Source: Phytobacter diazotrophicus
GTDB taxonomy: Bacteria > Pseudomonadota > Gammaproteobacteria > Enterobacterales > Enterobacteriaceae
Length of the DNA stretch: 64,000 bases
Direction: 5' to 3'
Assembly (NCBI GenBank): GCA_004346725.1
Contig: SMDE01000002.1
Coordinates: 248,001-312,000 of the forward strand
The notes below the pieces were generated by a model. It did no database searches. It was not told the origin of the DNA and saw only the letters and a program-made list of their open reading frames with translations. Position numbers and translations under genes: made by a program. Shown here in pieces: positions 1 to 64,000 of this stretch (positions are counted from its first letter, which is position 1; every line of letters begins with the position of its first letter).

Positions 1-2
1 AA

Positions 3-188
3 CATTCCAGCCTGTATCTCAAAGACGACGGGTTGAAAGAGGCGGGATTTGAAACCGGGCGCAGCGTGACCGTGAAGATCTCGCAGGGGTGCATTGTGAT
101 GATGGCGGACTGTAACGAGGTGCAGGAGTTGCGCGAGCAGCTTTATCAGGCTAAAGAGGGGGTAGGATGTGCTGGTTTAGTGGGCTGA
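3..188 (+). CDS. symE: SymE-like toxin, C-terminal part (5' end outside window)
   Basis: The reading frame is open from the window edge to the TGA at 186-188 and gives about 61 residues. It includes a stretch of the type LYLKDDGLKEAGF followed by ETGRSVTVKIS and a GCIVMMAD strand. This is the SymE/AbrB-fold pattern seen in type I toxin-antitoxin SymE proteins, which in E. coli act on RNA or nucleoids under SOS control. The start, promoter and any antisense SymR RNA lie outside the window. SymE-like genes are often found beside rhs loci, and an rhs locus follows here. A bidirectional terminator lies directly downstream. The frame is seen directly; the family call is from memory of the motif, and activity is unknown. 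Confidence 0.6.
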   Translation, partial: HSSLYLKDDGLKEAGFETGRSVTVKISQGCIVMMADCNEVQELREQLYQAKEGVGCAGLVG

Positions 189-204
189 ACGGGAATAAAT
201 AATA

Positions 205-243
205 AAAAGCCGGGAAGATACGATATCTCCCCGGCTTATTTTT
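205..243. terminator. Bidirectional intrinsic terminator
   Basis: AAGCCGGG at 207-214 pairs with CCCGGCTT at 230-237. An inner AGATA/TATCT stem (216-220 with 224-228) closes a CGA loop. An A run precedes the stem and a T-rich run follows it, so the element can end both the plus-strand symE-like transcript and the minus-strand rhs-immunity transcript. Confidence 0.75.
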
Positions 244-655
244 ATTTAATAATATCTAAAGCAATTACTGCTGCTTCATGGATATCACCATCATCTGATG
301 CTAATGATATATTCAATCCATTAATTAGTCTTTTATCAGGAAATGAAGCTGCAAGTTGAGTTACCCAATATCTGACGCCTTTAGCTGTAAGAGGGTTTTC
401 AAGTATATTTGAAATAGATATTACAACATCGTCAATATCATATTCATAAAAAACATCCTCAACTAATTGATATACACCCCAACCATCCCCATCTCCATAT
501 GATTGCATAAATAGCGGTATAGCCTCTTTAGCTGGATTTTCAAGAAAATATTTCCTAACATCATCATATTTATTAATAAGCTCCTGTGTCAGGAGTTGAT
601 CCGATGGCATCGGCTGATGTTCTAGCAAAAATTGTAACGCTTCATCTTTAGTCAT
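242..655 (-). CDS. Putative immunity protein for the Rhs toxin
   Basis: A 137-residue acidic, mainly helical protein with no signal peptide, so probably cytoplasmic. It starts 2 bases after the rhs stop codon; ATG at 655 is chosen because GGAG lies 8 bases upstream, whereas an upstream in-frame ATG at 679 would overlap rhs by 22 bases and has no good ribosome site. The C-terminal half looks like HEAT-type helical repeats (…RYWVTQLAASF… and …DIHEAAVIALDII). The gene is clearly more AT-rich than the rhs core. Location directly behind a toxin-tipped Rhs gene and low GC are the usual marks of a cognate immunity gene. I cannot assign an Imm family with certainty. Confidence 0.65.
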   Translation of the reverse strand: MTKDEALQFLLEHQPMPSDQLLTQELINKYDDVRKYFLENPAKEAIPLFMQSYGDGDGWGVYQLVEDVFYEYDIDDVVISISNILENPLTAKGVRYWVTQLAASFPDKRLINGLNISLASDDGDIHEAAVIALDIIK

Positions 656-657
656 AT

Positions 658-3600
658 TTACATCTCCAGCGTTTTCCATAGCTCTTTATTCTGACGAATT
701 AACTCATTCAATTGTCTGTTCACTATATCTTTGTCGTAACCTGCATTCCTAAGAATTTTTCGCAGATCCACAATATCCCTTGCCAAATACTCACGGTTAG
801 TTAACCCAGGAACCATAGGCTTTTTAAAAGTCCATGTTAACTCATGAAGATCTTTCCGTAAGTTAATAGTAATGCCTCTACTATGTGTTGTAGGGCTGGC
901 AGCATTTTGAATTGCATGATGAGGAGTATGTGTTGGATTAAGACCAGATCTAAGGTTGCCTCCTCGTACCTGACCATATGTGCCAACATATAAATCTTCG
1001 CCTTGTTTGGCTAAACCACATTTTAGACCAAGCGGGTCGATCCATGACAGAGCATTCGGCGCATACGCATAAAGGTTTATCCCCCCCGCCAGCCCTATCG
1101 GGTCCTGCTGGGTGAACCTGCCGCTATCCGGGTCGTAATAACGGAACAAATTGTAGTGCAACCCGGTCTCCCGATCCAGGTATTGCCCCTGCATACGCAG
1201 GTTCTGCGCATAGCCCGTCTCCTGCGGTATCGACTCGTGCAACAGTTTACCCCACGCGCTGTTCTGCCCTTCCCAGCGGATATGTCCTTCACGGTCCGTC
1301 ATCCGTTCCGGCGTACCGTTTGGCTGACAGTGGAACCAGAAGATATCCGGATCCTTCGTGCCATCGATACGCGCCAGCGGTTCATAACTTTCCGCGTCGC
1401 TATAGACATAAGTCAGGGGCACATCGTCGTGAATTTCCTGCAACAGGCGAAAACCTTCCCACAGAAAACGTGTCGTCACCTGCTTTCCTACCGGCCTGCC
1501 CCCCAGCGTCTGCTGGCGTGTTTTGCTGATACGCCGGCCGAGCGGGTCATAGCGGAAACTGACCTGCGTTTGTGGTTTGTTGCGATCCCTCGGGACGGCC
1601 ACCACATCGGTTAACCGGTGCTCGCCGTCGTAACGATAGTGCCAGCGCGTCTGACCGTTGTCTTTTTCGGTGGTCCGCCCATGAATGTCATAGCTCCACT
1701 GAATGCCATTTAAACGGGTGAGACGGTTATGACGAACAGACTGCTGCAGGCTGTTATCCAGCGGGTTACCCGCCGCATCCCAGCGCCATTGCTCTTTTCC
1801 GGGGGACGTGCCGTCCTGTTCCAGCAGACGCCCGGCGCTGTCATATTTCCAGTTACACCAGTTGAACGGATCATTATCACGCTCTTCGCGCACCGGGTTG
1901 TTGCGGTAGTCGTAATCCCAGCGGCGTGACCAGCGTGCGGGTGCCGGGCGCTGCGCATTGCCGGTGAACACATCCCGGCGATGGATGCGTCCGAGACGAT
2001 CGTATTCATTGCGGCTTGTCAGCAAGCCCTGCGTACGACCGACTTCCCGGTGTAACTCATCGCGGGTAAAGTCGCTTATCGGCAGATTATCGAGAGCCAG
2101 GCTCAGCAGATGCCCGCTTCCGTAATAGAAATATTTCAGATGACGACCGTCGGGTAACTCCACCGATGTACGGTTGTTCAGCGCATCATAAGTCCAGCCC
2201 AGCCTGCCGTTTTCACCCTCTTCACTGATAACACGTCCCAACGCGTCATAGGTAAAGATCAGCTCCTGTTCAGCTTCCTGACTCCATACGTCATCACCCA
2301 GTGGGGGATGTAACGCCACTCGCGTAACCTGCCCATTCGCAGAGTAGTGATAACGGGTCTGTCCTTCCGGCGTGCTGCGGGCAAGCAGTTGACCCGCCTT
2401 GCCCCAGCGAAATGCATGCGTTAAAGCCTGTGAATGCCCGGCGGCGAAAGTACGACGCACAGTGCGTCGGCAGGCATCATATTCATACTGTGTTGCGACA
2501 CCGTCCAGCCCTGTTTCAGCAAGCAGCAGCGAATCCGCACCCCACTCAAAGTGGTACGCTTCCCCGTTTTCATTTTGTAATGCCGTTAATCTGTCGCGGC
2601 TGTCCCAGCGACGGCGCACCTCTTCCCCTAGCGCGTTACGGGTTGCCACCAGCCGGCCTGCGTCATCCCAGCTAAACTCGTGGCGCTTGCCGTCAGGGGT
2701 AATATGGTATTCCGGTAGTCCACGTGAGTTCCAGCCGATAGACTCCTGCCAGCCCTCCGCCCGCTCCAGTTGCAGTGGGCGACCTGCGGCATCATAGTGA
2801 TAGCGGGTTTCTTCACCGTCCGGCGCTTTCACCGACTGCAACCAACCGAGCGGGTAAAAGCGGTAACGGGTGATACGCCCCGAGCAGTCCGTCTCGCGGA
2901 TAATCTGCCCGGCCTCGTTATACTCCTGGCGACGCGTATTGCCTGCCGCATCCACCTCTTCCACCACCTGGCCAAAAGCGTCGCGCTTGAGCAATGTGCT
3001 CTGCCCCAATGGATCGACGATGCGCGCCAGCCCGTGGTGCTCATCATAATAAAAACGGGTGGTGGCGCCATCGGCCATGGTGATAGCCGTCGGCAGCGCG
3101 CGCTGCACCAGCCACTGGGTCGTCTGAATATTGCCGTCCGGATCGATTTCCTGGATACGGTTGCCCATGTCATCGTAGACAAAGGTCGTGGCATGGCCGA
3201 GGGGATCAACGCGCCGGGTCAGTTGCTCGTCGTCATTCCACTCGAATTCCCAGCGTTCACCACGTTCATCGACAAATGCGGTGATTAAAGCCTGCGCATT
3301 CCAGTAGTGTTGACGCTTGTGTCCGTCATACTGTTCAACGGTGGTTAATCCCGCGGCCAGATCGTAGGTGAAGCGGCAGCCATCTCCGCTACTGGTACGG
3401 TTTTCCACGACTCGCCAGTGGTCAAATTTCTGCCAGCGATACTCACTCTCCAGCCCGCCAGGCATACGGTGCCAGACCATGAGTCTGTCATCGTTATAAC
3501 GAAATTCACGCGTCACCACGCCCGTCGCATCTTCGACAGCAGCCAGTTGACCACGATGATCATAGCGCCAGCGTGTCAGCAGCCAGGATTGCTGACCATC

Positions 3601-5013
3601 CGAATGGCGGGCCTCGGTAACCCGGGTCGGGAAACGTTCATCGCCATAAAACAGCGAGACATCAATGGCACAGGGAGCATCATGAATACGCACCAACCGC
3701 CCATGCTCATCCCAGCCGGTTTCCAGCATGTTGCCGTACTCATCGCTGATCGATGCCAGTCGCAATATTGATGGGTCAGAGCGTGTTGGTTTGAACAGTC
3801 GCCACACAGCCCCATCGTCATCGGCAATAGCAACATCACCCTGCTCGTTACGGCGGATGATTAACCCTTCACTGATGCTGTAAAGCGCTTCGTTAATGGC
3901 AGGCAGCGTAAAGGTGAGCTCACGCCCGGTGTCGTCAAACCAGGTGGCGTTATCGCCTTCCCGTTGTAAGTAGCCGTCGAAAGCGGTGGCCCAGCCCAGG
4001 CCAAAAAGGCCTTCGCGGCGGGTAAGGCTGTTGTAACTACGTTGCCAGACCAGTGGAAAGCGCCCTGGCAAGCTAAAGTCCTGTTCTGCCTCATCGTTCA
4101 GGACTTTCACGCCGGTTGCAGCATGAACCGGATGTGATGACCCAAAGACGGCGTTAATCGCCATATCCGTCAGCATGCCCCCGGCGGCGGAAGCCAGCGC
4201 ACAAGGCATTGATTTGAGGATGGTACCGAAACGTCCTCGGAAAAGGGCTGTCGCCGCCATAATGACCGCCAGGCCCGGAAACTTGCCGCTTTTAATATCC
4301 CGGACGGTGAGTGTTTCACCGCCAATGATGACATTGGGTGAGACCTCTTCTGAGATGGTGGCTTCACAGGTGGTTCGGTCTTTGGCGCGTGCGGCGGGTT
4401 GGTTATTGATGAAGACGCTTTTTGACCCCTCCGCCAGATACTGCTGTGGTGAGTGTTTCTCGCACTTCACCTTGTCTTCTTCCAGCGCCGTGGTGCCTTC
4501 GGCAGCGGATGCAACCGGCGGTTGCCACATGTTGCTGCCAAACTGTGCGGCCATCGACAGCAGCATGCCGCCATAATCGGCAAAACTTTCCGGTGGCTGC
4601 GGTTCCGGTGGCGGTGGCGTACCGGCAGGCGTGAGCATACCGGCGGCGCGCGCAGCGGGCAGCTTATTGGTCAGGACGTTGTGCGAACCGTTGTCAATTT
4701 TTCCGGCGGGAGAGGGAGGGAAAATCCAGTCCCCCAGTTTATTGGCCGCATTGGAGATATCATCCGCCTTACCCAGCACGTTGGTAAGAATCCCCCCGAT
4801 AATGCCGCCAAGCACGCAACTGGAACCGACAGCAGCCAGCCCTGCCGCCGCCAGACCCGCCCCGGCAAAAGGTGCCGCAACCGCCGCGATCCCGGCTACC
4901 GCCGACCCAATCGCAGCATAAGCGACTCCTTCGGCCACAATACTGGTGATATCAGCGAAGATACTTGAATGGATGATATCGTCACCCTTACGGGCTGCGT
5001 GCTTGTCACTCAT
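658..5013 (-). CDS. rhs: T6SS prePAAR-Rhs effector with C-terminal toxin tip
   Basis: A 1451-residue polymorphic toxin. The N terminus has a prePAAR motif (AARKGDDIIH, about residues 6-15), then a long Ala/Gly-rich hydrophobic region (about 22-85) expected to form membrane helices, then PAAR-type segments with two NxLPAARA/NQPAARA strands. YD/Rhs repeats build the toxin-enclosing shell and end at the conserved DPIGLAGG…WIDPLGL junction near residue 1330. The last about 121 residues are the toxin: a TPHHAIQ motif and a later DLHELTW strand suggest an HNH/endonuclease VII-like nuclease, but this is tentative. Composition turns AT-rich exactly after DPLGL, which shows a swapped tip. It starts 3 bases after the Eag chaperone gene, so the two are probably translationally coupled. 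It is probably carried on a VgrG spike. Confidence 0.9.
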   Translation of the reverse strand: MSDKHAARKGDDIIHSSIFADITSIVAEGVAYAAIGSAVAGIAAVAAPFAGAGLAAAGLAAVGSSCVLGGIIGGILTNVLGKADDISNAANKLGDWIFPPSPAGKIDNGSHNVLTNKLPAARAAGMLTPAGTPPPPEPQPPESFADYGGMLLSMAAQFGSNMWQPPVASAAEGTTALEEDKVKCEKHSPQQYLAEGSKSVFINNQPAARAKDRTTCEATISEEVSPNVIIGGETLTVRDIKSGKFPGLAVIMAATALFRGRFGTILKSMPCALASAAGGMLTDMAINAVFGSSHPVHAATGVKVLNDEAEQDFSLPGRFPLVWQRSYNSLTRREGLFGLGWATAFDGYLQREGDNATWFDDTGRELTFTLPAINEALYSISEGLIIRRNEQGDVAIADDDGAVWRLFKPTRSDPSILRLASISDEYGNMLETGWDEHGRLVRIHDAPCAIDVSLFYGDERFPTRVTEARHSDGQQSWLLTRWRYDHRGQLAAVEDATGVVTREFRYNDDRLMVWHRMPGGLESEYRWQKFDHWRVVENRTSSGDGCRFTYDLAAGLTTVEQYDGHKRQHYWNAQALITAFVDERGERWEFEWNDDEQLTRRVDPLGHATTFVYDDMGNRIQEIDPDGNIQTTQWLVQRALPTAITMADGATTRFYYDEHHGLARIVDPLGQSTLLKRDAFGQVVEEVDAAGNTRRQEYNEAGQIIRETDCSGRITRYRFYPLGWLQSVKAPDGEETRYHYDAAGRPLQLERAEGWQESIGWNSRGLPEYHITPDGKRHEFSWDDAGRLVATRNALGEEVRRRWDSRDRLTALQNENGEAYHFEWGADSLLLAETGLDGVATQYEYDACRRTVRRTFAAGHSQALTHAFRWGKAGQLLARSTPEGQTRYHYSANGQVTRVALHPPLGDDVWSQEAEQELIFTYDALGRVISEEGENGRLGWTYDALNNRTSVELPDGRHLKYFYYGSGHLLSLALDNLPISDFTRDELHREVGRTQGLLTSRNEYDRLGRIHRRDVFTGNAQRPAPARWSRRWDYDYRNNPVREERDNDPFNWCNWKYDSAGRLLEQDGTSPGKEQWRWDAAGNPLDNSLQQSVRHNRLTRLNGIQWSYDIHGRTTEKDNGQTRWHYRYDGEHRLTDVVAVPRDRNKPQTQVSFRYDPLGRRISKTRQQTLGGRPVGKQVTTRFLWEGFRLLQEIHDDVPLTYVYSDAESYEPLARIDGTKDPDIFWFHCQPNGTPERMTDREGHIRWEGQNSAWGKLLHESIPQETGYAQNLRMQGQYLDRETGLHYNLFRYYDPDSGRFTQQDPIGLAGGINLYAYAPNALSWIDPLGLKCGLAKQGEDLYVGTYGQVRGGNLRSGLNPTHTPHHAIQNAASPTTHSRGITINLRKDLHELTWTFKKPMVPGLTNREYLARDIVDLRKILRNAGYDKDIVNRQLNELIRQNKELWKTLEM

Positions 5014-5016
5014 CGC

Positions 5017-5457
5017 TTATACATTCCGATTGTTATTCAGCGTCAGACTTTGTTTGAGGGCATTCCAGTGTTCTGCATCCTGTTCGGTAAAAGGACGCAA
5101 TGCAGAGAAGGTAAAAATAAGCAGCATGGGTTTATCAACCGCCTGCATCGCCAGTTGCTTCTGCCAGATGCGGGTGTCAGCGCGTAAGAAGGCGGTTTCA
5201 ACCTCAACGGCACGAATATTTTGTTGTGGGCCGACAAGCACGCGGGTAAACGCGCTCTGCTGCACTTCGCCCATTTGTGCGCGCAGTTGATCCCACTGGC
5301 GATGAAATTCTTTCTCGGCATCGCTGCCTTCGGGAATGGGGCCACGGCTGACAACAACCGATAACCCACTTTCGTCATCGCGCAGAAGCGTCATGCTGGT
5401 GTCCTGCCATGCGGCCGGGAAAAGCTGAAAGGAACCTTCCTGGAGGTGATATTTCAT
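5017..5457 (-). CDS. Eag-type (DcrB/DUF1795) chaperone for the Rhs effector
   Basis: A 146-residue protein opening MKYHLQEGSFQLF and containing the W-D-T-S-M-T-L-L strand typical of DUF1795/DcrB-fold Eag proteins. Eag chaperones hold the hydrophobic transmembrane helices of prePAAR effectors in solution before T6SS loading. The adjacent Rhs protein has exactly that prePAAR and hydrophobic N terminus. ATG at 5457 is chosen because AAGG lies 6-7 bases upstream; the longer frame from 5520 adds a segment unlike the family. It is cytoplasmic, with no signal peptide. Confidence 0.85.
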   Translation of the reverse strand: MKYHLQEGSFQLFPAAWQDTSMTLLRDDESGLSVVVSRGPIPEGSDAEKEFHRQWDQLRAQMGEVQQSAFTRVLVGPQQNIRAVEVETAFLRADTRIWQKQLAMQAVDKPMLLIFTFSALRPFTEQDAEHWNALKQSLTLNNNRNV

Positions 5458-5614
5458 CATTTGCCTTTTAATGAAAATAATTCGCCTGCAATCGCTGAAA
5501 TGAATGCAAGGGGCATTCACTTAAAAACAGCAATCCAGATAAAAAGAGGGATGTTAAACGTGCATAAACAACAAAAAGATTTCAGGCTGCGCAGATGTCA
5601 GCCTGAATCACACG

Positions 5615-6127
5615 TTATTTCTCGCGGGTAATCACCACACTGCTTAAACAGTCCGGATTCGTTTCGGCGAAACTAAAGGTGACTTCCTGGCCGTCGCCAA
5701 TTGCAGCGGTATGACTGGTGACTTCATGGACCGAATGTCCACGCGGCGTATCGGTAATGTCCATTTTCGCATAGTGCTGACGTACCTCGCCCAGCGAGAC
5801 ACATTGCCCTGCATAATCGAACGCAAACAACACTTTACTGTTTGGTTTTTTATTCACCCGCAGGTCGAATGCCGACAGCGTTGCACCGCTGGCCAGTTTT
5901 ACTGCATCACTGGTATAGAAGACAAAATTATCGTTTTGTGACACCTCAGTAACCGGCAAGGCGAAGCGGTTAATGGTATTCACGTTAACGGTTTTAACAG
6001 ATGTGCTGAGATGAGAAATAAATTGCCAGAGATCTTCGTTTTGCATTTTTGCCTCGACAACTCCTGTCATGAGTAAATTAGCGAATATGATGGCACAGGC
6101 TTTATTTAGCCGGGTAATTTTTGTCAT
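5615..6127 (-). CDS. Secreted protein, probable immunity to the VgrG metallopeptidase
   Basis: A 170-residue protein with a standard Sec signal peptide (positive start, hydrophobic core, VEA cleavage site near residue 26) and a mature beta-rich part with two widely spaced cysteines (in the QCVS and DCLS segments). It is therefore periplasmic. The gene overlaps the 3' end of the toxin-bearing vgrG by 26 bases, so the two are co-transcribed. No known family is recognised. Periplasmic immunity suits a metallopeptidase toxin delivered to the periplasm, as known for Pseudomonas VgrG2b. The immunity role is inferred from position and export signal only. A slightly longer start at 6139 is possible. 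Confidence 0.6.
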   Translation of the reverse strand: MTKITRLNKACAIIFANLLMTGVVEAKMQNEDLWQFISHLSTSVKTVNVNTINRFALPVTEVSQNDNFVFYTSDAVKLASGATLSAFDLRVNKKPNSKVLFAFDYAGQCVSLGEVRQHYAKMDITDTPRGHSVHEVTSHTAAIGDGQEVTFSFAETNPDCLSSVVITREK

Positions 6128-8666
6128 ACCATCCTCCATAATAATCTTCGTAGTCCTGGCCGGTCACCGATGTCTGTTCGCCTCGTCCGAAGATTCGGCC
6201 GATTTTCGACTGCGCTTCCGTTTCTGTCATCTTTCCGCTCTTAACTGAATCGTAAATCGAATTATAGCTTTTTTGGTTGGCCGGATTGCCCGAAATGCCG
6301 ATATCCGGCCCCCCGTTGGCGAGGATTTCTCGCTGAACTTTAATATTGTTCAGTGTAGCCGCCCCCTCATCACTTAATTTACTGTTGAGGTAAGCATCAC
6401 GGGAAGAGAAATCATCTTTGGGCGTATACATTGCGTGGCCGCTCTCATGCGACAGCAGTTGTACCGTTCGTGCCGGGTCGTTCAACGCGCCCTTATCTAC
6501 CGTGATCGTTTGGGTCTTACGGTTAGCCATCGTCCCCCATCCCTCATTACCCTCTTTTAGGGTCCAGCCATCGTCCTTCAGTTTTTTCAGATCATTCGTT
6601 AGCGTCGGGGATTTTGATGCCAGTTGGTCAACATCATCACCGAACCCCGTCGTTACGGCGGGTTTGGAGACCGGTTTAGCACTATTTTTGGGGGCGCCAG
6701 CCGCCGCACCGGGCACCGCCCCTCCCGCTTTATTTTCCTTTCCTGGCGTGAAATATTCTTCAACCGCCTTATCGATATCTCCTTTCAGGCGTTCACCCGG
6801 CGCGTCGACCCCGGCTTTGCCGTCATCCGCATTCAGGTACAACTTCCCTTTGGTCGTGATATGCCCGTCGCCTTTTACAAAAAAGTTAAAGTCATTACCA
6901 ATCAGGTTGATCGTACCGTTAGCCAGCAGTTCGATAGCGCTTTCGCCGGATGCCAGTAGTAGCCGTGTACCCGAACTGACCACATACTGTTCAGATACCG
7001 CCTCCAGCTTATCTTTGCCCGTTAATACCAGAGACTTCCCTTTGGTGACCAGTGTCTGGTTGGTCTCCACACGCAATAGCTCGTTTTTACGGACATAGTG
7101 GCTGTTATTGCCGTTGATGGTGCTCGTGGCGTCATTCTTAACGTTGGTGTCCATATTCCGTTCGGCCTGGATCCATACCTGCTCCTCCCCCGCTTTATCT
7201 TCAAAACGCAGGGCGTTGGCGGTGTCAGAAGAACCATCTTTCGAACGGCTGAGGAACCCCATCTGCGTGGCGGCGGCGGGGAGCGCCCACGGCGGCATGC
7301 TGGCTTCGTTATAGACGCGCCCGGTGATGATCGGCCTGTCCGGGTCACCGTTAATAAAATCGACCACCACTTCATCACCGACGCGTGGCACCTGTACGCC
7401 GCCGAAACCCTGCCCCGCCCAGGCGCTGGAGACACGCACCCAACAGGAGCTGGTATCGTCGCCCTTCGCCAGTCTGTCCCAGTGGAACTTCACCTTCACC
7501 CGGCCATAGCGATCGGTCCAGATGCTCTCCCCCTGCGGGCCGACGACTCTTGCGGTCTGTGGCCCATAGGTACGCGGCCAGGCTGATTTTTGCGCCGGGC
7601 GGTATGTAACGGTGGAGGGGATCACCGTGAAATCAATGCGGTGCATCGTTTGCGAGCCACTACCGCTGGCATAATTGTTCTCTTCCAGCCAGTAGTTAGC
7701 CTCGGTGGTCAGGTATTCCGCGTTATCGCTGAAAAAGGGGGCGTTGTAGAGGGTAAACGTGTTACCCGGCGCGATACCGAGTGCCGTGGCGCTACCATGA
7801 ATCTGTTGATGCTCCACCTGCCAGCGCTCCTGGCGGATGCGGGCATAGAAATCCGCATGATCATGTTCAACAAAGCGCCCCGGCCAGTCGTACACATCAA
7901 TACTGCCCGGTTGTGGTGAGACCGGGTTCTGCCGGGCCTGAAACAGCCAGGCATTCGGCTTGCGGAAATCATAATCGTCCAGGCTGTAGATCCCCGGCGT
8001 CACGCTGTCGGTCAGCGCCCACTGGCTGATCCCCTCTTCATCCGTACTGCCACCGGACGGTGTCACGTGATAAGGAATGGTTTCGTAACCGGCAAACGGC
8101 TGATGCTGGGTCGCCGCATCGGTTAGCACCAGAACATGCCGCTCCGCCTCGTGGCGGAAGAAGTAGCTGATGCCCTCCAGTTCCATCAGGCGGCTGATAA
8201 AATCGAAGCTGCTCTCCTGATACTGTACGCAGTAGTCCCAGACGCGATAGCTGCCGGTCAGCTTGTCTTCGACATTGACCTGGTTTTCAGAAAGCAGCGT
8301 TTTGACGATTTGCGGTACCGTCTGCCCCTGGAAAATACGCAGGTTACGGTCACGCTGCATTGGCCATAAGTCGGATTCAACGCTGAGTTGATAGACCGCG
8401 TAGCGGGTGCCGGACAGCTCCACGGCGCTCACCGCAACGCGGGTCACTTTGCCATTAAAGTAGCGCGGCGATGTTATATCCTGCGTCGGGACAGTCACAG
8501 TGACGGCCTTTCCCAGTAGCTGGCTGCGATCCATGCGCGCATCGGTGCCCAGCAGCGTCAGGCCAAGTGCATAAGGTTCTGACAGCGCTTCACGCCCTGA
8601 CAGTTTCCAGAACAGCAGCCCTTCGACCGGAAGCTGCACGGTAATACGGTTGAGCATAAGGTTCAT
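6102..8666 (-). CDS. vgrG: VgrG (TssI) with C-terminal HExxH metallopeptidase domain
   Basis: An 854-residue evolved VgrG. Residues 1 to about 600 form the gp27-like and gp5-like spike base (GREALSEPYALGLTLLG, WTDRYGRVKVKFHWD, GGVQVPRVGDEVVVDF), almost the same as the second VgrG in this window. A short beta-helix needle follows, then an Ala/Pro/Lys-rich linker (about 645-680), then a domain of about 170 residues with the zinc-protease motif HESGH at 740-744 and a possible third metal ligand Glu in SDEGA near residue 767. The extension is absent from the other VgrG. It should reach the target cell at the tip of the Hcp tube. The overlapping downstream gene encodes a secreted protein that is probably its immunity. 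The substrate is unknown. Confidence 0.9.
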   Translation of the reverse strand: MNLMLNRITVQLPVEGLLFWKLSGREALSEPYALGLTLLGTDARMDRSQLLGKAVTVTVPTQDITSPRYFNGKVTRVAVSAVELSGTRYAVYQLSVESDLWPMQRDRNLRIFQGQTVPQIVKTLLSENQVNVEDKLTGSYRVWDYCVQYQESSFDFISRLMELEGISYFFRHEAERHVLVLTDAATQHQPFAGYETIPYHVTPSGGSTDEEGISQWALTDSVTPGIYSLDDYDFRKPNAWLFQARQNPVSPQPGSIDVYDWPGRFVEHDHADFYARIRQERWQVEHQQIHGSATALGIAPGNTFTLYNAPFFSDNAEYLTTEANYWLEENNYASGSGSQTMHRIDFTVIPSTVTYRPAQKSAWPRTYGPQTARVVGPQGESIWTDRYGRVKVKFHWDRLAKGDDTSSCWVRVSSAWAGQGFGGVQVPRVGDEVVVDFINGDPDRPIITGRVYNEASMPPWALPAAATQMGFLSRSKDGSSDTANALRFEDKAGEEQVWIQAERNMDTNVKNDATSTINGNNSHYVRKNELLRVETNQTLVTKGKSLVLTGKDKLEAVSEQYVVSSGTRLLLASGESAIELLANGTINLIGNDFNFFVKGDGHITTKGKLYLNADDGKAGVDAPGERLKGDIDKAVEEYFTPGKENKAGGAVPGAAAGAPKNSAKPVSKPAVTTGFGDDVDQLASKSPTLTNDLKKLKDDGWTLKEGNEGWGTMANRKTQTITVDKGALNDPARTVQLLSHESGHAMYTPKDDFSSRDAYLNSKLSDEGAATLNNIKVQREILANGGPDIGISGNPANQKSYNSIYDSVKSGKMTETEAQSKIGRIFGRGEQTSVTGQDYEDYYGGWYDKNYPAK

Positions 8667-8896
8667 TCCGTTAAAAGTAGCAACGCGCTGAAATCGTCAG
8701 CGCAAATGCCATTCGATAGAGAAAATCCACCCGCTAAGATTGCGGTATTTTTACTAAATTTTGATGTCTGGTGAGGTAAATTGTATTTGCCACTCTGTAC
8801 TGGCCGTTATATTTATCGCTCTGTATCGGGCACAATATAAGACCGTGTTCCTAGCTATCTGCCGAGGTTATTATCAACCTCAGTCATGCCACTATT

Positions 8897-10003
8897 TTAT
8901 TCCGTCGGCGTATCCTCATCCGGCGCCTGGTCAAATAACGCCGCGGCCATTGAGGCAATGCGGTCATGCTGAACCAGCTTCTCTTTCCATTCCTGCGGAA
9001 TCCCCGACCAGCCATATAAAGCACCGGCAAGTTGTCCGGCCGTCGCCGCCACGCTGTCGGCATCATCGGCAAGGTTCGCCGCCAGCAAGATGGCATCACG
9101 GAAACTGTCGGTGTGCCATACCGCCCACATGGCCGCTTCCAGCGTATCGATAACATAGCCACTGGAGCGGATCTGGTCGCGGCTTTTTTCTTTATATTCA
9201 CCGGCGTTGATGATCAGCACCCGCGGCTCTAACGGCATCATTTGCGGGGAAAATACACGTTCTTTGTCGTACCCATTAATCAGCAGAAGCAGTAAGCAAC
9301 TCAGATAATGTGCGGAACTTACAGCCTCGGTCGCACAATGGGTGGCCTGACTTTGAATTTTCGCGTTATAGAATGTCTGAGCGAAATTGCGACGAAAATA
9401 GATCGGTACAGGCGCTAATCGAATAATGGATGCATTTCCCGCTGTTTCCGGGGCCGTATTACCAAACCAGTCCGCTCCGTTAATCTCATATTGTTCCAGG
9501 GCATAACGGGTCGCATTGCCAATATCAAAACAGACACCGTTAACGCTGTTATAGCCCTCGCGATACCACTTCACCAGCTTGTCCCTGAAACATTGCCTGC
9601 TGGCATATTTGCACTCCAGCATTGTTTCAGCCAGACACAGGGCCATAGAGGTGTCGTCGGTCCACTCGCCGGGTTTCAGGCGAAATGGCCCACCACCCAC
9701 CATATCCGTCACGGCGCGATGGTCACGAGGCATAAATTCCAGCGTGGTGCCCACGGCATCGCCCACGGCGAGCCCGACAAGCGCGCCTATGGCCCTGTCG
9801 CGACAGATATTCAGCGGCTTGACCTGATCAGGCGTGTCATACCATTTTGTCGACGCGGCTTCTTGCGGGTCATCTACCAGTGGATGTGCAATGTAGTCAT
9901 ACAGCATGCGGTGCTGCGTCCGCGCGTTAGTAAACGGAATATAGTGCTCATACTGTTTTGCATAACGCTCTATTTCCCGAATATCAGAATGTAAATCGAT
10001 CAC
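8897..10003 (-). CDS. ADP-ribosylglycohydrolase (DraG/Tri1-like) in the T6SS cargo region
   Basis: A 368-residue protein with a complete ARH active site: GLAVGDAVG near residue 77, the metal-binding WTDDTSM segment near 115, and ADDADSVAATAGQ near 312. About 68 residues precede the catalytic fold. The family removes ADP-ribose from proteins. In Serratia the T6SS immunity protein Tri1 is such an enzyme with an N-terminal plug, and it neutralises the Tre1 ADP-ribosyltransferase toxin. Here no ADP-ribosyltransferase is visible nearby. The gene lies between a membrane protein plus PAAR-like gene and vgrG, so it may be an immunity enzyme that lost its toxin, a broad-range protector, or an effector. 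GTG at 10003 has AAGGGA at suitable spacing. Confidence 0.85.
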   Translation of the reverse strand: MIDLHSDIREIERYAKQYEHYIPFTNARTQHRMLYDYIAHPLVDDPQEAASTKWYDTPDQVKPLNICRDRAIGALVGLAVGDAVGTTLEFMPRDHRAVTDMVGGGPFRLKPGEWTDDTSMALCLAETMLECKYASRQCFRDKLVKWYREGYNSVNGVCFDIGNATRYALEQYEINGADWFGNTAPETAGNASIIRLAPVPIYFRRNFAQTFYNAKIQSQATHCATEAVSSAHYLSCLLLLLINGYDKERVFSPQMMPLEPRVLIINAGEYKEKSRDQIRSSGYVIDTLEAAMWAVWHTDSFRDAILLAANLADDADSVAATAGQLAGALYGWSGIPQEWKEKLVQHDRIASMAAALFDQAPDEDTPTE

Positions 10004-10026
10004 GATTGTCCCTTCCCTGTCTTTCT

Positions 10027-10422
10027 TTACTGCTGTATCGCAGGCAGCGGTTTGCCGCTACCGTCTTTTACAAAGACCAGGCTCTTGTCATTTTGCCCCA
10101 GCTTACCCTGATAAACATTCCCCACCTCATAAGCTGCAACGGCGATTAACCACGCCGTTTCATTATGCTTTTCGACCAGCCAGCTTTTATTAAACTGCGG
10201 TTGTTCTACCCGTAATGACATTTCAATCACCGGGTTGTTATTAATAAACAACCCACTTTGCTTCATGGATAAAATGGTGATATTGACATCGCTGCCATTA
10301 GTCAGAATGTCCTGCTCTTTGCGCTCAAGGTTACGCGCTACTCTTTTTGCCAGCCCGAAAAAGAGACATATCAGCACTATCGTTACAACACCATTCACAA
10401 TTTCAAATGTCGAGATATTCAT
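10027..10422 (-). CDS. Small membrane-anchored protein of unknown function
   Basis: 131 residues: one N-terminal transmembrane helix (about 10-27), a short basic stretch, then a beta-rich domain containing NITILSMKQSGLFINNNPVIEM, a layout like DUF3592-type proteins. It lies between the PAAR-like DUF4150 gene and the ADP-ribosylglycohydrolase gene and is probably co-transcribed with them. Three similar-sized membrane proteins lie at 15.1-16.4 kb. It could be immunity or an accessory membrane factor; no family is recognised with certainty. Confidence 0.7.
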   Translation of the reverse strand: MNISTFEIVNGVVTIVLICLFFGLAKRVARNLERKEQDILTNGSDVNITILSMKQSGLFINNNPVIEMSLRVEQPQFNKSWLVEKHNETAWLIAVAAYEVGNVYQGKLGQNDKSLVFVKDGSGKPLPAIQQ

Positions 10423-10447
10423 CCCTTAATACCATCCTGTCCCGTTA

Positions 10448-10840
10448 TTACGGCGCCAGCATCAGCACTTTGAACTGGCTCGGCACGATACGCATACCAA
10501 TCGCATTGGTGGAGTTTTGCAGGCTCACGCTGGTCAATCGCGTGGCGGGAGTGCCTTTTAACAGCACGGTAAACGCACCGGTTAAATGCCGGGATGGCCC
10601 CATCACGGTCCCAGAGGCCACGCCTGTTGCCACGCCGGGGTTATCGCCGTTGGTCAGTGGCGTGATGGTCGCCATATTGTGGGCTGGCATCCCCATAAAC
10701 AGGATATTAAAAGCATTGGGGATTGCCGTCGGCCCCAGCGCAATATCCGGATAGGGAATGGGCGTAGGGGCTGGCATGGGAGTCAGGCAGACATCCGGAA
10801 AGGCCAAATCAACCCCGAAAAGCTGGCAGTTCGCAAACAT
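10448..10840 (-). CDS. DUF4150 PAAR-like spike-tip protein
   Basis: A 130-residue protein rich in Pro and Gly with a PAAR-like pattern: FPDVCLTPMP, a segment on Ile-Pro-Tyr-Pro, MGMPAHN, SRHLTGAFTVLLKGTPATRLTS. This matches the DUF4150 family, which caps VgrG in place of a normal PAAR protein. DUF4150 genes typically travel with DUF2169 and DUF3540 genes, as here. In most such clusters a large toxin is fused to or follows DUF4150; here the next genes are a small membrane protein and an ADP-ribosylglycohydrolase. AAGGAA precedes the ATG. Confidence 0.85.
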   Translation of the reverse strand: MFANCQLFGVDLAFPDVCLTPMPAPTPIPYPDIALGPTAIPNAFNILFMGMPAHNMATITPLTNGDNPGVATGVASGTVMGPSRHLTGAFTVLLKGTPATRLTSVSLQNSTNAIGMRIVPSQFKVLMLAP

Positions 10841-10849
10841 GGCGGTTCC

Positions 10850-11455
10850 TTATCCCATATGAATCTGTTCAGAATCGACTTTGGTGATCGCTTTGGACGT
10901 GATAACCGTGTTGTGGGCATGCAGGCGCGCATAATCCTCAGCCTTCATGTCCAGTTGCCCGGCGCGAACCTGCTCGGTCTGTCTGGTCGTGCGAAACAGG
11001 CTGTGGCTGATTTGGGTGACGGTCTGCCAGACAGATTCTGCCCGCTTGCCGACAACGCGCGACAGGCTGACCCACGCCGAGAGTTTCTCGCCGCTGTATT
11101 TCATCTCGTCGATATGGCAGTCACCCTGCCCGGCGGTGACACGGAGCGCCTCGCTACTCAGGCTTAGCTCCCCTGCGCTACGAATATGCAGATCGCCCGG
11201 CACGCTGAGCTCCGCAACCTGCGGGTTGGCCCGTTCCAGTACCGCCAGCAGCCAGACTTGGCGCTCTACGCTGGCAATCAACACCGTATCGCCGGTCTGC
11301 GGTGCGATAACACAACTCGCAGCACGGCGACAATGCCAGCCACGCCCTTCGCTTTCTACCGTCAGGCTGCCGTCAGCAAAGCAGTGGGTCACCACCGCCG
11401 ATGCCTGTACGGGCGGCAGTATGGGTTGGGCCATCAGATGGTTGACTTTACTCAT
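10850..11455 (-). CDS. DUF3540 T6SS accessory protein
   Basis: A 201-residue cytoplasmic protein with a small beta domain (GDTVLIASVERQVWLLAVL) followed by a beta-helix-like stretch (SVPGDLHIRSAGELSLSS) and a long helix. This is the DUF3540 pattern. The family always occurs with DUF2169 and DUF4150 genes and is thought to help build or load the PAAR-like tip. It sits 9 bases from the pentapeptide gene and 9 bases before the DUF4150 gene, in one operon. The start is supported by GGAGAG. The exact biochemical role is not known. Confidence 0.8.
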   Translation of the reverse strand: MSKVNHLMAQPILPPVQASAVVTHCFADGSLTVESEGRGWHCRRAASCVIAPQTGDTVLIASVERQVWLLAVLERANPQVAELSVPGDLHIRSAGELSLSSEALRVTAGQGDCHIDEMKYSGEKLSAWVSLSRVVGKRAESVWQTVTQISHSLFRTTRQTEQVRAGQLDMKAEDYARLHAHNTVITSKAITKVDSEQIHMG

Positions 11456-11464
11456 TATCTCTCC

Positions 11465-12535
11465 TCAACGGCGGCTCTGGCGCTGCAGGCTCCAGGCCTC
11501 AGCAGCCAATAATTCTTCGTCATATTCGAGAATGCCCTGACGTCCGGTGAACTGGGCATTCTCCTGATTCGCCCGGTGCATCCGGGTGCGGGAAAAGGTC
11601 GCGCCGCGCAGGTCGGCCAGACGCAGGTCGGCACCGGTAAAATCGCTGTAGGTCAGGTCACAAAGGGTAAAACGCACACCGACAGCATTCACCTGCTGCA
11701 GGATACTTTGAAACAGGCGGCTCTCGCTGAAATCGACCTGCTCAAGCGTGGCGCCGACAAAAATAGCCTGATCGAAAACGCTGCCACGACACTGCGCGCC
11801 GCGCAGATTCGCTTCCATAAACAGCGCCTGAGTTGCATTGACCTGGTTTAACCGCGCGGTCTGTAACGACGCCCCCTTAAAATTGCACTGGGTAAGCTGC
11901 GCGCCGCTAAAATCCGCGCCGTCTAACTGGTTGTCGGTAAACTGGCAGCCGGTAAAGCCGTGCCGGGCGTAATCTTTCCCGCGCTGATCGCAGTCGAAAA
12001 AGACCACCCGTTCAAACTGACTGCCCTCAAGCACCGTTGTACGCAGATCAATGCCATAAAAGGTAGTAAGCAGAAAACGACACCCGGCAAAGCGGGCATG
12101 AGCCAGCGGTGATTCAAAAAAGACGCTGCGTTCAGGTATTGCCCGATCAAAGTGACTGTCCGCCAGCGCGCAGTGCATAAATTGCACGGTCTGTAGCGAG
12201 CAGCCCGAAAAATGGCTGCCCGTCAGCGTGCAGTGGTTGAAGATACATCCATCAAGTGGCGTTTCCTCCACCCGCAGGTTTGCCATTTCGCACTGATTAA
12301 ACACCGTCTGGGTTAACCGGGCTCCCCGCAGGTTTACTCCGTTTAACGCACATTCGGTGAACGCCGTTTCCTGCAAATTGGCCCCTTGCAGGTTCACGCC
12401 CTCCAGCGAGACCTCCTGAAAAATACCGCCGGAGAGATCGCAGCCCTGCAAATCCAGCCCGTCGAGGGAGACTTCGCTGACCGGCTCGCCGCCTTTCACC
12501 CGCTGTTGCAACTGTGCTGCGGTGAGCATCGTCAT
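11465..12535 (-). CDS. Pentapeptide-repeat protein of the DUF2169 module
   Basis: 356 residues made almost wholly of A(D/N)LxG-type pentapeptide repeats (for example LDLQGCDLSGG, VNLQGANLQET, ADLRLADLRGA), which fold into a right-handed quadrilateral beta-helix. The start is ATG at 12535, because it overlaps the upstream stop codon as ATGA; an in-frame start at 12583 would run 51 bases into the upstream gene. It seems to be a free-standing second copy of the repeat domain in the C-terminal half of the upstream DUF2169 protein. It probably takes part in effector loading or tip assembly with DUF3540 and DUF4150. There is no signal peptide. Confidence 0.85.
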   Translation of the reverse strand: MTMLTAAQLQQRVKGGEPVSEVSLDGLDLQGCDLSGGIFQEVSLEGVNLQGANLQETAFTECALNGVNLRGARLTQTVFNQCEMANLRVEETPLDGCIFNHCTLTGSHFSGCSLQTVQFMHCALADSHFDRAIPERSVFFESPLAHARFAGCRFLLTTFYGIDLRTTVLEGSQFERVVFFDCDQRGKDYARHGFTGCQFTDNQLDGADFSGAQLTQCNFKGASLQTARLNQVNATQALFMEANLRGAQCRGSVFDQAIFVGATLEQVDFSESRLFQSILQQVNAVGVRFTLCDLTYSDFTGADLRLADLRGATFSRTRMHRANQENAQFTGRQGILEYDEELLAAEAWSLQRQSRR

Positions 12536-15063
12536 ATCACTTCTCCATCGCGCTTCGGCAGCGTTTTGATGCGTTTCGTCCATGCCCCATCAAGGCGGGT
12601 GGTATCGCTGATAAACGCCTGCGAGAGATCGGCGCGAAAAAGATTCGCCCCGCTAAAATTTGCCCCGCCAAGCTGACTTTTTTGCAGCAACGCCCCCATC
12701 AGGTTGGCATCGGTGAAATCGGTATCGCGAAAATCAGTGCGCACAAACAGGCTCCCCATCAGGTTTGCCTGACCAAAGTGGCTGGCGCGACAATCCGCTT
12801 CGCTGAGATCGCAATTCTCCAGCTTCGCCAGGGTGAATTGCGCGCCGGCGAGCGGTGTCTGACGCAGGTTGCACTGGATGAGCGAAGCCTGGCGGAAGTC
12901 GGCGCCCGCTAAAGTACTTTCGGCCGCTATCGCGGTAGCGATTAAAGTGGCCCCGGCAAAACTTGCCTGTTCCGCCTGAGTCTGGACAAAGGAGCAGCTA
13001 TCCAGCCGCGCGTCGCTAAACACTGCGGCCACCAGCACCGATTGCATAAACGCGCATTTATGCAGCCGCGCACCGTGAAAATCGGGTTCTGCCAGGGTGA
13101 GTTCCATAAAGATGCAGCCGTCCAGCGAGGCGTGGTGGAAACGACAGCGGCTCAGCCCGGTTTCACGTAACAGCAGTCCATCCAGGCTGGCGTTATCGAA
13201 GATGCACGCCTCGAATAAGGCATTTTGTGTCTGCGTCTCTTTAAAGCGCGCGCCGCTAAAATCGCTCTCCTGGCACTGAGCAAGCGCCAGGCTCGCCCCG
13301 GTAAAATCACATCGTTGTAATGAGGCGCGCCCAAATTGCGTACGGGCAAGCATCGCCCCGGCAAAACAGGCGCCATCCAGCTTACTGTTGCGGAAATCAG
13401 CACATTCCAGCAGCGCCTTTGTGAAATTCGCACCACTGAGATCCATACCGGAAAAGTCAGCGCCGGTAAGATCCATACCGCTAAAATCGCCCCCTTGCGC
13501 GAATGTACGTCCGGCACGCTGGCGGATGATCTGTGCAAGGTCACCTGTCAGGCGTACGGCGGGAGGCTGTTGGGCCACAGCCGCCAGATACATCTGATGC
13601 AACGCCTCGCTCGCCTGCTCGCGCTTTTTCTCACTCATCAGGTCGCTGTTGCGGTGGAGCATTTCCTGCATGCGATGCAGTGATTCCGGCCCGCGCGGCA
13701 TTTGGTCATCCCTGTGCGGATATTTCGCTTCCATTTCGCGTTTGCGCTGCTCTGCGTCGGCCTGTATCTGCTGCGCCTGACGTTCCATTTTTTCCATAAA
13801 CTCAGGCAATTCATCGAGGGCAGGCATCTCAGGCTCTTCGATGTTGCCGAGCAGGTCGCCGATGTCGCGCCCGTTTGCTTCCAGCCTTTCCCGGTACTGT
13901 TCGCGCAGCAGCTTTTCGCGATTCTTTATGTTGTCGCGCATTGGGCTCGGCGTCTGCTGCACCTCACTGTCAAGCCACGGGCCGATTAGCGATTCCGGCA
14001 GCAGATCCTTTTCGCGAAACGCGAACAACGCCCCTTTTTCTTTATCCAGCCGCTGGCTGAGGACTTTGCGATAGTGGTTGAGCGAACGCCCGGCACCGTT
14101 TTTTTCGAGCGCGGGCATTAAGTGCAAAACATCCGCCGCGTCGTCTTCATTAATGCGGATATGCCCCTGCCAGATAAGTACCATCTGCTCCAGATGCGGG
14201 AAAAACCAGACGGTGGTTGCGCGCAGGGTTATCTCTTCAAACAGGGTCTCTTCCTGGCGCAACCGGCTGATAAAGCAGCGCGCATGCCAGGGTGGCAAGG
14301 TGCCTTCCTGCACAGGTTTTTGCGGGTGCATGTTCCAGATACGCCACGACGCCTGTTCAGGCAGGGTGTCCCTGTCCCACCACTGATCGGGGCTGGCGGC
14401 ATTAAATACCGTCCAGTCGATGTCGCGGGCAAAGCCGGGAAAATCGTTCTGCAACCAACCGGCGTCATAGTTTTTGCCCATCCGGCGAAAGCGGCGCGGC
14501 CAGGTGAGATCAAGCGGCCCAAAGCTCGCAGGCTCCGGCCTCTGTTTTGGCGAGGTCATGCGCCCGTGGAGGGGCTCAATGTTCGGCAGGCGGTGGAGGC
14601 TTTGTCCCTGATGATTTTCCGGGCAAACCCCCACCCCATGCGGGTTTTCTTCACAGCCTGCACCACCCCAGGCGCGCGTCCAGTCCAGACGCATGTCGCC
14701 AAAAGGCTGCGGTGGGGTCATTTTGCTGCCCGACCAGAAACGGTCGCCAAACACCACCAGTGATTTACTGAGATTGTCGATATCCACCCGCGCCATCACC
14801 GCCGTTTTTTCCTGCTGGTGGTGAGTATAGGCATAGCCGGTGGCCAGGAATTCTGCACGGGTTTTCGGCATCGCCATATCAATAACGCCACCGCTGGTTT
14901 GCAGTTCACTGGCGGCAAGCTGCCAGAGCTCCATCTCCGGACGCAGTGTTGGGGCCTCCCCCATATCGGTCAGCGCCATCACCGACACGCCAAGATGGTT
15001 TTTACCCTGCCAGCGGAAAGGGCGATGGAGCACGCTCAGGCGCAAAGGTTTAATAATCTTCAT
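12532..15063 (-). CDS. DUF2169 domain protein with pentapeptide-repeat C terminus
   Basis: 843 residues. The N-terminal part (about 1-330) is DUF2169 (opening KPLRLSVLHRPFRWQG; later FGDRFW and DLTWPRRFRRMG), a T6SS adaptor family tied to DUF4150 tips. A charged coiled-coil stretch (about 380-500, rich in Glu/Arg/Gln) links to about 300 residues of pentapeptide repeats (GADFSGMDLSGANF and so on). It is first in the DUF2169-pentapeptide-DUF3540-DUF4150 series and overlaps the next gene by 4 bases (ATGA). It is probably a cytoplasmic adaptor or chaperone that brings cargo to the PAAR-like tip. Confidence 0.88.
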   Translation of the reverse strand: MKIIKPLRLSVLHRPFRWQGKNHLGVSVMALTDMGEAPTLRPEMELWQLAASELQTSGGVIDMAMPKTRAEFLATGYAYTHHQQEKTAVMARVDIDNLSKSLVVFGDRFWSGSKMTPPQPFGDMRLDWTRAWGGAGCEENPHGVGVCPENHQGQSLHRLPNIEPLHGRMTSPKQRPEPASFGPLDLTWPRRFRRMGKNYDAGWLQNDFPGFARDIDWTVFNAASPDQWWDRDTLPEQASWRIWNMHPQKPVQEGTLPPWHARCFISRLRQEETLFEEITLRATTVWFFPHLEQMVLIWQGHIRINEDDAADVLHLMPALEKNGAGRSLNHYRKVLSQRLDKEKGALFAFREKDLLPESLIGPWLDSEVQQTPSPMRDNIKNREKLLREQYRERLEANGRDIGDLLGNIEEPEMPALDELPEFMEKMERQAQQIQADAEQRKREMEAKYPHRDDQMPRGPESLHRMQEMLHRNSDLMSEKKREQASEALHQMYLAAVAQQPPAVRLTGDLAQIIRQRAGRTFAQGGDFSGMDLTGADFSGMDLSGANFTKALLECADFRNSKLDGACFAGAMLARTQFGRASLQRCDFTGASLALAQCQESDFSGARFKETQTQNALFEACIFDNASLDGLLLRETGLSRCRFHHASLDGCIFMELTLAEPDFHGARLHKCAFMQSVLVAAVFSDARLDSCSFVQTQAEQASFAGATLIATAIAAESTLAGADFRQASLIQCNLRQTPLAGAQFTLAKLENCDLSEADCRASHFGQANLMGSLFVRTDFRDTDFTDANLMGALLQKSQLGGANFSGANLFRADLSQAFISDTTRLDGAWTKRIKTLPKRDGEVI

Positions 15064-15073
15064 CCGTAATACC

Positions 15074-15466
15074 TTATTCGCCTAATATGAGTGGCCGATC
15101 GTATAACGCAATTCTTTTCGGGTCTTTGGGGTCATATTTGATGGTGGTGCCATTACCGGCTTTAAAGCGTTCTCTCTCTTCAAAGTTCATAGATGTATAG
15201 AAGCTTGCCTGTACTTCCTGCCCCTCACGGGTTTTAAAGTTCACCGTCAGTAAATAGACAGGGTTTTCTGCATCCCACATCCCCGTTTGCCTGGCGACAA
15301 TAATATCCGCATTGGCACCAATACCGGTTTTAAGCACTGATGCTTGCCTAAAGGAGTCTTTAATATAAACAATAAGGTTATCGCGCAAGCTAAGGTAGAT
15401 AATATAAAAGACGGCTGAAAATATCCCAATGGGCAGCAGATACCAGTAAGTGTCAAAAAATTCCAT
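15074..15466 (-). CDS. Small membrane protein, DUF3592-like layout
   Basis: 130 residues with one N-terminal transmembrane segment (about 8-27) and a soluble beta domain (ADIIVARQTGMWDAENPVYL, then a YDPKDPKRIAL strand typical of DUF3592-like proteins). It lies just upstream of the DUF2169 gene and downstream of two similar small membrane genes. The function is unknown. The position between vgrG2 and the loading module suggests an immunity or accessory role. Confidence 0.7.
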   Translation of the reverse strand: MEFFDTYWYLLPIGIFSAVFYIIYLSLRDNLIVYIKDSFRQASVLKTGIGANADIIVARQTGMWDAENPVYLLTVNFKTREGQEVQASFYTSMNFEERERFKAGNGTTIKYDPKDPKRIALYDRPLILGE

Positions 15467-15526
15467 TAATTTGGACCTTTCGTGTATACGCAGAGTTATT
15501 TCCAGAATAAACGCAGCCAGAAAAGC

Positions 15527-15916
15527 TTAGTCAAACACGTTCATTACTGCAATCCGTGGCAGTTTGTCATCACTGTATTTTACCGTCAGGGTTAACCCTT
15601 TTTTCAGTTTATGAATATCATTGGGTTTAACAGCGGCCCTGGCACGGTATTTCTTTCTCTTTTTAGCGAAATCCGCAAAGAAATAGCATTCGTAAAGATA
15701 ATACTCACCACGCTTCGTACCGGTACGCTGCCAGGACTCCAGAGGAACATGAATGGTTTTCCCGGCCCATTCTTCGCGTGATATCCAGTCGCGCAATAAC
15801 CGCGCTTGTACCCCATACTGCTTAAAAAAAACAACGGCAGACCACAGCCCCACAAGGGTGATAATCAATCCAGAAATAAAGAAAGGGTCACTCATAACAT
15901 TGATAAGAATGTTCAT
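15527..15916 (-). CDS. Small membrane protein of unknown function
   Basis: 129 residues: N-terminal transmembrane helix (about 12-31), then a basic beta-rich domain with a LYECYFFADFAKKRKKYRAR stretch and a closing VKYSDDKLPRIAVM strand. The same general layout as its two neighbours, but little direct sequence identity. AAGGG precedes ATG at 15916. Lower GC than the core T6SS genes. No family recognised. Confidence 0.65.
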   Translation of the reverse strand: MNILINVMSDPFFISGLIITLVGLWSAVVFFKQYGVQARLLRDWISREEWAGKTIHVPLESWQRTGTKRGEYYLYECYFFADFAKKRKKYRARAAVKPNDIHKLKKGLTLTVKYSDDKLPRIAVMNVFD

Positions 15917-15985
15917 ATGAACCCTTTTTAAAGTTAATTTGTGGGTAAGCCACGTAGCTAACCATGGCTTTTCCCACTATGACAA

Positions 15986-16360
15986 TCAGCGACGTTTGAG
16001 AAGAGGGTTTGGAATATCCACAATAACTTTTTCGGGTTCTTTTCTTGAATATCTTAAAGAAATGGTTTCACCGGGCTGGTACTTATTGATATTCATTACA
16101 TCAATTACCGCATCAGCTTTACCACTGATTTTTTTACCCGTATCAATCTCATAGTCAAAACTTACCGTGATGTTAATAAACCCGGAGTTCCCACCAGAGC
16201 GACTGGATACATCAGTGATAATCCCCGTAGTATTGACGCCATCCGCCGCTATCCCATCTTTGATTTTCTTATTTTTGGCATCCCTGATGAGCAAAGACAC
16301 AATAACATAGGCAAAAAAAGCCAGGACGGCGAACACGATAATATTGGTAAAAAATCTCAT
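15986..16360 (-). CDS. Small membrane protein, DUF3592-like layout
   Basis: 124 residues with one transmembrane helix (about 4-26), then a beta domain: TTGIITDVSSRSGGNSGFIN, VSFDYEIDTGKKISG, and a late SLRYSRKEPEKVIVD strand matching the DUF3592 pattern. It begins 9 bases after vgrG2 with a good AGAGGG ribosome site, so it is in the vgrG2 transcript. Being the first gene behind vgrG2, it is a candidate immunity or assembly factor, but no direct evidence of function is seen. Confidence 0.7.
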   Translation of the reverse strand: MRFFTNIIVFAVLAFFAYVIVSLLIRDAKNKKIKDGIAADGVNTTGIITDVSSRSGGNSGFINITVSFDYEIDTGKKISGKADAVIDVMNINKYQPGETISLRYSRKEPEKVIVDIPNPLLKRR

Positions 16361-16369
16361 ACATCCCTC

Positions 16370-18643
16370 TTATATAAACATAAAAACACCAGCAGCATGA
16401 AGGCTCATCGCTAGTGAATCAAACTCAACCCCGGCAACGCGGGTTTTTATACCATTATCAATATGGATGGTCACTGGATTATTTTCCATCTTCATTCCGG
16501 TAAGACCAAAGCTCAAGGGCGTCACTGAAATATTTAGGCCTTTAATATCCACACCAGCACCGGTGATTCCTAAAGAGGCGCCGATATAGCTTTCCTGATG
16601 ACCATGAGCATTTGTCACCCAATACGGAGTATCAATATTCACTTCTGTATCAGAATGTATTGTGATTTTATTCGGAGATTGGATCAGCGTTTCTCCTGAT
16701 GCAATGGTCTGAGTCCATCCCCCATTGATTGTGGTGTTGACCTCACCCGTTATCTCATTATGCTGACCACCAGAGCTAACAATTAAACGATCGCCATTAC
16801 GAATTTCAGTATTACGCCCACCTGTCAGGATAAACGTCTCTTGTTTTCCATCTTTTATGGTTGTGGACTGATTCCCTTGCGCTATTTTTGTAGTCTGATC
16901 GCCAGTGATTTCATTTAACTCACCCTTGCTCAGAATAGTCAGATGACGTCCTTCTTTGATATTGATAACTTCACTATTATTGAAGTTTTTTTGCTCAACA
17001 TCATCCACCGTGGTCGTCCTTTTCTTCCGGTAGTAGAACGTGGCATCGCCCGTCACATCATCTTTCTGCTCTTTTTTGATCGTCGTCGTCCGGTTACCGT
17101 CGATATTGACCGTCTGATCATTCTCGACCGACACCATCATGTCTTTCTCGGAATGCATCTGCACCGATTCATTACCCGGACTGTCTTCAAAAAACAGGAA
17201 GCTGGCATTATCGACGCTGCCATCTTTACTACGGGTCATAAAGCCCATCCGGGTGGCATCACCAGGCAGGTCCCACGGCGGCATACTGGCTTCGTTATAA
17301 ACACGCCCGGTGATAATCGGCCTGTCGGGGTCACCGTTAATAAAGTCGACCACCACTTCATCACCAACACGTGGGATCTGCACGCCGCCAAAGCCTTGCC
17401 CGGCCCAGGCGCTGGAAACACGCACCCAGCAAGAGCTGGTATCGTCGCCTTTTGCCTGCCTGTCCCAGTGAAACTTCACTTTCACCCGGCCATAGCGATC
17501 GGTCCAGATACTCTCTCCCTGCGGACCGACGACTTTTGCGGTCTGTGGCCCATAGGTACGCGGCCAGGCCGTTTTTTGCGCCGGACGGTATGTGACCGAA
17601 GAAGGAATGACGGTGAAATCAATGCGGTGCATTGTTTGCGAGCTCCCCCCGCTGGCGTAGGCATTCTCTTCCAGCCAGTAGTTAGCTTCAGTGGTCAGGT
17701 ATTCCGCGTTATCGCTGAAAAAGGGGGCATTATAGAGGGTAAAAGTATGCCCAGGGGTGATGCCCAGCGCGGTGGCGCTGCCCTGTATCTGCTGGTGCTC
17801 AACCTGCCAGCGTTCCTGATGAATACGGGCATAGAATTCACCGTGTCCATGATCAACAAAGCGCCCCGGCCAGTCATAAACATTAATGCTGCCGGGCTCT
17901 GGCGAGTTTGGATTCTGGCGCGCCTGAAACAGCCAGGCATTCGGCTTACGGAAATCGTAATCGTCCAGGCTGTAGATCCCCGGCGTCACGCTGTCGGTCA
18001 GCGCCCACTGGCTGATCCCCTCTTCGTCGGTACTGCCGCCGGACGGTGTCACGTGATAAGGAATGGATTCATAACCGGCAAACGGCTGATGCTGGCTGGC
18101 GGCATCAGTCAACACCATGACGTGGCGCCCGGATTCGTGGCGGAAGAAGTAGCTGATACCCTCCAGTTCCATCAGGCGGCTGATAAAGTCGAAGCTGCTC
18201 TCCTGATACTGTACGCAGTAATCCCAGACGCGGTAACTCTCGCTCAGCTTGTCTTCAACGTTAACCTTGCTTTCAGAGAGCAGCGTTTTGACGATTTGCG
18301 GTACCGTCTGCCCCTGGAAAATACGCAGGTTACGGTCGCGTTGCATTGGCCATAAGTCGGATTCAACACTGAGCTGATAGACCGCGTAGCGGGTGCCGGA
18401 CAACTCCACGGCGCTCACCGCCACACGGGTCACTTTGCCGTTAAAGTAGCGCGGCGATGTCATATCCTGCGTCGGGACAGTCACGGTGACGGATTTGCCC
18501 AGCAACTGGCTGCGGTCTATGCGCGCATCGGTGCCCAGCAACGTCAGGCCAAGTGCATAAGGTTCTGACAGCGCTTCACGTCCTGACAGTTTCCAGAACA
18601 ATAGCCCGTCTACGGGGAGCTGTACGGTAATACGATTGAGCAT
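16370..18643 (-). CDS. vgrG: VgrG (TssI) spike protein without toxin domain
   Basis: 757 residues. The first about 550 are almost identical to the other VgrG in the window (gp27/gp5-like base, including the WTDRYGRVKVKFHWD strand). The tail is a long beta-helix rich in T/N/G (for example TTIKDGKQETF and the NEITG repeats), ending with a hydrophobic strand AAGVFMFI; no catalytic motif is seen. ATG at 18643 corresponds to the second Met of the sister protein; a TTG at 18685 is possible but less likely. It is the structural spike, probably loaded by the nearby DUF4150 or Rhs tips. Confidence 0.92.
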   Translation of the reverse strand: MLNRITVQLPVDGLLFWKLSGREALSEPYALGLTLLGTDARIDRSQLLGKSVTVTVPTQDMTSPRYFNGKVTRVAVSAVELSGTRYAVYQLSVESDLWPMQRDRNLRIFQGQTVPQIVKTLLSESKVNVEDKLSESYRVWDYCVQYQESSFDFISRLMELEGISYFFRHESGRHVMVLTDAASQHQPFAGYESIPYHVTPSGGSTDEEGISQWALTDSVTPGIYSLDDYDFRKPNAWLFQARQNPNSPEPGSINVYDWPGRFVDHGHGEFYARIHQERWQVEHQQIQGSATALGITPGHTFTLYNAPFFSDNAEYLTTEANYWLEENAYASGGSSQTMHRIDFTVIPSSVTYRPAQKTAWPRTYGPQTAKVVGPQGESIWTDRYGRVKVKFHWDRQAKGDDTSSCWVRVSSAWAGQGFGGVQIPRVGDEVVVDFINGDPDRPIITGRVYNEASMPPWDLPGDATRMGFMTRSKDGSVDNASFLFFEDSPGNESVQMHSEKDMMVSVENDQTVNIDGNRTTTIKKEQKDDVTGDATFYYRKKRTTTVDDVEQKNFNNSEVINIKEGRHLTILSKGELNEITGDQTTKIAQGNQSTTIKDGKQETFILTGGRNTEIRNGDRLIVSSGGQHNEITGEVNTTINGGWTQTIASGETLIQSPNKITIHSDTEVNIDTPYWVTNAHGHQESYIGASLGITGAGVDIKGLNISVTPLSFGLTGMKMENNPVTIHIDNGIKTRVAGVEFDSLAMSLHAAGVFMFI

Positions 18644-18854
18644 AAGGTTAATTCCGTTACAAAAATCATGAAGAACCAGGTGCAATCATTAAATTATCGT
18701 GCCCGAACGACAAATATAATCAACCAGCAGTCAGTGAGGATATTACAAAAACGGGCAATAACGTCCGTTTTCTCTATTCATTGATATCGAGGAAGGGTGC
18801 CAGCCATTTCTTTTCAGAAAATTCCTGGCAATATACAGTTTAGCGAAACAGCAA

Positions 18855-19082
18855 TTAAACGAAATGGATCACCCTATGTGAACCTGCTGTTTTTGCCATC
18901 GCCTCATCGATATACTTCTTTTTTATTTCATCCGTGAGCGGTGTTTTTTCATGCGGCGGTTCAAACTGCTGCATGCTTTTCATCACAGCGTAAAAACCGC
19001 CGATAACCCTCTCACCTTGTGCTTTAATTTTCCAGCCATCAATATCCAAAATAATATAAGCGCTCGTGCCGGTAATTTTCAT
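18855..19082 (-). CDS. Hypothetical 75-residue protein downstream of the Eag-like gene
   Basis: The likely coding part begins MKITGTSAYI and contains GWKIKAQGERVIGGFYAVM followed by a Pro/Lys/Glu-rich stretch. The longer open frame (to 19268) overlaps the neighbouring gene and its extra N-terminal part looks non-coding. It has no signal peptide and no family I recognise. The position behind a DcrB/Eag-like gene is where an effector or immunity gene would be expected. The ribosome site is weak, so the start is uncertain. Confidence 0.5.
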   Translation of the reverse strand: MKITGTSAYIILDIDGWKIKAQGERVIGGFYAVMKSMQQFEPPHEKTPLTDEIKKKYIDEAMAKTAGSHRVIHFV

Positions 19083-19176
19083 TATCAGGTTACTTTGCCG
19101 TTCGAATATTCTGGCTAAGCCACACCCCGTGTTCCCCTGCTTTAGCGCAAAAAAGCACGGTAAAGTGCAGCATGAT

Positions 19177-19584
19177 CTACTTCCCACGATGAAACTTAAT
19201 ACTCTGAATAATTTCCTGATATTGCTGCTGATGACGTTCGTTAAATTCCCCCGGACAGGTCGCCACATAGCTCACCAATTTTTTTCCGGCTGGCGCTGCG
19301 TCCAGTAAAATAATGGTCTGACGCTGGAAGATAACGCGATTATCATTTTTGAACTGATAGAAAAGCTCAACGGCCGGGTAGCCATCAACCGTCAACATTT
19401 GCGTCGACTCAAGATAAAAATCGGTCAGCGTATCTTTTAGTTCGCGAAGCGTTCTGGCGGCGACAGCATGTACTTTATCGTCGGCATTTGCACTGGCGCG
19501 AGACACGACAAACGTAAATTCATTGCCACCATCAACAGTGTGTGTAAATGCATTCATAGTTCGGTCTTTGGCTGTATAGGGCAT
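19177..19584 (-). CDS. DcrB/DUF1795-like protein, possible orphan Eag chaperone
   Basis: About 135 residues: MNAFTHTVDGGNEFTFVVSRA near the start, then LKDTLTDFYLE, ELFYQFKNDNRVIFQRQ and a final helix QYQEIIQSIKF. This is the general fold pattern of DcrB/Eag proteins that chaperone prePAAR effectors. Unlike the chaperone at 5.0 kb it has no prePAAR-Rhs gene next to it. ATG at 19584 is used, though ATG at 19557 is also possible. It lies between the PpkA kinase and an unknown small gene. Confidence 0.6.
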   Translation of the reverse strand: MPYTAKDRTMNAFTHTVDGGNEFTFVVSRASANADDKVHAVAARTLRELKDTLTDFYLESTQMLTVDGYPAVELFYQFKNDNRVIFQRQTIILLDAAPAGKKLVSYVATCPGEFNERHQQQYQEIIQSIKFHRGK

Positions 19585-19651
19585 TGCCACATTTATTTTT
19601 ATGCAACCGATAGACTGCCGGAGCGATATTGCCGCACCGGCAGCGAAGAGA

Positions 19652-21163
19652 TTACGGTTGCGGATTTACCAGCCAGGTACCGGCACTGGTGATATTTAAC
19701 GTCTGGTGACGGGTCTGACCGTTACCCTGCAACACCAGCGCATACTGGCCCGGCTGCAGTTTCAGGGTCGCGAAACCATTGCTGGCCGGTGTTATCGACT
19801 GCGATTCCCCGTTGAGGGTCAGTTTTTCTCCCTCATTCATGCGCACATAGACCTGTGCAATCGCCGCAGGCGGCGTGGTTGCAGCGGGTTTATCCGCCGC
19901 CACAGGTGCGGTTTGTGCCGGAGCAGTCGGCGCCGTATCACGTGCTGGCGCTGCGGTGGTGGACGTAGCTGCTGGCGGCGTCGAAACCGGCGCACTGTTT
20001 TGCGCAGGCGGAGCGGCCGGTGTGGCTGGCGCGACGGGGGTATCGGCAGGACCGGTGCTTGCCGTCTGATTCGCATTCTCCTGCGGCGCATTGCCCTGAT
20101 GGAACAGCACGCCGCCGGCGATCAGGCCAACCAGCACCCCGGCCGCCACCAGGCCTGGCACTTTGTAACGCCGCCAGTCCAGGACGCCAGGTTTGGTTTC
20201 AACCTCTTCAATGGGAACCAGCATGGTGCCCGGCTTTTTCACGTTCAGCACATCGTCGAGTCCGGCGACCGGCATTTCGATCAGCGCCGCAAATTCATCG
20301 ATAGTTTGCGGACGGTCTTCCATTTTCAGCGCCAGCGCCTTGTCCACCGCCTGTAACAAGGACGGGGAGTAACCGGGCAGATGGCGATGGGCCAGCGGCT
20401 GATAACCATCCTGAATGCTGCGCACCACACTCACCGGCGGCGGTGAGCCCACGATCAGCGTATGGAGTACGGCACCCAGAGCGTAGATATCTGTCCACGG
20501 TCCCTGCTCGCTTTCATTATCGTCAGTGTATTGCTCAATCGGCGCATAGCCTGGGCGCAGCATGGTTTCGGTCTCGTCGGAGACCGAGCCAATACTGCGG
20601 CGGGCAGAGCCGAAATCCAGCAGGACGGGCAGGCCGTTATCCTGAATCTGGATGTTATCCAGCGAGATATCGCGATGCAGATAGCCTTCGTCGTGGATGG
20701 TTTTAATTGCCCCAAGCAGCATCGGCAGCGTGCGGCGGATCCACGCTTCGTTGATCATCTGCGGGTTCTTTTCGCGCAAACGGGAGAGCGTAGTGCCGCT
20801 GTAAAAGACCGTCCCCATATAGGCGGTGTCGTTTTGCACCCAGAAACGCAACACGTGCAGCAGGTTCGGGTGATTAAAACGCGCCAGCAGACGCGCTTCC
20901 TGAATAAAGCTGTTCAGTCCGGCGGAAAAGGCCTTACCAAAGCGCTCGCTACGCAACACCAGCGTCATGTCGTCATTGCGTACCGCAAGCGTTGAGGGCA
21001 TGAACTCTTTAATGGCTATAGTGCGTTCGAGTTGATGATCCCAGGCACGGTAGACAATGCCGAAACCGCCACCGCCAATCACCTCTTTGATTTCGAACTC
21101 ATTAAAGCGGTATCCCGTCGGCAGTGCGTTCGGTACAGTCCGGTTGTTTTCGTGATCCGTCAT
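19652..21163 (-). CDS. ppkA: T6SS serine/threonine protein kinase PpkA-like
   Basis: 503 residues. N-terminal Hanks-type kinase domain with a glycine loop (GGGGFGIVYRAWD), ATP-binding Lys in IAIKEF, catalytic loop HRDISLDN and DFGSARR. A single transmembrane helix (VAAGVLVGLIAGGVLF) follows a positive stretch, then an Ala/Pro/Thr-rich linker and a small C-terminal beta domain outside the membrane. PpkA phosphorylates the FHA protein and triggers T6SS assembly; PppA reverses this. Both partners are encoded here (29.3-31.9 kb). ATG at 21163 has AGAGAG upstream; ATG at 21190 would overlap the clpV stop. Probably in the tssE-F-G-clpV operon. Confidence 0.92.
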   Translation of the reverse strand: MTDHENNRTVPNALPTGYRFNEFEIKEVIGGGGFGIVYRAWDHQLERTIAIKEFMPSTLAVRNDDMTLVLRSERFGKAFSAGLNSFIQEARLLARFNHPNLLHVLRFWVQNDTAYMGTVFYSGTTLSRLREKNPQMINEAWIRRTLPMLLGAIKTIHDEGYLHRDISLDNIQIQDNGLPVLLDFGSARRSIGSVSDETETMLRPGYAPIEQYTDDNESEQGPWTDIYALGAVLHTLIVGSPPPVSVVRSIQDGYQPLAHRHLPGYSPSLLQAVDKALALKMEDRPQTIDEFAALIEMPVAGLDDVLNVKKPGTMLVPIEEVETKPGVLDWRRYKVPGLVAAGVLVGLIAGGVLFHQGNAPQENANQTASTGPADTPVAPATPAAPPAQNSAPVSTPPAATSTTAAPARDTAPTAPAQTAPVAADKPAATTPPAAIAQVYVRMNEGEKLTLNGESQSITPASNGFATLKLQPGQYALVLQGNGQTRHQTLNITSAGTWLVNPQP

Positions 21164-21189
21164 AATGGAAAACTCTCTTGATAATGGCA

Positions 21190-23802
21190 TTACGCCGCAA
21201 ACTGACAGTGAAACTCGCCCTGTGCAAAGGTAACGTGTAAACGTCGGTACTTCTCGTCGCGCGCGCTGGCGTCAAGCAAAAGCTGACTCATTTGAGGCAA
21301 CAGCGTATTGGTCAGAATCGCATCGACCATTCGGCCGCCCGATTCCACCTCCGTACAGCGCTGGACGATTTGCGTGATGACGCTTTCATCCACCTCAGAG
21401 ACAATGCCATGGTTCTCCTCAAGACGACGCTGAATGCGCTTGATTTGCAGACGCACGATCAACGCGAGCATCGCTTCGCTTAAGGGGTAATACGGCACCA
21501 CCAGCAGACGGCCCAATAGCGCAGGGGGAAAAACTTTAAGTAACGGAGGACGCAGCGCATCACGCAGCGCATCGGGATCCGGCAACAGTTCCGGGTCGGC
21601 GCACATACCGCTGATCAGTTCAGTCCCCACATTCGACGTCAGGATAATAATAGTGTTACGGAAATCGATATGTCGCCCTTCGCCATCTTCCATCCAGCCT
21701 TTATCAAATACCTGGAAGAAGATTTCATGGACATCCGGGTGCGCTTTTTCGATTTCATCAAGCAGCACCACGCTATACGGACGACGACGCACCGCTTCGG
21801 TTAGCACGCCCCCTTCACCGTAACCCACGTAGCCCGGAGGCGCGCCTTTCAGGGTGGAGACGGTATGCGCCTCCTGGAATTCACTCATATTAATGGTGAT
21901 GACATTCTGTTCACCACCGTAAAGCGACTCCGCCAGCGCCAGAGCGGTTTCGGTTTTCCCGACACCAGAGGGACCGCACAACATAAACACGCCAACCGGT
22001 TTATTCGGATCATCCAGCCGCGCGCGGGAGGTGCGCACCCGGCGGGCTATGGCCTCCAGACCGTGGCGTTGACCAATGACCCGCTCATTGAGGGTATCCG
22101 CCAGTTTCAGTACCGCATCGATTTCATTTTTCACCATCCGGCCCAGCGGGATGCCGGTCCAGTCGGAGACCACCGCCGCAACGATATTGGCATCGACAGC
22201 GGCAAACAACAGCGGCGCATCCCCCTGAACCTCGCGCAGCGCCTGCTGCTGCTGTTCCAGTTCATTGCGCAGCGCCGGGTGTTCCTCCTCCGCCGCCTGG
22301 CTGAGCGCACGACGCAGGCGGATAATTTCATCCACGTGCCCCTGCTCCTGCTGCCAGCGCCGGGTCAGGGCATCACGCATCTCACCAAGACGCTCGCGTT
22401 CGGCCTGTAGCGTTGCCACGCGGCTTTCGTCACCGGCCGCCATTCGCGCCTCGCGCCCGGCGATCTCTATCTCCACATCCAGCCCGGCAATGCGGTGCAG
22501 GCAATCTTCCAGTTGCGGCGGCGGCGTGCTGAGGCTCACCGCGACACGCGCACAGGCGGTATCGAGCAGCGCCACGGCTTTATCGGGCAACTGGCGCGCC
22601 GGAATATAACGATGGGAGAGCTTAACCGCCGCGACCACCGCTTCATCTAACAGCAGCACCCGATGGTGTGTTTCCAACGCTGAGACGGTGCTGCGCAGCA
22701 TCAGTACCGCTTTTTCTTCATCCGGCTCGGCCACTTGTACCGTCTGGAAGCGACGGGTCAGCGCCGGGTCTTTTTCGATGTATTTTTTGTACTCAGCCCA
22801 GGTCGTTGCGCCAATGGTACGCAACTGGCCGCGCGCCAGCGCTGGTTTGAGCAGGTTAGCGGCATCGCCCGTTCCTTGCTGGCCACCCGCGCCAATCAGG
22901 GTGTGGATCTCATCAATAAACAGCATGATCGGCACAGGGCTGGACTGCACTTCGTTGATCAACGCCTGCAGACGGGCCTCAAACTCCCCTTTCATGCTCG
23001 CGCCGGCCTGCAACATGCCGATATCCAGCAACCACAACTGCACATCACGCAGCGGTTCCGGCACATCGCCTGCGGCAATGCGCAGCGCGAGCCCTTCCAC
23101 CACCGCCGTTTTACCAACCCCGGCTTCACCGGTGAGCAGCGGGTTGTTCTGACGGCGGCGCATCAGGATATCCACCATCTGGCGGATCTCCTCATCACGC
23201 CCGACCACCGGGTCGATTTTGCCGTCACGCGCCCGTGCGGTGAGATCCTGCCCGTACTGCGCCAGGCTCCCCTGACGTGCGGGTGCGGCGGCCGCGTTTT
23301 CCGGCACAGCAACAGACTGCGCGGCTTCTTTGCTATCGGCAAAAATGGCGTCAAAATCATCGAGCAACGCGTCAACGCGCACCCGTTCAAACTGCGACGA
23401 GATACCTTTTAAGACCGTTGCCAGGCTCCAGGTTTTTAATAAGCCAATCAGCAGGTGGCCGCCGCGAATGCGGTTGACGCCAAATTTCAGCGAACCGTAG
23501 ACCCAGGCGCGTTCGACCGCGTTATCAATATGCTCAGACAGATCGGAGACGGAGCTTGCACCGCGCGGCAGACTATCCAGCGCGTGGACGATATCCTTCG
23601 TTAAGGCTTCCTCGCTCAATGAAAAATGACGAATCACCTGCTGAAGATCGCCCTGGTCTTGTTGCATTAACGCATGCAGCCAGTGAACCAGTTCCACATA
23701 TGGATTACCGCGCAGTTTGCAAAAGGCGGTGGCGCTTTCCAGCGAGGAAAATAACAGCGTATCCAGTTTGCCGAAGAGCACGGCACGGCTAATTTCTGAC
23801 AT
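21190..23802 (-). CDS. tssH: ClpV (TssH) AAA+ ATPase
   Basis: 870 residues. Clp-N repeats occupy about 1-150. The first AAA+ domain has Walker A GEAGVGKT near residue 212 and Walker B LFIDEIH, followed by a coiled-coil middle domain (about 420-530). The second AAA+ domain has GPSGVGKT and VVLLDEIEKAH. ClpV binds contracted TssB-TssC sheaths and unfolds them for reuse in the cytoplasm. It lies between tssG and ppkA, with only short gaps. Confidence 0.96.
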   Translation of the reverse strand: MSEISRAVLFGKLDTLLFSSLESATAFCKLRGNPYVELVHWLHALMQQDQGDLQQVIRHFSLSEEALTKDIVHALDSLPRGASSVSDLSEHIDNAVERAWVYGSLKFGVNRIRGGHLLIGLLKTWSLATVLKGISSQFERVRVDALLDDFDAIFADSKEAAQSVAVPENAAAAPARQGSLAQYGQDLTARARDGKIDPVVGRDEEIRQMVDILMRRRQNNPLLTGEAGVGKTAVVEGLALRIAAGDVPEPLRDVQLWLLDIGMLQAGASMKGEFEARLQALINEVQSSPVPIMLFIDEIHTLIGAGGQQGTGDAANLLKPALARGQLRTIGATTWAEYKKYIEKDPALTRRFQTVQVAEPDEEKAVLMLRSTVSALETHHRVLLLDEAVVAAVKLSHRYIPARQLPDKAVALLDTACARVAVSLSTPPPQLEDCLHRIAGLDVEIEIAGREARMAAGDESRVATLQAERERLGEMRDALTRRWQQEQGHVDEIIRLRRALSQAAEEEHPALRNELEQQQQALREVQGDAPLLFAAVDANIVAAVVSDWTGIPLGRMVKNEIDAVLKLADTLNERVIGQRHGLEAIARRVRTSRARLDDPNKPVGVFMLCGPSGVGKTETALALAESLYGGEQNVITINMSEFQEAHTVSTLKGAPPGYVGYGEGGVLTEAVRRRPYSVVLLDEIEKAHPDVHEIFFQVFDKGWMEDGEGRHIDFRNTIIILTSNVGTELISGMCADPELLPDPDALRDALRPPLLKVFPPALLGRLLVVPYYPLSEAMLALIVRLQIKRIQRRLEENHGIVSEVDESVITQIVQRCTEVESGGRMVDAILTNTLLPQMSQLLLDASARDEKYRRLHVTFAQGEFHCQFAA

Positions 23803-23850
23803 GATCGATTCCGTGAATGTAAGAGATAACGCCTGGGAGACGGTGAGGGA

Positions 23851-24894
23851 TCACCGCTCCGGACTGAAAACCAAATCACCGCGAGCAAGCGGCTGCGGCT
23901 GCATACCCAGCCAGGCGCTGTAGCCCAGGCGCCCTGAGCCGCCCAGCGCCGCGCCGTTCACATCCTGACTCTGTAACAACACGCGCAGGGACCATTGATA
24001 CTCAATGCCGAGATACTGACGAACCCAGTCGCGAAGCCGGGTTACCCAGGCCTCTCCGGGCAGAAAATGGCGGTAGGTTTCAGCATCCAGCGGCCCCAGC
24101 TCGATGCGAAAGTTATGGGCGACATCGCGTACCGCCGCCCCCAGAAAGGCCGATTCCCCCAGACGCGGCGCACGACGCCCGCCCTGTAACCGCGCCCTTT
24201 CTCGCTCACCCAGAGGCATCCATTGTGGAACATTCGCCACCACCTTCACCGGCACGTTGAAGTAGGCACGCAGGATCTTCTCCAGCCCTTCCGGGTCACG
24301 GCCATTACGCGTTAAATGTCCGGCCAGGGCGAAACGGGCATGCGGGCTAAGAGACCCCTTTTCCAGTTGCCCCGGCTGCCCCATGCCGATAAGCGAAGCG
24401 ATATACCGCTCGAAGCGTTTGTTGTCCGGGCGATCCAGTGAAACCGTGGGTTGCGCATCGGCCCAGGCGCGATAAAACAACAGCGTCAGGCGGTGATGAA
24501 ACAGGTCGGCAAACGCCGTCAGGCTCTCATCCTGATGGTGATCCAGCCGCTCGCGCGCATACTCAGTCAGGTGCAGCGGCAGCGGCCCATTCGGCCCGAA
24601 CAGACCAAAACTTAAAATCGACACATCATACAGAGATGACTGGTCGCGCTGACGCACCTCTGCCAGGGTCGAAGGGGCAAAACCGAGCGACGGTTTCTGA
24701 CCAATACGCAGAGGTTCAAAGCGCGGCAGCGGCGCGCGCCCCAGCGGATAACGCTCGCCGCCCTGGGCATCAACACGGCGCAACAGGGTGAACAGATCGT
24801 AACGCCAGGGCGCCGCCATCACGTTCTGCCAGAACGACGGCGGCATGGCGGTTGCCCGCGTCACGGGCGAAAGACGGGTCAGCGTTTCGCTCAT
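23851..24894 (-). CDS. tssG: TssG baseplate protein
   Basis: 347 residues with the TssG/ImpH pattern: FWQNVMAAPWRYDLFTLLRR near the start, LGFAPSTLAEV, FGLFGPNGPLPLHLTEYARER, and a C-terminal LGIEYQWSLRVLL. TssG forms the baseplate wedge with TssE, TssF and TssK. Its ATG overlaps the tssF stop as ATGA, so translation is coupled. Confidence 0.95.
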   Translation of the reverse strand: MSETLTRLSPVTRATAMPPSFWQNVMAAPWRYDLFTLLRRVDAQGGERYPLGRAPLPRFEPLRIGQKPSLGFAPSTLAEVRQRDQSSLYDVSILSFGLFGPNGPLPLHLTEYARERLDHHQDESLTAFADLFHHRLTLLFYRAWADAQPTVSLDRPDNKRFERYIASLIGMGQPGQLEKGSLSPHARFALAGHLTRNGRDPEGLEKILRAYFNVPVKVVANVPQWMPLGERERARLQGGRRAPRLGESAFLGAAVRDVAHNFRIELGPLDAETYRHFLPGEAWVTRLRDWVRQYLGIEYQWSLRVLLQSQDVNGAALGGSGRLGYSAWLGMQPQPLARGDLVFSPER

Positions 24895-26762
24895 ATCAGC
24901 GCCCTTTTGCCCATCCGCGGTGGCCAGTAGCCCACCTCGCCGCGCTGCTGGCTGTAGAGCGTGAACTCGGTAAAGCTGTTCATCGCCACCAGCCGGGCAA
25001 AGACACGCTCCAGTACGCTACCGAACAGCCACGGGCTAAAACCGGAAAACGCCTGTTCGTCCACCGTCAGCGAGATACTCACGCCACGGGCAAAGACAAT
25101 CGGCCCCGGCTCCGGTACCCGGCGGTGTACCGGCTGCAACACGCATTTGCGCACGCCGTCAATCTGTCTGGCCACCGGAGCTTCCGCCAGCCGGGTGTAG
25201 AGGCCCAGCAATTGGCGAAGCGCCGCCGCCCCTTGCCCTTCTTCGCCGTCCATCAGGCTCAGGTAATTCATCTGTAGCTGGCTCACCAGTTGCCAGGTAC
25301 TGAACCCTTCCGCCAGCGCCGGACGCGGTGGCGTTGGCCCTTTGCGCAGATGGGGATTTTTAACCGGCAGTGAGTCCGGCAGCACAAATTTGCCCATCTC
25401 CTGCTGGAGCATCAGCGGCAGGTCGCGACTGGTACAGAGCACTTCGGCGGTGATGTAACGCAGATCATCGCGCCAGGGCGCGTGCTGTTCATCCACCAGC
25501 GAGGCAAATACCTCCGAGCCGATATACCCGGTACGCGTACCGTAGCGCTGGGCATGTTCGGACAGGCCGCGCTGTTCGCGGCGCAGTGAAAAGTAGGCGC
25601 CGTAGTTGCCGTTATCCTGGCTCTGGCTGCGCCAGAACGGACGAAACTCTTGATCATCACGTTGCCCGTCAACGCTGGCATGAATACGGGTAACGGCGTA
25701 AATCTCGTAATCCATCGGACGAATGTTATCGACCACCAGATGGTATTCGTGCTGGCTGTCGCTCAGTTTTTGCCGTTCCGCCACTTTGGCGAACAGGTTC
25801 ACCACCGGGGTGCAGTGCAGCGCCAGATGGTTTTTATCCACCACGCGCTCAAGCTGATCATCGGCTTTATCCAGCAGGATGATGATGTCAAAGGTGGTGG
25901 CATCACCGCTCTGCGCCAGCAGTGGACGCAGCCCTTTCAGGCTGAAAAAGAGGAAGCGCGACGGAAAAGCAAAATACTCTTGTAGCAGACGGTAACCGTC
26001 AAAGTTACGCAAGTCGTCCGGCAACAGCGCCTGGTCGGACTCGAACCCTTCCTGACGTAGTGCGTCTTCCGGCAGAACCAGCGGCGCGGTTGAGGTACCG
26101 GGAATCAGCGCCAGCGCCCCGACCTGATGCGCCATCAGCAGCTCCAGCAGTTGCAATGCCTGCATATCCGGGCCGCTTAAAAAGAACTCCACGCGGTCAA
26201 AATCAAGGTGTGAGAGTTTCACCGGACCGTCACAGCGCAGCCGGATCCGCAGTGCGCTGACCGCCCCGCTCTGGCCGAGGCCGATACGCAGCAGCGGCAG
26301 GTCGGCGGGTACGCCGCCCAGTTCGACGGCGCTAATGCTCAGCGGCAGTAACGTCACATCATGTGCGGTGGTGTAACTGCAGGTGACGCCATTTTTCTTG
26401 AGCGTCTGGCTGTCCATCATGGTGCCGCGCGGCACCACAAAGCCTTTACTTAAATCGCCTTTTGCCGGGTCAGGCTGCAGTTCGGCAATCGCCATTGACG
26501 GGGTGGGCGCAAGGTAGTTTGGCGCGATCATCTCCAGCAGACGCTGAGAGAACCGGGGAAATTCGGCGTCCATCTTGAGCTGCACGCGGGAGGTCAGAAA
26601 GGCGAACCCTTCCATCAGACGCTCGACATACGGGTCGGCGACGTCCATGCCCTGCATTCCCAGCCGCCCCGCTACTTTCGGATAGCGGCCCGCAAACTCC
26701 TGACCCATTTCCCGCAGCCAGGCCAGTTCGCGGTTGTAATACTCGAGTAATTTACTCTCCAC
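24891..26762 (-). CDS. tssF: TssF baseplate protein
   Basis: 623 residues beginning at GTG 26762 (VESKLLEYYNRELAWLREMG), which matches the usual TssF N terminus; GGGG lies just upstream and the start is 2 bases past the tssE stop. A start at 26852 would add an unrelated N-terminal stretch overlapping tssE. Contains PYVERLMEGFAFLTSRVQLK, typical of TssF/ImpG. It is the main wedge protein of the T6SS baseplate. Confidence 0.95.
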   Translation of the reverse strand: MESKLLEYYNRELAWLREMGQEFAGRYPKVAGRLGMQGMDVADPYVERLMEGFAFLTSRVQLKMDAEFPRFSQRLLEMIAPNYLAPTPSMAIAELQPDPAKGDLSKGFVVPRGTMMDSQTLKKNGVTCSYTTAHDVTLLPLSISAVELGGVPADLPLLRIGLGQSGAVSALRIRLRCDGPVKLSHLDFDRVEFFLSGPDMQALQLLELLMAHQVGALALIPGTSTAPLVLPEDALRQEGFESDQALLPDDLRNFDGYRLLQEYFAFPSRFLFFSLKGLRPLLAQSGDATTFDIIILLDKADDQLERVVDKNHLALHCTPVVNLFAKVAERQKLSDSQHEYHLVVDNIRPMDYEIYAVTRIHASVDGQRDDQEFRPFWRSQSQDNGNYGAYFSLRREQRGLSEHAQRYGTRTGYIGSEVFASLVDEQHAPWRDDLRYITAEVLCTSRDLPLMLQQEMGKFVLPDSLPVKNPHLRKGPTPPRPALAEGFSTWQLVSQLQMNYLSLMDGEEGQGAAALRQLLGLYTRLAEAPVARQIDGVRKCVLQPVHRRVPEPGPIVFARGVSISLTVDEQAFSGFSPWLFGSVLERVFARLVAMNSFTEFTLYSQQRGEVGYWPPRMGKRALI

Positions 26763-26764
26763 GC

Positions 26765-27331
26765 TTACCCCACATCTTTTAACTCGAAATGGCCATTTTC
26801 CAGGTCGACATCGGTGCGAAACAAAAAGGATAACGGATACGGCACGCACCACAGGCGGCCTTTGATTTCAATCGATAAGACGTTATGCAGATCCAGCGAC
26901 TTTGTATCGGAGATGCAGCGCACCATCAGCCCCTGAGGCAAAATACGCGGTTCGAAATGCAAAATCGCGTCGGTAAGCTTGCGCTGGATATCCTGCCATT
27001 CAATGTCGGACATGCGCTGACCGGCCAGTGGCGCCACGCCAAAATTGGCGACCGAGCGGCGCACGTGACTCAATTTTGAGAGATCGTTTTGCGCCTCGTT
27101 ATTGATGGTGTTGAACAGCCACTGCAGGTCACGCAGTACGTGGCGACGCAGCGCATTGTGCGAGACCAGATTGCTGTTGAGCGGCTCCTGCTTTTTGTCC
27201 GGCGCGTCATCGGTCAGGCGGTCCAGCAATGACGGCTGCATTTTGTCGCGCGCCCCCGGCGACTCTTTGCCGGTTCTGGCGCGCCAGCCGCTACGCAGCA
27301 GATCGCGGTCGTCCTGAGGCTGACTACTCAT
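26765..27331 (-). CDS. tssE: TssE, gp25-like baseplate protein
   Basis: 188 residues with a gp25-like C-terminal domain (HFEPRILPQGLMVRC, and a late LSFLFRTDVDLENGHFEL strand). The ATG overlaps the tagJ stop in the sequence ATGAGTAG, so 27331 is chosen over an upstream Met at 27349. TssE is the wedge lysozyme-like subunit that starts sheath assembly. Confidence 0.92.
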   Translation of the reverse strand: MSSQPQDDRDLLRSGWRARTGKESPGARDKMQPSLLDRLTDDAPDKKQEPLNSNLVSHNALRRHVLRDLQWLFNTINNEAQNDLSKLSHVRRSVANFGVAPLAGQRMSDIEWQDIQRKLTDAILHFEPRILPQGLMVRCISDTKSLDLHNVLSIEIKGRLWCVPYPLSFLFRTDVDLENGHFELKDVG

Positions 27332-28139
27332 GCGCATCGCCTTTGGCAAAACGCAGGCTGGCTAAATCGAGCAGTGGAAATTCCGCCGTATCGTTAAGCC
27401 ACACTTTTTGGCCGCGCCCCATGTAATGGGGCTCCTCGCCCGGCAGCGGCTGCCACTCGGTGGTGCGTGAGAGCAAGAAGCGGTCTTCAACCTGATTGTC
27501 CAGCGGATAGCGCGCCGGGATCTGGCACACCTGCTCGCTACCGTCGTGCAGACGAATGCGGGTGTGTCGCCAGATCAGATCGATGACACTCGCCGGGGCT
27601 TGAAACTCCATCTCTTCAATCGCGCTGAACGGCAGCCAGAAGTAGCGTCCGTTGACGATGGCCTCGCAGACCGGGCCAAAGCGGCAGTCGCCATCCATCA
27701 GCCAGTTGAAGCTGTGGGTGGTGCCATCCTGTAAGGTCAGTTCGCCGGGAATGGCCTCGGCCTGTTCCAGCGCCCCAATGCGATGTGAGCAGGCTTCGGT
27801 AGCGGAAAGATCGAGGGCGGTAACCATTGCCGCCAGCCACGGCCATTGTTTGTCCGGCATCGCAGGACGCGCCCGTCCGGCCATCACTTCTGCGCGCTGA
27901 CGTTCACCATTGATGGTCTGTTCAAGCAGGGTGATGGTCGGCTGCGCCTGTGGCGTCAGCGCCAGCCAGCTTTTGAGCTGTGCCAGGGCGCGTGGCCAGT
28001 TGCCCTCAAGGCAGAGCATTTGCGTAAAGGCCGCACGCAGGTCGGCATCGGTGGGCTGCGTGCGAATGCGGTTTTCCAGTTGCCCCAGACTCTCCCGGAG
28101 GGATTCTCCCGCGAGTTGTTGCTCTAGTGTGTTCATCAC
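27324..28139 (-). CDS. tagJ: TagJ (ImpE) T6SS accessory protein
   Basis: 271 residues. The N-terminal half is TPR-like (LRAAFTQMLCLEGNWPRALAQL) and the C-terminal half is the ImpE domain (NWLMDGDCRFGPVCEAIVNGRYFWLPF). TagJ binds the sheath protein TssB and tunes ClpV action. It is first in the tagJ-tssE-tssF-tssG-clpV-ppkA series. A 144-base gap with a REP-like element separates it from the upstream gene, so a promoter may lie there. Confidence 0.92.
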   Translation of the reverse strand: MMNTLEQQLAGESLRESLGQLENRIRTQPTDADLRAAFTQMLCLEGNWPRALAQLKSWLALTPQAQPTITLLEQTINGERQRAEVMAGRARPAMPDKQWPWLAAMVTALDLSATEACSHRIGALEQAEAIPGELTLQDGTTHSFNWLMDGDCRFGPVCEAIVNGRYFWLPFSAIEEMEFQAPASVIDLIWRHTRIRLHDGSEQVCQIPARYPLDNQVEDRFLLSRTTEWQPLPGEEPHYMGRGQKVWLNDTAEFPLLDLASLRFAKGDAHE

Positions 28140-28201
28140 CGCTCCTCTGTGTAAAACGAATGAAATTGTGGTTTTTTGCGCTCAGCGCATACCCTCGTAC
28201 C

Positions 28202-28237
28202 GTAGCCCCGGTAAGTATCGCGCCACTGGTGGCCTAC
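28202..28237. repeat. REP-like palindromic element
   Basis: Starts GTAGCCCCGGTAAG, the same 14 bases that open the element at 34554, and ends GGCCTAC, which can pair imperfectly with the start. It lies in the only sizeable gap between the regulatory and baseplate parts of the T6SS locus. It looks like a degenerate enterobacterial REP/BIME unit. Confidence 0.5.
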
Positions 28238-28283
28238 GCGGTAAGGTGCTCGCTCGGTCCCCTCTTGAGGATTAGGGGGAAAA

Positions 28284-29279
28284 CTAGTGCACAGCCTTAT
28301 ACGTACCGACCGCCGGGTCTCGCAGTTGTGGACGCAGAGAGTCAATCAGCAAAATGTTGAGGGTCGTACCGGGAGCGAACCACGGGGTCCAGACCTTACG
28401 CACCTCGTCAAGCCGTGCCTGCAGCCGGGCCTGATCGTTGACCAGCTCGCGAGAAACTTCGACGGCGACGGTGCCGTTCGCCTGCCAGCCGCTCAGAGAA
28501 GGCACATAAGGCAGGATCATCCAGCTCTGCCCGAGACTACCCTCGCTGGCCACCATTCGCTCGTTGTTCACTGTGGTTATCAACAGACGGTCGGCGTCCG
28601 CACTCTCGCTCAACCCGCTTACCGGGAAACCGTGGACAAAGGTCATGGTGGTTTTACGCTCAATGCCGTTGGTGATTTGGCTAACATCACTGCGACCATT
28701 GAGCCAGCCGCCCTTCTCACATTTACCGTCGTCTTTGGCCGGGATAAACAGCGCCGGGCTGCTGCTATCACCCTGCCAGAATGTCCGCAGATGGCAGCCA
28801 TCCTGGAGAGTAAACTCCTGCCACGGCGTGCGGTTCGCCGCCGGGGAGTTATCTTCCGGGCGTCCTTCCGGCAGTTGTAAGCCACTGGCGGTATTGGTCG
28901 CAGGCGGCGTACTTGTCGCCGCAGCCGCCGGAGTGACAACCGGCGCCCAGTCTTTCGCTTTGCTTGCGGTCCCCTGGGCCAGCGTGTTGTTTTGCGCATC
29001 GGTCAATTTCCAGCGCACCAGCGCCAGCGTGCCGCACTGGTTTTCGAGCAGCGCGCCCAGACGCGGCATAAAACTGTCGAGCACGGTGACTTTTTTATCG
29101 CCATTCGCCACGATACGCAGCGGTAATTCCCGCGCACACCAGCTTTTCGGCGAGTTATCCGCGATGTCGTCGATCCAGATATCCAGTTTTTGTGTAGGAG
29201 ACTGCACGATACGGTAGTTTTCAGCCTGAGCGCCAAAACAGACCGCGAACAGCGCCAGCCCCGGAAGCCAAAGTTTCAT
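28284..29279 (-). CDS. Periplasmic T6SS-associated protein of unknown function
   Basis: 331 residues with a clear signal peptide (MKLWLPGLALFAVCFGAQA, cleaved near residue 19), two or more Cys pairs in the mature part (SWCARELPL, NQCGTLALVRW, DGCHLRTFW, GKCEKGGW), an Ala/Thr/Pro linker, and a C-terminal domain with GQSWMILPYVP and a long amphipathic helix. It lies 21 bases downstream of pppA. A periplasmic partner of the PpkA sensor or an envelope factor is possible, but I do not recognise a named family. Confidence 0.8.
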   Translation of the reverse strand: MKLWLPGLALFAVCFGAQAENYRIVQSPTQKLDIWIDDIADNSPKSWCARELPLRIVANGDKKVTVLDSFMPRLGALLENQCGTLALVRWKLTDAQNNTLAQGTASKAKDWAPVVTPAAAATSTPPATNTASGLQLPEGRPEDNSPAANRTPWQEFTLQDGCHLRTFWQGDSSSPALFIPAKDDGKCEKGGWLNGRSDVSQITNGIERKTTMTFVHGFPVSGLSESADADRLLITTVNNERMVASEGSLGQSWMILPYVPSLSGWQANGTVAVEVSRELVNDQARLQARLDEVRKVWTPWFAPGTTLNILLIDSLRPQLRDPAVGTYKAVH

Positions 29280-29300
29280 AAAATTCCTTGTAAGCCTGTA

Positions 29301-30095
29301 TCAATCACGAAGAGGGAAAAACTGCGACGCTTGCGCCAGCGAGTGCAGAAGCGTGGTGTCCTGTGGAGCACCGACCCATACCGCTACGGCGCTGTAATTG
29401 TCCTGCTGATCATGACTTTCCACGTTGGTGCGCAGCAGTATCTGATTCATTAATGTCAGCCATTCATGGGGGGTATTGACCATATGCAGGGACTGTTTCA
29501 TCTGCTCTTCGCTCACCCCGTGCCAGAAACCGTCGGTGCAGAGCAAAAACACATCGCCATCTTCAATCGGTACCACATCGCTGTAGCTGGCTTCGCGCTC
29601 ATCGTCACCCAGCCCTAACGCGAAATAGAGCAAGTTGCTGTTGATACCCTCGGTCTGGTGTCCGGCGTCTTTCATCTGCTGTACCAGGCTGTGATCGGTG
29701 GTGACGTGGTACAGCCACCCGCGGCGAAACAGGTAAAGTCGGCTGTCTCCCGCATGTACCCAGTAGGCAAGATGGTAATCACGGTCAATAAACAGACTCA
29801 CCATGGTGGTGCCCATACGCTGAAACTGCTCAGCCGCTTTTTGTTCGGTGCGAATGGCGTTGTTGGCTTCGTTGATATACTCGCGAATGTATTGCGCATT
29901 CAGATGCTGGTCGCCATCGAAGCGGGTGATGATGGCATTGCGGGCGAGCTCGGCCGCCACATCGCCGCCGGGAAGCCCGGCAATACCGTCGCATACCACG
30001 AAACATGCGGCGCGCTCGCCAATGCTTTCACCGGTTTGATCCTGGTTACTCGCACGCGCGCCCTGTCGGGACATTGAGGCGGTGCTGATATTCAT
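29301..30095 (-). CDS. pppA: PppA, PP2C-type phosphatase
   Basis: 264 residues with PP2C motifs: NQDQTGE near the start, VVCDGIAGLPGGD, MGTTMVSL, WVHAGDSRLYL, LLCTDGFWHGV and a late DNYSAVAVWV. The metal-binding Asp residues are all visible. It removes phosphate from the FHA protein to stop T6SS assembly, opposing PpkA. The start overlaps the fha stop as ATGA. Confidence 0.94.
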   Translation of the reverse strand: MNISTASMSRQGARASNQDQTGESIGERAACFVVCDGIAGLPGGDVAAELARNAIITRFDGDQHLNAQYIREYINEANNAIRTEQKAAEQFQRMGTTMVSLFIDRDYHLAYWVHAGDSRLYLFRRGWLYHVTTDHSLVQQMKDAGHQTEGINSNLLYFALGLGDDEREASYSDVVPIEDGDVFLLCTDGFWHGVSEEQMKQSLHMVNTPHEWLTLMNQILLRTNVESHDQQDNYSAVAVWVGAPQDTTLLHSLAQASQFFPLRD

Positions 30096-31894
30096 TGTTG
30101 TTCTTCCGATGCGCTTTGTGAATCTTTGTACTGGTTTACTTCCATGTCGTAGGCGTGCAGGAACGCCTCGCCAAACAGCGTGTGGAAGTCGTCATCGATT
30201 TCACCAGCCGTTTCAGCGTAAGAACGCACAAAGTAGTCCCACAGCGCCGCTTTGCGATTGGAGAGCATGCCAAGACGCGCAGTGGCGCCGTCGCGTTTGG
30301 CGTCCTCTTCCAGCAGTTCCGGGTTAAAGGATTGCAGCATGGCGGCGATAATGGCGCGAATACCGGAGATCATACCTAACTGGTGGGCCTGTAAGTCGAT
30401 CAACGCATCGCGCACCGACTTTTTCGGCGGCATAAAGCCGGGCATACGGGTACCGAACATCTGCATCAACACGGTTTTGCCGGAAGGCAGCAATTTAAAC
30501 GGGTTGTTGGCGTCATCAAGCACCATCGTCATGTCCGCTTTTACCCCACGTTTAAGGATTGAGCGTGATGACAACAGCGCCACTGTCCCTTGCGAAAACA
30601 TGCTCAACATCTGTCCGAGCTGACGCATGTTTTCCCGATCAAACTGCGGCGTGGGCTGCATATCACTGAGCCCCATCCCTTCCAGCAGCGCATCCAGCAG
30701 TTCGCCTTTAAGGACATCACCGCTGCTCTCACCGCTGCTGGTCGTTGCAGATTGCGCGCTTTCGCTCTGTACCGGGTCGATACGCAAGCGGCCTTTTGGC
30801 GTCTGGGCGGCGGCACGCTGTACGGTTTGCGGCGTGGGTAACGTGATGGGGACATATTCCGGCATCTCGCTGTTGGCTTCCGGCGCCACGGGTTCCGGCG
30901 CAACAAACAGCGGCTGCACATCCTCTGGCTCGGTGTGCGGCACGATATCGTCATGCGGCACGATATCGTCATGCGGCACGACCGGTTCAGGCTGCGGCGG
31001 GACAGGTGCCTGCCAGGCCGGTTCCGCTTTCTTCGGCTCAGACGGGGCAACATCATCTACATGGCTTAGCGGCACGGCGCCACTGAGTAGCCCCAGCGGG
31101 TCGTCATCACGTGCCTGCTGCGTGCTCGCCCCGGCACCGCCAAAGAGAGCTAACGGATCCAGTTCATCCGGCGCGGGTGCGTCATGTTTAGCCGTGGGTT
31201 CTACGGGCGGCACCAGCGTTGACGGCGTGACATCGGCGAAAATGCTGTCGTTTTTGAACAGCGGTTCGTCGTTAAACAGCTTGTCCGTGTCGATGGTACG
31301 CGGCGTGGCAGCGGATTCGTTTTTACTCAATAAGGCCAGCGGGTCTTCCGGGTTGCGTTCCGGCTCTTTCGGCGCGGCAAACGGATTGAGCGCCTGGGGC
31401 TCTGGTTTCGCACGGTTACTGGAGATGCTGTCGGAGATGGAAAACTCCTGCATCAGACTGTCCCAGATCTCCGTTGGCACGGCGGTGGTGGCGTTCTCTT
31501 TTTTCTCCACCGGGGCCGGATCGGGCGTAAGTCCTGCCTGCACATTCGCCGCCATACGGCTGACTGGCTGGGTGTCCAGGATCAAATCGGTTACTTCAAT
31601 GCGGTATTCGTCAATGTCCAGGATATCGCCATCCTGCAGTTCAACCTGGCGGCCCCGCTCCAGCGGAATGTCGTTGAGTACGACTCGGGTCACATTGCCA
31701 CGGTTAGTAATGCGGCATTCACCATTCCCGGCGATATGTACGATCGCCTGCAGGCGCGAAATGGCGCGCTCATTGTCCGGCAGCACCAGGTTATTGTCCG
31801 TTCCGCGTCCAATGGTGCCTCCCGGCGGATAAAAATCGCAGCGGCTTTGCGGAGGTTGATGGCCGGGTTTATTGGTAACTATTGTGAATCGCAT
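30092..31894 (-). CDS. tagH: FHA-domain protein TagH/Fha
   Basis: 600 residues. The N-terminal FHA domain (about 1-100) has GTIGRGTDNNLVLPD and ISRLQAIVHI, which bind phosphothreonine. A long acidic, Pro-rich linker includes a PHDDIV tandem repeat, and the C-terminal domain (about 430-590, starting with DALLEGMGLSD) is the TagH/ImpI C-terminal region (KSVRDALIDLQAHQLGM). It is phosphorylated by PpkA and dephosphorylated by PppA, and its state controls T6SS assembly. It is first in a fha-pppA-28284 operon. Confidence 0.93.
   Translation of the reverse strand: MRFTIVTNKPGHQPPQSRCDFYPPGGTIGRGTDNNLVLPDNERAISRLQAIVHIAGNGECRITNRGNVTRVVLNDIPLERGRQVELQDGDILDIDEYRIEVTDLILDTQPVSRMAANVQAGLTPDPAPVEKKENATTAVPTEIWDSLMQEFSISDSISSNRAKPEPQALNPFAAPKEPERNPEDPLALLSKNESAATPRTIDTDKLFNDEPLFKNDSIFADVTPSTLVPPVEPTAKHDAPAPDELDPLALFGGAGASTQQARDDDPLGLLSGAVPLSHVDDVAPSEPKKAEPAWQAPVPPQPEPVVPHDDIVPHDDIVPHTEPEDVQPLFVAPEPVAPEANSEMPEYVPITLPTPQTVQRAAAQTPKGRLRIDPVQSESAQSATTSSGESSGDVLKGELLDALLEGMGLSDMQPTPQFDRENMRQLGQMLSMFSQGTVALLSSRSILKRGVKADMTMVLDDANNPFKLLPSGKTVLMQMFGTRMPGFMPPKKSVRDALIDLQAHQLGMISGIRAIIAAMLQSFNPELLEEDAKRDGATARLGMLSNRKAALWDYFVRSYAETAGEIDDDFHTLFGEAFLHAYDMEVNQYKDSQSASEEQQ
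30936..30982. repeat. 18-base tandem repeat inside fha
   Basis: The unit TGCGGCACGATATCGTCA occurs twice in a row (30936-30953, 30954-30971) with a partial third copy. It encodes PHDDIV-PHDDIV-PH in the linker and keeps the frame, so copy number can vary without breaking the protein. Confidence 0.8.
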
Positions 31895-31989
31895 AGCGTA
31901 TTCCTGCTGGAGTTATTAGCGTTCCGAAAAGGGTCAGTTCTGATAACGCTGGTGCTGGAAAATAAAAATGCCAGTGAAGCCTCAGTGGC

Positions 31990-32670
31990 TTAATTAATGG
32001 GTTGTAAATCATTAAGTTTAATATATCCCCGCGCCTCGCCCAGCAGACCGGGTTTATTTTCATCACGTACCGCAACCTGAATCCAGTTAGCGTTGATTGT
32101 TTTTATTTTTACCAGTGGCGTTCCGGAAGTGACAGGCTGTAAATCTTTCGCCCCGTCATCGGGTTGTTGCTTGAAGTGTTTATTCTCCACCCCTGATTTT
32201 AGGGTATAGGTCATCATCCAGGGGAAGGCTTCACAACCCGCGTTTTTTTCAAGTTTATCGGTATCAACAGCGTTTTTATCCGCAGGTGTGAAATGCTTCA
32301 ACTCGCCAGTAAAGTAACGATGATCGCACTCTGTCGATCCGGTAAGTTTATCGACCGTAATAGCACCAGCACGCTCAATGTGCCCCTCTTTCCAGGTCAA
32401 AAACTCAGATGGAAGATGGGTAAAGTAACGCTTGAGTTGCTCAGGTTCAGCGTCTTTTTTGTCAACATTAAGGTTGATGACCTTCTCGACATTGTCGCCA
32501 TCTTTAGTGACGAAATAACGGTATTTCAGTTCTGGCGTATTTCGCTGACCATCGTCGCTCCATACGGGCAGCCAGTAGACCTGAAGAATACCCTGGTGCA
32601 GGGTCTGTTCTGCGGCTGTGGAGAGTGAAGCAAAAAACAACGTGCTGAGAACAATAAATGTCTTGAGCAT
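31990..32670 (-). CDS. Secreted SH3-like protein, probable immunity of the DUF5675 protein
   Basis: 226 residues with a signal peptide (MLKTFIVLSTLFFASLSTA, cleaved before AEQ) and a C-terminal SH3-like region (about 180-226, ending GYIKLNDLQPIN). The middle contains Cys residues in TECDHRYF and NAGCEAFPW. It starts 13 bases after the DUF5675 gene, so both are made together, and it goes to the periplasm where a cell-wall effector would act. The family is not recognised. The immunity role is inferred from location and export signal. Confidence 0.65.
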   Translation of the reverse strand: MLKTFIVLSTLFFASLSTAAEQTLHQGILQVYWLPVWSDDGQRNTPELKYRYFVTKDGDNVEKVINLNVDKKDAEPEQLKRYFTHLPSEFLTWKEGHIERAGAITVDKLTGSTECDHRYFTGELKHFTPADKNAVDTDKLEKNAGCEAFPWMMTYTLKSGVENKHFKQQPDDGAKDLQPVTSGTPLVKIKTINANWIQVAVRDENKPGLLGEARGYIKLNDLQPIN

Positions 32671-32683
32671 GACCCGTCCCTTT

Positions 32684-33130
32684 CTAATTACTGCAATTTA
32701 CATAACATGATGTAATCGTTACTGTAAAATTCTCAATACCTTCTTGCGTCAGGAAATTTTTCAGCTCATTCAATTTCGTTACGCTGTTGCCGACAAAGTT
32801 ATCACCTTTTGTTGCGCCAATAAGCAGGCAGCCATCTGTGTTGTCAGGGTAATTCCCATTATGAATTAAGATATAACGTGAGACTGGAACGGATGAGTTA
32901 TAAAGCAAAGGAACAGGATTATGTGATTGTACAGTGGGAATATTACTATTATGCCACTGCAATCTATAAGATCCTTCCGGAATCCTTTTTCTTAGCCCGG
33001 ATTCCGTCGTATCAGGTCCGGGGCGTTCAAGAATATAACCACTTATCGTACTGCCGGAAATATCATAGGTACTGATCGTTGAACTGTCAGTTTGCCAGAG
33101 ACGCTTTATGGAGATGAGATAATTTGCCAT
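32684..33130 (-). CDS. DUF5675-like protein, candidate Hcp-borne cell-wall effector
   Basis: 148 residues, no signal peptide. It has the DUF5675 pattern RIPEGSYRLQWH … VSRYILIHNGNYPDNTDGCLLIG, in which a His and a Cys in HNG and DGC resemble the catalytic His/Cys of L,D-transpeptidases (Tlde1-type T6SS effectors act this way). It begins directly downstream of hcp, after a hairpin, with AAGGGGAG as ribosome site. The next gene encodes a secreted protein. The order hcp-effector-immunity is common in T6SS loci. The enzymatic activity is an inference. Confidence 0.65.
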   Translation of the reverse strand: MANYLISIKRLWQTDSSTISTYDISGSTISGYILERPGPDTTESGLRKRIPEGSYRLQWHNSNIPTVQSHNPVPLLYNSSVPVSRYILIHNGNYPDNTDGCLLIGATKGDNFVGNSVTKLNELKNFLTQEGIENFTVTITSCYVNCSN

Positions 33131-33150
33131 ACACTCCCCTTAACGCTTTC

Positions 33151-33172
33151 AGCGATCCCTTTCGGGATCGCT
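33151..33172 (-). promoter_or_regulatory. Hairpin between hcp and the DUF5675 gene
   Basis: AGCGATCCC (33151-33159) and GGGATCGCT (33164-33172) form a perfect 9-base stem. On the minus-strand RNA the loop is GAAA, a GNRA tetraloop. No T run follows, so it is more likely an mRNA-stabilising or processing structure that lets hcp be made in excess of the genes behind it than a full terminator. Confidence 0.6.
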
Positions 33173-33182
33173 GCAAAAGACC

Positions 33183-33665
33183 TTACGCTTCTTTGTTTTC
33201 TTTGATATTCCAGCCGGCACTGGTTTCAGCGCCTTTACCGCCAGAAGAAGACTGCTCCCAGTACTGCTGTTTCACTTTCGCAGCCTGGAATGCGTAAGTT
33301 ACGCCAACGGTGTCGCCATTATCCGCACCGGTGTACTGTACGGAAGTTACTAACACTTCTTCCAGCGTAATGCGCGCATATTCAACCTGCTGACCGCCCG
33401 CTTTGCAGACAGAAAGCTCTACTTTGGTTAAGTGCTTGCCGCTGGCGCAGTGTTTCAGGATTGCCGTTGTGGATTTGTCAATTAATGCGTTTACATGCAG
33501 GTCATTGAAATTAACTTTACCGGCACCACCGCCGCCGCCGACGCTCATATTCCCTGGCTGTGAAGCGCCCCAGGAAAAAGAAGTAATATCAGTCCAGCCG
33601 GTGTGGTTAGAATCTTTCGACTCACCCGTAACGCCATCGACCTTCAGAAACATATCAATAGCCAT
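33183..33665 (-). CDS. hcp: Hcp (TssD), inner-tube protein
   Basis: 160 residues with Hcp features: MAIDMFLKVDGVTGESKD, TDITSFSWGASQPGN, ILKHCASGKHLTKVELSVCKAGG and ITLEEVLVTSVQY. It forms the hexameric rings of the T6SS tube and can carry small effectors in its lumen. It is the first gene in a short hcp-DUF5675-immunity unit and is preceded by a 400-base non-coding region that probably holds its own promoter. Confidence 0.97.
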   Translation of the reverse strand: MAIDMFLKVDGVTGESKDSNHTGWTDITSFSWGASQPGNMSVGGGGGAGKVNFNDLHVNALIDKSTTAILKHCASGKHLTKVELSVCKAGGQQVEYARITLEEVLVTSVQYTGADNGDTVGVTYAFQAAKVKQQYWEQSSSGGKGAETSAGWNIKENKEA

Positions 33666-34072
33666 AATATTTACTCTTCGTTAATGATGATTATTGCTTT
33701 CGAAAAAGCGTGTATATACCAGTCATCGCTGATGGTATAGAACTAATGGGTAAATATGGGGCCAGCTAAAACCGTCCATATTTTACCTCTCCCTCATATC
33801 CGCCATCATGACCCTGACGGATATGCTTTGCACCCTCTGAACAACAAGGGTCGCGAAGATTAACGCTGTGAATTGTCTAATAAAATAATTCTAAAACTAG
33901 ATTATATTGTGTTCCCGAAACCCGTTTTCCGGGTAGCCTGGGAATAGTTTAATTTACATATCATTATTGTGATGGGCAGTTCCAGATATATCACTACATA
34001 TATCACTACGCGGGCTTTCTTTACGCCGCGCCAAAGAATAATGATGCTGTTTTAACGTTTTATAAAACAAGC
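33666..34072. other. Gene-free region upstream of hcp
   Basis: No credible gene. The bases next to hcp (to about 33715) are repeated beside the hcp relic at 34624. Farther up, ATATCCG at 33787-33793 pairs with CGGATAT a little downstream, and the unit ATATATCACTAC is repeated directly near 33985-34010. AT-rich sequence around 33870-33960 is the most likely place for an hcp promoter, but I cannot point to one convincing box. Confidence 0.5.
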
Positions 34073-34501
34073 TCATTTTTTCTTCTCTTTTTTGCAGGGA
34101 AAAACAGCAGACAGTGATTCAATAATAAGGGTTGATGCCCGGGTTTTACGCTCCTGCGGTGTTAAATTCGCAAAACGGGAAGAGAGATGTTCATGGGCCG
34201 AGGAGGGAAGTAGCCGTTGATAACTGCACCAGGTTTTTCCTTCCGTCGCATCCATCACGCCAAGAAAATACATTTCAGCCTTGATCCGCTCCCGTTCGTT
34301 GGTTTTCGAGAACCAGGCTTGCGCAAAACGCTCACTGCTCATATTGACGTCAAACCCTGTCAATAACCCGGTATCTCGCAGAAAATTCGCGGTGTCATCC
34401 TGGGGTAGCGGCTCTGCTCGCGGGTATTCATAGGTCTCAGCGTTTGCCAGTCCCGTCGCGAAACAACACAGCAGGCTAAGTGCGATGTAACGTTTTTTCA
34501 T
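34073..34501 (-). CDS. Orphan Rap1a/Tai-family immunity protein
   Basis: 142 residues with a signal peptide (MKKRYIALSLLCCFATGLANA). The mature part matches the Rap1a/Tai pattern: FLGVMDATEGKTWCSY, then an acidic helix, then STLIIESLSAVFPCKK, with the two Cys positions typical of Tai4 proteins that inhibit Tae4 amidases in the periplasm. No Tae4 gene is nearby; the gene lies between the working hcp and a decayed hcp start. It may protect against neighbours or be left over from a lost effector-immunity pair. ATG at 34501 is preferred to 34537. Confidence 0.75.
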   Translation of the reverse strand: MKKRYIALSLLCCFATGLANAETYEYPRAEPLPQDDTANFLRDTGLLTGFDVNMSSERFAQAWFSKTNERERIKAEMYFLGVMDATEGKTWCSYQRLLPSSAHEHLSSRFANLTPQERKTRASTLIIESLSAVFPCKKEKKK

Positions 34502-34549
34502 ATCCAGCTCCCTGTTCCCGGATGCGGCAAACCTCACCGAACCTGTTCC

Positions 34550-34624
34550 TTATGTAGCCCCGGTAAGCGCAGCGCAACCGGGGGAAATATGACCGTCGTC
34601 CTTAAAAAACATATCAATAACCAT
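34550..34624 (-). pseudogene. Relic of a second hcp gene (5' end only)
   Basis: The minus strand from ATG 34624 reads MVIDMFFKDDG, close to the MAIDMFLKVDG start of the intact hcp, and then runs into REP sequence and a stop at 34550. The match continues into the 5' leader: about 45 bases upstream of both start codons (33666-33710 and 34625-34670) are nearly the same, including TTCGTTAATGATGATTATTG read on the plus strand. Thus an hcp copy was truncated after about 11 codons. Confidence 0.75.
34554..34586. repeat. REP element that interrupts the hcp relic
   Basis: CCCCGGT (34558-34564) pairs with ACCGGGG (34577-34583) around AAGCGCAGCGCA; the element starts GTAG. This is the enterobacterial REP form seen in Klebsiella and Enterobacter. 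It forms the 3' end of the broken hcp frame. Confidence 0.65.
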
Positions 34625-34793
34625 ACTGTCTGTTTTTCGTTAATGATGATTATTGTTTTTGAAAAGTACTTCTATGGCAACAGCATCGCATGAGTCCGAA
34701 TAACACTTTTCATATTGTACACTGGTTTTTACTACATCGAATGACATGCTATTATTCTTTCACTCCCTGCCCTTTCAAATTTAAGGATTGAAA

Positions 34794-35015
34794 ATGAAAA
34801 AATTCCTCGCGCTGACTGCAATGTTTATTTTACTGCTTGCCGGAGCGTATACCCTTGTGGATATCATTCAATCGCTCTGGTTGGTTCTTAAATATGAGTC
34901 GCTCAATCCCTACTCCACCGGCGCATTAACAGGAAAAGTGCTGTTTCTCCTGGTTGTCTGCGGTTTGTTTTTTCTTGTTCGCAGGATTTATAAGAATAAA
35001 CTCACTCATCGTTAA
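34794..35015 (+). CDS. Small two-helix membrane protein, opposite strand
   Basis: 73 residues beginning MKKFLALTAMFILLLAGAYTL, with two hydrophobic helices (about 4-27 and 48-66) separated by a short Ser/Asn/Tyr loop, and a basic end. AAGGA lies 6 bases upstream of the ATG, a strong ribosome site. It is the only gene in the T6SS locus on the plus strand and lies between the hcp relic and the unknown gene at 35.1 kb. It could be a membrane immunity protein or a recent insertion; no family recognised. Confidence 0.65.
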   Translation: MKKFLALTAMFILLLAGAYTLVDIIQSLWLVLKYESLNPYSTGALTGKVLFLLVVCGLFFLVRRIYKNKLTHR

Positions 35016-35080
35016 GGGCCAACCACCCTGCTCCTGCGGTGCCTGAGGCATAAGGATGAAAATACCGTTTGCTGTATTCT

Positions 35081-35743
35081 TCACGCCTTTGGCGCCCTGG
35101 CAACAAAATGGTCAATGATCTGCTCGGTGAACATTCTGTTGGTACTGAGATAATTAATCGCCTCAATCCACGGTTCCAGTACGTCCTCTACCATAAAATA
35201 AAGCAAATCCAGATCGCCCGCCTCGCGCAAGGCATAGTAAATAGATTCATTAAGCTCTTTCAGATCCCGTGAACTATAAATGGACCGTGAAATCATTGCC
35301 CCGACACCCAGCACACCGGTTATTTTGGCAGAAAGTAAAAAGCGCGGGATGATGTATGTGCCGAACCAGGAGGCCAGTTCACTGGCAAAAACCGTTTTAA
35401 AGGCCAACTTACCTAATTGAGAGCCAGCCACTTTTAGCATTATTTTTTCCAACTGCTCGTGATTTAAGCCGTGGACATAGCGATTGATGACAATATAGAT
35501 AAGTTGCCAGAAGTCTTTGGACGTCACCCCACGTTTCGTTAGCTCGCCCAGGCGAATGCGCTCCCTCTCATTGAGGCCACTGTTCTCGGTATCAAACATG
35601 TCCTTTGCCAGGGTCCACATATCCTGTGGTAAAGAGACAAAGCTATCGATGGCCGCCTGCAAGACGATATCCGCTGCGCTTTGCTTCTCGGGATTTAAAA
35701 TCTTTAACATCCCCTCCGCTATCTGAACGGGTGAACCAGACAT
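35081..35743 (-). CDS. Unknown protein following tssC, possible T6SS cargo
   Basis: 220 residues, mainly helical, no signal peptide. It has VLQAAIDSFVSLPQDMWTLAKDMFD, a central amphipathic/hydrophobic region (about 115-160: FKTVFASELASWFGTYIIP, then AKITGVLGVGAMISRS) and an acidic C-terminal part. It sits behind tssC in the tssABC operon. ATG at 35743 has AAGGAG upstream; an upstream TTG is weaker. The hydrophobic centre without export signal is compatible with a pore-forming or membrane-acting T6SS cargo, but this is a guess. Confidence 0.7.
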   Translation of the reverse strand: MSGSPVQIAEGMLKILNPEKQSAADIVLQAAIDSFVSLPQDMWTLAKDMFDTENSGLNERERIRLGELTKRGVTSKDFWQLIYIVINRYVHGLNHEQLEKIMLKVAGSQLGKLAFKTVFASELASWFGTYIIPRFLLSAKITGVLGVGAMISRSIYSSRDLKELNESIYYALREAGDLDLLYFMVEDVLEPWIEAINYLSTNRMFTEQIIDHFVARAPKA

Positions 35744-35837
35744 AATGGTGTGCTCCTTGCTAACCAATGGATGAAACAGTATGTATGATGCACGGTGCCG
35801 CAGGCATGTTCACGGCCAGCCTGCGGCGTCTCCGCTC

Positions 35838-37337
35838 TTATGCCTCTTTGGTTTTCAGCGACGGCAGTTTTGATACCAGACGCAGTGAGACAGTCAGTCC
35901 TTCCAGTTGATAATGCGGACGCAGGAAGAATTTCGCGGTGTAGTAACCGGGGTTATCTTCAATCTCCTGCACCTGCACTTCGGCGGCGGCCAGCGGTTTG
36001 CGCGCTTTGGTCTCCTGAGAGGAGTTTGCCGGGTCGCCATCGACATAGTTCATCACCCAGTCGTTCAGCCAGCGCTCCATTTCATCACGCTCGCGGAAAG
36101 AGCCGATTTTGTCGCGCACAATGCACTTGAGATAGTGCGCAAAACGGCAGCAGGCGAAGAGGTACGGCAAGCGGGAGGCCAGACGCGCGTTTGCGGTCGC
36201 ATCGGCGTCATGGTATTCCGTCGGTTTTTGCAGCGACTGGGCACCGATAAAGGCGGCAAAGTCAGAGTTTTTGCGGTGAATCAGCGGCATAAAGCCATTT
36301 TTCGCCAGCTCGGCTTCACGACGGTCGCTGATGGCGATTTCAGTCGGGCACTTCATGTCCACGCCGCCGTCATCGCTCGGGAAGGTGTGGCATGGCAGGT
36401 TTTCCACCGCCCCGCCGGATTCGACACCGCGAATCGAGGTACACCAGCCATACTCTTTGAAGGAGCGGTTGATGTTCGTCGCCATCGCATACGCCGCGTT
36501 CGCCCACGAGTAGTTGCTGTGGTTAGCGCCATCGGTCTCTTCTTCAAAGTCGAAGCTATCAACCGGGTTAGTGCGAATACCGTACGGCAGGCGTGACAGG
36601 AAGCGCGGCATCACCAGCCCCAGGTAGCGGGAGTCTTCCGATTCACGCAGCGAACGCCAGGCGGCGTACTCGGTGTTCTGGAAAATTTTGGTCAGGTCGC
36701 GCGGGTTCGCCAGCTCCTGCCAGGATTCCATCTGCATCACACTCGGTGCGGTACCGGTAATAAACGGACAGTGCGCCGCCGCGCCGATACGCGCCATCTC
36801 GCCCAGCAGTTCCACATCCTGCGGACTGTGATCGAAATAGTAGTCGCCAACCAGGCAGCCAAAGGGTTCGCCACCGAACTGACCGTACTCTTCTTCGTAG
36901 ATTTTTTTGAAGATAGGGCTCTGGTCCCAGCCGACACCTTTGTAGCGTTTCAGAACGCGGCCCAGTTCCGGCTTCGAAATGCTCATAAAGCGGATTTTCA
37001 GCATTTCGTCGGTTTCAGTGTTGTTGACCAGATAGCTCAGCCCACGCCAGGCGCTTTCCAGTTTCTGAAACTCTTCGTGGTGAATGATCTCATTGACCTG
37101 TTGAGAGAGTTTTTCATCAATCCCGGCAATCAGATTCTGAATCGTGCGGTAAGTGTCCGAGGAGAAGGTGACGGTGTTAGCCAGCGCCTGCTGGGCCAGC
37201 GTCTGTACCGCAGACTCGACCGCAGAACGCGCCTGTTCCGTTTTCGGGCGAAACTCTTTGCTGAGCAGCGCGCTAAACTCGTCCTGGCTGAATGTTTCGC
37301 CCTGCGGCAAGTCTTGCTGTTGGGTTACATTGCTCAT
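35838..37337 (-). CDS. tssC: TssC, large sheath protein
   Basis: 499 residues. Typical motifs: WRGLSYLVNNTETDEMLKIR, FGCLVGDYYFDHSPQDVELL, and a C-terminal RPHYQLEGLTVSLRLVSKLP. TssC forms the contractile sheath with TssB; the sheath is recycled by ClpV. It starts 3 bases after the tssB stop with AGAGGAG ahead of the ATG. Confidence 0.97.
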   Translation of the reverse strand: MSNVTQQQDLPQGETFSQDEFSALLSKEFRPKTEQARSAVESAVQTLAQQALANTVTFSSDTYRTIQNLIAGIDEKLSQQVNEIIHHEEFQKLESAWRGLSYLVNNTETDEMLKIRFMSISKPELGRVLKRYKGVGWDQSPIFKKIYEEEYGQFGGEPFGCLVGDYYFDHSPQDVELLGEMARIGAAAHCPFITGTAPSVMQMESWQELANPRDLTKIFQNTEYAAWRSLRESEDSRYLGLVMPRFLSRLPYGIRTNPVDSFDFEEETDGANHSNYSWANAAYAMATNINRSFKEYGWCTSIRGVESGGAVENLPCHTFPSDDGGVDMKCPTEIAISDRREAELAKNGFMPLIHRKNSDFAAFIGAQSLQKPTEYHDADATANARLASRLPYLFACCRFAHYLKCIVRDKIGSFRERDEMERWLNDWVMNYVDGDPANSSQETKARKPLAAAEVQVQEIEDNPGYYTAKFFLRPHYQLEGLTVSLRLVSKLPSLKTKEA

Positions 37338-37340
37338 GAT

Positions 37341-37865
37341 TTACTCCTCTTTACCTGACGTGCTATCGCGGTTGTCCGGCATCTGGCTCAGCGATTTCAG
37401 CAGTGTCGGATCTTTCAGGATTTTAGCAATCAACTCTTCCGCGCCGTTTTTACCGTCCATATAGGTCAGCAGGTTGGAGAGCTGAGTACGGGCTTCGAGC
37501 AGGGAATTCAGTGGCTCGACTTTGCGTGCCACCGCATCCGGCAGGAAATCTTCCATGCTGTCGAAGGTCAGATCGACGTTCAATTTGCCTTCCCCGGTCA
37601 GCGTGTTGTCCACCTGGAAAGCCACGCGCGGTTTCAGCGCTTTCATGCGTTCATCGAAGTTGTCGATATCGATATCAAGGAACTTACGTTCGTCAACAGA
37701 AGGCAGATTCTCAACCGGTTTACCCACCAGGTCGGCCATCACCCCCATCACAAACGGAAGCTGAATTTTGCGCTCCGCGCCATACACTTCCACGTCGTAT
37801 TCAATCTGAACGCGTGGCGCGCGGTTACGCGCGATAAATTTTTGTCCACTGTTACTCGTTGCCAT
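37341..37865 (-). CDS. tssB: TssB, small sheath protein
   Basis: 174 residues: MATSNSGQKFIARNRAPRVQ at the start, PFVMGVMADLVGKP, KFLDIDIDNFDERM, and a helix that inserts into TssC. GGAG lies just before ATG 37865; the frame could extend to 37877 but that start lacks a ribosome site. It pairs with TssC and is the TagJ partner. Confidence 0.97.
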   Translation of the reverse strand: MATSNSGQKFIARNRAPRVQIEYDVEVYGAERKIQLPFVMGVMADLVGKPVENLPSVDERKFLDIDIDNFDERMKALKPRVAFQVDNTLTGEGKLNVDLTFDSMEDFLPDAVARKVEPLNSLLEARTQLSNLLTYMDGKNGAEELIAKILKDPTLLKSLSQMPDNRDSTSGKEE

Positions 37866-37927
37866 GATGTTCTCCATCGAAGATGCGCGGTGACGCTATC
37901 GGGATTGTTTCACCCTGTCGTCAAAGG

Positions 37928-38938
37928 TTATGGGTGACGCCCAAATATGTTTTCCAGTTGCTGCACGCCATCCGGCGCCAGATCGCGAACGATCGCCATA
38001 AAATCCAGTTCGATCAGCCGCTGTACGCGGTCAATCATCAGCGGGGCGGGATGGCTTGGCTCATGCTGAGCAAAATAGAGCTTCACTTTTTCCAGCATCA
38101 GTTGCGCATCGGCGCGACTGTTAAGCTGCACGCTCCGCCAGTCCGTATGATTGACAGGCGCTGCGGCGGGTGCCGTCGCCGTCGCCTGAGGAATAGAAGT
38201 TGTTGCTGTCTCGTCGGGCTGCGCCTCGTCACCTGCGCGACCTGCGCGGTTAATCAAGGTTGCGGTCTTAATGAGTTGTTCCATTTCCGGCGCACCACTC
38301 TCCCCAAGACGTTCCACCAGCCAGCTACGGATGGTGAGCAACCGTCCTTCGATTTGCATCATGACGCTGGTGGCCTCTTTTCCGGCGCGCGCCAGTTCGT
38401 CAACCAGCCGTACGCGTCCGCCCGGAAAATTGGGGCACTCTGTTTTGCTGCCGTCCAGTAGCGCCTGAGCGTCGCGGACTGTCAGCTCATCGCCATTGCT
38501 ACGCAGTAAAATGGACTGGCGCAGTGTGGCGGTGAGTGTGGATTTATCACTAAGTTCTGCCAGTGCGTTAATACGGTAAAACGGATCTTCTTCACCGTTT
38601 TCTGTCAACGCGGGCCACAGATCATCCCAGTAGAGGGCCAGTGCCTGGCCAATAAGTGAAAGCCCGTCTGCATACCCTTCCAGACCACGGCGACGCGTCC
38701 AGGCATGGGTCAGCGCCAGCATGACGCGCAGATCTTTGGTGCGTGAGAGCAGCGCGGTGGCCAGCTTTTCAACACGCGTCCAGTCTGCTGGCTCTGCGGG
38801 AATAATGGTGTCACCAAATTGCTGTTCCGCTTTGCCCTGGCTTGCCTGTTCCAGCGCCTGAAACTCAGCGTCATACTCCAGGTTTTCACCACAGGGCTGC
38901 GTCGGGCTGATGGGTTCAAGTAAGGTTTCAAGAGTCAT
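37928..38938 (-). CDS. tssA: TssA, T6SS cap/assembly protein
   Basis: 336 residues with the ImpA N-terminal region (LLEPISPTQPCGENLEYD and LALTHAWTRRRGLEGYADGL) and a shorter C-terminal part ending PDGVQQLENIFG. TssA caps the growing sheath and guides polymerisation. It lies between tagF and tssB. Confidence 0.93.
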   Translation of the reverse strand: MTLETLLEPISPTQPCGENLEYDAEFQALEQASQGKAEQQFGDTIIPAEPADWTRVEKLATALLSRTKDLRVMLALTHAWTRRRGLEGYADGLSLIGQALALYWDDLWPALTENGEEDPFYRINALAELSDKSTLTATLRQSILLRSNGDELTVRDAQALLDGSKTECPNFPGGRVRLVDELARAGKEATSVMMQIEGRLLTIRSWLVERLGESGAPEMEQLIKTATLINRAGRAGDEAQPDETATTSIPQATATAPAAAPVNHTDWRSVQLNSRADAQLMLEKVKLYFAQHEPSHPAPLMIDRVQRLIELDFMAIVRDLAPDGVQQLENIFGRHP

Positions 38939-38950
38939 ACACAGATTCGC

Positions 38951-39658
38951 TTAATCAAACATCGGAGGATAAAGACCATGACGCCCCGGTCGTGCACCGC
39001 CTGCCGGATCGAACAGCATGGTAAAAAGCTGCCCGGTAAAATTGCCGCTGTGCACATGCGTATAGAGCGGATAGCCATCGCTACGGTTGGTCCACCAGAA
39101 ACTGGTCTGGCGCAGCGGGTCAAAACATTCCGCTGCCTGACGCCAGCTCAACGTCGGCGCCGCGTCGCCTTCGTAACCGATAACATCGAGAATTTCCGAG
39201 CGGTTTTCTTCTACCACGGGCTGCGGCGTGGGAATCGACAGCAGCGCCTGATCAAGTTGTTCTGCGGAGTAACTGTTGCGGATCGCATGCAGCAGGGTTC
39301 GCCCCAGTTGCTCATACCAGTCCCCCGACTGCGCCAGTTGGCGTGGAGACCACTCCAGCGGGTTTATCGCCAGCAGTGCGCACAGCGGATATTGCCGCCC
39401 GACGCTGTCGCGACCGGGTAACAGACAGCCCATCTGCACCTGCTGACCACCTAACATTGGCGGCACGACAAAATTCCATATCGGCGCATTGCCGAATTGC
39501 CTGTCCGCCGCACGCTCTTGCTCTTTTTGCCAGTTCAGTAGCCCCACCTGAAACCAGTGGGACCATTGACGCTGGAGCGCGTCCGGGAAACGTCGCTGTA
39601 AGAAGTCGCCGGCACTGGGCAATTTTCCATACCAGCTAATTGCACTCGTCGTAGTCAT
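38951..39658 (-). CDS. tagF: TagF post-translational T6SS regulator
   Basis: 235 residues: ISWYGKLPSAGDFLQRRF, WNFVVPPMLGG and QMGCLLPGRDSVGRQYPL are the usual TagF (ImpM) motifs. TagF represses T6SS assembly independently of phosphorylation. ATG 39658 has AAGGAAAG upstream and lies 16 bases past the tssM stop; the longer frame from 39757 overlaps tssM and is rejected. The locus thus has both PpkA/PppA/Fha and TagF control. Confidence 0.93.
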   Translation of the reverse strand: MTTTSAISWYGKLPSAGDFLQRRFPDALQRQWSHWFQVGLLNWQKEQERAADRQFGNAPIWNFVVPPMLGGQQVQMGCLLPGRDSVGRQYPLCALLAINPLEWSPRQLAQSGDWYEQLGRTLLHAIRNSYSAEQLDQALLSIPTPQPVVEENRSEILDVIGYEGDAAPTLSWRQAAECFDPLRQTSFWWTNRSDGYPLYTHVHSGNFTGQLFTMLFDPAGGARPGRHGLYPPMFD

Positions 39659-39674
39659 TCGACTTTCCTTGCGG

Positions 39675-42600
39675 TTAAGGGCATGCGAAACGGGGAAGCT
39701 GAAACGGGTTGCGAATGCTGCCAGGGATGAACTCAAGCGTGACCTGGTGTCCATCAACGTTGTAGGTTGCCTGGCGGCTCAGGCTGCTGCTGCCCGGTGT
39801 CACACGCGCCTTGTCAACAAAGCGGTTCAGCGCCCATGCTCCATTGGTCACCAGCGTCGAGGTGGTGCCGTTCGTCAGCCCAAGCTGCATCCGTACCTGG
39901 TTGGTTCCGCCCGGCCCTGGCCAGTTCACCAGTTGCACCGCCTGTGGACCGTGGCTGTAACGGAGAATCTGCCCATCCACATCCAGCGTGAGGTTCAAAA
40001 TCGCGTTGTCCATGCTCACGGTACGCACCGTCACACGATAAGAGGGCGTCGTGCTTCCCCCGGCAAAAAACGCATCACGAATAGATTGCGCCTGTTGAAA
40101 CGGCGCCAGTAATCCTTCGCTACCTGGCAAGGTCTTACCATCAATGCCCGGCATAAAGCGCCAGGGTGACTGGGTGGTATCCACTTTGCTGGTCAGGTTG
40201 TCACGAAAGAAACTGTCCATCAGGCCGGTGCCCGGGGCAAACATGCGCGCCAGATCGTCTGGCGTCACTTCACTGCTGGCGTTACGAACCAGCGGGTAAC
40301 GACCGGCGATGGCCTGGCGGCAAAAACCGCCCACTTCGACACTGATGCGCTTGCGGACATTTTCCAGCTCGCGGCTTTGCGTATCGCTGCTGGCGCCCAC
40401 CGCCATATTGCTGAACATGGACTGCAACCCGCCGGGCAGACGCCCTGCGCTGGCCTGCAGGCGACTGATGGCTTCACCACCGGGGGCAGGCATGCCGCTG
40501 TTGGCCGCATCCTGTACCGCTGTCAGATAGCGATAAAGTTCATCAACCTGCTTTAAAAAATCATCAAACACGATGGTTTTGCCGCCTTTTTCCAGCGGCT
40601 GAGCCAGTTCGATAATCGGCGCGTAATGTTCCGTTACCCGCTGTTCCGGCGTCTGCGCCGTCGCGGCGGCGGGCGCAGCGTTCGCGTTATCACGATTGCC
40701 AAACAACACGTTGAGTGTGCGGCTGGTGCTGTTGCCCTCCTCCGGCTTTTTTTCACCCTCTTCCGGGGTGTCACGGGTCAGCGTCAATACCTGGCTTAAG
40801 TTGACCACCAACTGGCGCAGCGGCGAACTGTTGCCCGAGAGCAGCCGTGCTGTATTAATACGCTGTGAAAGATTGGCACTGTTGTTGAGCGCAATATCAC
40901 TCAGGAAGCTGTCCCACTGGCTGATAAAATCCCGCGCGTAAAGCTGACGTACCGCGTTATCCGTCTGCTGCTGATCTTCTTGTTTGACGGTGGAACCAAG
41001 TACCCAGGCATCATCGGTATGCAGCGCGTTGGTCACCGTGCCAATCTGCTTATCGAAATGCTGCCAGTAACCGTCCGGGGTATATAAACCGGGGATACCG
41101 TCATTGAGCGACTTACCGCTCTTGCGCGAGAACACCAGCTCACTTTGCGGGCCACCCAGCGAGGCCAGCGAAACCGGCTTGAGGTTTTCATCCGCCGCGA
41201 GCAGACGTTTCAGGCGTCCGTAGACGCGCGCCGCGAGCGGTTGTTGGTTGATTAACGCCTGCTCCCTGGCAATCAGTGCTTCATCTTTGGCAAACGGCGA
41301 GGACTGAATTTGCGGCTCCAGCAGTTGGGTCAAATGCCATTCCAGACGACGAAGCTGGGCCTGCGTCATGTTCTGCGGCAGGTTACGCTCCAGGTTGAGC
41401 ATGACCCACTGATGCAGGAACTTGCCGTCATAATGTTTCGGCTGGTAGAGCATCTGATACGCTTTTAACGCTTCGTAGCTGTATTCCACATCGCTGCCGT
41501 TATCATTTCGCAGCCAGGTGGTGATGCGTGACGCCACATCCGGTAACAGCAACTCCTGCAACGCTTTTTGGTACAACGCCTGCGATGCGTCAGAGACGTC
41601 ATAGCCACGATACAGCCCCATACGGCGGGTCAGTGGCGGGCTGTTAACGTCAAAGTCCTCACTTTGCGGCAGCGCCGCGAGGCTGTTTAGCAGCGGCAGT
41701 AAGGCAAAGACATCGCCTTGCGAACGCTCGCGCAGCGCTTTAATCTCCTGGCTGATACCAGGCACTTTGGCTTCAACTTCCTGCAGATAGGTTTTGTTGT
41801 TGCTGTAACTTGTCAGCCACAGACCGCTAATCACCACCAGCAGAACCAGCAGCGCGGCATAACCGGCCCACATGACAGCCCGGTTGCGCATTTCCCACCA
41901 GCGATTCTGCCCGGCAATACCGGCTTCCTGAAAAATAACGTTTTGCAGCAGGTTTTTGATAAAGAAGCTTTGTCCTTTACCGCCGGGTACCGGCTCCTCT
42001 TTGCTGACGCTATCCCAACTGTCACCGGTATTACCACGAGGAAGCGAGAGCGAACGTCCCAGTTCTCCCATCACCCGGTCAAACGGCAACCCTTCCTGAG
42101 TACCGCTCGCCAGATAGATACCACGCGGTGAAAATTCGGTTTCAAAGTTCGAGCGGGCAAACAGCGTTTGCAGATAATCGGCCAGTAGCGGACGCAGCGC
42201 GGTAAATTCCTGAGGGAACAGGTAGCTTTCGGCTCTCGCTTTCGGATCGCTCTCGTGCAGTAAAATATCCGGTAAGGCCGCATCAAGGCGCTGTTGAAGT
42301 AACGCGTACTCCTGAGTAAAACGCCCCATCAGGTCAAAATCGGCCTGTTTGCCCTCCTGCCAGGGGAAGGTAAAACCCCAGATCTGGTCACGCTGGGCTT
42401 TATCGAACCCGGCAAAATAGGCGCGAAAGCCTTTCAGGAGATCCGCTTTCGTCACCAGCACATAGACCGGAAAACGGATGCCAAGTTGTTCATGCAGTTC
42501 GGTCAGGCGTTTGCGTAAATTAAGCGCCTGTTCGCGTGAGGCATCGCCTGACTGGGTGAGCAGGTCGGCAACGCTCACGGTGACAATCACCCCGTTGATG

Positions 42601-43289
42601 GGCTGACGGCGACGGTATTTTTGCAGAAGGCCGAGGAATTTCAGCCATTCGCTGGCATCCTGCGCCTGCTCGCTCTCCTGGGTGCTGTAACGCCCGGCTG
42701 TGTCCAGCAGAACGGCTTCATTGGTAAACCACCAGTCACAGTTGCGCGTACCGCCAATCCCACGCAGCGCCGTTTTGCCAAATTTGTCGGCCAGCGGAAA
42801 TTGCAGCCCGGAGTTGACCAGCGCGGTGGTTTTCCCGGCGCCCGGCGCACCAATGACGACATACCAGGGCAACTGATACAGGTACTGCGTGCTGAAACGC
42901 TGGGTCCATTGCCCGCCACGCTGACCCGGCTGGTTGAAATGCGCTTTTTTCAGCACCTGAGACGCTTCTTCAAAACGGTCAGCAAGGATTTGCTCTTCGC
43001 TGTTCAACCGTTTGTGATCCGCCGTCTCTTTCGGCGCATTGTCGCTTTTCAGGTTGTCCATCAGTTTGCGGTTCAGCCACGCGTTGTAAAGACGCGGAAT
43101 AATGTGGCTTTGCACCCAGATGAAATACATCACCGCGATGGTGATAATTCGGTTTTGTTCAGATTCCAGCGGGCGTGAATCAACGACAGAGAGCAGCGGA
43201 CCTATCATCCATATCACCGCTGCCAGCGCTGTCATCCCAAGAAAACCCCACAATATGCGGTTCGTCAGAATTGAAAGCAGACTATTCAT
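39675..43289 (-). CDS. tssM: TssM (IcmF-like) membrane complex protein
   Basis: 1204 residues. Two N-terminal transmembrane helices (from about 10 and 45), a cytoplasmic NTPase domain with Walker A GAPGAGKT, a third transmembrane helix near 470 (YAALLVLLVVISGLW), then a large periplasmic part that contacts TssJ. With TssL and TssJ it forms the trans-envelope complex. The intact Walker motif suggests NTP binding. It starts 2 bases after the tssL stop. Confidence 0.96.
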   Translation of the reverse strand: MNSLLSILTNRILWGFLGMTALAAVIWMIGPLLSVVDSRPLESEQNRIITIAVMYFIWVQSHIIPRLYNAWLNRKLMDNLKSDNAPKETADHKRLNSEEQILADRFEEASQVLKKAHFNQPGQRGGQWTQRFSTQYLYQLPWYVVIGAPGAGKTTALVNSGLQFPLADKFGKTALRGIGGTRNCDWWFTNEAVLLDTAGRYSTQESEQAQDASEWLKFLGLLQKYRRRQPINGVIVTVSVADLLTQSGDASREQALNLRKRLTELHEQLGIRFPVYVLVTKADLLKGFRAYFAGFDKAQRDQIWGFTFPWQEGKQADFDLMGRFTQEYALLQQRLDAALPDILLHESDPKARAESYLFPQEFTALRPLLADYLQTLFARSNFETEFSPRGIYLASGTQEGLPFDRVMGELGRSLSLPRGNTGDSWDSVSKEEPVPGGKGQSFFIKNLLQNVIFQEAGIAGQNRWWEMRNRAVMWAGYAALLVLLVVISGLWLTSYSNNKTYLQEVEAKVPGISQEIKALRERSQGDVFALLPLLNSLAALPQSEDFDVNSPPLTRRMGLYRGYDVSDASQALYQKALQELLLPDVASRITTWLRNDNGSDVEYSYEALKAYQMLYQPKHYDGKFLHQWVMLNLERNLPQNMTQAQLRRLEWHLTQLLEPQIQSSPFAKDEALIAREQALINQQPLAARVYGRLKRLLAADENLKPVSLASLGGPQSELVFSRKSGKSLNDGIPGLYTPDGYWQHFDKQIGTVTNALHTDDAWVLGSTVKQEDQQQTDNAVRQLYARDFISQWDSFLSDIALNNSANLSQRINTARLLSGNSSPLRQLVVNLSQVLTLTRDTPEEGEKKPEEGNSTSRTLNVLFGNRDNANAAPAAATAQTPEQRVTEHYAPIIELAQPLEKGGKTIVFDDFLKQVDELYRYLTAVQDAANSGMPAPGGEAISRLQASAGRLPGGLQSMFSNMAVGASSDTQSRELENVRKRISVEVGGFCRQAIAGRYPLVRNASSEVTPDDLARMFAPGTGLMDSFFRDNLTSKVDTTQSPWRFMPGIDGKTLPGSEGLLAPFQQAQSIRDAFFAGGSTTPSYRVTVRTVSMDNAILNLTLDVDGQILRYSHGPQAVQLVNWPGPGGTNQVRMQLGLTNGTTSTLVTNGAWALNRFVDKARVTPGSSSLSRQATYNVDGHQVTLEFIPGSIRNPFQLPRFACP

Positions 43290-43291
43290 CC

Positions 43292-44530
43292 TTAGTTTCC
43301 TTGTGGCAATCCGTTCAGTTCGGCTGCCGTATTACCCGGCGAAACCAGTAACGTTATCTCCACGCGGCGGTTGCGGGCGCGGTTTTCCGCCGTATTGTTC
43401 GGCGCGATGGGGTTCATTTCACCCCGCCCTTCCGCTTTCACGCGATCCGGCTGACTTAAATGTTTTTGCAACAGCGACTGTACGGAGCGCGCGCGTTCGA
43501 GGGACAGTTCATAGTTGGAAGCAAAGCGTGCGCTGCGGATCGGCACGTTATCGCTGTACCCCACCACCAGAATTTTGCCGCTGACGTTGTTCATGGCCTG
43601 CGCGACGCGGTCAATCACCGGTGCGTAGTTTTCACGTGCCACCGTTGACCCCGACGCAAACAGCCCGTCGCCTTTTAGGGTGACCACGCTGCGATCCGTT
43701 TCATCGCGCACCGCGACAAGCCCGGCGTCGATCTCCGGTTTCAGGAAGCCGCGCAGGTTAAGCACAGGTGGCAACGATGGCGCAGGTTGAGCAATGGACG
43801 CTTCTGGCAATGTGGTCTGGTAAATTTTTGCCAGTACCGGGTTCGTGTTATCGCCAAGTCGCCAGTTAAGAACGATATAAAACAGACAGGCAAGAAACCC
43901 GGCCAGCGCCACGCATGCCCATAGTGGGATCATAGGGCGCCAGAGTTTGCGCAGCACCGGCTGATCTTCCGGATGCGGCGACAACGGCGGCGGATAATTT
44001 CCCCGTACGCCGCGAATCATCTGCCACAAACGCTGCTTGATGGTTTCAAGCTGGGTTCGTCCATTGTCCATGACCCGATAGCGACCTTCGAAGCCCAGCA
44101 ACAGGCAAAAATTAATCAGCTCCAGCAGGACGATATGCTCACGCGGGTTTTGCGACAGGCGCGCCAGCAACTGGAAAAATTTCTCGCCACCCCAGGTTTC
44201 GTTGTGAAAGGTCACCAGCAGACCGCTGCCGGACCAGACGCCGCGGCTTCCCCAGGGTGTCAGCGCCGCCGCTTCATCCAGCGCGGTACACAGGCAATAA
44301 CGCGCCCCGACAATCACTTCATACGCAAGACCCGATTGCTGGCAGCGCACTTCAAAACGGCGAATTTCATCAATCAGTTGCTGGCGCAGGCCGGCCTGGT
44401 CGTCGTGAGAAACAGAGTGGCGAATCTGCGGTATCGCGTTAAGCAGCGGGTTAGCGGCGGTCACCAGCGGGTTGTTACCCCCCGCGCCCGCAACATCGGC
44501 ATCACGGCCGTTAGCGTGTTGTTCCTGCAT
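43292..44530 (-). CDS. tssL: TssL with C-terminal OmpA-like peptidoglycan-binding domain
   Basis: 412 residues: a DotU-type cytoplasmic domain (CLCTALDEAAALTPWG, FHNETWGGEKFFQLL), one transmembrane helix near 205-225 (CVALAGFLACLFYIVL), and an OmpA/MotB domain at the end (VVGYSDNVPIRS and ENRARNRRVEITLL) that binds peptidoglycan. Evolved TssL proteins of this type anchor the complex themselves. Confidence 0.95.
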   Translation of the reverse strand: MQEQHANGRDADVAGAGGNNPLVTAANPLLNAIPQIRHSVSHDDQAGLRQQLIDEIRRFEVRCQQSGLAYEVIVGARYCLCTALDEAAALTPWGSRGVWSGSGLLVTFHNETWGGEKFFQLLARLSQNPREHIVLLELINFCLLLGFEGRYRVMDNGRTQLETIKQRLWQMIRGVRGNYPPPLSPHPEDQPVLRKLWRPMIPLWACVALAGFLACLFYIVLNWRLGDNTNPVLAKIYQTTLPEASIAQPAPSLPPVLNLRGFLKPEIDAGLVAVRDETDRSVVTLKGDGLFASGSTVARENYAPVIDRVAQAMNNVSGKILVVGYSDNVPIRSARFASNYELSLERARSVQSLLQKHLSQPDRVKAEGRGEMNPIAPNNTAENRARNRRVEITLLVSPGNTAAELNGLPQGN

Positions 44531-44545
44531 ATCTTGCGCTCGCTA

Positions 44546-45889
44546 TTAATCTTTCGGGCTACGGACGGCCCAAAATTCCATGTCCAGTCCTGGAAATTCA
44601 CCTGCCAGATGCAGCGCAAAGGCGCCGGATTTCTCCATTTCGCTCCAGAGCTCGCCCCCTTTTTCCAGTTCGAAGTAGTTGTAGCCCGCATGCCAGGGAA
44701 TTTGCGGCGGCGCGACGGGCATTGCCCGCAGCTTCATACCGGGGAGCTGGAGTTGCACCAGATCGCGGATTTTGGTGACCGGGGCGACTTTCATTTGCGC
44801 CGGGAAATGGGTTTGCAGCATCTCGCCCGGCACATTCGCTTTTACCGCCAGGACAAAACCAAACTCCCGCGCCATGCTGGTGGACGGCAGCGTCGCAACA
44901 TTGAGGCCGTGGGTGCGCTCGGTAAGCGGCAGTTGAATGGCATGTTCTTCCAGCACCAGCGACAGCCCCTGGCGTAACATCAGCACCAGACGGCTAAAGC
45001 AGCCGGCGAGGTTGTCGTGGTCATAAACCGGCAGTACTTCATCCGGCGCACGGGCGGATGTCCAGGTGGTTAATTCGGTGGCGAATGCCAGCCATTCGCG
45101 CCACAGCTCTTCCGGGTGCAGCAGCGGCAAGGTTTTCAGATGCGAAATCAAGCCGACGTGGTGATTGATCAACGCCAGCAGAGAGAATTCGACCATTTCC
45201 GTGGTATTGAAGCGGCCAGGCTGGCGCAGACGCTGGGCAAACTGCTGGCTACGCTGGGATAGCAGACTTTGCAGGTCGTTGATCATCGCGTACAGCGGCG
45301 CGCTGTTGGTGGCGTTGAGCATCGGCGGAATATAGGCCGAATCATGACGAATGTGATTATCGTTTCGCTTTTCCAGTATCTGAACCACACCCATCGCCGT
45401 CCACTCGGCGGTCAGATCTTTTTCCAGCATCAGTTTCAGGCGTAAACGACCAAACTGCACGGCCGCCGGGCCAACGGAAATGGCGTTGTCATCATCCACT
45501 TCGGCTTCCCAGGCCACGTAGCGCGCCAGTGACTCTTTATCTTCGCTGAAGATAACCTCTTCACGCCCACCCCGGCGGGCAGGTAAGGCCAGCACGACAC
45601 GCTCATTGGTCACGTTATCCCCAATGGCTAATGGCGCGGGCGCATGACGCGGATCGTGAAAGGAAAAAAAGGTGCCATCCGGTAGCAGACCGCTGGCATA
45701 ACTCAGCGCGATACAGCCCTGGCGCAACATTGCGTCATCCAGTTCAAGGTCCAGAAAGCCCCATAACCAGGGCCGCTGTAAAGCCCCCCATTCACGAATG
45801 TGGCTATGCAGGTGGCTTTCCGCACGTTGAAAATGATGAGGACGCAGAAACATACCCTCGGTCCAGACGACCTTTTCTGCTTTGTTCAT
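44546..45889 (-). CDS. tssK: TssK, baseplate to membrane-complex linker
   Basis: 447 residues, opening KVVWTEGMFLRPHHFQRAE, the usual TssK N terminus; C-terminal region has AGYNYFELEKGGELW. TssK links the baseplate with TssL/TssM. CAGGA precedes the ATG. Confidence 0.95.
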   Translation of the reverse strand: MNKAEKVVWTEGMFLRPHHFQRAESHLHSHIREWGALQRPWLWGFLDLELDDAMLRQGCIALSYASGLLPDGTFFSFHDPRHAPAPLAIGDNVTNERVVLALPARRGGREEVIFSEDKESLARYVAWEAEVDDDNAISVGPAAVQFGRLRLKLMLEKDLTAEWTAMGVVQILEKRNDNHIRHDSAYIPPMLNATNSAPLYAMINDLQSLLSQRSQQFAQRLRQPGRFNTTEMVEFSLLALINHHVGLISHLKTLPLLHPEELWREWLAFATELTTWTSARAPDEVLPVYDHDNLAGCFSRLVLMLRQGLSLVLEEHAIQLPLTERTHGLNVATLPSTSMAREFGFVLAVKANVPGEMLQTHFPAQMKVAPVTKIRDLVQLQLPGMKLRAMPVAPPQIPWHAGYNYFELEKGGELWSEMEKSGAFALHLAGEFPGLDMEFWAVRSPKD

Positions 45890-45914
45890 GCTGTTTTCCT
45901 GTTAAGACTGGGCG

Positions 45915-46421
45915 CTATCTGGAAACGACGCGGATCCCGTTCACGTCGAGAAAAACGCTGGCTTCAAGTGAGTCAGACGACCATTTCCAGAATTCATAAA
46001 AGCGACTTTCACCCTGCACGGGAAGCGGAATGGAGATCCGCCATTTTTTGCCATCCAGCGCCTGATACTCCGCCATCACGCCGATATAGCGTGCTTCCGG
46101 GGTAGCCTGGCCGGTGAGTGTTTTTGTCAGTTGACCGGGCAGTAAGAAGAACTCATCGCTATTGAGCAGGTTACCCCCAAGGGTGTTTCCCGCATTGTTT
46201 TGTAGCGACCAGAAATCGGCGGACATAAATGTCGCGTCGGATTTCAACAGCAAAACCCTGACTTTGAGCGGCGCGGATGCGTTGACCTGCGGGTGCGCCT
46301 GGAACTGAAGGGTGTAACTGGCAGGTACGCTATGTGAAGTCGATCCACAACCGCTGACCAGGGTGGTCAGCGTAAGGAAAAACGCCAGGATGAGCTGGCG
46401 TACCACGAAGTTAGTTTTCAT
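45915..46421 (-). CDS. tssJ: TssJ outer-membrane lipoprotein
   Basis: 168 residues with a lipoprotein signal (FFLTLTTLVSGCGS; Cys near residue 25, Gly at +2, so outer membrane) and a transthyretin-like fold typical of TssJ (YTLQFQAHPQVNASAPLKVR). It docks TssM at the outer membrane. A start one or two codons earlier (46427) is possible. Confidence 0.93.
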   Translation of the reverse strand: MKTNFVVRQLILAFFLTLTTLVSGCGSTSHSVPASYTLQFQAHPQVNASAPLKVRVLLLKSDATFMSADFWSLQNNAGNTLGGNLLNSDEFFLLPGQLTKTLTGQATPEARYIGVMAEYQALDGKKWRISIPLPVQGESRFYEFWKWSSDSLEASVFLDVNGIRVVSR

Positions 46422-46443
46422 ATCCATCGCTCATGATGGCGAA

Positions 46444-46938
46444 TTAGTTGAGAATCCACGTACCTGAGTTGCTGTTTTTACACGCTTTGCTGCTACCATC
46501 AACCGACACACAGGTCTGTTTCTGGCGGGCTCTCAGGCGCGGGGTTTGTTTGCGTACCGTTTCGTCGTACAGCTCGCTTTTCACTACAGCACGCATCGGA
46601 ACATAACCAATCAACTCTTCCTGACCTTCATCGGCCAGAGCCATCCAGAAGTGTTCAACCTGGCCCAGTACAATGTAGGTTTTACCGGTTTGCAGTTGAC
46701 GGATCATTTTGCCGCCGTAATCCGGCGTGCTCATCAGCGACGCAGGATAGAGTGCACGGTAGTTCTCTTTGATGGGTTGAAACTCTTTCGGTGGTTTTAC
46801 CGCATAGCGGTGGGTAAGCGTGGTGCCATTCACCTCGCTGGTCACAATCGTGTCGTCTGTGGGCGTCGCCGGCGGTGGTGCTTTACATGCGGAGAGTGCA
46901 AAAACAAACAGAAGGGCTAATACATTTCGCATTTTCAT
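46444..46938 (-). CDS. SH3-like lipoprotein heading the T6SS operon
   Basis: 164 residues. A lipoprotein signal (LLFVFALSACK) gives an outer-membrane Cys near residue 18 with Lys at +2, followed by a Pro/Thr linker. The rest has SH3-like strands (KTYIVLGQVEHFWMALADEG) and a Cys pair at the end. It is the promoter-proximal gene of the tssJ-K-L-M operon. Lipoproteins of this kind occur beside tssJ in other loci and may help anchor the complex to the wall, but the role here is inferred. Confidence 0.8.
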   Translation of the reverse strand: MKMRNVLALLFVFALSACKAPPPATPTDDTIVTSEVNGTTLTHRYAVKPPKEFQPIKENYRALYPASLMSTPDYGGKMIRQLQTGKTYIVLGQVEHFWMALADEGQEELIGYVPMRAVVKSELYDETVRKQTPRLRARQKQTCVSVDGSSKACKNSNSGTWILN

Positions 46939-47529
46939 AACGGTGATTTCCATTGCAAATATATTACTGTGTGGAACTGGAACGTTTAGGAAAGAACTTT
47001 TTCATTCTTTCAAAATAAGTCTCTCCCTTACCCTGCAAACCGATCAAATAATGAATTAAAGGCATAGCTACCGCACGAGCCGTTGCACCAGCAAGGCAGC
47101 GAAATATGACTTCATCAATGATAATCGTGTCTAAATTTTACAGACGAGACGATACAATTCAATATCATCTCAGCCTTAATGAAAAATGAATATTTAAAAT
47201 TTATCTAAATTAAGATAATTCTCAAGAAATAATTTCACTTAGGTCTTCTGATAGTAGAAATCATCGCCAGGCAGAGCTTAGTTCCCCTTCAAATGAAGAT
47301 CAAACCACTGTATTTAATGATTTTATCGATTATTTATGACAAAAACATATCCTGCTGATTCGTTATCAGATAAATCCTAAAAAGATAATTTTGCATATTT
47401 TACCCCTCATTATTAGTAGCCAAAAAGCCACATTTACTGTGCGGAATATTGAATGACGCCTGATAAGTCAAGACCCGTCAGGTCGATAAAGTGAAATATC
47501 AAAACCGTGCAAAGTGAATATTATTCACC

Positions 47530-47540
47530 TGGTCTGACCA
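47530..47540. promoter_or_regulatory. TGGTCTGACCA palindrome, FadR/PdhR-type operator candidate
   Basis: A perfect 11-base palindrome with the TGGTCnGACCA core of GntR-family FadR operators (the related PdhR core is TGGTnnnACCA). It lies 433 bases before treA and about 600 bases before the T6SS operon start. fadR itself is encoded in the window. Binding is not shown. Confidence 0.4.
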
Positions 47541-47667
47541 TAGCGAAATAATCAACTGCGAAAATATTTTATCCCCGCTAAATAAATTGTTTTCAGTGCG
47601 ACACTATTTAGCGTCGCTAACTTAATGTGAACGACCAGTAAATGAATCAATTCAGCTTATTTGATGC

Positions 47668-47691
47668 AAAACAAATATGACAATTTGTTTT
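47668..47691. promoter_or_regulatory. 24-base AT-rich inverted repeat
   Basis: AAAACAAAT (47668-47676) and ATTTGTTTT (47683-47691) are exact inverted repeats around a 6-base centre, ATGACA. The size fits a dimeric repressor or activator site; the protein is unknown. Confidence 0.4.
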
Positions 47692-47972
47692 CAATAAGAA
47701 AAACTGATCAATCACCGTTATTTTATTTGACGAAAATCTTATTTATTTGCAGAAATAACTGTTTTCTACCTCATTGAGTTAAAGAAATGATCAAAATGCG
47801 TGCAATTGACTTTTGAGACATAACTTTTACTTATAAGAATGAGCGGCAAGGTAAATTGTCTGGAAGGGCGGAAAATGCCACACAGGGCACGCCGTTCGGC
47901 TGATATTCGACTAAGGTTTTCACAAGGTTGGCTACTGCGGCCTCGCTTTTCACCCGCTAAGGAGAACATTTA

Positions 47973-49667
47973 ATGACAAGACCAGATTTGCGCCGTCAGC
48001 GCACCTTGTATCTTGCTATGCATATCGCACTGGGTGGCGCCCTGCTTTCACTTATCCCGTCGGCTCTGGCGGCAGATGCGCCCAACACCCCACAGTCGCC
48101 GGATATCCTGCTCGGCCCTTTGTTTAGCGATGTGCAAAGCGCCAAACTCTTTCCCGATCAAAAAACCTTCGCCGATGCCGTTCCCAAGGGCGACCCCTTG
48201 ATGATCCTTGCGGATTACCGTATGCAGCGAAACCAGACCAGCTTTGATCTTCGCCACTTTGTTAACGTCAACTTTGATCTGCCAAAAGAAGGGGAAAAGT
48301 ATGTTCCCCCGGAAGGGCAAAACCTGCGTGAGCATATTGATGGCCTGTGGCCCGTGCTGACGCGCACGACGGACAAAGCCGGTAAGTGGGACTCTCTCCT
48401 CCCCCTGCCGAAACCTTATGTGGTGCCGGGAGGCCGTTTTCGCGAGGTCTACTACTGGGACAGTTATTTCACCATGCTGGGCCTGGCGGAGAGCGGACAC
48501 TGGGACAAAATTGAAGATATGGTGGCTAACTTCGCCTATGAAATTGATACCTGGGGCCACATTCCCAACGGCAACCGTAGTTACTATCTGAGCCGCTCCC
48601 AACCGCCTTTCTTTGCATTTATGGTTGAATTACTGGCATCCCATGATGGTGATGACGTGCTCAAGACCTACCTGCCAGAGATGGAAAAAGAGTACCACTA
48701 TTGGATGGACGGGCTGGAGGGGCTGCAAAACGGTCAGGCCAGCAAGCGGGTCGTTAAGCTTGATGACGGTTCGGTGCTGAACCGCTACTGGGATGATAAA
48801 GACACTCCGCGCCCGGAATCCTGGCTGGATGATGTCACCACCGCGAAGAACAACCCCAATCGTCCGGCAACAGAGATCTACCGGGATCTGCGCTCCGCTG
48901 CGGCATCGGGCTGGGATTTCAGCTCACGCTGGATGGATAACCTCGAACAACTGGGGACCATTCGCACCACCAGCATCGTACCGGTGGATTTGAATGCGCT
49001 GATGTTCAAGCTGGAAAAAATGATCGCCCGCGCCAGCCAGGCGTCCGGCGACAGCGCCAAAGCGAGCCAGTATGAAGCGCTGGCCTCGGCCCGCCAGAAA
49101 GCCATAGAAGCCAACCTGTGGAATGATAAAGAGGGCTGGTATGCCGATTATGACCTGAAAACCAAAAAGGTTCGTAATCAGTTGACGGCGGCCGCCCTCT
49201 TCCCACTGTATGTGAATGCGGCGGCAAAAGATCGCGCGACAAAAGTAGCGGCAGCCACGCAGTCGCGGCTGTTGAAACCCGGCGGGATCTCCACAACCAC
49301 CGTCAACAGTGGTCAACAATGGGATGCACCGAATGGCTGGGCGCCCCTGCAATGGGTGGCGGTCGCCGGTTTGCAAAACTACGACCAGAAAAAACTGTCG
49401 ATGGATGTCACCTGGCGCTTCCTGTCAAACGTGCAGCATACCTATGACCGCGAGAAAAAGCTGGTGGAAAAATATGATGTCAGCAGCACCGGGACAGGTG
49501 GCGGCGGCGGAGAATACCCGTTGCAGGATGGTTTCGGCTGGACAAACGGCGTGACGCTGAAAATGCTCGATCTGGTTTGTCCGAAAGAGCAGCCTTGTGA
49601 CAGTCTGCCTGCCAGTCAGCCGGTTACCCAGACGGCAACCGAACCGCAAAAAGCGGCGGCACAGTAA
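47973..49667 (+). CDS. treA: Periplasmic trehalase TreA
   Basis: 564 residues. A signal peptide is present (long basic start, hydrophobic core, ALA cleavage near residue 34). Family 37 glycoside hydrolase signatures are [15 protein letters not shown] and [13 protein letters not shown]. The enzyme splits trehalose into two glucose units in the periplasm, which allows use of trehalose at high osmolarity. AAGGAG stands 8 bases before ATG. A strong terminator follows. The Ala/Thr/Gln-rich C-terminal tail is also present in E. coli TreA. Confidence 0.96.
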
Positions 49668-49689
49668 CACAATAAAAGCATAATAAAAG

Positions 49690-49726
49690 AAAAGGCCGGT
49701 GAACAAACTCACCGGCCTTATTCATT
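49690..49726. terminator. Bidirectional terminator between treA and ymgE
   Basis: AAGGCCGGTGA (49692-49702) pairs with TCACCGGCCTT (49709-49719) around a 6-base loop. T-rich sequence lies on both sides, so it can end treA on the plus strand and ymgE on the minus strand. Confidence 0.9.
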
Positions 49727-49737
49727 TACGGAAACAA

Positions 49738-49992
49738 TTAACCCCGCCGTAACAGCCTAAAGACAGCCAGTACAATGATGGCACCCACCACCGCAACCAG
49801 GAAGCTATGAAGGTTAAAACCCGTTACATCGCCGCCAAAGTTAAAGCGGGTCGCCAGCCAACCACCAACTACCGCCCCCACGATCCCAAGTAGACAGGTC
49901 AAAATGAATCCGCCGCCATCCCGGCCAGGCATGATTAATTTTGCGATAACCCCTGCAATCAGACCAAAAACAATCCACGCGATGATGCCCAT
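49738..49992 (-). CDS. ymgE: YmgE, GlsB/YeaQ/YmgE-family small membrane protein
   Basis: 84 residues, almost wholly hydrophobic with three helices: IAWIVFGLIAGVIAKLIMPG, CLLGIVGAVVGGWLA and LVAVVGAIIVLAVFRLL. The MPGRDGGGF loop is typical of the family (often called transglycosylase-associated, a name without functional proof). Members are induced by general stress. AGGAG precedes the ATG. Confidence 0.92.
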   Translation of the reverse strand: MGIIAWIVFGLIAGVIAKLIMPGRDGGGFILTCLLGIVGAVVGGWLATRFNFGGDVTGFNLHSFLVAVVGAIIVLAVFRLLRRG

Positions 49993-50134
49993 TTACTTTT
50001 CTCCTGCTACAACGTCATATGTACGTATCGTGCATAATTCCCGCACGTTGACTAGAGTATAGGCGATAGCGTGAAAAGCATTTTCATCTCACGGACTTAA
50101 TTGCAATTCCTCAGAAAATTTTTATGAATTTGTA

Positions 50135-50161
50135 TTAAGAATTCTCCGGAATTGCCGATAG
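50135..50161 (+). promoter_or_regulatory. Sigma-28 (FliA) promoter of ycgR
   Basis: TTAAGAAT (50135-50142), 11 bases, then GCCGATAG (50154-50161); the consensus is TAAAGTTT-N11-GCCGATAA. It lies 41 bases before the chosen ycgR start. ycgR is a known class 3 flagellar gene in E. coli and Salmonella. Confidence 0.8.
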
Positions 50162-50202
50162 TGCATCAAGACTGTCTGTCAGTGATCAAGGAGCCTTTCG
50201 GC

Positions 50203-50937
50203 GTGAGTAAGTACAGTGAGCAGTTCCTGAAAAATAGTCCATTAGCCGTACTCGGCGTCTTGCGTGATTTGCAAAAGAGCCAGGTACCTGTGTGCATTGC
50301 GTGGTCGAGCGGGCAATTCATCAGTAAGATCCTCGAAGTGAACCCCGAAGAACTGATCATGGACTTTGGTAGTCAGGAGTTTGATAACACAGCAGTGCAA
50401 CGCGCCACAAAAGTGACCATCACCGCCGAAACCCAGGGTGCCAAAGTCGAATTTACCCTTCCCACACTGCACAGCGGCGATTATCAGGCTTTGCCCGCTT
50501 TTATTTCTGAACTGCCAGAAAGCCTCTATTTCATTCAGCGTCGCGAATACTTTCGCATCAACGCCCCGCTGCACCCCGCCTATTTCTGTAAAGCCAAAAT
50601 GCCGGACAAGAAGACGGAGCTGCGTTTCCGCCTGTTCGACCTTTCACTCGGCGGTATGGGCGCGTTACTGGATGGCACTGTTCCGGAAGGATTGCAGGCA
50701 GGTATGCGCTTTTCCCAGATAGAGCTCGATATGGCCTCATGGGGACAGTTCTATTTTGACGCACAGCTTATCGCCATCGGTGAGCGAAAAGTGGTAGACG
50801 GCAAAAACGAAACCATTACCACGCCGCGTCTGAGTTTTCGCTTTCTTAACGTCAGCCCCGGCGTTGAGCGTGAACTCCAGCGTATTATCTTTGCGCTCGA
50901 ACGCGAGGCCCGCGAACGCGCCAGCCGCGTACGCTAA
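50203..50937 (+). CDS. ycgR: YcgR, cyclic-di-GMP-responsive flagellar brake
   Basis: 244 residues. The N-terminal YcgR domain is followed by a PilZ domain with the c-di-GMP motifs QRREYFR (RxxxR) and DLSLGGMGAL (D/NxSxxG). On binding c-di-GMP the protein acts on the flagellar motor and slows swimming. GTG at 50203 is chosen: AAGGAG lies 9 bases upstream and the protein then starts like E. coli YcgR; an earlier ATT/ATG-type start at 50152 would put the coding region inside the FliA promoter. A terminator follows directly. Confidence 0.94.
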   Translation: MSKYSEQFLKNSPLAVLGVLRDLQKSQVPVCIAWSSGQFISKILEVNPEELIMDFGSQEFDNTAVQRATKVTITAETQGAKVEFTLPTLHSGDYQALPAFISELPESLYFIQRREYFRINAPLHPAYFCKAKMPDKKTELRFRLFDLSLGGMGALLDGTVPEGLQAGMRFSQIELDMASWGQFYFDAQLIAIGERKVVDGKNETITTPRLSFRFLNVSPGVERELQRIIFALEREARERASRVR

Positions 50938-50972
50938 AAAAAAGACCCGCTTATCCAGGCGGGTCTTTTCAT
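50938..50972. terminator. Bidirectional terminator between ycgR and emtA
   Basis: AAGACCCGC (50942-50950) pairs with GCGGGTCTT (50959-50967). An A run lies before and a T run after the stem. It serves ycgR (plus) and emtA (minus). Confidence 0.9.
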
Positions 50973-50985
50973 ATTGATATGGCGT

Positions 50986-51600
50986 TTACATGGCGTTCAT
51001 CGCTTTCTGTACTTTCCAGATGTAGCGCGGCGCCTGTGGTGCCGGGTGGTTTTCTACCACGTGTTCAAAAAAGCCGTCAGCGCTCAGGTCGTTAATCTTG
51101 TCGATCGCTTTTTTCCGGTCGGATGAGAATGTCCGCAGCAGCGCGCCTGCGCCGTTCACATAGGAGACCACCAACGCATATTGCATCACTTGCGGATCTT
51201 TTATTCCCGCCAGTACACCGTGCTCCATAATGCTCAAATACGCTGCCCCCATGGAGATATTGCGCTCCGGGTTTTTCAGCTCGCTGGTTGTAGGTTCACC
51301 GCTCCAGCCCATATAGCGATACACTTCGCGCCCGGAGGTGGAAGCTTTTAACTGCATCAGCCCAACGGCGTTTGATTTACTGACAAGGTTGGGGTTGCCG
51401 CCTGACTCAACCGCAATCATCGCGGTAATCAGACGCGGACTGACGCCCCACGCCGCCCCCGCTTTTTCACTGACTGGCATCCACTGCATGGCCCGTTTTA
51501 CCGGGACTTCCGGGTTCCAGTCCGGGTTACGGTAGTCCGTGCGTTTCGAGCTACAACCCGCCAGAAGCACAATTAAAAAAGCAAACCATCTCAATTTCAC
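50986..51600 (-). CDS. emtA: EmtA (MltE), membrane-bound endolytic murein transglycosylase
   Basis: 204 residues. The lipoprotein signal has lipobox LLAGC (Cys 16) and the lysozyme-like domain has catalytic Glu in AVESGGNPN (about residue 65), plus [12 protein letters not shown] and [13 protein letters not shown]. It cleaves peptidoglycan glycan strands at the outer membrane. GTG at 51600 is preferred because AAGGA lies 6 bases upstream and the protein then starts [15 protein letters not shown] as in E. coli. Confidence 0.95.
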
Positions 51601-51698
51601 ACGCAATCCTTCTTTGGTGAACGCATCACTATGGATGACAACAAACAGGGTTAGCGGCATGATAACCGTTTCCAATTAGATGTCAGCAAGGAATTGCC

Positions 51699-52610
51699 AT
51701 GTCGAGGTTTCATTTGATTGCGCCCTCCGGTTACTGCATTAATCAGCAGGCCGCAGCGCTTGGGGTTCAACGGCTGGAGTTACAGGGACATCAGGTGGAT
51801 AACCGTGGTGTCATTACCCGCCGCGACCAACGCTTTGCGGGTCAGGAGAGCGAACGTCTCCATGATCTCAATAGCCTGGTCGCGCTCGAAGGCGCGGATA
51901 TTATCGTTCTCCCCGTTCGCGGCGGCTATGGCGCAAGCCGCCTGCTGGAAGATATCGACTGGCAGGGCCTTATTCGCCGACAACAATCCCAGCCGTTACT
52001 TATCTGTGGACACAGCGATTTTACGGTGGTGCAGATGGGCTTATTAGCCCGTGGCGGCGTGATCACCTTTAGCGGCCCGATGTTGGCCGGCAATTTCGGC
52101 GCACCAACACTGAATGAATTTACCGGGCGCCATTTCTGGAAGGCGCTGCGCCAGCCTGAACTGACCGTCGAGTGGCGTGGCGAAGGCCCACGTTGTCACA
52201 CCCAGGGCACGTTATGGGGTGGGAATCTGGCGATGCTGGTTTCGCTTATTGGCACCCCGTGGCTTCCGGCCATTGAGGGAGGTATTCTGGTGGTTGAGGA
52301 TATCAATGAGCATCCTTTCCGCGTGGAACGTATGCTGTTGCAGTTGCTGCATTGCGGCATTCTCGCGCGTCAGAAGGCGCTCGTACTGGGCAGTTTCACC
52401 AGCGCCGATCCCAATGAATACGATGCGGGCTACAATCTTAATACGATGGTGGAATACCTGCGAAGCAGGCTCTCGATCCCGGTGATAACGGGGCTTGCAT
52501 TTGGTCACGAGCAAGAGACCGTCACGCTGCCTCTCGGCGCGCATGCGGTATTAGAGCATGATGAGCGCTCACGACTGACTATTTCCGATCATCCCGTATT
52601 GGGCGCATAA
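51699..52610 (+). CDS. ldcA: LdcA, muramoyltetrapeptide L,D-carboxypeptidase
   Basis: 303 residues of the S66 peptidase family. Nucleophile Ser106 in GHSDFTV, Glu in VVEDINEHPF and His in AFGHEQE complete the Ser-Glu-His triad. It removes the terminal D-alanine from tetrapeptides in cytoplasmic murein recycling. It is divergent from emtA; AAGGA lies before the ATG. Confidence 0.95.
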   Translation: MSRFHLIAPSGYCINQQAAALGVQRLELQGHQVDNRGVITRRDQRFAGQESERLHDLNSLVALEGADIIVLPVRGGYGASRLLEDIDWQGLIRRQQSQPLLICGHSDFTVVQMGLLARGGVITFSGPMLAGNFGAPTLNEFTGRHFWKALRQPELTVEWRGEGPRCHTQGTLWGGNLAMLVSLIGTPWLPAIEGGILVVEDINEHPFRVERMLLQLLHCGILARQKALVLGSFTSADPNEYDAGYNLNTMVEYLRSRLSIPVITGLAFGHEQETVTLPLGAHAVLEHDERSRLTISDHPVLGA

Positions 52611-52672
52611 AAAAACGTTTAACCGACTGATTAAATCTGTATTTCTGCCGTTAATATATATCGGGTTTTTAA

Positions 52673-54484
<1,812 letters not shown>

Positions 54485-54498
54485 CCGCCTCACCATAG

Positions 54499-55569
54499 TT
54501 ACACTGTCACAACGGGGACGCGCGGTGCGAGTGCGCACATTAATTCATAGCCAACCGTCCCTGCGCACGCGGCCACTTCATCAATTTTGATCTCGTTACC
54601 CCAAAGTTCAACTGGCGTACCGATGCCCGCTTGCGGGCACGGTGTCAGGTCAACCGTCAGCATGTCCATCGAAATGGCGCCTACCGTCCCGGTGCGAATA
54701 CCGTCCACCAGAACGGGTGTACCGGTTCGGGCGAGACGCGGGTAACCGTCCGCATAACCGCAGGCTACGATGCCGATACGCTGCTCCTGTGAGGCACGAT
54801 AGCGGCTGCCATAGCCCACACAGTCCCCCGCACGCAACGTTTGCACGGCAATAATCTGGCTTGTCAGACTCATGACCGGTTTGATGCCACTGCCAGCCAC
54901 ATCCTGCCACTCCCCGGACGGGGACGCGCCATACAGCACGATGCCGGGGCGCACCCAGTCGCCGTGAGCTTCCGGGTGCCAAAGCGTGGCGGCGGAGTTT
55001 GACAGCGAACGCGGGCAATCAAGCCCCTCCGACGCATGGTTAATGCGTGTCATCGCCCCGTCAATTCCGTCCGGTTTTTCCGCATCGGCAAAATGGGCCA
55101 TCAGAGTGATATCGCCCACATTGCTCAACTCCCGCAGTTGCCGCCAGAGGGTTTGCACACGCTCAGGCTGAAAGCCCAGCCGGTTCATGCCACTGTTCAT
55201 TTTCAGGTAAACATCCAGCGGCGCATGAAGCCGGGCATCCTGCAGGGCTTTAACCTGCCAGTTGCTGTGTACGCTGGTGGTCAGGCGATATTTATCAAAC
55301 AGCGGCAGCTCGTCGGCGTGGAAAAAGCCTTCCAGCATCAGAATCGGCCCTTTCCAGCCGCGCTCGCGCAGGAGGATCGCCTCCTCCAGATTAAGCAGCG
55401 CGAAACCGTCGGTGCCTTCCAGCGCACGCCAGATCCGATCGATTCCATGACCGTAGGCGTTAGCCTTCACCACTGACCAGACGCGGCTGTGTGGTGCGGC
55501 ACGCCTGACTACCTGCAGGTTCTGCCGAAGTGCGTGTAAGTCGACAGTCGCCTGGACAGGACGAGACAT
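54499..55569 (-). CDS. dadX: DadX, catabolic alanine racemase
   Basis: 356 residues. PLP-binding Lys35 in VVKANAYGHG and second catalytic Tyr in the YGSRYRA region, typical of the alanine racemase fold. It turns L-alanine into D-alanine for oxidation by DadA. ATG at 55569 has AAGGAG upstream; the longer frame to 55665 overlaps dadA and is rejected. It is second in the dadA-dadX operon. Confidence 0.95.
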   Translation of the reverse strand: MSRPVQATVDLHALRQNLQVVRRAAPHSRVWSVVKANAYGHGIDRIWRALEGTDGFALLNLEEAILLRERGWKGPILMLEGFFHADELPLFDKYRLTTSVHSNWQVKALQDARLHAPLDVYLKMNSGMNRLGFQPERVQTLWRQLRELSNVGDITLMAHFADAEKPDGIDGAMTRINHASEGLDCPRSLSNSAATLWHPEAHGDWVRPGIVLYGASPSGEWQDVAGSGIKPVMSLTSQIIAVQTLRAGDCVGYGSRYRASQEQRIGIVACGYADGYPRLARTGTPVLVDGIRTGTVGAISMDMLTVDLTPCPQAGIGTPVELWGNEIKIDEVAACAGTVGYELMCALAPRVPVVTV

Positions 55570-55597
55570 ACGTTCTCCTTGTTTTAAGGTGGACGGT

Positions 55598-57214
<1,617 letters not shown>

Positions 57215-58747
57215 ATGGCTACGATTGATTCCATGAATAAGGACACCATACGTCTCAGTGATGGACCTGACTGGACCTTCGATCTACTGGATGTGTATCT
57301 CGCAGAGATCGACCGGGTGGCGAAACTTTACCGCCTGGATACCTACCCGCACCAAATCGAAGTCATCACCTCCGAACAGATGATGGACGCCTACTCAAGT
57401 GTCGGGATGCCCATTAACTACCCCCACTGGTCATTCGGTAAAAAATTTATTGAAACCGAGCGACTTTATAAGCATGGACAGCAAGGTCTGGCCTACGAGA
57501 TTGTCATTAACTCCAATCCTTGTATCGCCTATCTGATGGAAGAGAACACCATCACCATGCAAGCGCTGGTCATGGCGCATGCCTGCTATGGGCATAACTC
57601 TTTCTTTAAGAATAACTATTTGTTCCGTAGCTGGACGGATGCCAGCTCGATTGTCGATTACCTGATTTTCGCCCGTAACTACATCACCGATTGTGAAGAG
57701 CGCTACGGAGTGGAAGAGGTGGAAAAACTGCTCGATTCCTGCCACGCGCTGATGAATTACGGCGTTGACCGTTATAAACGTCCGCAAAAGATCTCCCTGC
57801 AGGAGGAGAAAGCCCGCCAGAAAAGCCGTGAGGAGTACCTGCAAAGCCAGGTCAACACGCTATGGCGCACCCTGCCTAAACGTGAAGAAGAGAAAGCCGT
57901 TGTCGAAGCGCGCCGTTACCCTTCTGAGCCGCAGGAAAACCTGCTCTATTTTATGGAGAAAAACGCCCCGCTGCTGGAGCCATGGCAGCGTGAGATTTTG
58001 CGCATCGTGCGTAAAGTCAGCCAGTATTTTTATCCGCAGAAACAGACCCAGGTGATGAACGAAGGCTGGGCCACTTTCTGGCACTACACCATTCTCAATC
58101 ATCTGTATGACGAAGGGAAAGTGACAGACCGCTTTATGCTGGAATTCCTGCACAGCCACACTAACGTGGTGTTCCAGCCGCCTTACAACAGTCCGTGGTA
58201 TAGCGGCATTAACCCGTATGCCCTTGGGTTTGCGATGTTCCAGGATATTAAACGGATTTGTCAGTCACCGACGGAGGAAGACAAATACTGGTTCCCGGAC
58301 ATTGCCGGTTCCGACTGGCTGGAAACGCTGCACTTCGCCATGCGCGATTTTAAAGATGAAAGCTTTATCAGCCAGTTTATGTCGCCAAAAATCATGCGTG
58401 ATTTCCGCTTCTTTACCGTGCTGGATGACGATCGCAATAATTATCTGGAGATTGCGGCGATTCATAACGAAGAGGGCTATCGTGAGATCCGCTCGAAATT
58501 GTCATCTCAATACAACCTGAGCAACCTGGAGCCCAATATCCAGGTGTGGAATGTGGATTTGCGCGGCGATCGTTCTCTGACGCTGCGTTATATTCCGCAC
58601 AATCGCGCCCCGCTGGACAAAGGCCGCCGGGAAGTGCTCAAACATGTGCATCGGCTGTGGGGGTTTGATGTACTGCTGGAACAGCAAAACGAAGATGGCA
58701 GTGTAGAACTGCTGGACCGCTGCCCTGCCCGCAGCAATACCCTCTGA
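57215..58747 (+). CDS. ycgB: YcgB, SpoVR-family protein
   Basis: 510 residues of the SpoVR family (DVYLAEIDRVAKLYRLDTYP near the start; YPQKQTQVMNEGWATFWHYT with an NEGWA motif resembling metal-binding His/Glu enzymes; NPYALGFAMFQDIKRICQ). SpoVR helps spore cortex formation in Bacillus; in enteric bacteria the protein is stress-induced and its reaction is unknown. ATG with GAGG ahead. Confidence 0.93.
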   Translation: MATIDSMNKDTIRLSDGPDWTFDLLDVYLAEIDRVAKLYRLDTYPHQIEVITSEQMMDAYSSVGMPINYPHWSFGKKFIETERLYKHGQQGLAYEIVINSNPCIAYLMEENTITMQALVMAHACYGHNSFFKNNYLFRSWTDASSIVDYLIFARNYITDCEERYGVEEVEKLLDSCHALMNYGVDRYKRPQKISLQEEKARQKSREEYLQSQVNTLWRTLPKREEEKAVVEARRYPSEPQENLLYFMEKNAPLLEPWQREILRIVRKVSQYFYPQKQTQVMNEGWATFWHYTILNHLYDEGKVTDRFMLEFLHSHTNVVFQPPYNSPWYSGINPYALGFAMFQDIKRICQSPTEEDKYWFPDIAGSDWLETLHFAMRDFKDESFISQFMSPKIMRDFRFFTVLDDDRNNYLEIAAIHNEEGYREIRSKLSSQYNLSNLEPNIQVWNVDLRGDRSLTLRYIPHNRAPLDKGRREVLKHVHRLWGFDVLLEQQNEDGSVELLDRCPARSNTL

Positions 58748-58750
58748 TAG

Positions 58751-58777
58751 CAAAAAGCCCCTCCGCCGGAGGGGCTT
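58751..58777. terminator. Terminator between ycgB and fadR
   Basis: AAGCCCCTCC (58755-58764) pairs with GGAGGGGCTT (58768-58777) around GCC. On the minus strand a run of five T follows, so it is strongest for fadR; it may also end ycgB. Confidence 0.85.
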
Positions 58778-58785
58778 CGCTTTGC

Positions 58786-59505
58786 TTAACGCCCGCTGAT
58801 GGACAAATCCCCAGGCAGTGTTTTATGCATGCGCTGCCAGATCTCACCACTGTCATGCCCATAACGACGCACGGTTTCGTACACCTGGTCATGCAAACCT
58901 TGCTCACAGATTTCTGCCAGACGGTGATAAAAACCGAGCGCCAGGCTGCGTGCTTCCGGGCTTGCGAAGTAATGACGCCCGATGCGGGTATACAACCCTT
59001 TCATACCGTTGAGGATCAGGCCGTAAATCGGGTTGCCGGAGGCAAAAGCCAGTCCACGGAAAATGTTGTAATCCAGTTCAGCAAACGCATCGCCGTGATC
59101 TTCCACTTCGCGCGCGCTGGCCAGCACGGCTAACGCGTCTTCTGGATGCTGGCGGAATGCGGTGCGGATGAAAATGGTCGCGATATTGGTACGCACCGAC
59201 AGGAGGTTATCGATGAGTTGTGGAACGCTCTCATGGTCCAGACGCGCCAGTGTTTCCAGAATATTGAGCCCGGACGTTTCCCAAAAGTTGTTTACTTTTG
59301 TGGGCTTACCGTGCTGAATAGTAAGCCAGCCATCGCGGGCCAGACGCTGTAACACTTCACGTAATGTAGTACGAGTGACGCCAATCAGTTCGGAGAGTTC
59401 GCGCTCTGCTGGAAGTATCGACCCCGGAGGGAAACGGTTATTCCAGATACTTTCAATGATGTATTCTTCCGCGAAACCCGCCGGGCTCTGCGCCTTTATA
59501 ACCAT
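58786..59505 (-). CDS. fadR: FadR, fatty-acid metabolism regulator
   Basis: 239 residues with GntR-type winged helix ([32 protein letters not shown]) and an acyl-CoA-binding FCD/FadR_C domain. It represses fad genes and activates fabA/fabB; long-chain acyl-CoA releases it. ATG at 59505 matches the E. coli start and has GGAA upstream; 59526 is an upstream in-frame start that lacks support. Confidence 0.96.
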
Positions 59506-59858
59506 AGTGAGATTTCCATTATACAACTAAGCAAAGATCACTCATCATACCAGACCACTTCGGGGGCAGATAGCAGGCGAAATGAAGAAAAAGGGGATCG
59601 CCGATCCAATTTGAAAGATTCACCCGATGTACGGTTTACTCCCCATTTTATTCACGACTATTCCCTCTTTACTGAAAGTCATTTACCACATTTATCATAA
59701 ATGCTTTTCCTGTTAGCGCTTTGCTTACATTCCTGACAGCAAGATTTGACTTTTCGCATGATAAACATCCGATTACGTATTATTTTCTTATGCAATAGTG
59801 GCTTGCTAAGTGATTTCGTTTACACTGCTGTGTCTACGCATGTCCCAGGGAAATGATT
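59506..59858. other. Gene-free region where E. coli has nhaB
   Basis: 353 bases between divergent fadR and dsbB with no gene. In E. coli the sodium/proton antiporter gene nhaB lies here. CCAGACCA near 59550 resembles a FadR half-site; GGATC-GCC-GATCC (59595-59607) is a small palindrome. Confidence 0.5.
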
Positions 59859-60389
59859 ATGTTGCGATATTTAAACAAGTGCTCTCGCGGGCGCGGCGCC
59901 TGGCTATTAATGGCGTTCACCGCACTGGCACTTGAATTAGTGGCGTTGTGGTTCCAGCACGTCATGCTGCTGAAACCCTGTGTCCTGTGTATTTATGAGC
60001 GTTCTGCCCTTTTTGGTGTGATGGGTGCGGGTATCGTCGGTGCGATTGCGCCGAAGACGCCGTTGCGCTACGTCGCCATCTTAATTTGGTTGTACAGCGC
60101 CTGGCGCGGTATCCAACTGACGTATGAACACACCATGATCCAGCTTCACCCTTCTCCTTTTATGACCTGCGACTTTGCTGCGCGTTTCCCTTCGTGGCTG
60201 CCACTGGATAAGTGGCTTCCGCAGGTCTTTGTTGCTTCGGGCGATTGTGCTGAAAAACAGTGGCAGTTCCTGTCACTGGAAATGCCGCAATGGCTGTTAG
60301 GTATCTTTGTCGCTTACTTTGTTGTGGCGGCGCTGGTGCTCATCGCACAGCCCTTCAAACCGAAAAAACGCGACCTCTTCGGTCGTTAA
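59859..60389 (+). CDS. dsbB: DsbB, disulfide bond formation protein B
   Basis: 176 residues with four transmembrane helices and two periplasmic Cys pairs: Cys41-Val-Leu-Cys44 in [10 protein letters not shown], and Cys in TCDF and GDCAEK. It reoxidises DsbA and passes electrons to quinones. ATG at 59859 has AGGGA upstream and matches the E. coli start. A terminator follows. Confidence 0.96.
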
Positions 60390-60392
60390 CAG

Positions 60393-60418
60393 AACGCTCC
60401 TTCGGGAGCGTTTTTTTA
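60393..60418 (+). terminator. Terminator of dsbB
   Basis: AACGCTCC (60393-60400), TTCG loop, GGAGCGTT (60405-60412), then a T run. Confidence 0.9.
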
Positions 60419-60493
60419 TTGCCGCGAAATTGCATACGCTTCCCGTAGGTGTTACTTCACCGAGCGGCGCGATACACCCTTGATAAGACTGGC

Positions 60494-60883
60494 CTAATAC
60501 ACCCCGTTATAGCCATCCAGATACGTTGCCGATAATTCATTGCCTATCGAGTCGGCATCTTTCGAATCCGCCTGTACCCTATCGCCAGATCTGTCATATG
60601 TTTCGGTGAGATGACGGCTGGCCTGCTCTCTGAGTATTCCGGCATACTTAATGGCGTAATGCACATCATGACCCACTATGCGGTCCAATTTTCCTTTATC
60701 GTACGCTTCTCCAAAGGCGGGAATGATGTTGCGATATGTACCACTTGCCGAGAACCGGACACCGCCGTCCGTTGAGCTGTGATTTTCCGTAAAGGCGATA
60801 GCGTGCCGCTGTGGAGAGGGTTTAGACGCCGTACATCCTGCGAGCAGAGCACCTGCCGCTACCAGCACAATGAATTTATTCAT
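60494..60883 (-). CDS. Exc2-family lipoprotein
   Basis: 129 residues with a lipoprotein signal (LVAAGALLAGCTASKP, Cys near 17). The mature part (RFSASGTYRNIIPAFGEAYD, LSATYLDGYNGVY) is like the Exc2 lipoproteins named after a ColE1 plasmid exclusion gene; chromosomal members occur in several enteric genera and their function is unknown. ATG at 60883 is chosen from the signal peptide layout. In E. coli the umuDC/hlyE genes occupy this interval. Confidence 0.7.
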   Translation of the reverse strand: MNKFIVLVAAGALLAGCTASKPSPQRHAIAFTENHSSTDGGVRFSASGTYRNIIPAFGEAYDKGKLDRIVGHDVHYAIKYAGILREQASRHLTETYDRSGDRVQADSKDADSIGNELSATYLDGYNGVY

Positions 60884-60992
60884 GACAGACCCCATTGATG
60901 TTTTAGCTTATTTAAGACATGAAAACATTTTAGGGTCTTGTTTTAAATGACTTTTTAATCATCTCAGGCAAGTCGCGGTATAACAAAAGAGA

Positions 60993-61439
60993 TTATTGCG
61001 CCCAATCTGGCTTGTTGAGGATATGATCCTGCCAGTCGCGGACTTCGGACTCTTTTACCGCAATATGGCGAACCGTGATGCGCTGTTTGTGCATCATCTC
61101 CTTCGAACCGGTACGCAGCGGATGCCACACCGGCAGCGCCTTCCCTTCGGCCAGCAGACGATAGGCGCAAGTGGGCGGCAACCATTCAAAGGTGGGTAAA
61201 TTATCGCGCGTCAGCTTGATGCAGTCCGGCTCATACTCAAAGCGACGCTCGTAGTTACGACACTGGCAGGTTTTGATGTTCAACTGGCGGCAGGCCACGT
61301 TGGTGAAATAGATCTCGTCGGAATCTTCATCCATTAGCTTATGCAGGCAGCACTGACCGCAGCCGTCACACAGCGATTCCCACTCCGCGTCCGTCATTTG
61401 TTCAAGAGTTTTGCTTTGCCAGAAAGGTGTGTCGCTCAT
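60993..61439 (-). CDS. ycgN: YcgN, UPF0260 cysteine-cluster protein
   Basis: 148 residues with a metal-binding cluster ([11 protein letters not shown] near residue 25) and further Cys residues (TCQC, DCIK, TCAYR), as in the UPF0260/YkgJ group thought to bind zinc or iron-sulfur. The reaction is unknown. Its position next to ycgM is conserved in enteric bacteria. Confidence 0.93.
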
Positions 61440-61502
61440 AAATCAGTTCGCCATTTAAAACCAGGGAGCACCTTATAACCAGTCTGGCATGGGGATGCAA
61501 GT

Positions 61503-61525
61503 TTTGCCGCCGTTCAGGCGGCAAA
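61503..61525. terminator. Hairpin downstream of ycgM
   Basis: TTTGCCGCC (61503-61511) pairs with GGCGGCAAA (61517-61525). It lies just after the ycgM stop; there is little T run on the minus strand, so it may be a weak terminator or mRNA-stabilising hairpin. Confidence 0.45.
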
Positions 61526-61530
61526 TCGAC

Positions 61531-62190
61531 TTATAATACGCGGGTCTTTAACGAGAGGCCGTTGAAACTCACTTCCAGTTCGTCCCCGCCGTGCAGCGGG
61601 CCAACACCTTCCGGCGTACCGGTCAGAATGACATCCCCGGCTTTGAGCGTGAAGAAGCGGCTCATGTAAGCAATCAGCGGCACAATTTTATGGATCATAT
61701 CGGCAGTGGTTCCCTGCTGGCGGACTTCACCATTGATGCTGAGCCCAAGCGTCGTGTTCTGCGGATCGCTGGTAAACTCTGCCGCCGGAATAAAACCGGA
61801 GATCGGGCAGGAATTATCAAAGCCTTTCGCTTTTTCCCACGGCTGACCCGCCTTTTTCATTTTGGCCTGCAGATCGCGAAGCGTGAGATCCAGCGCCACA
61901 CCATAACCGGCAATGGCTTTTCTTACATGCTCTTCGGTAGCCTGACGCAGCGTTGCCCCAATGAGCACGGCCAGTTCAACTTCGTGATGCACGGAACCGA
62001 AATCCTGTGGCAGCGCCAGCGGCTGGCGAATATCGCACAGTGCGGTTTCCGGTTTAATAAACAGCACCGGCTCTTCCGGCGTGGCGCTGCCCATTTCTTT
62101 AATATGTTTCGCATAGTTACTGCCAACGCACACGACTTTACTCACCGGGTAATCCAGGAGTGCGCCCTGCCAGTTATGATGTTGGTACAT
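61531..62190 (-). CDS. ycgM: YcgM, fumarylacetoacetate hydrolase-family protein
   Basis: 219 residues of the FAH family: VGSNYAKHIKEMG, LFIKPETAL, SVHHEVELAVLIG with the metal-binding Glu residues, and DVILTGTPEGVGPLHGGD near the end. Related enzymes are acylpyruvases or oxaloacetate decarboxylases. Cytoplasmic. Confidence 0.93.
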   Translation of the reverse strand: MYQHHNWQGALLDYPVSKVVCVGSNYAKHIKEMGSATPEEPVLFIKPETALCDIRQPLALPQDFGSVHHEVELAVLIGATLRQATEEHVRKAIAGYGVALDLTLRDLQAKMKKAGQPWEKAKGFDNSCPISGFIPAAEFTSDPQNTTLGLSINGEVRQQGTTADMIHKIVPLIAYMSRFFTLKAGDVILTGTPEGVGPLHGGDELEVSFNGLSLKTRVL

Positions 62191-62299
62191 GTCTTTCCCC
62201 TAAGTAACGCATTGAACAAGTGCGAAAAATGACTATCCGCGCCACATGGCGGTTTGTCAAATAGCAAACTTTGTCATTCAATGCGTATGCAAGAGGAAA

Positions 62300-62330
62300 G
62301 CAAATGGCGGAATCGATCCGCCACTTTGAC
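62300..62330 (-). terminator. Terminator downstream of ycgL
   Basis: TGGCGGA (62305-62311) and TCCGCCA (62317-62323) form a stem about 20 bases past the ycgL stop; on the minus strand a short T-rich stretch follows. Confidence 0.55.
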
Positions 62331-62342
62331 TGGCGGGGATGG

Positions 62343-62612
62343 CTATCTTTCGCTGTCTAAATGTTGTTTCAACAAATTTTCTGGCGGCGGTGGAATCTGT
62401 AAATAATATCCCTGCGTACGTAACGCCTCTTTTACTTTTTCCAGATCCGCACTGGCCAGTTTTTTACGTCCGTCGAGGGGCAATAACATGGCTAACTGAG
62501 GCTGGCCAAAGCTTTTCATTAATTCTTCCGGCACGCGTGAAAAATCGTCTTTTTTTTCGACATACAGATAAGTCTGTTCACGTCGGGAACTTCGGTAGAT
62601 CACACAAAACAT
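62343..62612 (-). CDS. ycgL: YcgL, conserved small protein
   Basis: 89 residues beginning [20 protein letters not shown] and containing [16 protein letters not shown] and [14 protein letters not shown], matching E. coli YcgL. The open frame runs on past minC, but the conserved protein begins here; a few more N-terminal residues are possible. It is divergent from minC. Function not established. Confidence 0.88.
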
Positions 62613-62733
62613 ACTTTTGCTCTGAATTAAGGGGTGGTTACTTGCCTGAATATAATAGTGACTATAACATGCTTGATAGTCTTCGGAATATCGCTCACTC
62701 ATGAGTGATAATAGCAAAATGAGTAAGGTCAGG

Positions 62734-63429
62734 ATGTCAAACACGCCCATCGAGCTAAAAGGCAGTAGTTTTACCTTATCTGTGGTTCACTTGCATGATG
62801 CAAAACCCGAGGTTATTCGCCAGGCGTTAGAAGACAAAATCGCTCAGGCTCCCGCTTTTTTAAAACATGCTCCTGTTGTTATTAATGTTTCTGACCTTGA
62901 GGGCCCGGTCAACTGGTCGCCGATTCAACAGACTATTCTGGCGACGGGGTTACGGGTTGTCGGTATCAGCGGCTGTAAAGACAGCGAACTGAAAGCCGAC
63001 ATTGAACGTGCCGGGTTGCCGCTTCTGACCGAAGGCAAAGAAAAGCCGCAACGTCAGGTTGCTGTTCCTGTCCCCGAGGCCCCCATTGTTACTCCGGTCA
63101 CAAAAACACGCTTGATTGATCTTCCTGTTCGTTCCGGGCAGCGTGTTTATGCGCCAAACTGTGATCTGATTGTCACCAGTCACGTCAGCGCAGGCGCAGA
63201 GTTGATTGCCGACGGCAATATCCATGTTTACGGCATGATGCGTGGCCGCGCGCTGGCTGGCGCAAGCGGCGACAAGGATGCGCAAATATTTTGTACTCAC
63301 CTCACGGCGGAGCTGGTATCCATCGCAGGGGAATACTGGCTGAGCGATCGAATCCCGGCCGATTTTTATGGCAAAGCGGCACGCTTACGTTTAGCGAATA
63401 ACGCTTTGACTATTCAACCGTTAGATTAA
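62734..63429 (+). CDS. minC: MinC, septum-site inhibitor
   Basis: 231 residues. The N-terminal domain ([15 protein letters not shown]) inhibits FtsZ and the C-terminal beta-helix ([34 protein letters not shown]) binds MinD. ATG at 62734 has AAGG upstream and matches E. coli; the in-frame ATG at 62701 is rejected. First gene of minCDE. Confidence 0.96.
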
Positions 63430-63451
63430 GCCCTTTTAACAAGGAACTCCT

Positions 63452-64000
63452 ATGGCACGCATTATTGTTGTTACTTCGGGTAAAGGGGGCGTGGGTAAGA
63501 CCACCTCCAGCGCGGCCATCGCAACCGGTTTGGCCCAGAAGGGAAAGAAAACCGTCGTTATTGATTTTGATATCGGCCTGCGTAACCTCGACCTCATCAT
63601 GGGCTGTGAACGTCGCGTCGTGTACGACTTCGTGAACGTCATTCAGGGCGATGCGACGCTGAATCAGGCGCTGATTAAAGATAAACGTACGGAAAATCTT
63701 TATATTCTCCCGGCTTCGCAGACGCGCGACAAAGACGCGTTAACGCGTGAAGGCGTTGAGAAGGTGCTTGATGAGCTGCAGAAAATGGAGTTCGACTTTG
63801 TTATTTGCGACTCACCGGCGGGGATTGAAACCGGCGCGCTGATGGCACTCTATTTCGCGGATGAAGCGATCATCACCACCAACCCGGAAGTCTCTTCCGT
63901 CCGTGACTCTGACCGTATCCTCGGCATCCTGGCGTCCAAATCACGCCGCGCCGAAAACGGCCAGGAACCGATTAAAGAACACCTGTTGTTGACCCGCTAC
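63452..64000 (+). CDS. minD: MinD, cell-division ATPase (3' end outside window)
   Basis: The first 183 residues are present (full length is about 270). Deviant Walker A motif SGKGGVGKTT at residues 9-18 with signature Lys11 and Lys16; Walker B VICDSPAG. It recruits MinC to the membrane and oscillates with MinE. AAGGA precedes the ATG; 22 bases separate it from minC. minE should follow beyond the window. Confidence 0.97.
   Translation, partial: MARIIVVTSGKGGVGKTTSSAAIATGLAQKGKKTVVIDFDIGLRNLDLIMGCERRVVYDFVNVIQGDATLNQALIKDKRTENLYILPASQTRDKDALTREGVEKVLDELQKMEFDFVICDSPAGIETGALMALYFADEAIITTNPEVSSVRDSDRILGILASKSRRAENGQEPIKEHLLLTRY

Follow-up and report, generated by a model that had tools for sequence, protein, structure and literature searches.

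We found that the 3' end of a PAAR/Rhs gene in Phytobacter diazotrophicus carries a toxin tip and an adjoining immunity gene that comparison with relatives shows to be exchanged as a unit. We read the pair as a C-terminal toxin/immunity (CT-I) module belonging to a T6SS Rhs effector, with a tip that most probably acts as a His-Me finger DNase and a helical inhibitor as its partner, and for this reading as a whole we estimate a probability of about 0.78. The window, that is, the whole 64,000-nt stretch of DNA that was analysed, spans positions 248,001-312,000 of contig SMDE01000002.1 (GCA_004346725.1), and all coordinates given below refer to it. The features that bear on the reading are as follows.

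207..237, minus strand: terminator-like hairpin of 14 pairs behind the immunity gene (hairpin scan)
242..679, minus strand: immunity gene (rhsI), 145 aa, predicted to be all-alpha and HEAT-like and a distant Imm30 relative via intermediates (ORF, linkage, model and profile chain)
658-5013, minus strand: Rhs gene, encoding a PAAR/Rhs protein of 1451 aa (ORF)
658..1023, minus strand: toxin tip of 121 aa (Rhs residues 1331-1451), for which a His-Me finger (HNH/EndoVII) nuclease is predicted (ORF, relatives, alignments A3 and A4, and a Tox-SHH profile match of the HH region)
844..846, minus strand: codon of H1390 (in LHELTW), predicted third histidine, 23 residues past HH (aligned in 12 of 12 rows)
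916..921, minus strand: codons of H1365-H1366, the histidines of the TPHH motif, predicted to be catalytic and metal-binding (HH aligned in 12 of 12 rows)
1024..1104, minus strand: DPIGL-x17-DPLGL stretch with D1304 and D1326, for which an aspartyl autoprotease pair is predicted on the model of D1324/D1346 in RhsA (PMC8765631)
1042..5013, minus strand: Rhs delivery part, with a prePAAR-like motif (AARKGDDIIH), PAAR, Rhs/YD repeats and Rhs core (Pfam, NCBIfam and motif)
5017..5520, minus strand: DcrB-family gene, probable Eag-type chaperone (PF08786, E 1.9e-19)
6102..8666, minus strand: VgrG-type gene that lies upstream of the Rhs gene, is a probable carrier and has HESGH in its C-terminal tail (ORF and nucleotide similarity)

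The original prediction had placed a toxin/immunity cassette at 242-1040, and these coordinates were correct: the immunity ORF (242-679) and the Rhs ORF (658-5013) lie on the same minus strand and overlap by 22 bp. Both motifs claimed for the tip, TPHHAIQ and LHELTW, were present in the translation. Pfam and NCBIfam matches to the Rhs protein covered PAAR, the RHS repeat and the RHS core (PF05488 for PAAR; PF05593 and PF03527 for Rhs), and residues 6-15, AARKGDDIIH, fit the prePAAR motif, AARxxDxxxH. We take the DcrB-family gene to be equivalent to the genes of Eag chaperones. The stretch 7198-8676, in the VgrG-type gene, showed 87% nucleotide similarity to a Pfam-confirmed VgrG gene at 16370-18685. 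Because genes for VgrG, a ClpV-type AAA protein, TssG, TssF and an IcmF/TssM-type protein are found in the window, the Rhs effector lies in a T6SS neighbourhood. With the motif, PAAR, Rhs repeats, a DcrB/Eag-type gene, VgrG and T6SS genes all present, the locus has the make-up of a class I prePAAR T6SS Rhs effector.

We propose that the prePAAR/PAAR end and the Eag-like chaperone would load the Rhs protein on VgrG, that the Rhs shell would enclose the tip, and that the T6SS would inject it. A close model is RhsA of Pseudomonas protegens, which likewise has prePAAR, PAAR, an Eag chaperone and VgrG, and is cut at W1350 by the dyad D1324/D1346 (PMC8765631). The two aspartates are 22 residues apart in both proteins, and cleavage falls four residues past the second, as described for RhsA (PMC8765631) and as predicted from sequence for D1304/D1326 here. 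By this analogy, the pair would cut past DPLGL, after L1330, and free K1331-M1451 as a toxin of 121 residues. The freed toxin would then most likely act as a metal-dependent His-Me finger DNase that uses H1365, H1366 and H1390, and the helical protein from the overlapping downstream gene would bind and block it.

Next, we compared the locus with those of two congeners, G001 and G002. G001 matched the window from 1069 to 9000 at 95.4% identity over 7932 positions, and past the end of this alignment it had a different tip (on an Rhs protein of 1454 aa), followed by a 121-aa ORF that likewise differs from the window's; tblastn with the tip and the immunity protein of the window gave no match in the corresponding G001 stretch. 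A stretch similar (82%) to the terminator region of the window, 164-248, reappeared behind the replaced part in G001. The match in G002 was limited to the final 1.2 kb of the Rhs gene (window 1054-2266, 95.8%) and was interrupted in frame, and no sequence resembling the window's tip or immunity gene was seen past it. The window's tip was found in neither congener. The original prediction took DPLGL as the junction of the exchange. Protein similarity between the window and G001 does extend to DPLGL, but the nucleotide alignment had already stopped at 1069, inside DPIGL-x17-DPLGL and upstream of the DPLGL codons (1038-1024); the crossover point may lie anywhere upstream within the shared core.

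Conversely, the same tip was found behind other cores. Of 392 genomes searched from the host's family, 5 had it, counting the host itself; of 394 from the order, 3 had it, counting the host and a distant relative. The four tip loci in the genome collection coincided with four from these family and order searches. Close relatives of the tip, 65-90% identical, were carried by five other genomes; the tip stood on full-length Rhs genes with other cores in L031 and L033 (1510 and 1521 aa), and on Rhs fragments or in orphan arrays in L029, L032 and L034. A homologous immunity gene followed the tip in all six close-family loci (the window and five others), which makes the tip together with the immunity gene the unit of exchange. 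In L029 the immunity gene was disrupted by stops and by the partial duplication, in tandem, of about 110 bp. Among 30 sampled core ends, this tip was found on the window's own only, and the sole other one with any relative of it was L076, a weak one (27%, E 1e-6). E. coli genomes gave no near match to the tip/immunity cassette, and plasmids and phages gave no match to the window's tip at E 1e-5.

Taken together, the other tip on the 95% identical G001 core and the same tip behind other cores, with its linked immunity gene, uphold the claim that the two are exchanged as a cassette; we saw neither a constant pairing of tip and core nor a uniform composition. A shared core with different tip/immunity pairs, linked inheritance and orphan copies are the marks of C-terminal displacement of Rhs toxins, a process that is well known. 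The exchange is well supported and ordinary in principle, and the system is of a known kind. The host and G001, congeners whose delivery genes are 95% identical and whose warheads differ, amount to a clean natural experiment in Rhs tip exchange.

The original prediction also used base composition as an argument for exchange. GC was 0.338 in the immunity gene (242-679) and 0.392 in the tip (658-1032), against 0.578 in the remainder of the Rhs gene (1042-5013) and 0.515 in window 1-241, and GC3 went from 0.627 in the core to 0.288 in the tip and 0.185 in the immunity gene, so the AT-richness itself was borne out. The 800 bp from 242 had a GC of 0.365, a value as low as which was found in 0.73% of 800-bp windows across the 64 kb (itself included). 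The fall had been placed exactly after DPLGL, near 1029. It is real, and its maximum-likelihood change point (searched over 242-2500) was base 1026, but the 3-lnL interval of 941-1083 makes "exactly" finer than composition resolves.

We then asked how the composition of the window compares with that of other Rhs loci. A core-end search of 149 genomes of the host's family gave matches in 55 genomes, and the 30 Rhs loci sampled were drawn from the best of these matches; the sample is thus biased to similar cores and has the window's own locus in it. The GC of the tip was below that of the preceding 600 bp in 29 of the 30 loci (window included), with L077 as the sole exception, and mean GC was 0.58 in the core, 0.40 in the tip and 0.34 in the next 450 bp. 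Since the GC drop is common to Rhs loci, it neither dates nor proves an exchange at the window locus; we rejected composition as proof of exchange, and the drop lost its standing as a specific argument. The same figures favour another view, that low GC is a general trait of Rhs tips and immunity genes, owing to a shared AT-rich pool or to low expression, with no recent exchange here. We give this view a somewhat less than even chance: it accounts for the composition and leaves the different tip on the 95% identical congener core unexplained, and it adds to the reading of the locus as an exchanged module without replacing it. In this sample Rhs tips are AT-rich as a rule, which by itself is no sign of recent transfer.

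Judging by sequence, we regard a His-Me finger (HNH/EndoVII) nuclease as the most likely identity of the tip. In an alignment of 12 tips, HH, a later H, an R, an L and a D were invariant. HH and the third H were separated by 23 residues in 9 of the 12 rows, by 28 in one and by 32 in two, and the residue before HH was P in nine, A in two and I in one. Asn is the canonical residue in HNH, and it was not conserved in the 12 rows, L013 being without it. Four relatives, L037, L038 (G794, E 0.004), L036 (the second G1115 copy) and L076, were left out of this alignment, as were hits H2, H4, H7, H8, H86 and H87; in the tip alignment A8, two rows were started at TPHH. L037 (G834, E 1.4e-11) is probably frame-damaged, with CPPY in its open frame at the position of HH.

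The profile of the 12 tips was compared with four Tox-SHH sequences. In assembling that set, L094 alone was confirmed by Pfam, L097 and L098 were found by tblastn with the L094 domain, and L095 was dropped with its frame broken. The score was 22.3; the highest among 100 column shuffles was 15.9, and the reversed profile scored 12.4. This match spanned 42 columns around HH, with the third H outside, and had an hhalign probability of 7%; against a single Tox-SHH sequence (the L094 domain) the probability was 0.8%, with a P value of 0.07. In Pfam scans with a limit of E 10, where the HMMER filters drop most matches above 0.1, PF15652 appeared for none of seven A3 members and five further relatives, and a search of the host genome with the Tox-SHH family was negative. 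The Tox-SHH signature is S or G before HH, then H; HH and H were found in all 12 rows, but never S or G before HH. As far as sequence tells, then, the tip falls outside Tox-SHH (PF15652) proper.

A comparison with V2c of Agrobacterium tumefaciens places this partial likeness in context. V2c is a Tox-SHH DNase in which H384 and H408 are named as catalytic and metal-binding and were chosen for mutation (PMC10902643). The tip shares with it HH and a later H, and the gap of 23 residues equals that between H384 and H408. The T6SS setting is common to both (PMC10902643), and Imm30 is a listed partner of Tox-SHH (PMC3482391). The tip family differs from Tox-SHH in having TPHH, AHH or IHH in place of an S or G before HH, and from Tox-SHH proper in that the similarity, in a local profile alignment, is confined to the HH region. 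The hint of an HNH/EndoVII nuclease, weak in the original prediction, was strengthened by the 12-row alignment, by HH-x23-H and by the Tox-SHH match of the HH region, and yet falls short of proof.

An unlikely alternative, in our estimate, is that the toxin works by another chemistry, as an RNase or a non-nuclease for instance, and that its HH and H resemble those of His-Me fingers by chance. Such a view would fit several negative results. The last 121 residues of the Rhs protein, searched against polymorphic-toxin profiles, matched no Pfam, NCBIfam or PADLOC model significantly, and close relatives of the tip had no significant Pfam or NCBIfam match (best E 0.07 and 0.06, respectively); among PDB chains, too, the tip had no significant match (best E 0.074). 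AlphaFold modelled the tip poorly (mean pLDDT 44.7), too poorly to judge a ββα-metal fold or to use the model in a fold search, and the Tox-SHH match was local, with the low hhalign probabilities given above. Against this stand the invariance of HH and H in 12 of 12 aligned rows, a Tox-SHH profile score that exceeded 100 of 100 shuffles, and the Imm30 genes that adjoin two tip relatives. The literature on tip chemistry, of which we covered a part, contained work on Tox-SHH and HNH, and we found no account of this tip family in that part.

We also analyzed the immunity protein. Its model was all-helical and confident (mean pLDDT 86.3, pTM 0.80). A Foldseek search with it returned nothing that reached E 0.001, and VIA-align listed mostly HEAT/ARM/TOG-like repeats, with a best Z of 11.2, where the caution level for helical repeats is 13; such neighbours of a model indicate its general fold class only. 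Individual immunity relatives had weak Pfam matches (Antirestrict, E 0.0066; HEAT_2, E 0.032), which we put down to chance, as we did a PDB match (cytochrome P450, E 0.05). The Pfam model of Imm30 (PF15565) was not listed for six A2 members at E up to 10. A chain of profile comparisons, on the other hand, joined the window's protein to Imm30 via intermediates: the window's immunity group scored 29.8 against the immunity proteins of L013, L040 and L037, and these scored 25.5 against Imm30, with none of 100 shuffles as high in either case. Compared directly, the window's group and Imm30 scored 15.3, which is not significant (16 of 100 shuffles were as high); an earlier hhalign result for the group against a mixed Imm30 set, P 0.012, was superseded by this shuffle comparison. 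Tip relatives in Bacillus and in G1115 adjoin genes that pass the Pfam cut-off for Imm30, and Zhang and colleagues list Imm30 among the partners of Tox-SHH (PMC3482391). The window's protein thus resembles Imm30 in being mostly helical, in partnering the toxin clade that Imm30 partners in Bacillus and G1115, and in the link via intermediate immunity proteins; it differs in being unrecognised by the Pfam model and in the direct comparison.

Distant relatives of the tip extended beyond Rhs proteins. Those reached via L013 (34-37% identical) were Streptomyces HINT-type toxins, a Bacillus licheniformis LXG toxin and Aeromonas plasmid ORFs, and a further one was a 533-codon ORF present in two copies in G1115. 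Searched with A3 or with the tips of L013 and L040, viral contigs yielded no relative; with P0001 as query they gave eight LXG loci, four of which cover only the part before the toxin. The toxin/immunity clade is new in the sense that the searches made gave it no significant Pfam, NCBIfam, PADLOC or PDB match, and it adds a family missed by the libraries searched, with three candidate histidines. We see evenly balanced odds that the tip and the immunity protein belong to one broad unlisted clade, in which His-Me finger toxins (TPHH...H...R..L..D..D) are paired with helical inhibitors of the Imm30 superfamily and the same domain serves Rhs toxins of Enterobacterales, HINT-type toxins of Streptomyces plasmids and LXG toxins of Bacillus (T7SS-type; in a plasmid record and in viral contigs). 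In that case, a single toxin/inhibitor pair would have been adapted to three or more delivery systems.

As to the route of exchange, we infer that the tip/immunity module would move as a unit by homologous recombination in the conserved Rhs core, in the manner of C-terminal displacement. A site-specific exchange at the conserved GACCCGATAGGGCT stretch encoding DPIGL is very improbable: some orphan copies regain core similarity at the DPIGL stretch after dissimilar sequence (a set partly collected by the pattern of that stretch, and not used as a count), 25 of the 36 core ends with Ile in DPIGL (41 distinct core ends in all) have an ATA codon, and the Gly codon of DPIGL varies less, at 1.05 bits, than those at five other conserved Gly positions (1.21-1.73), all of which weakly support a conserved recombination site at DPIGL, but within DPIGL the codons for D, P and L vary at least as much as codons elsewhere in the core end, the 14-mer of the stretch occurred in 6 of the 60 relatives searched (a set in which many may be without Rhs genes), and the Salmonella work has evidence for recombination between main and orphan rhs copies over a 522-bp shared stretch (PMC3967940).

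Recombination of this kind has precedents. In the Rhs CT/RhsI modules of Salmonella (PMC3967940), Serratia Rhs1 (PMC10539506) and Snodgrassella (PMC5727410), as here, a tip and its adjacent immunity gene are swapped behind a core that ends in DPxGL, and displaced copies are kept as orphans in arrays. For Serratia Rhs1, the natural exchange was replicated by engineering (PMC10539506). The present case is unlike these three in that we made no toxin match to theirs, and in that the exchange is between species and genera, outside an evolution experiment.

Finally, the hairpin scan of window 1-1200 found two terminator-like sites, where shuffled sequence gave a mean of 0.8 (sd 0.9), and beyond the terminator-like hairpin behind the immunity gene lies a convergent SymE-type gene.

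At L029 (8916-9461), where the orphan copy of the Rhs toxin tip is 90% identical, a partial tandem duplication (about 110 bp) disrupts the immunity gene; the tip frame was still open. At the Gilliamella locus (L034/L005), a stop lies immediately upstream of the orphan tip, and tip and immunity gene form one continuous reading frame, so that a tip-immunity fusion is a possible product. In the congener G002, the match to the Rhs gene (L028, 5200-7869) was limited to the final 1.2 kb of the gene and was interrupted in frame; neither the tip nor the immunity gene was found in this locus.

A weak relative of the tip (27% identity, E 1e-6) was present at L076 (genome G071), one of the 30 sampled Rhs core ends. 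This tip is of the AHH type (GLDAHHAGQ...VPKEGHT), and by eye it resembles an Aeromonas plasmid ORF in L043. The toxin part of L076 had no NCBIfam row, and a PDB search gave no significant match.

Next to the Rhs cassette lies a SymE-type gene, convergent with the immunity gene (242-679, minus strand):

3-188, plus strand, SymE-type toxin gene, truncated by the window start

Stretches resembling the SymE region were also seen in Rhs loci of the congener G001 (L026, L027) and of G389 (L029), as if SymE copies co-travel with Rhs cassettes. In Erwinia, according to PMC7764402, two SymE-type genes adjoin a T6SS toxin locus.

Three further genes were recorded upstream of the Rhs gene:

5615-6139, minus strand, 174-aa ORF, coming after the VgrG-type gene
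6102-8666, minus strand, VgrG-type gene, C-terminal tail with HESGH
8897-10003, minus strand, ADP-ribosylglycohydrolase (PF03747)

The HESGH motif suggests that the VgrG-type protein is a metallopeptidase effector. The 174-aa ORF, for which a Pfam search returned no row, may encode the immunity protein of this candidate effector. In G001, the frame of the VgrG counterpart was broken into two ORFs. In the T6SS region, the ADP-ribosylglycohydrolase gene separates the two VgrG-type genes.

The GC minimum of the window in 800-bp windows (0.324, at 47043) was located away from the Rhs locus; the low-GC windows there start at 46649-47317, and the stretch carries one listed feature:

46444-46953, lipoprotein-like ORF
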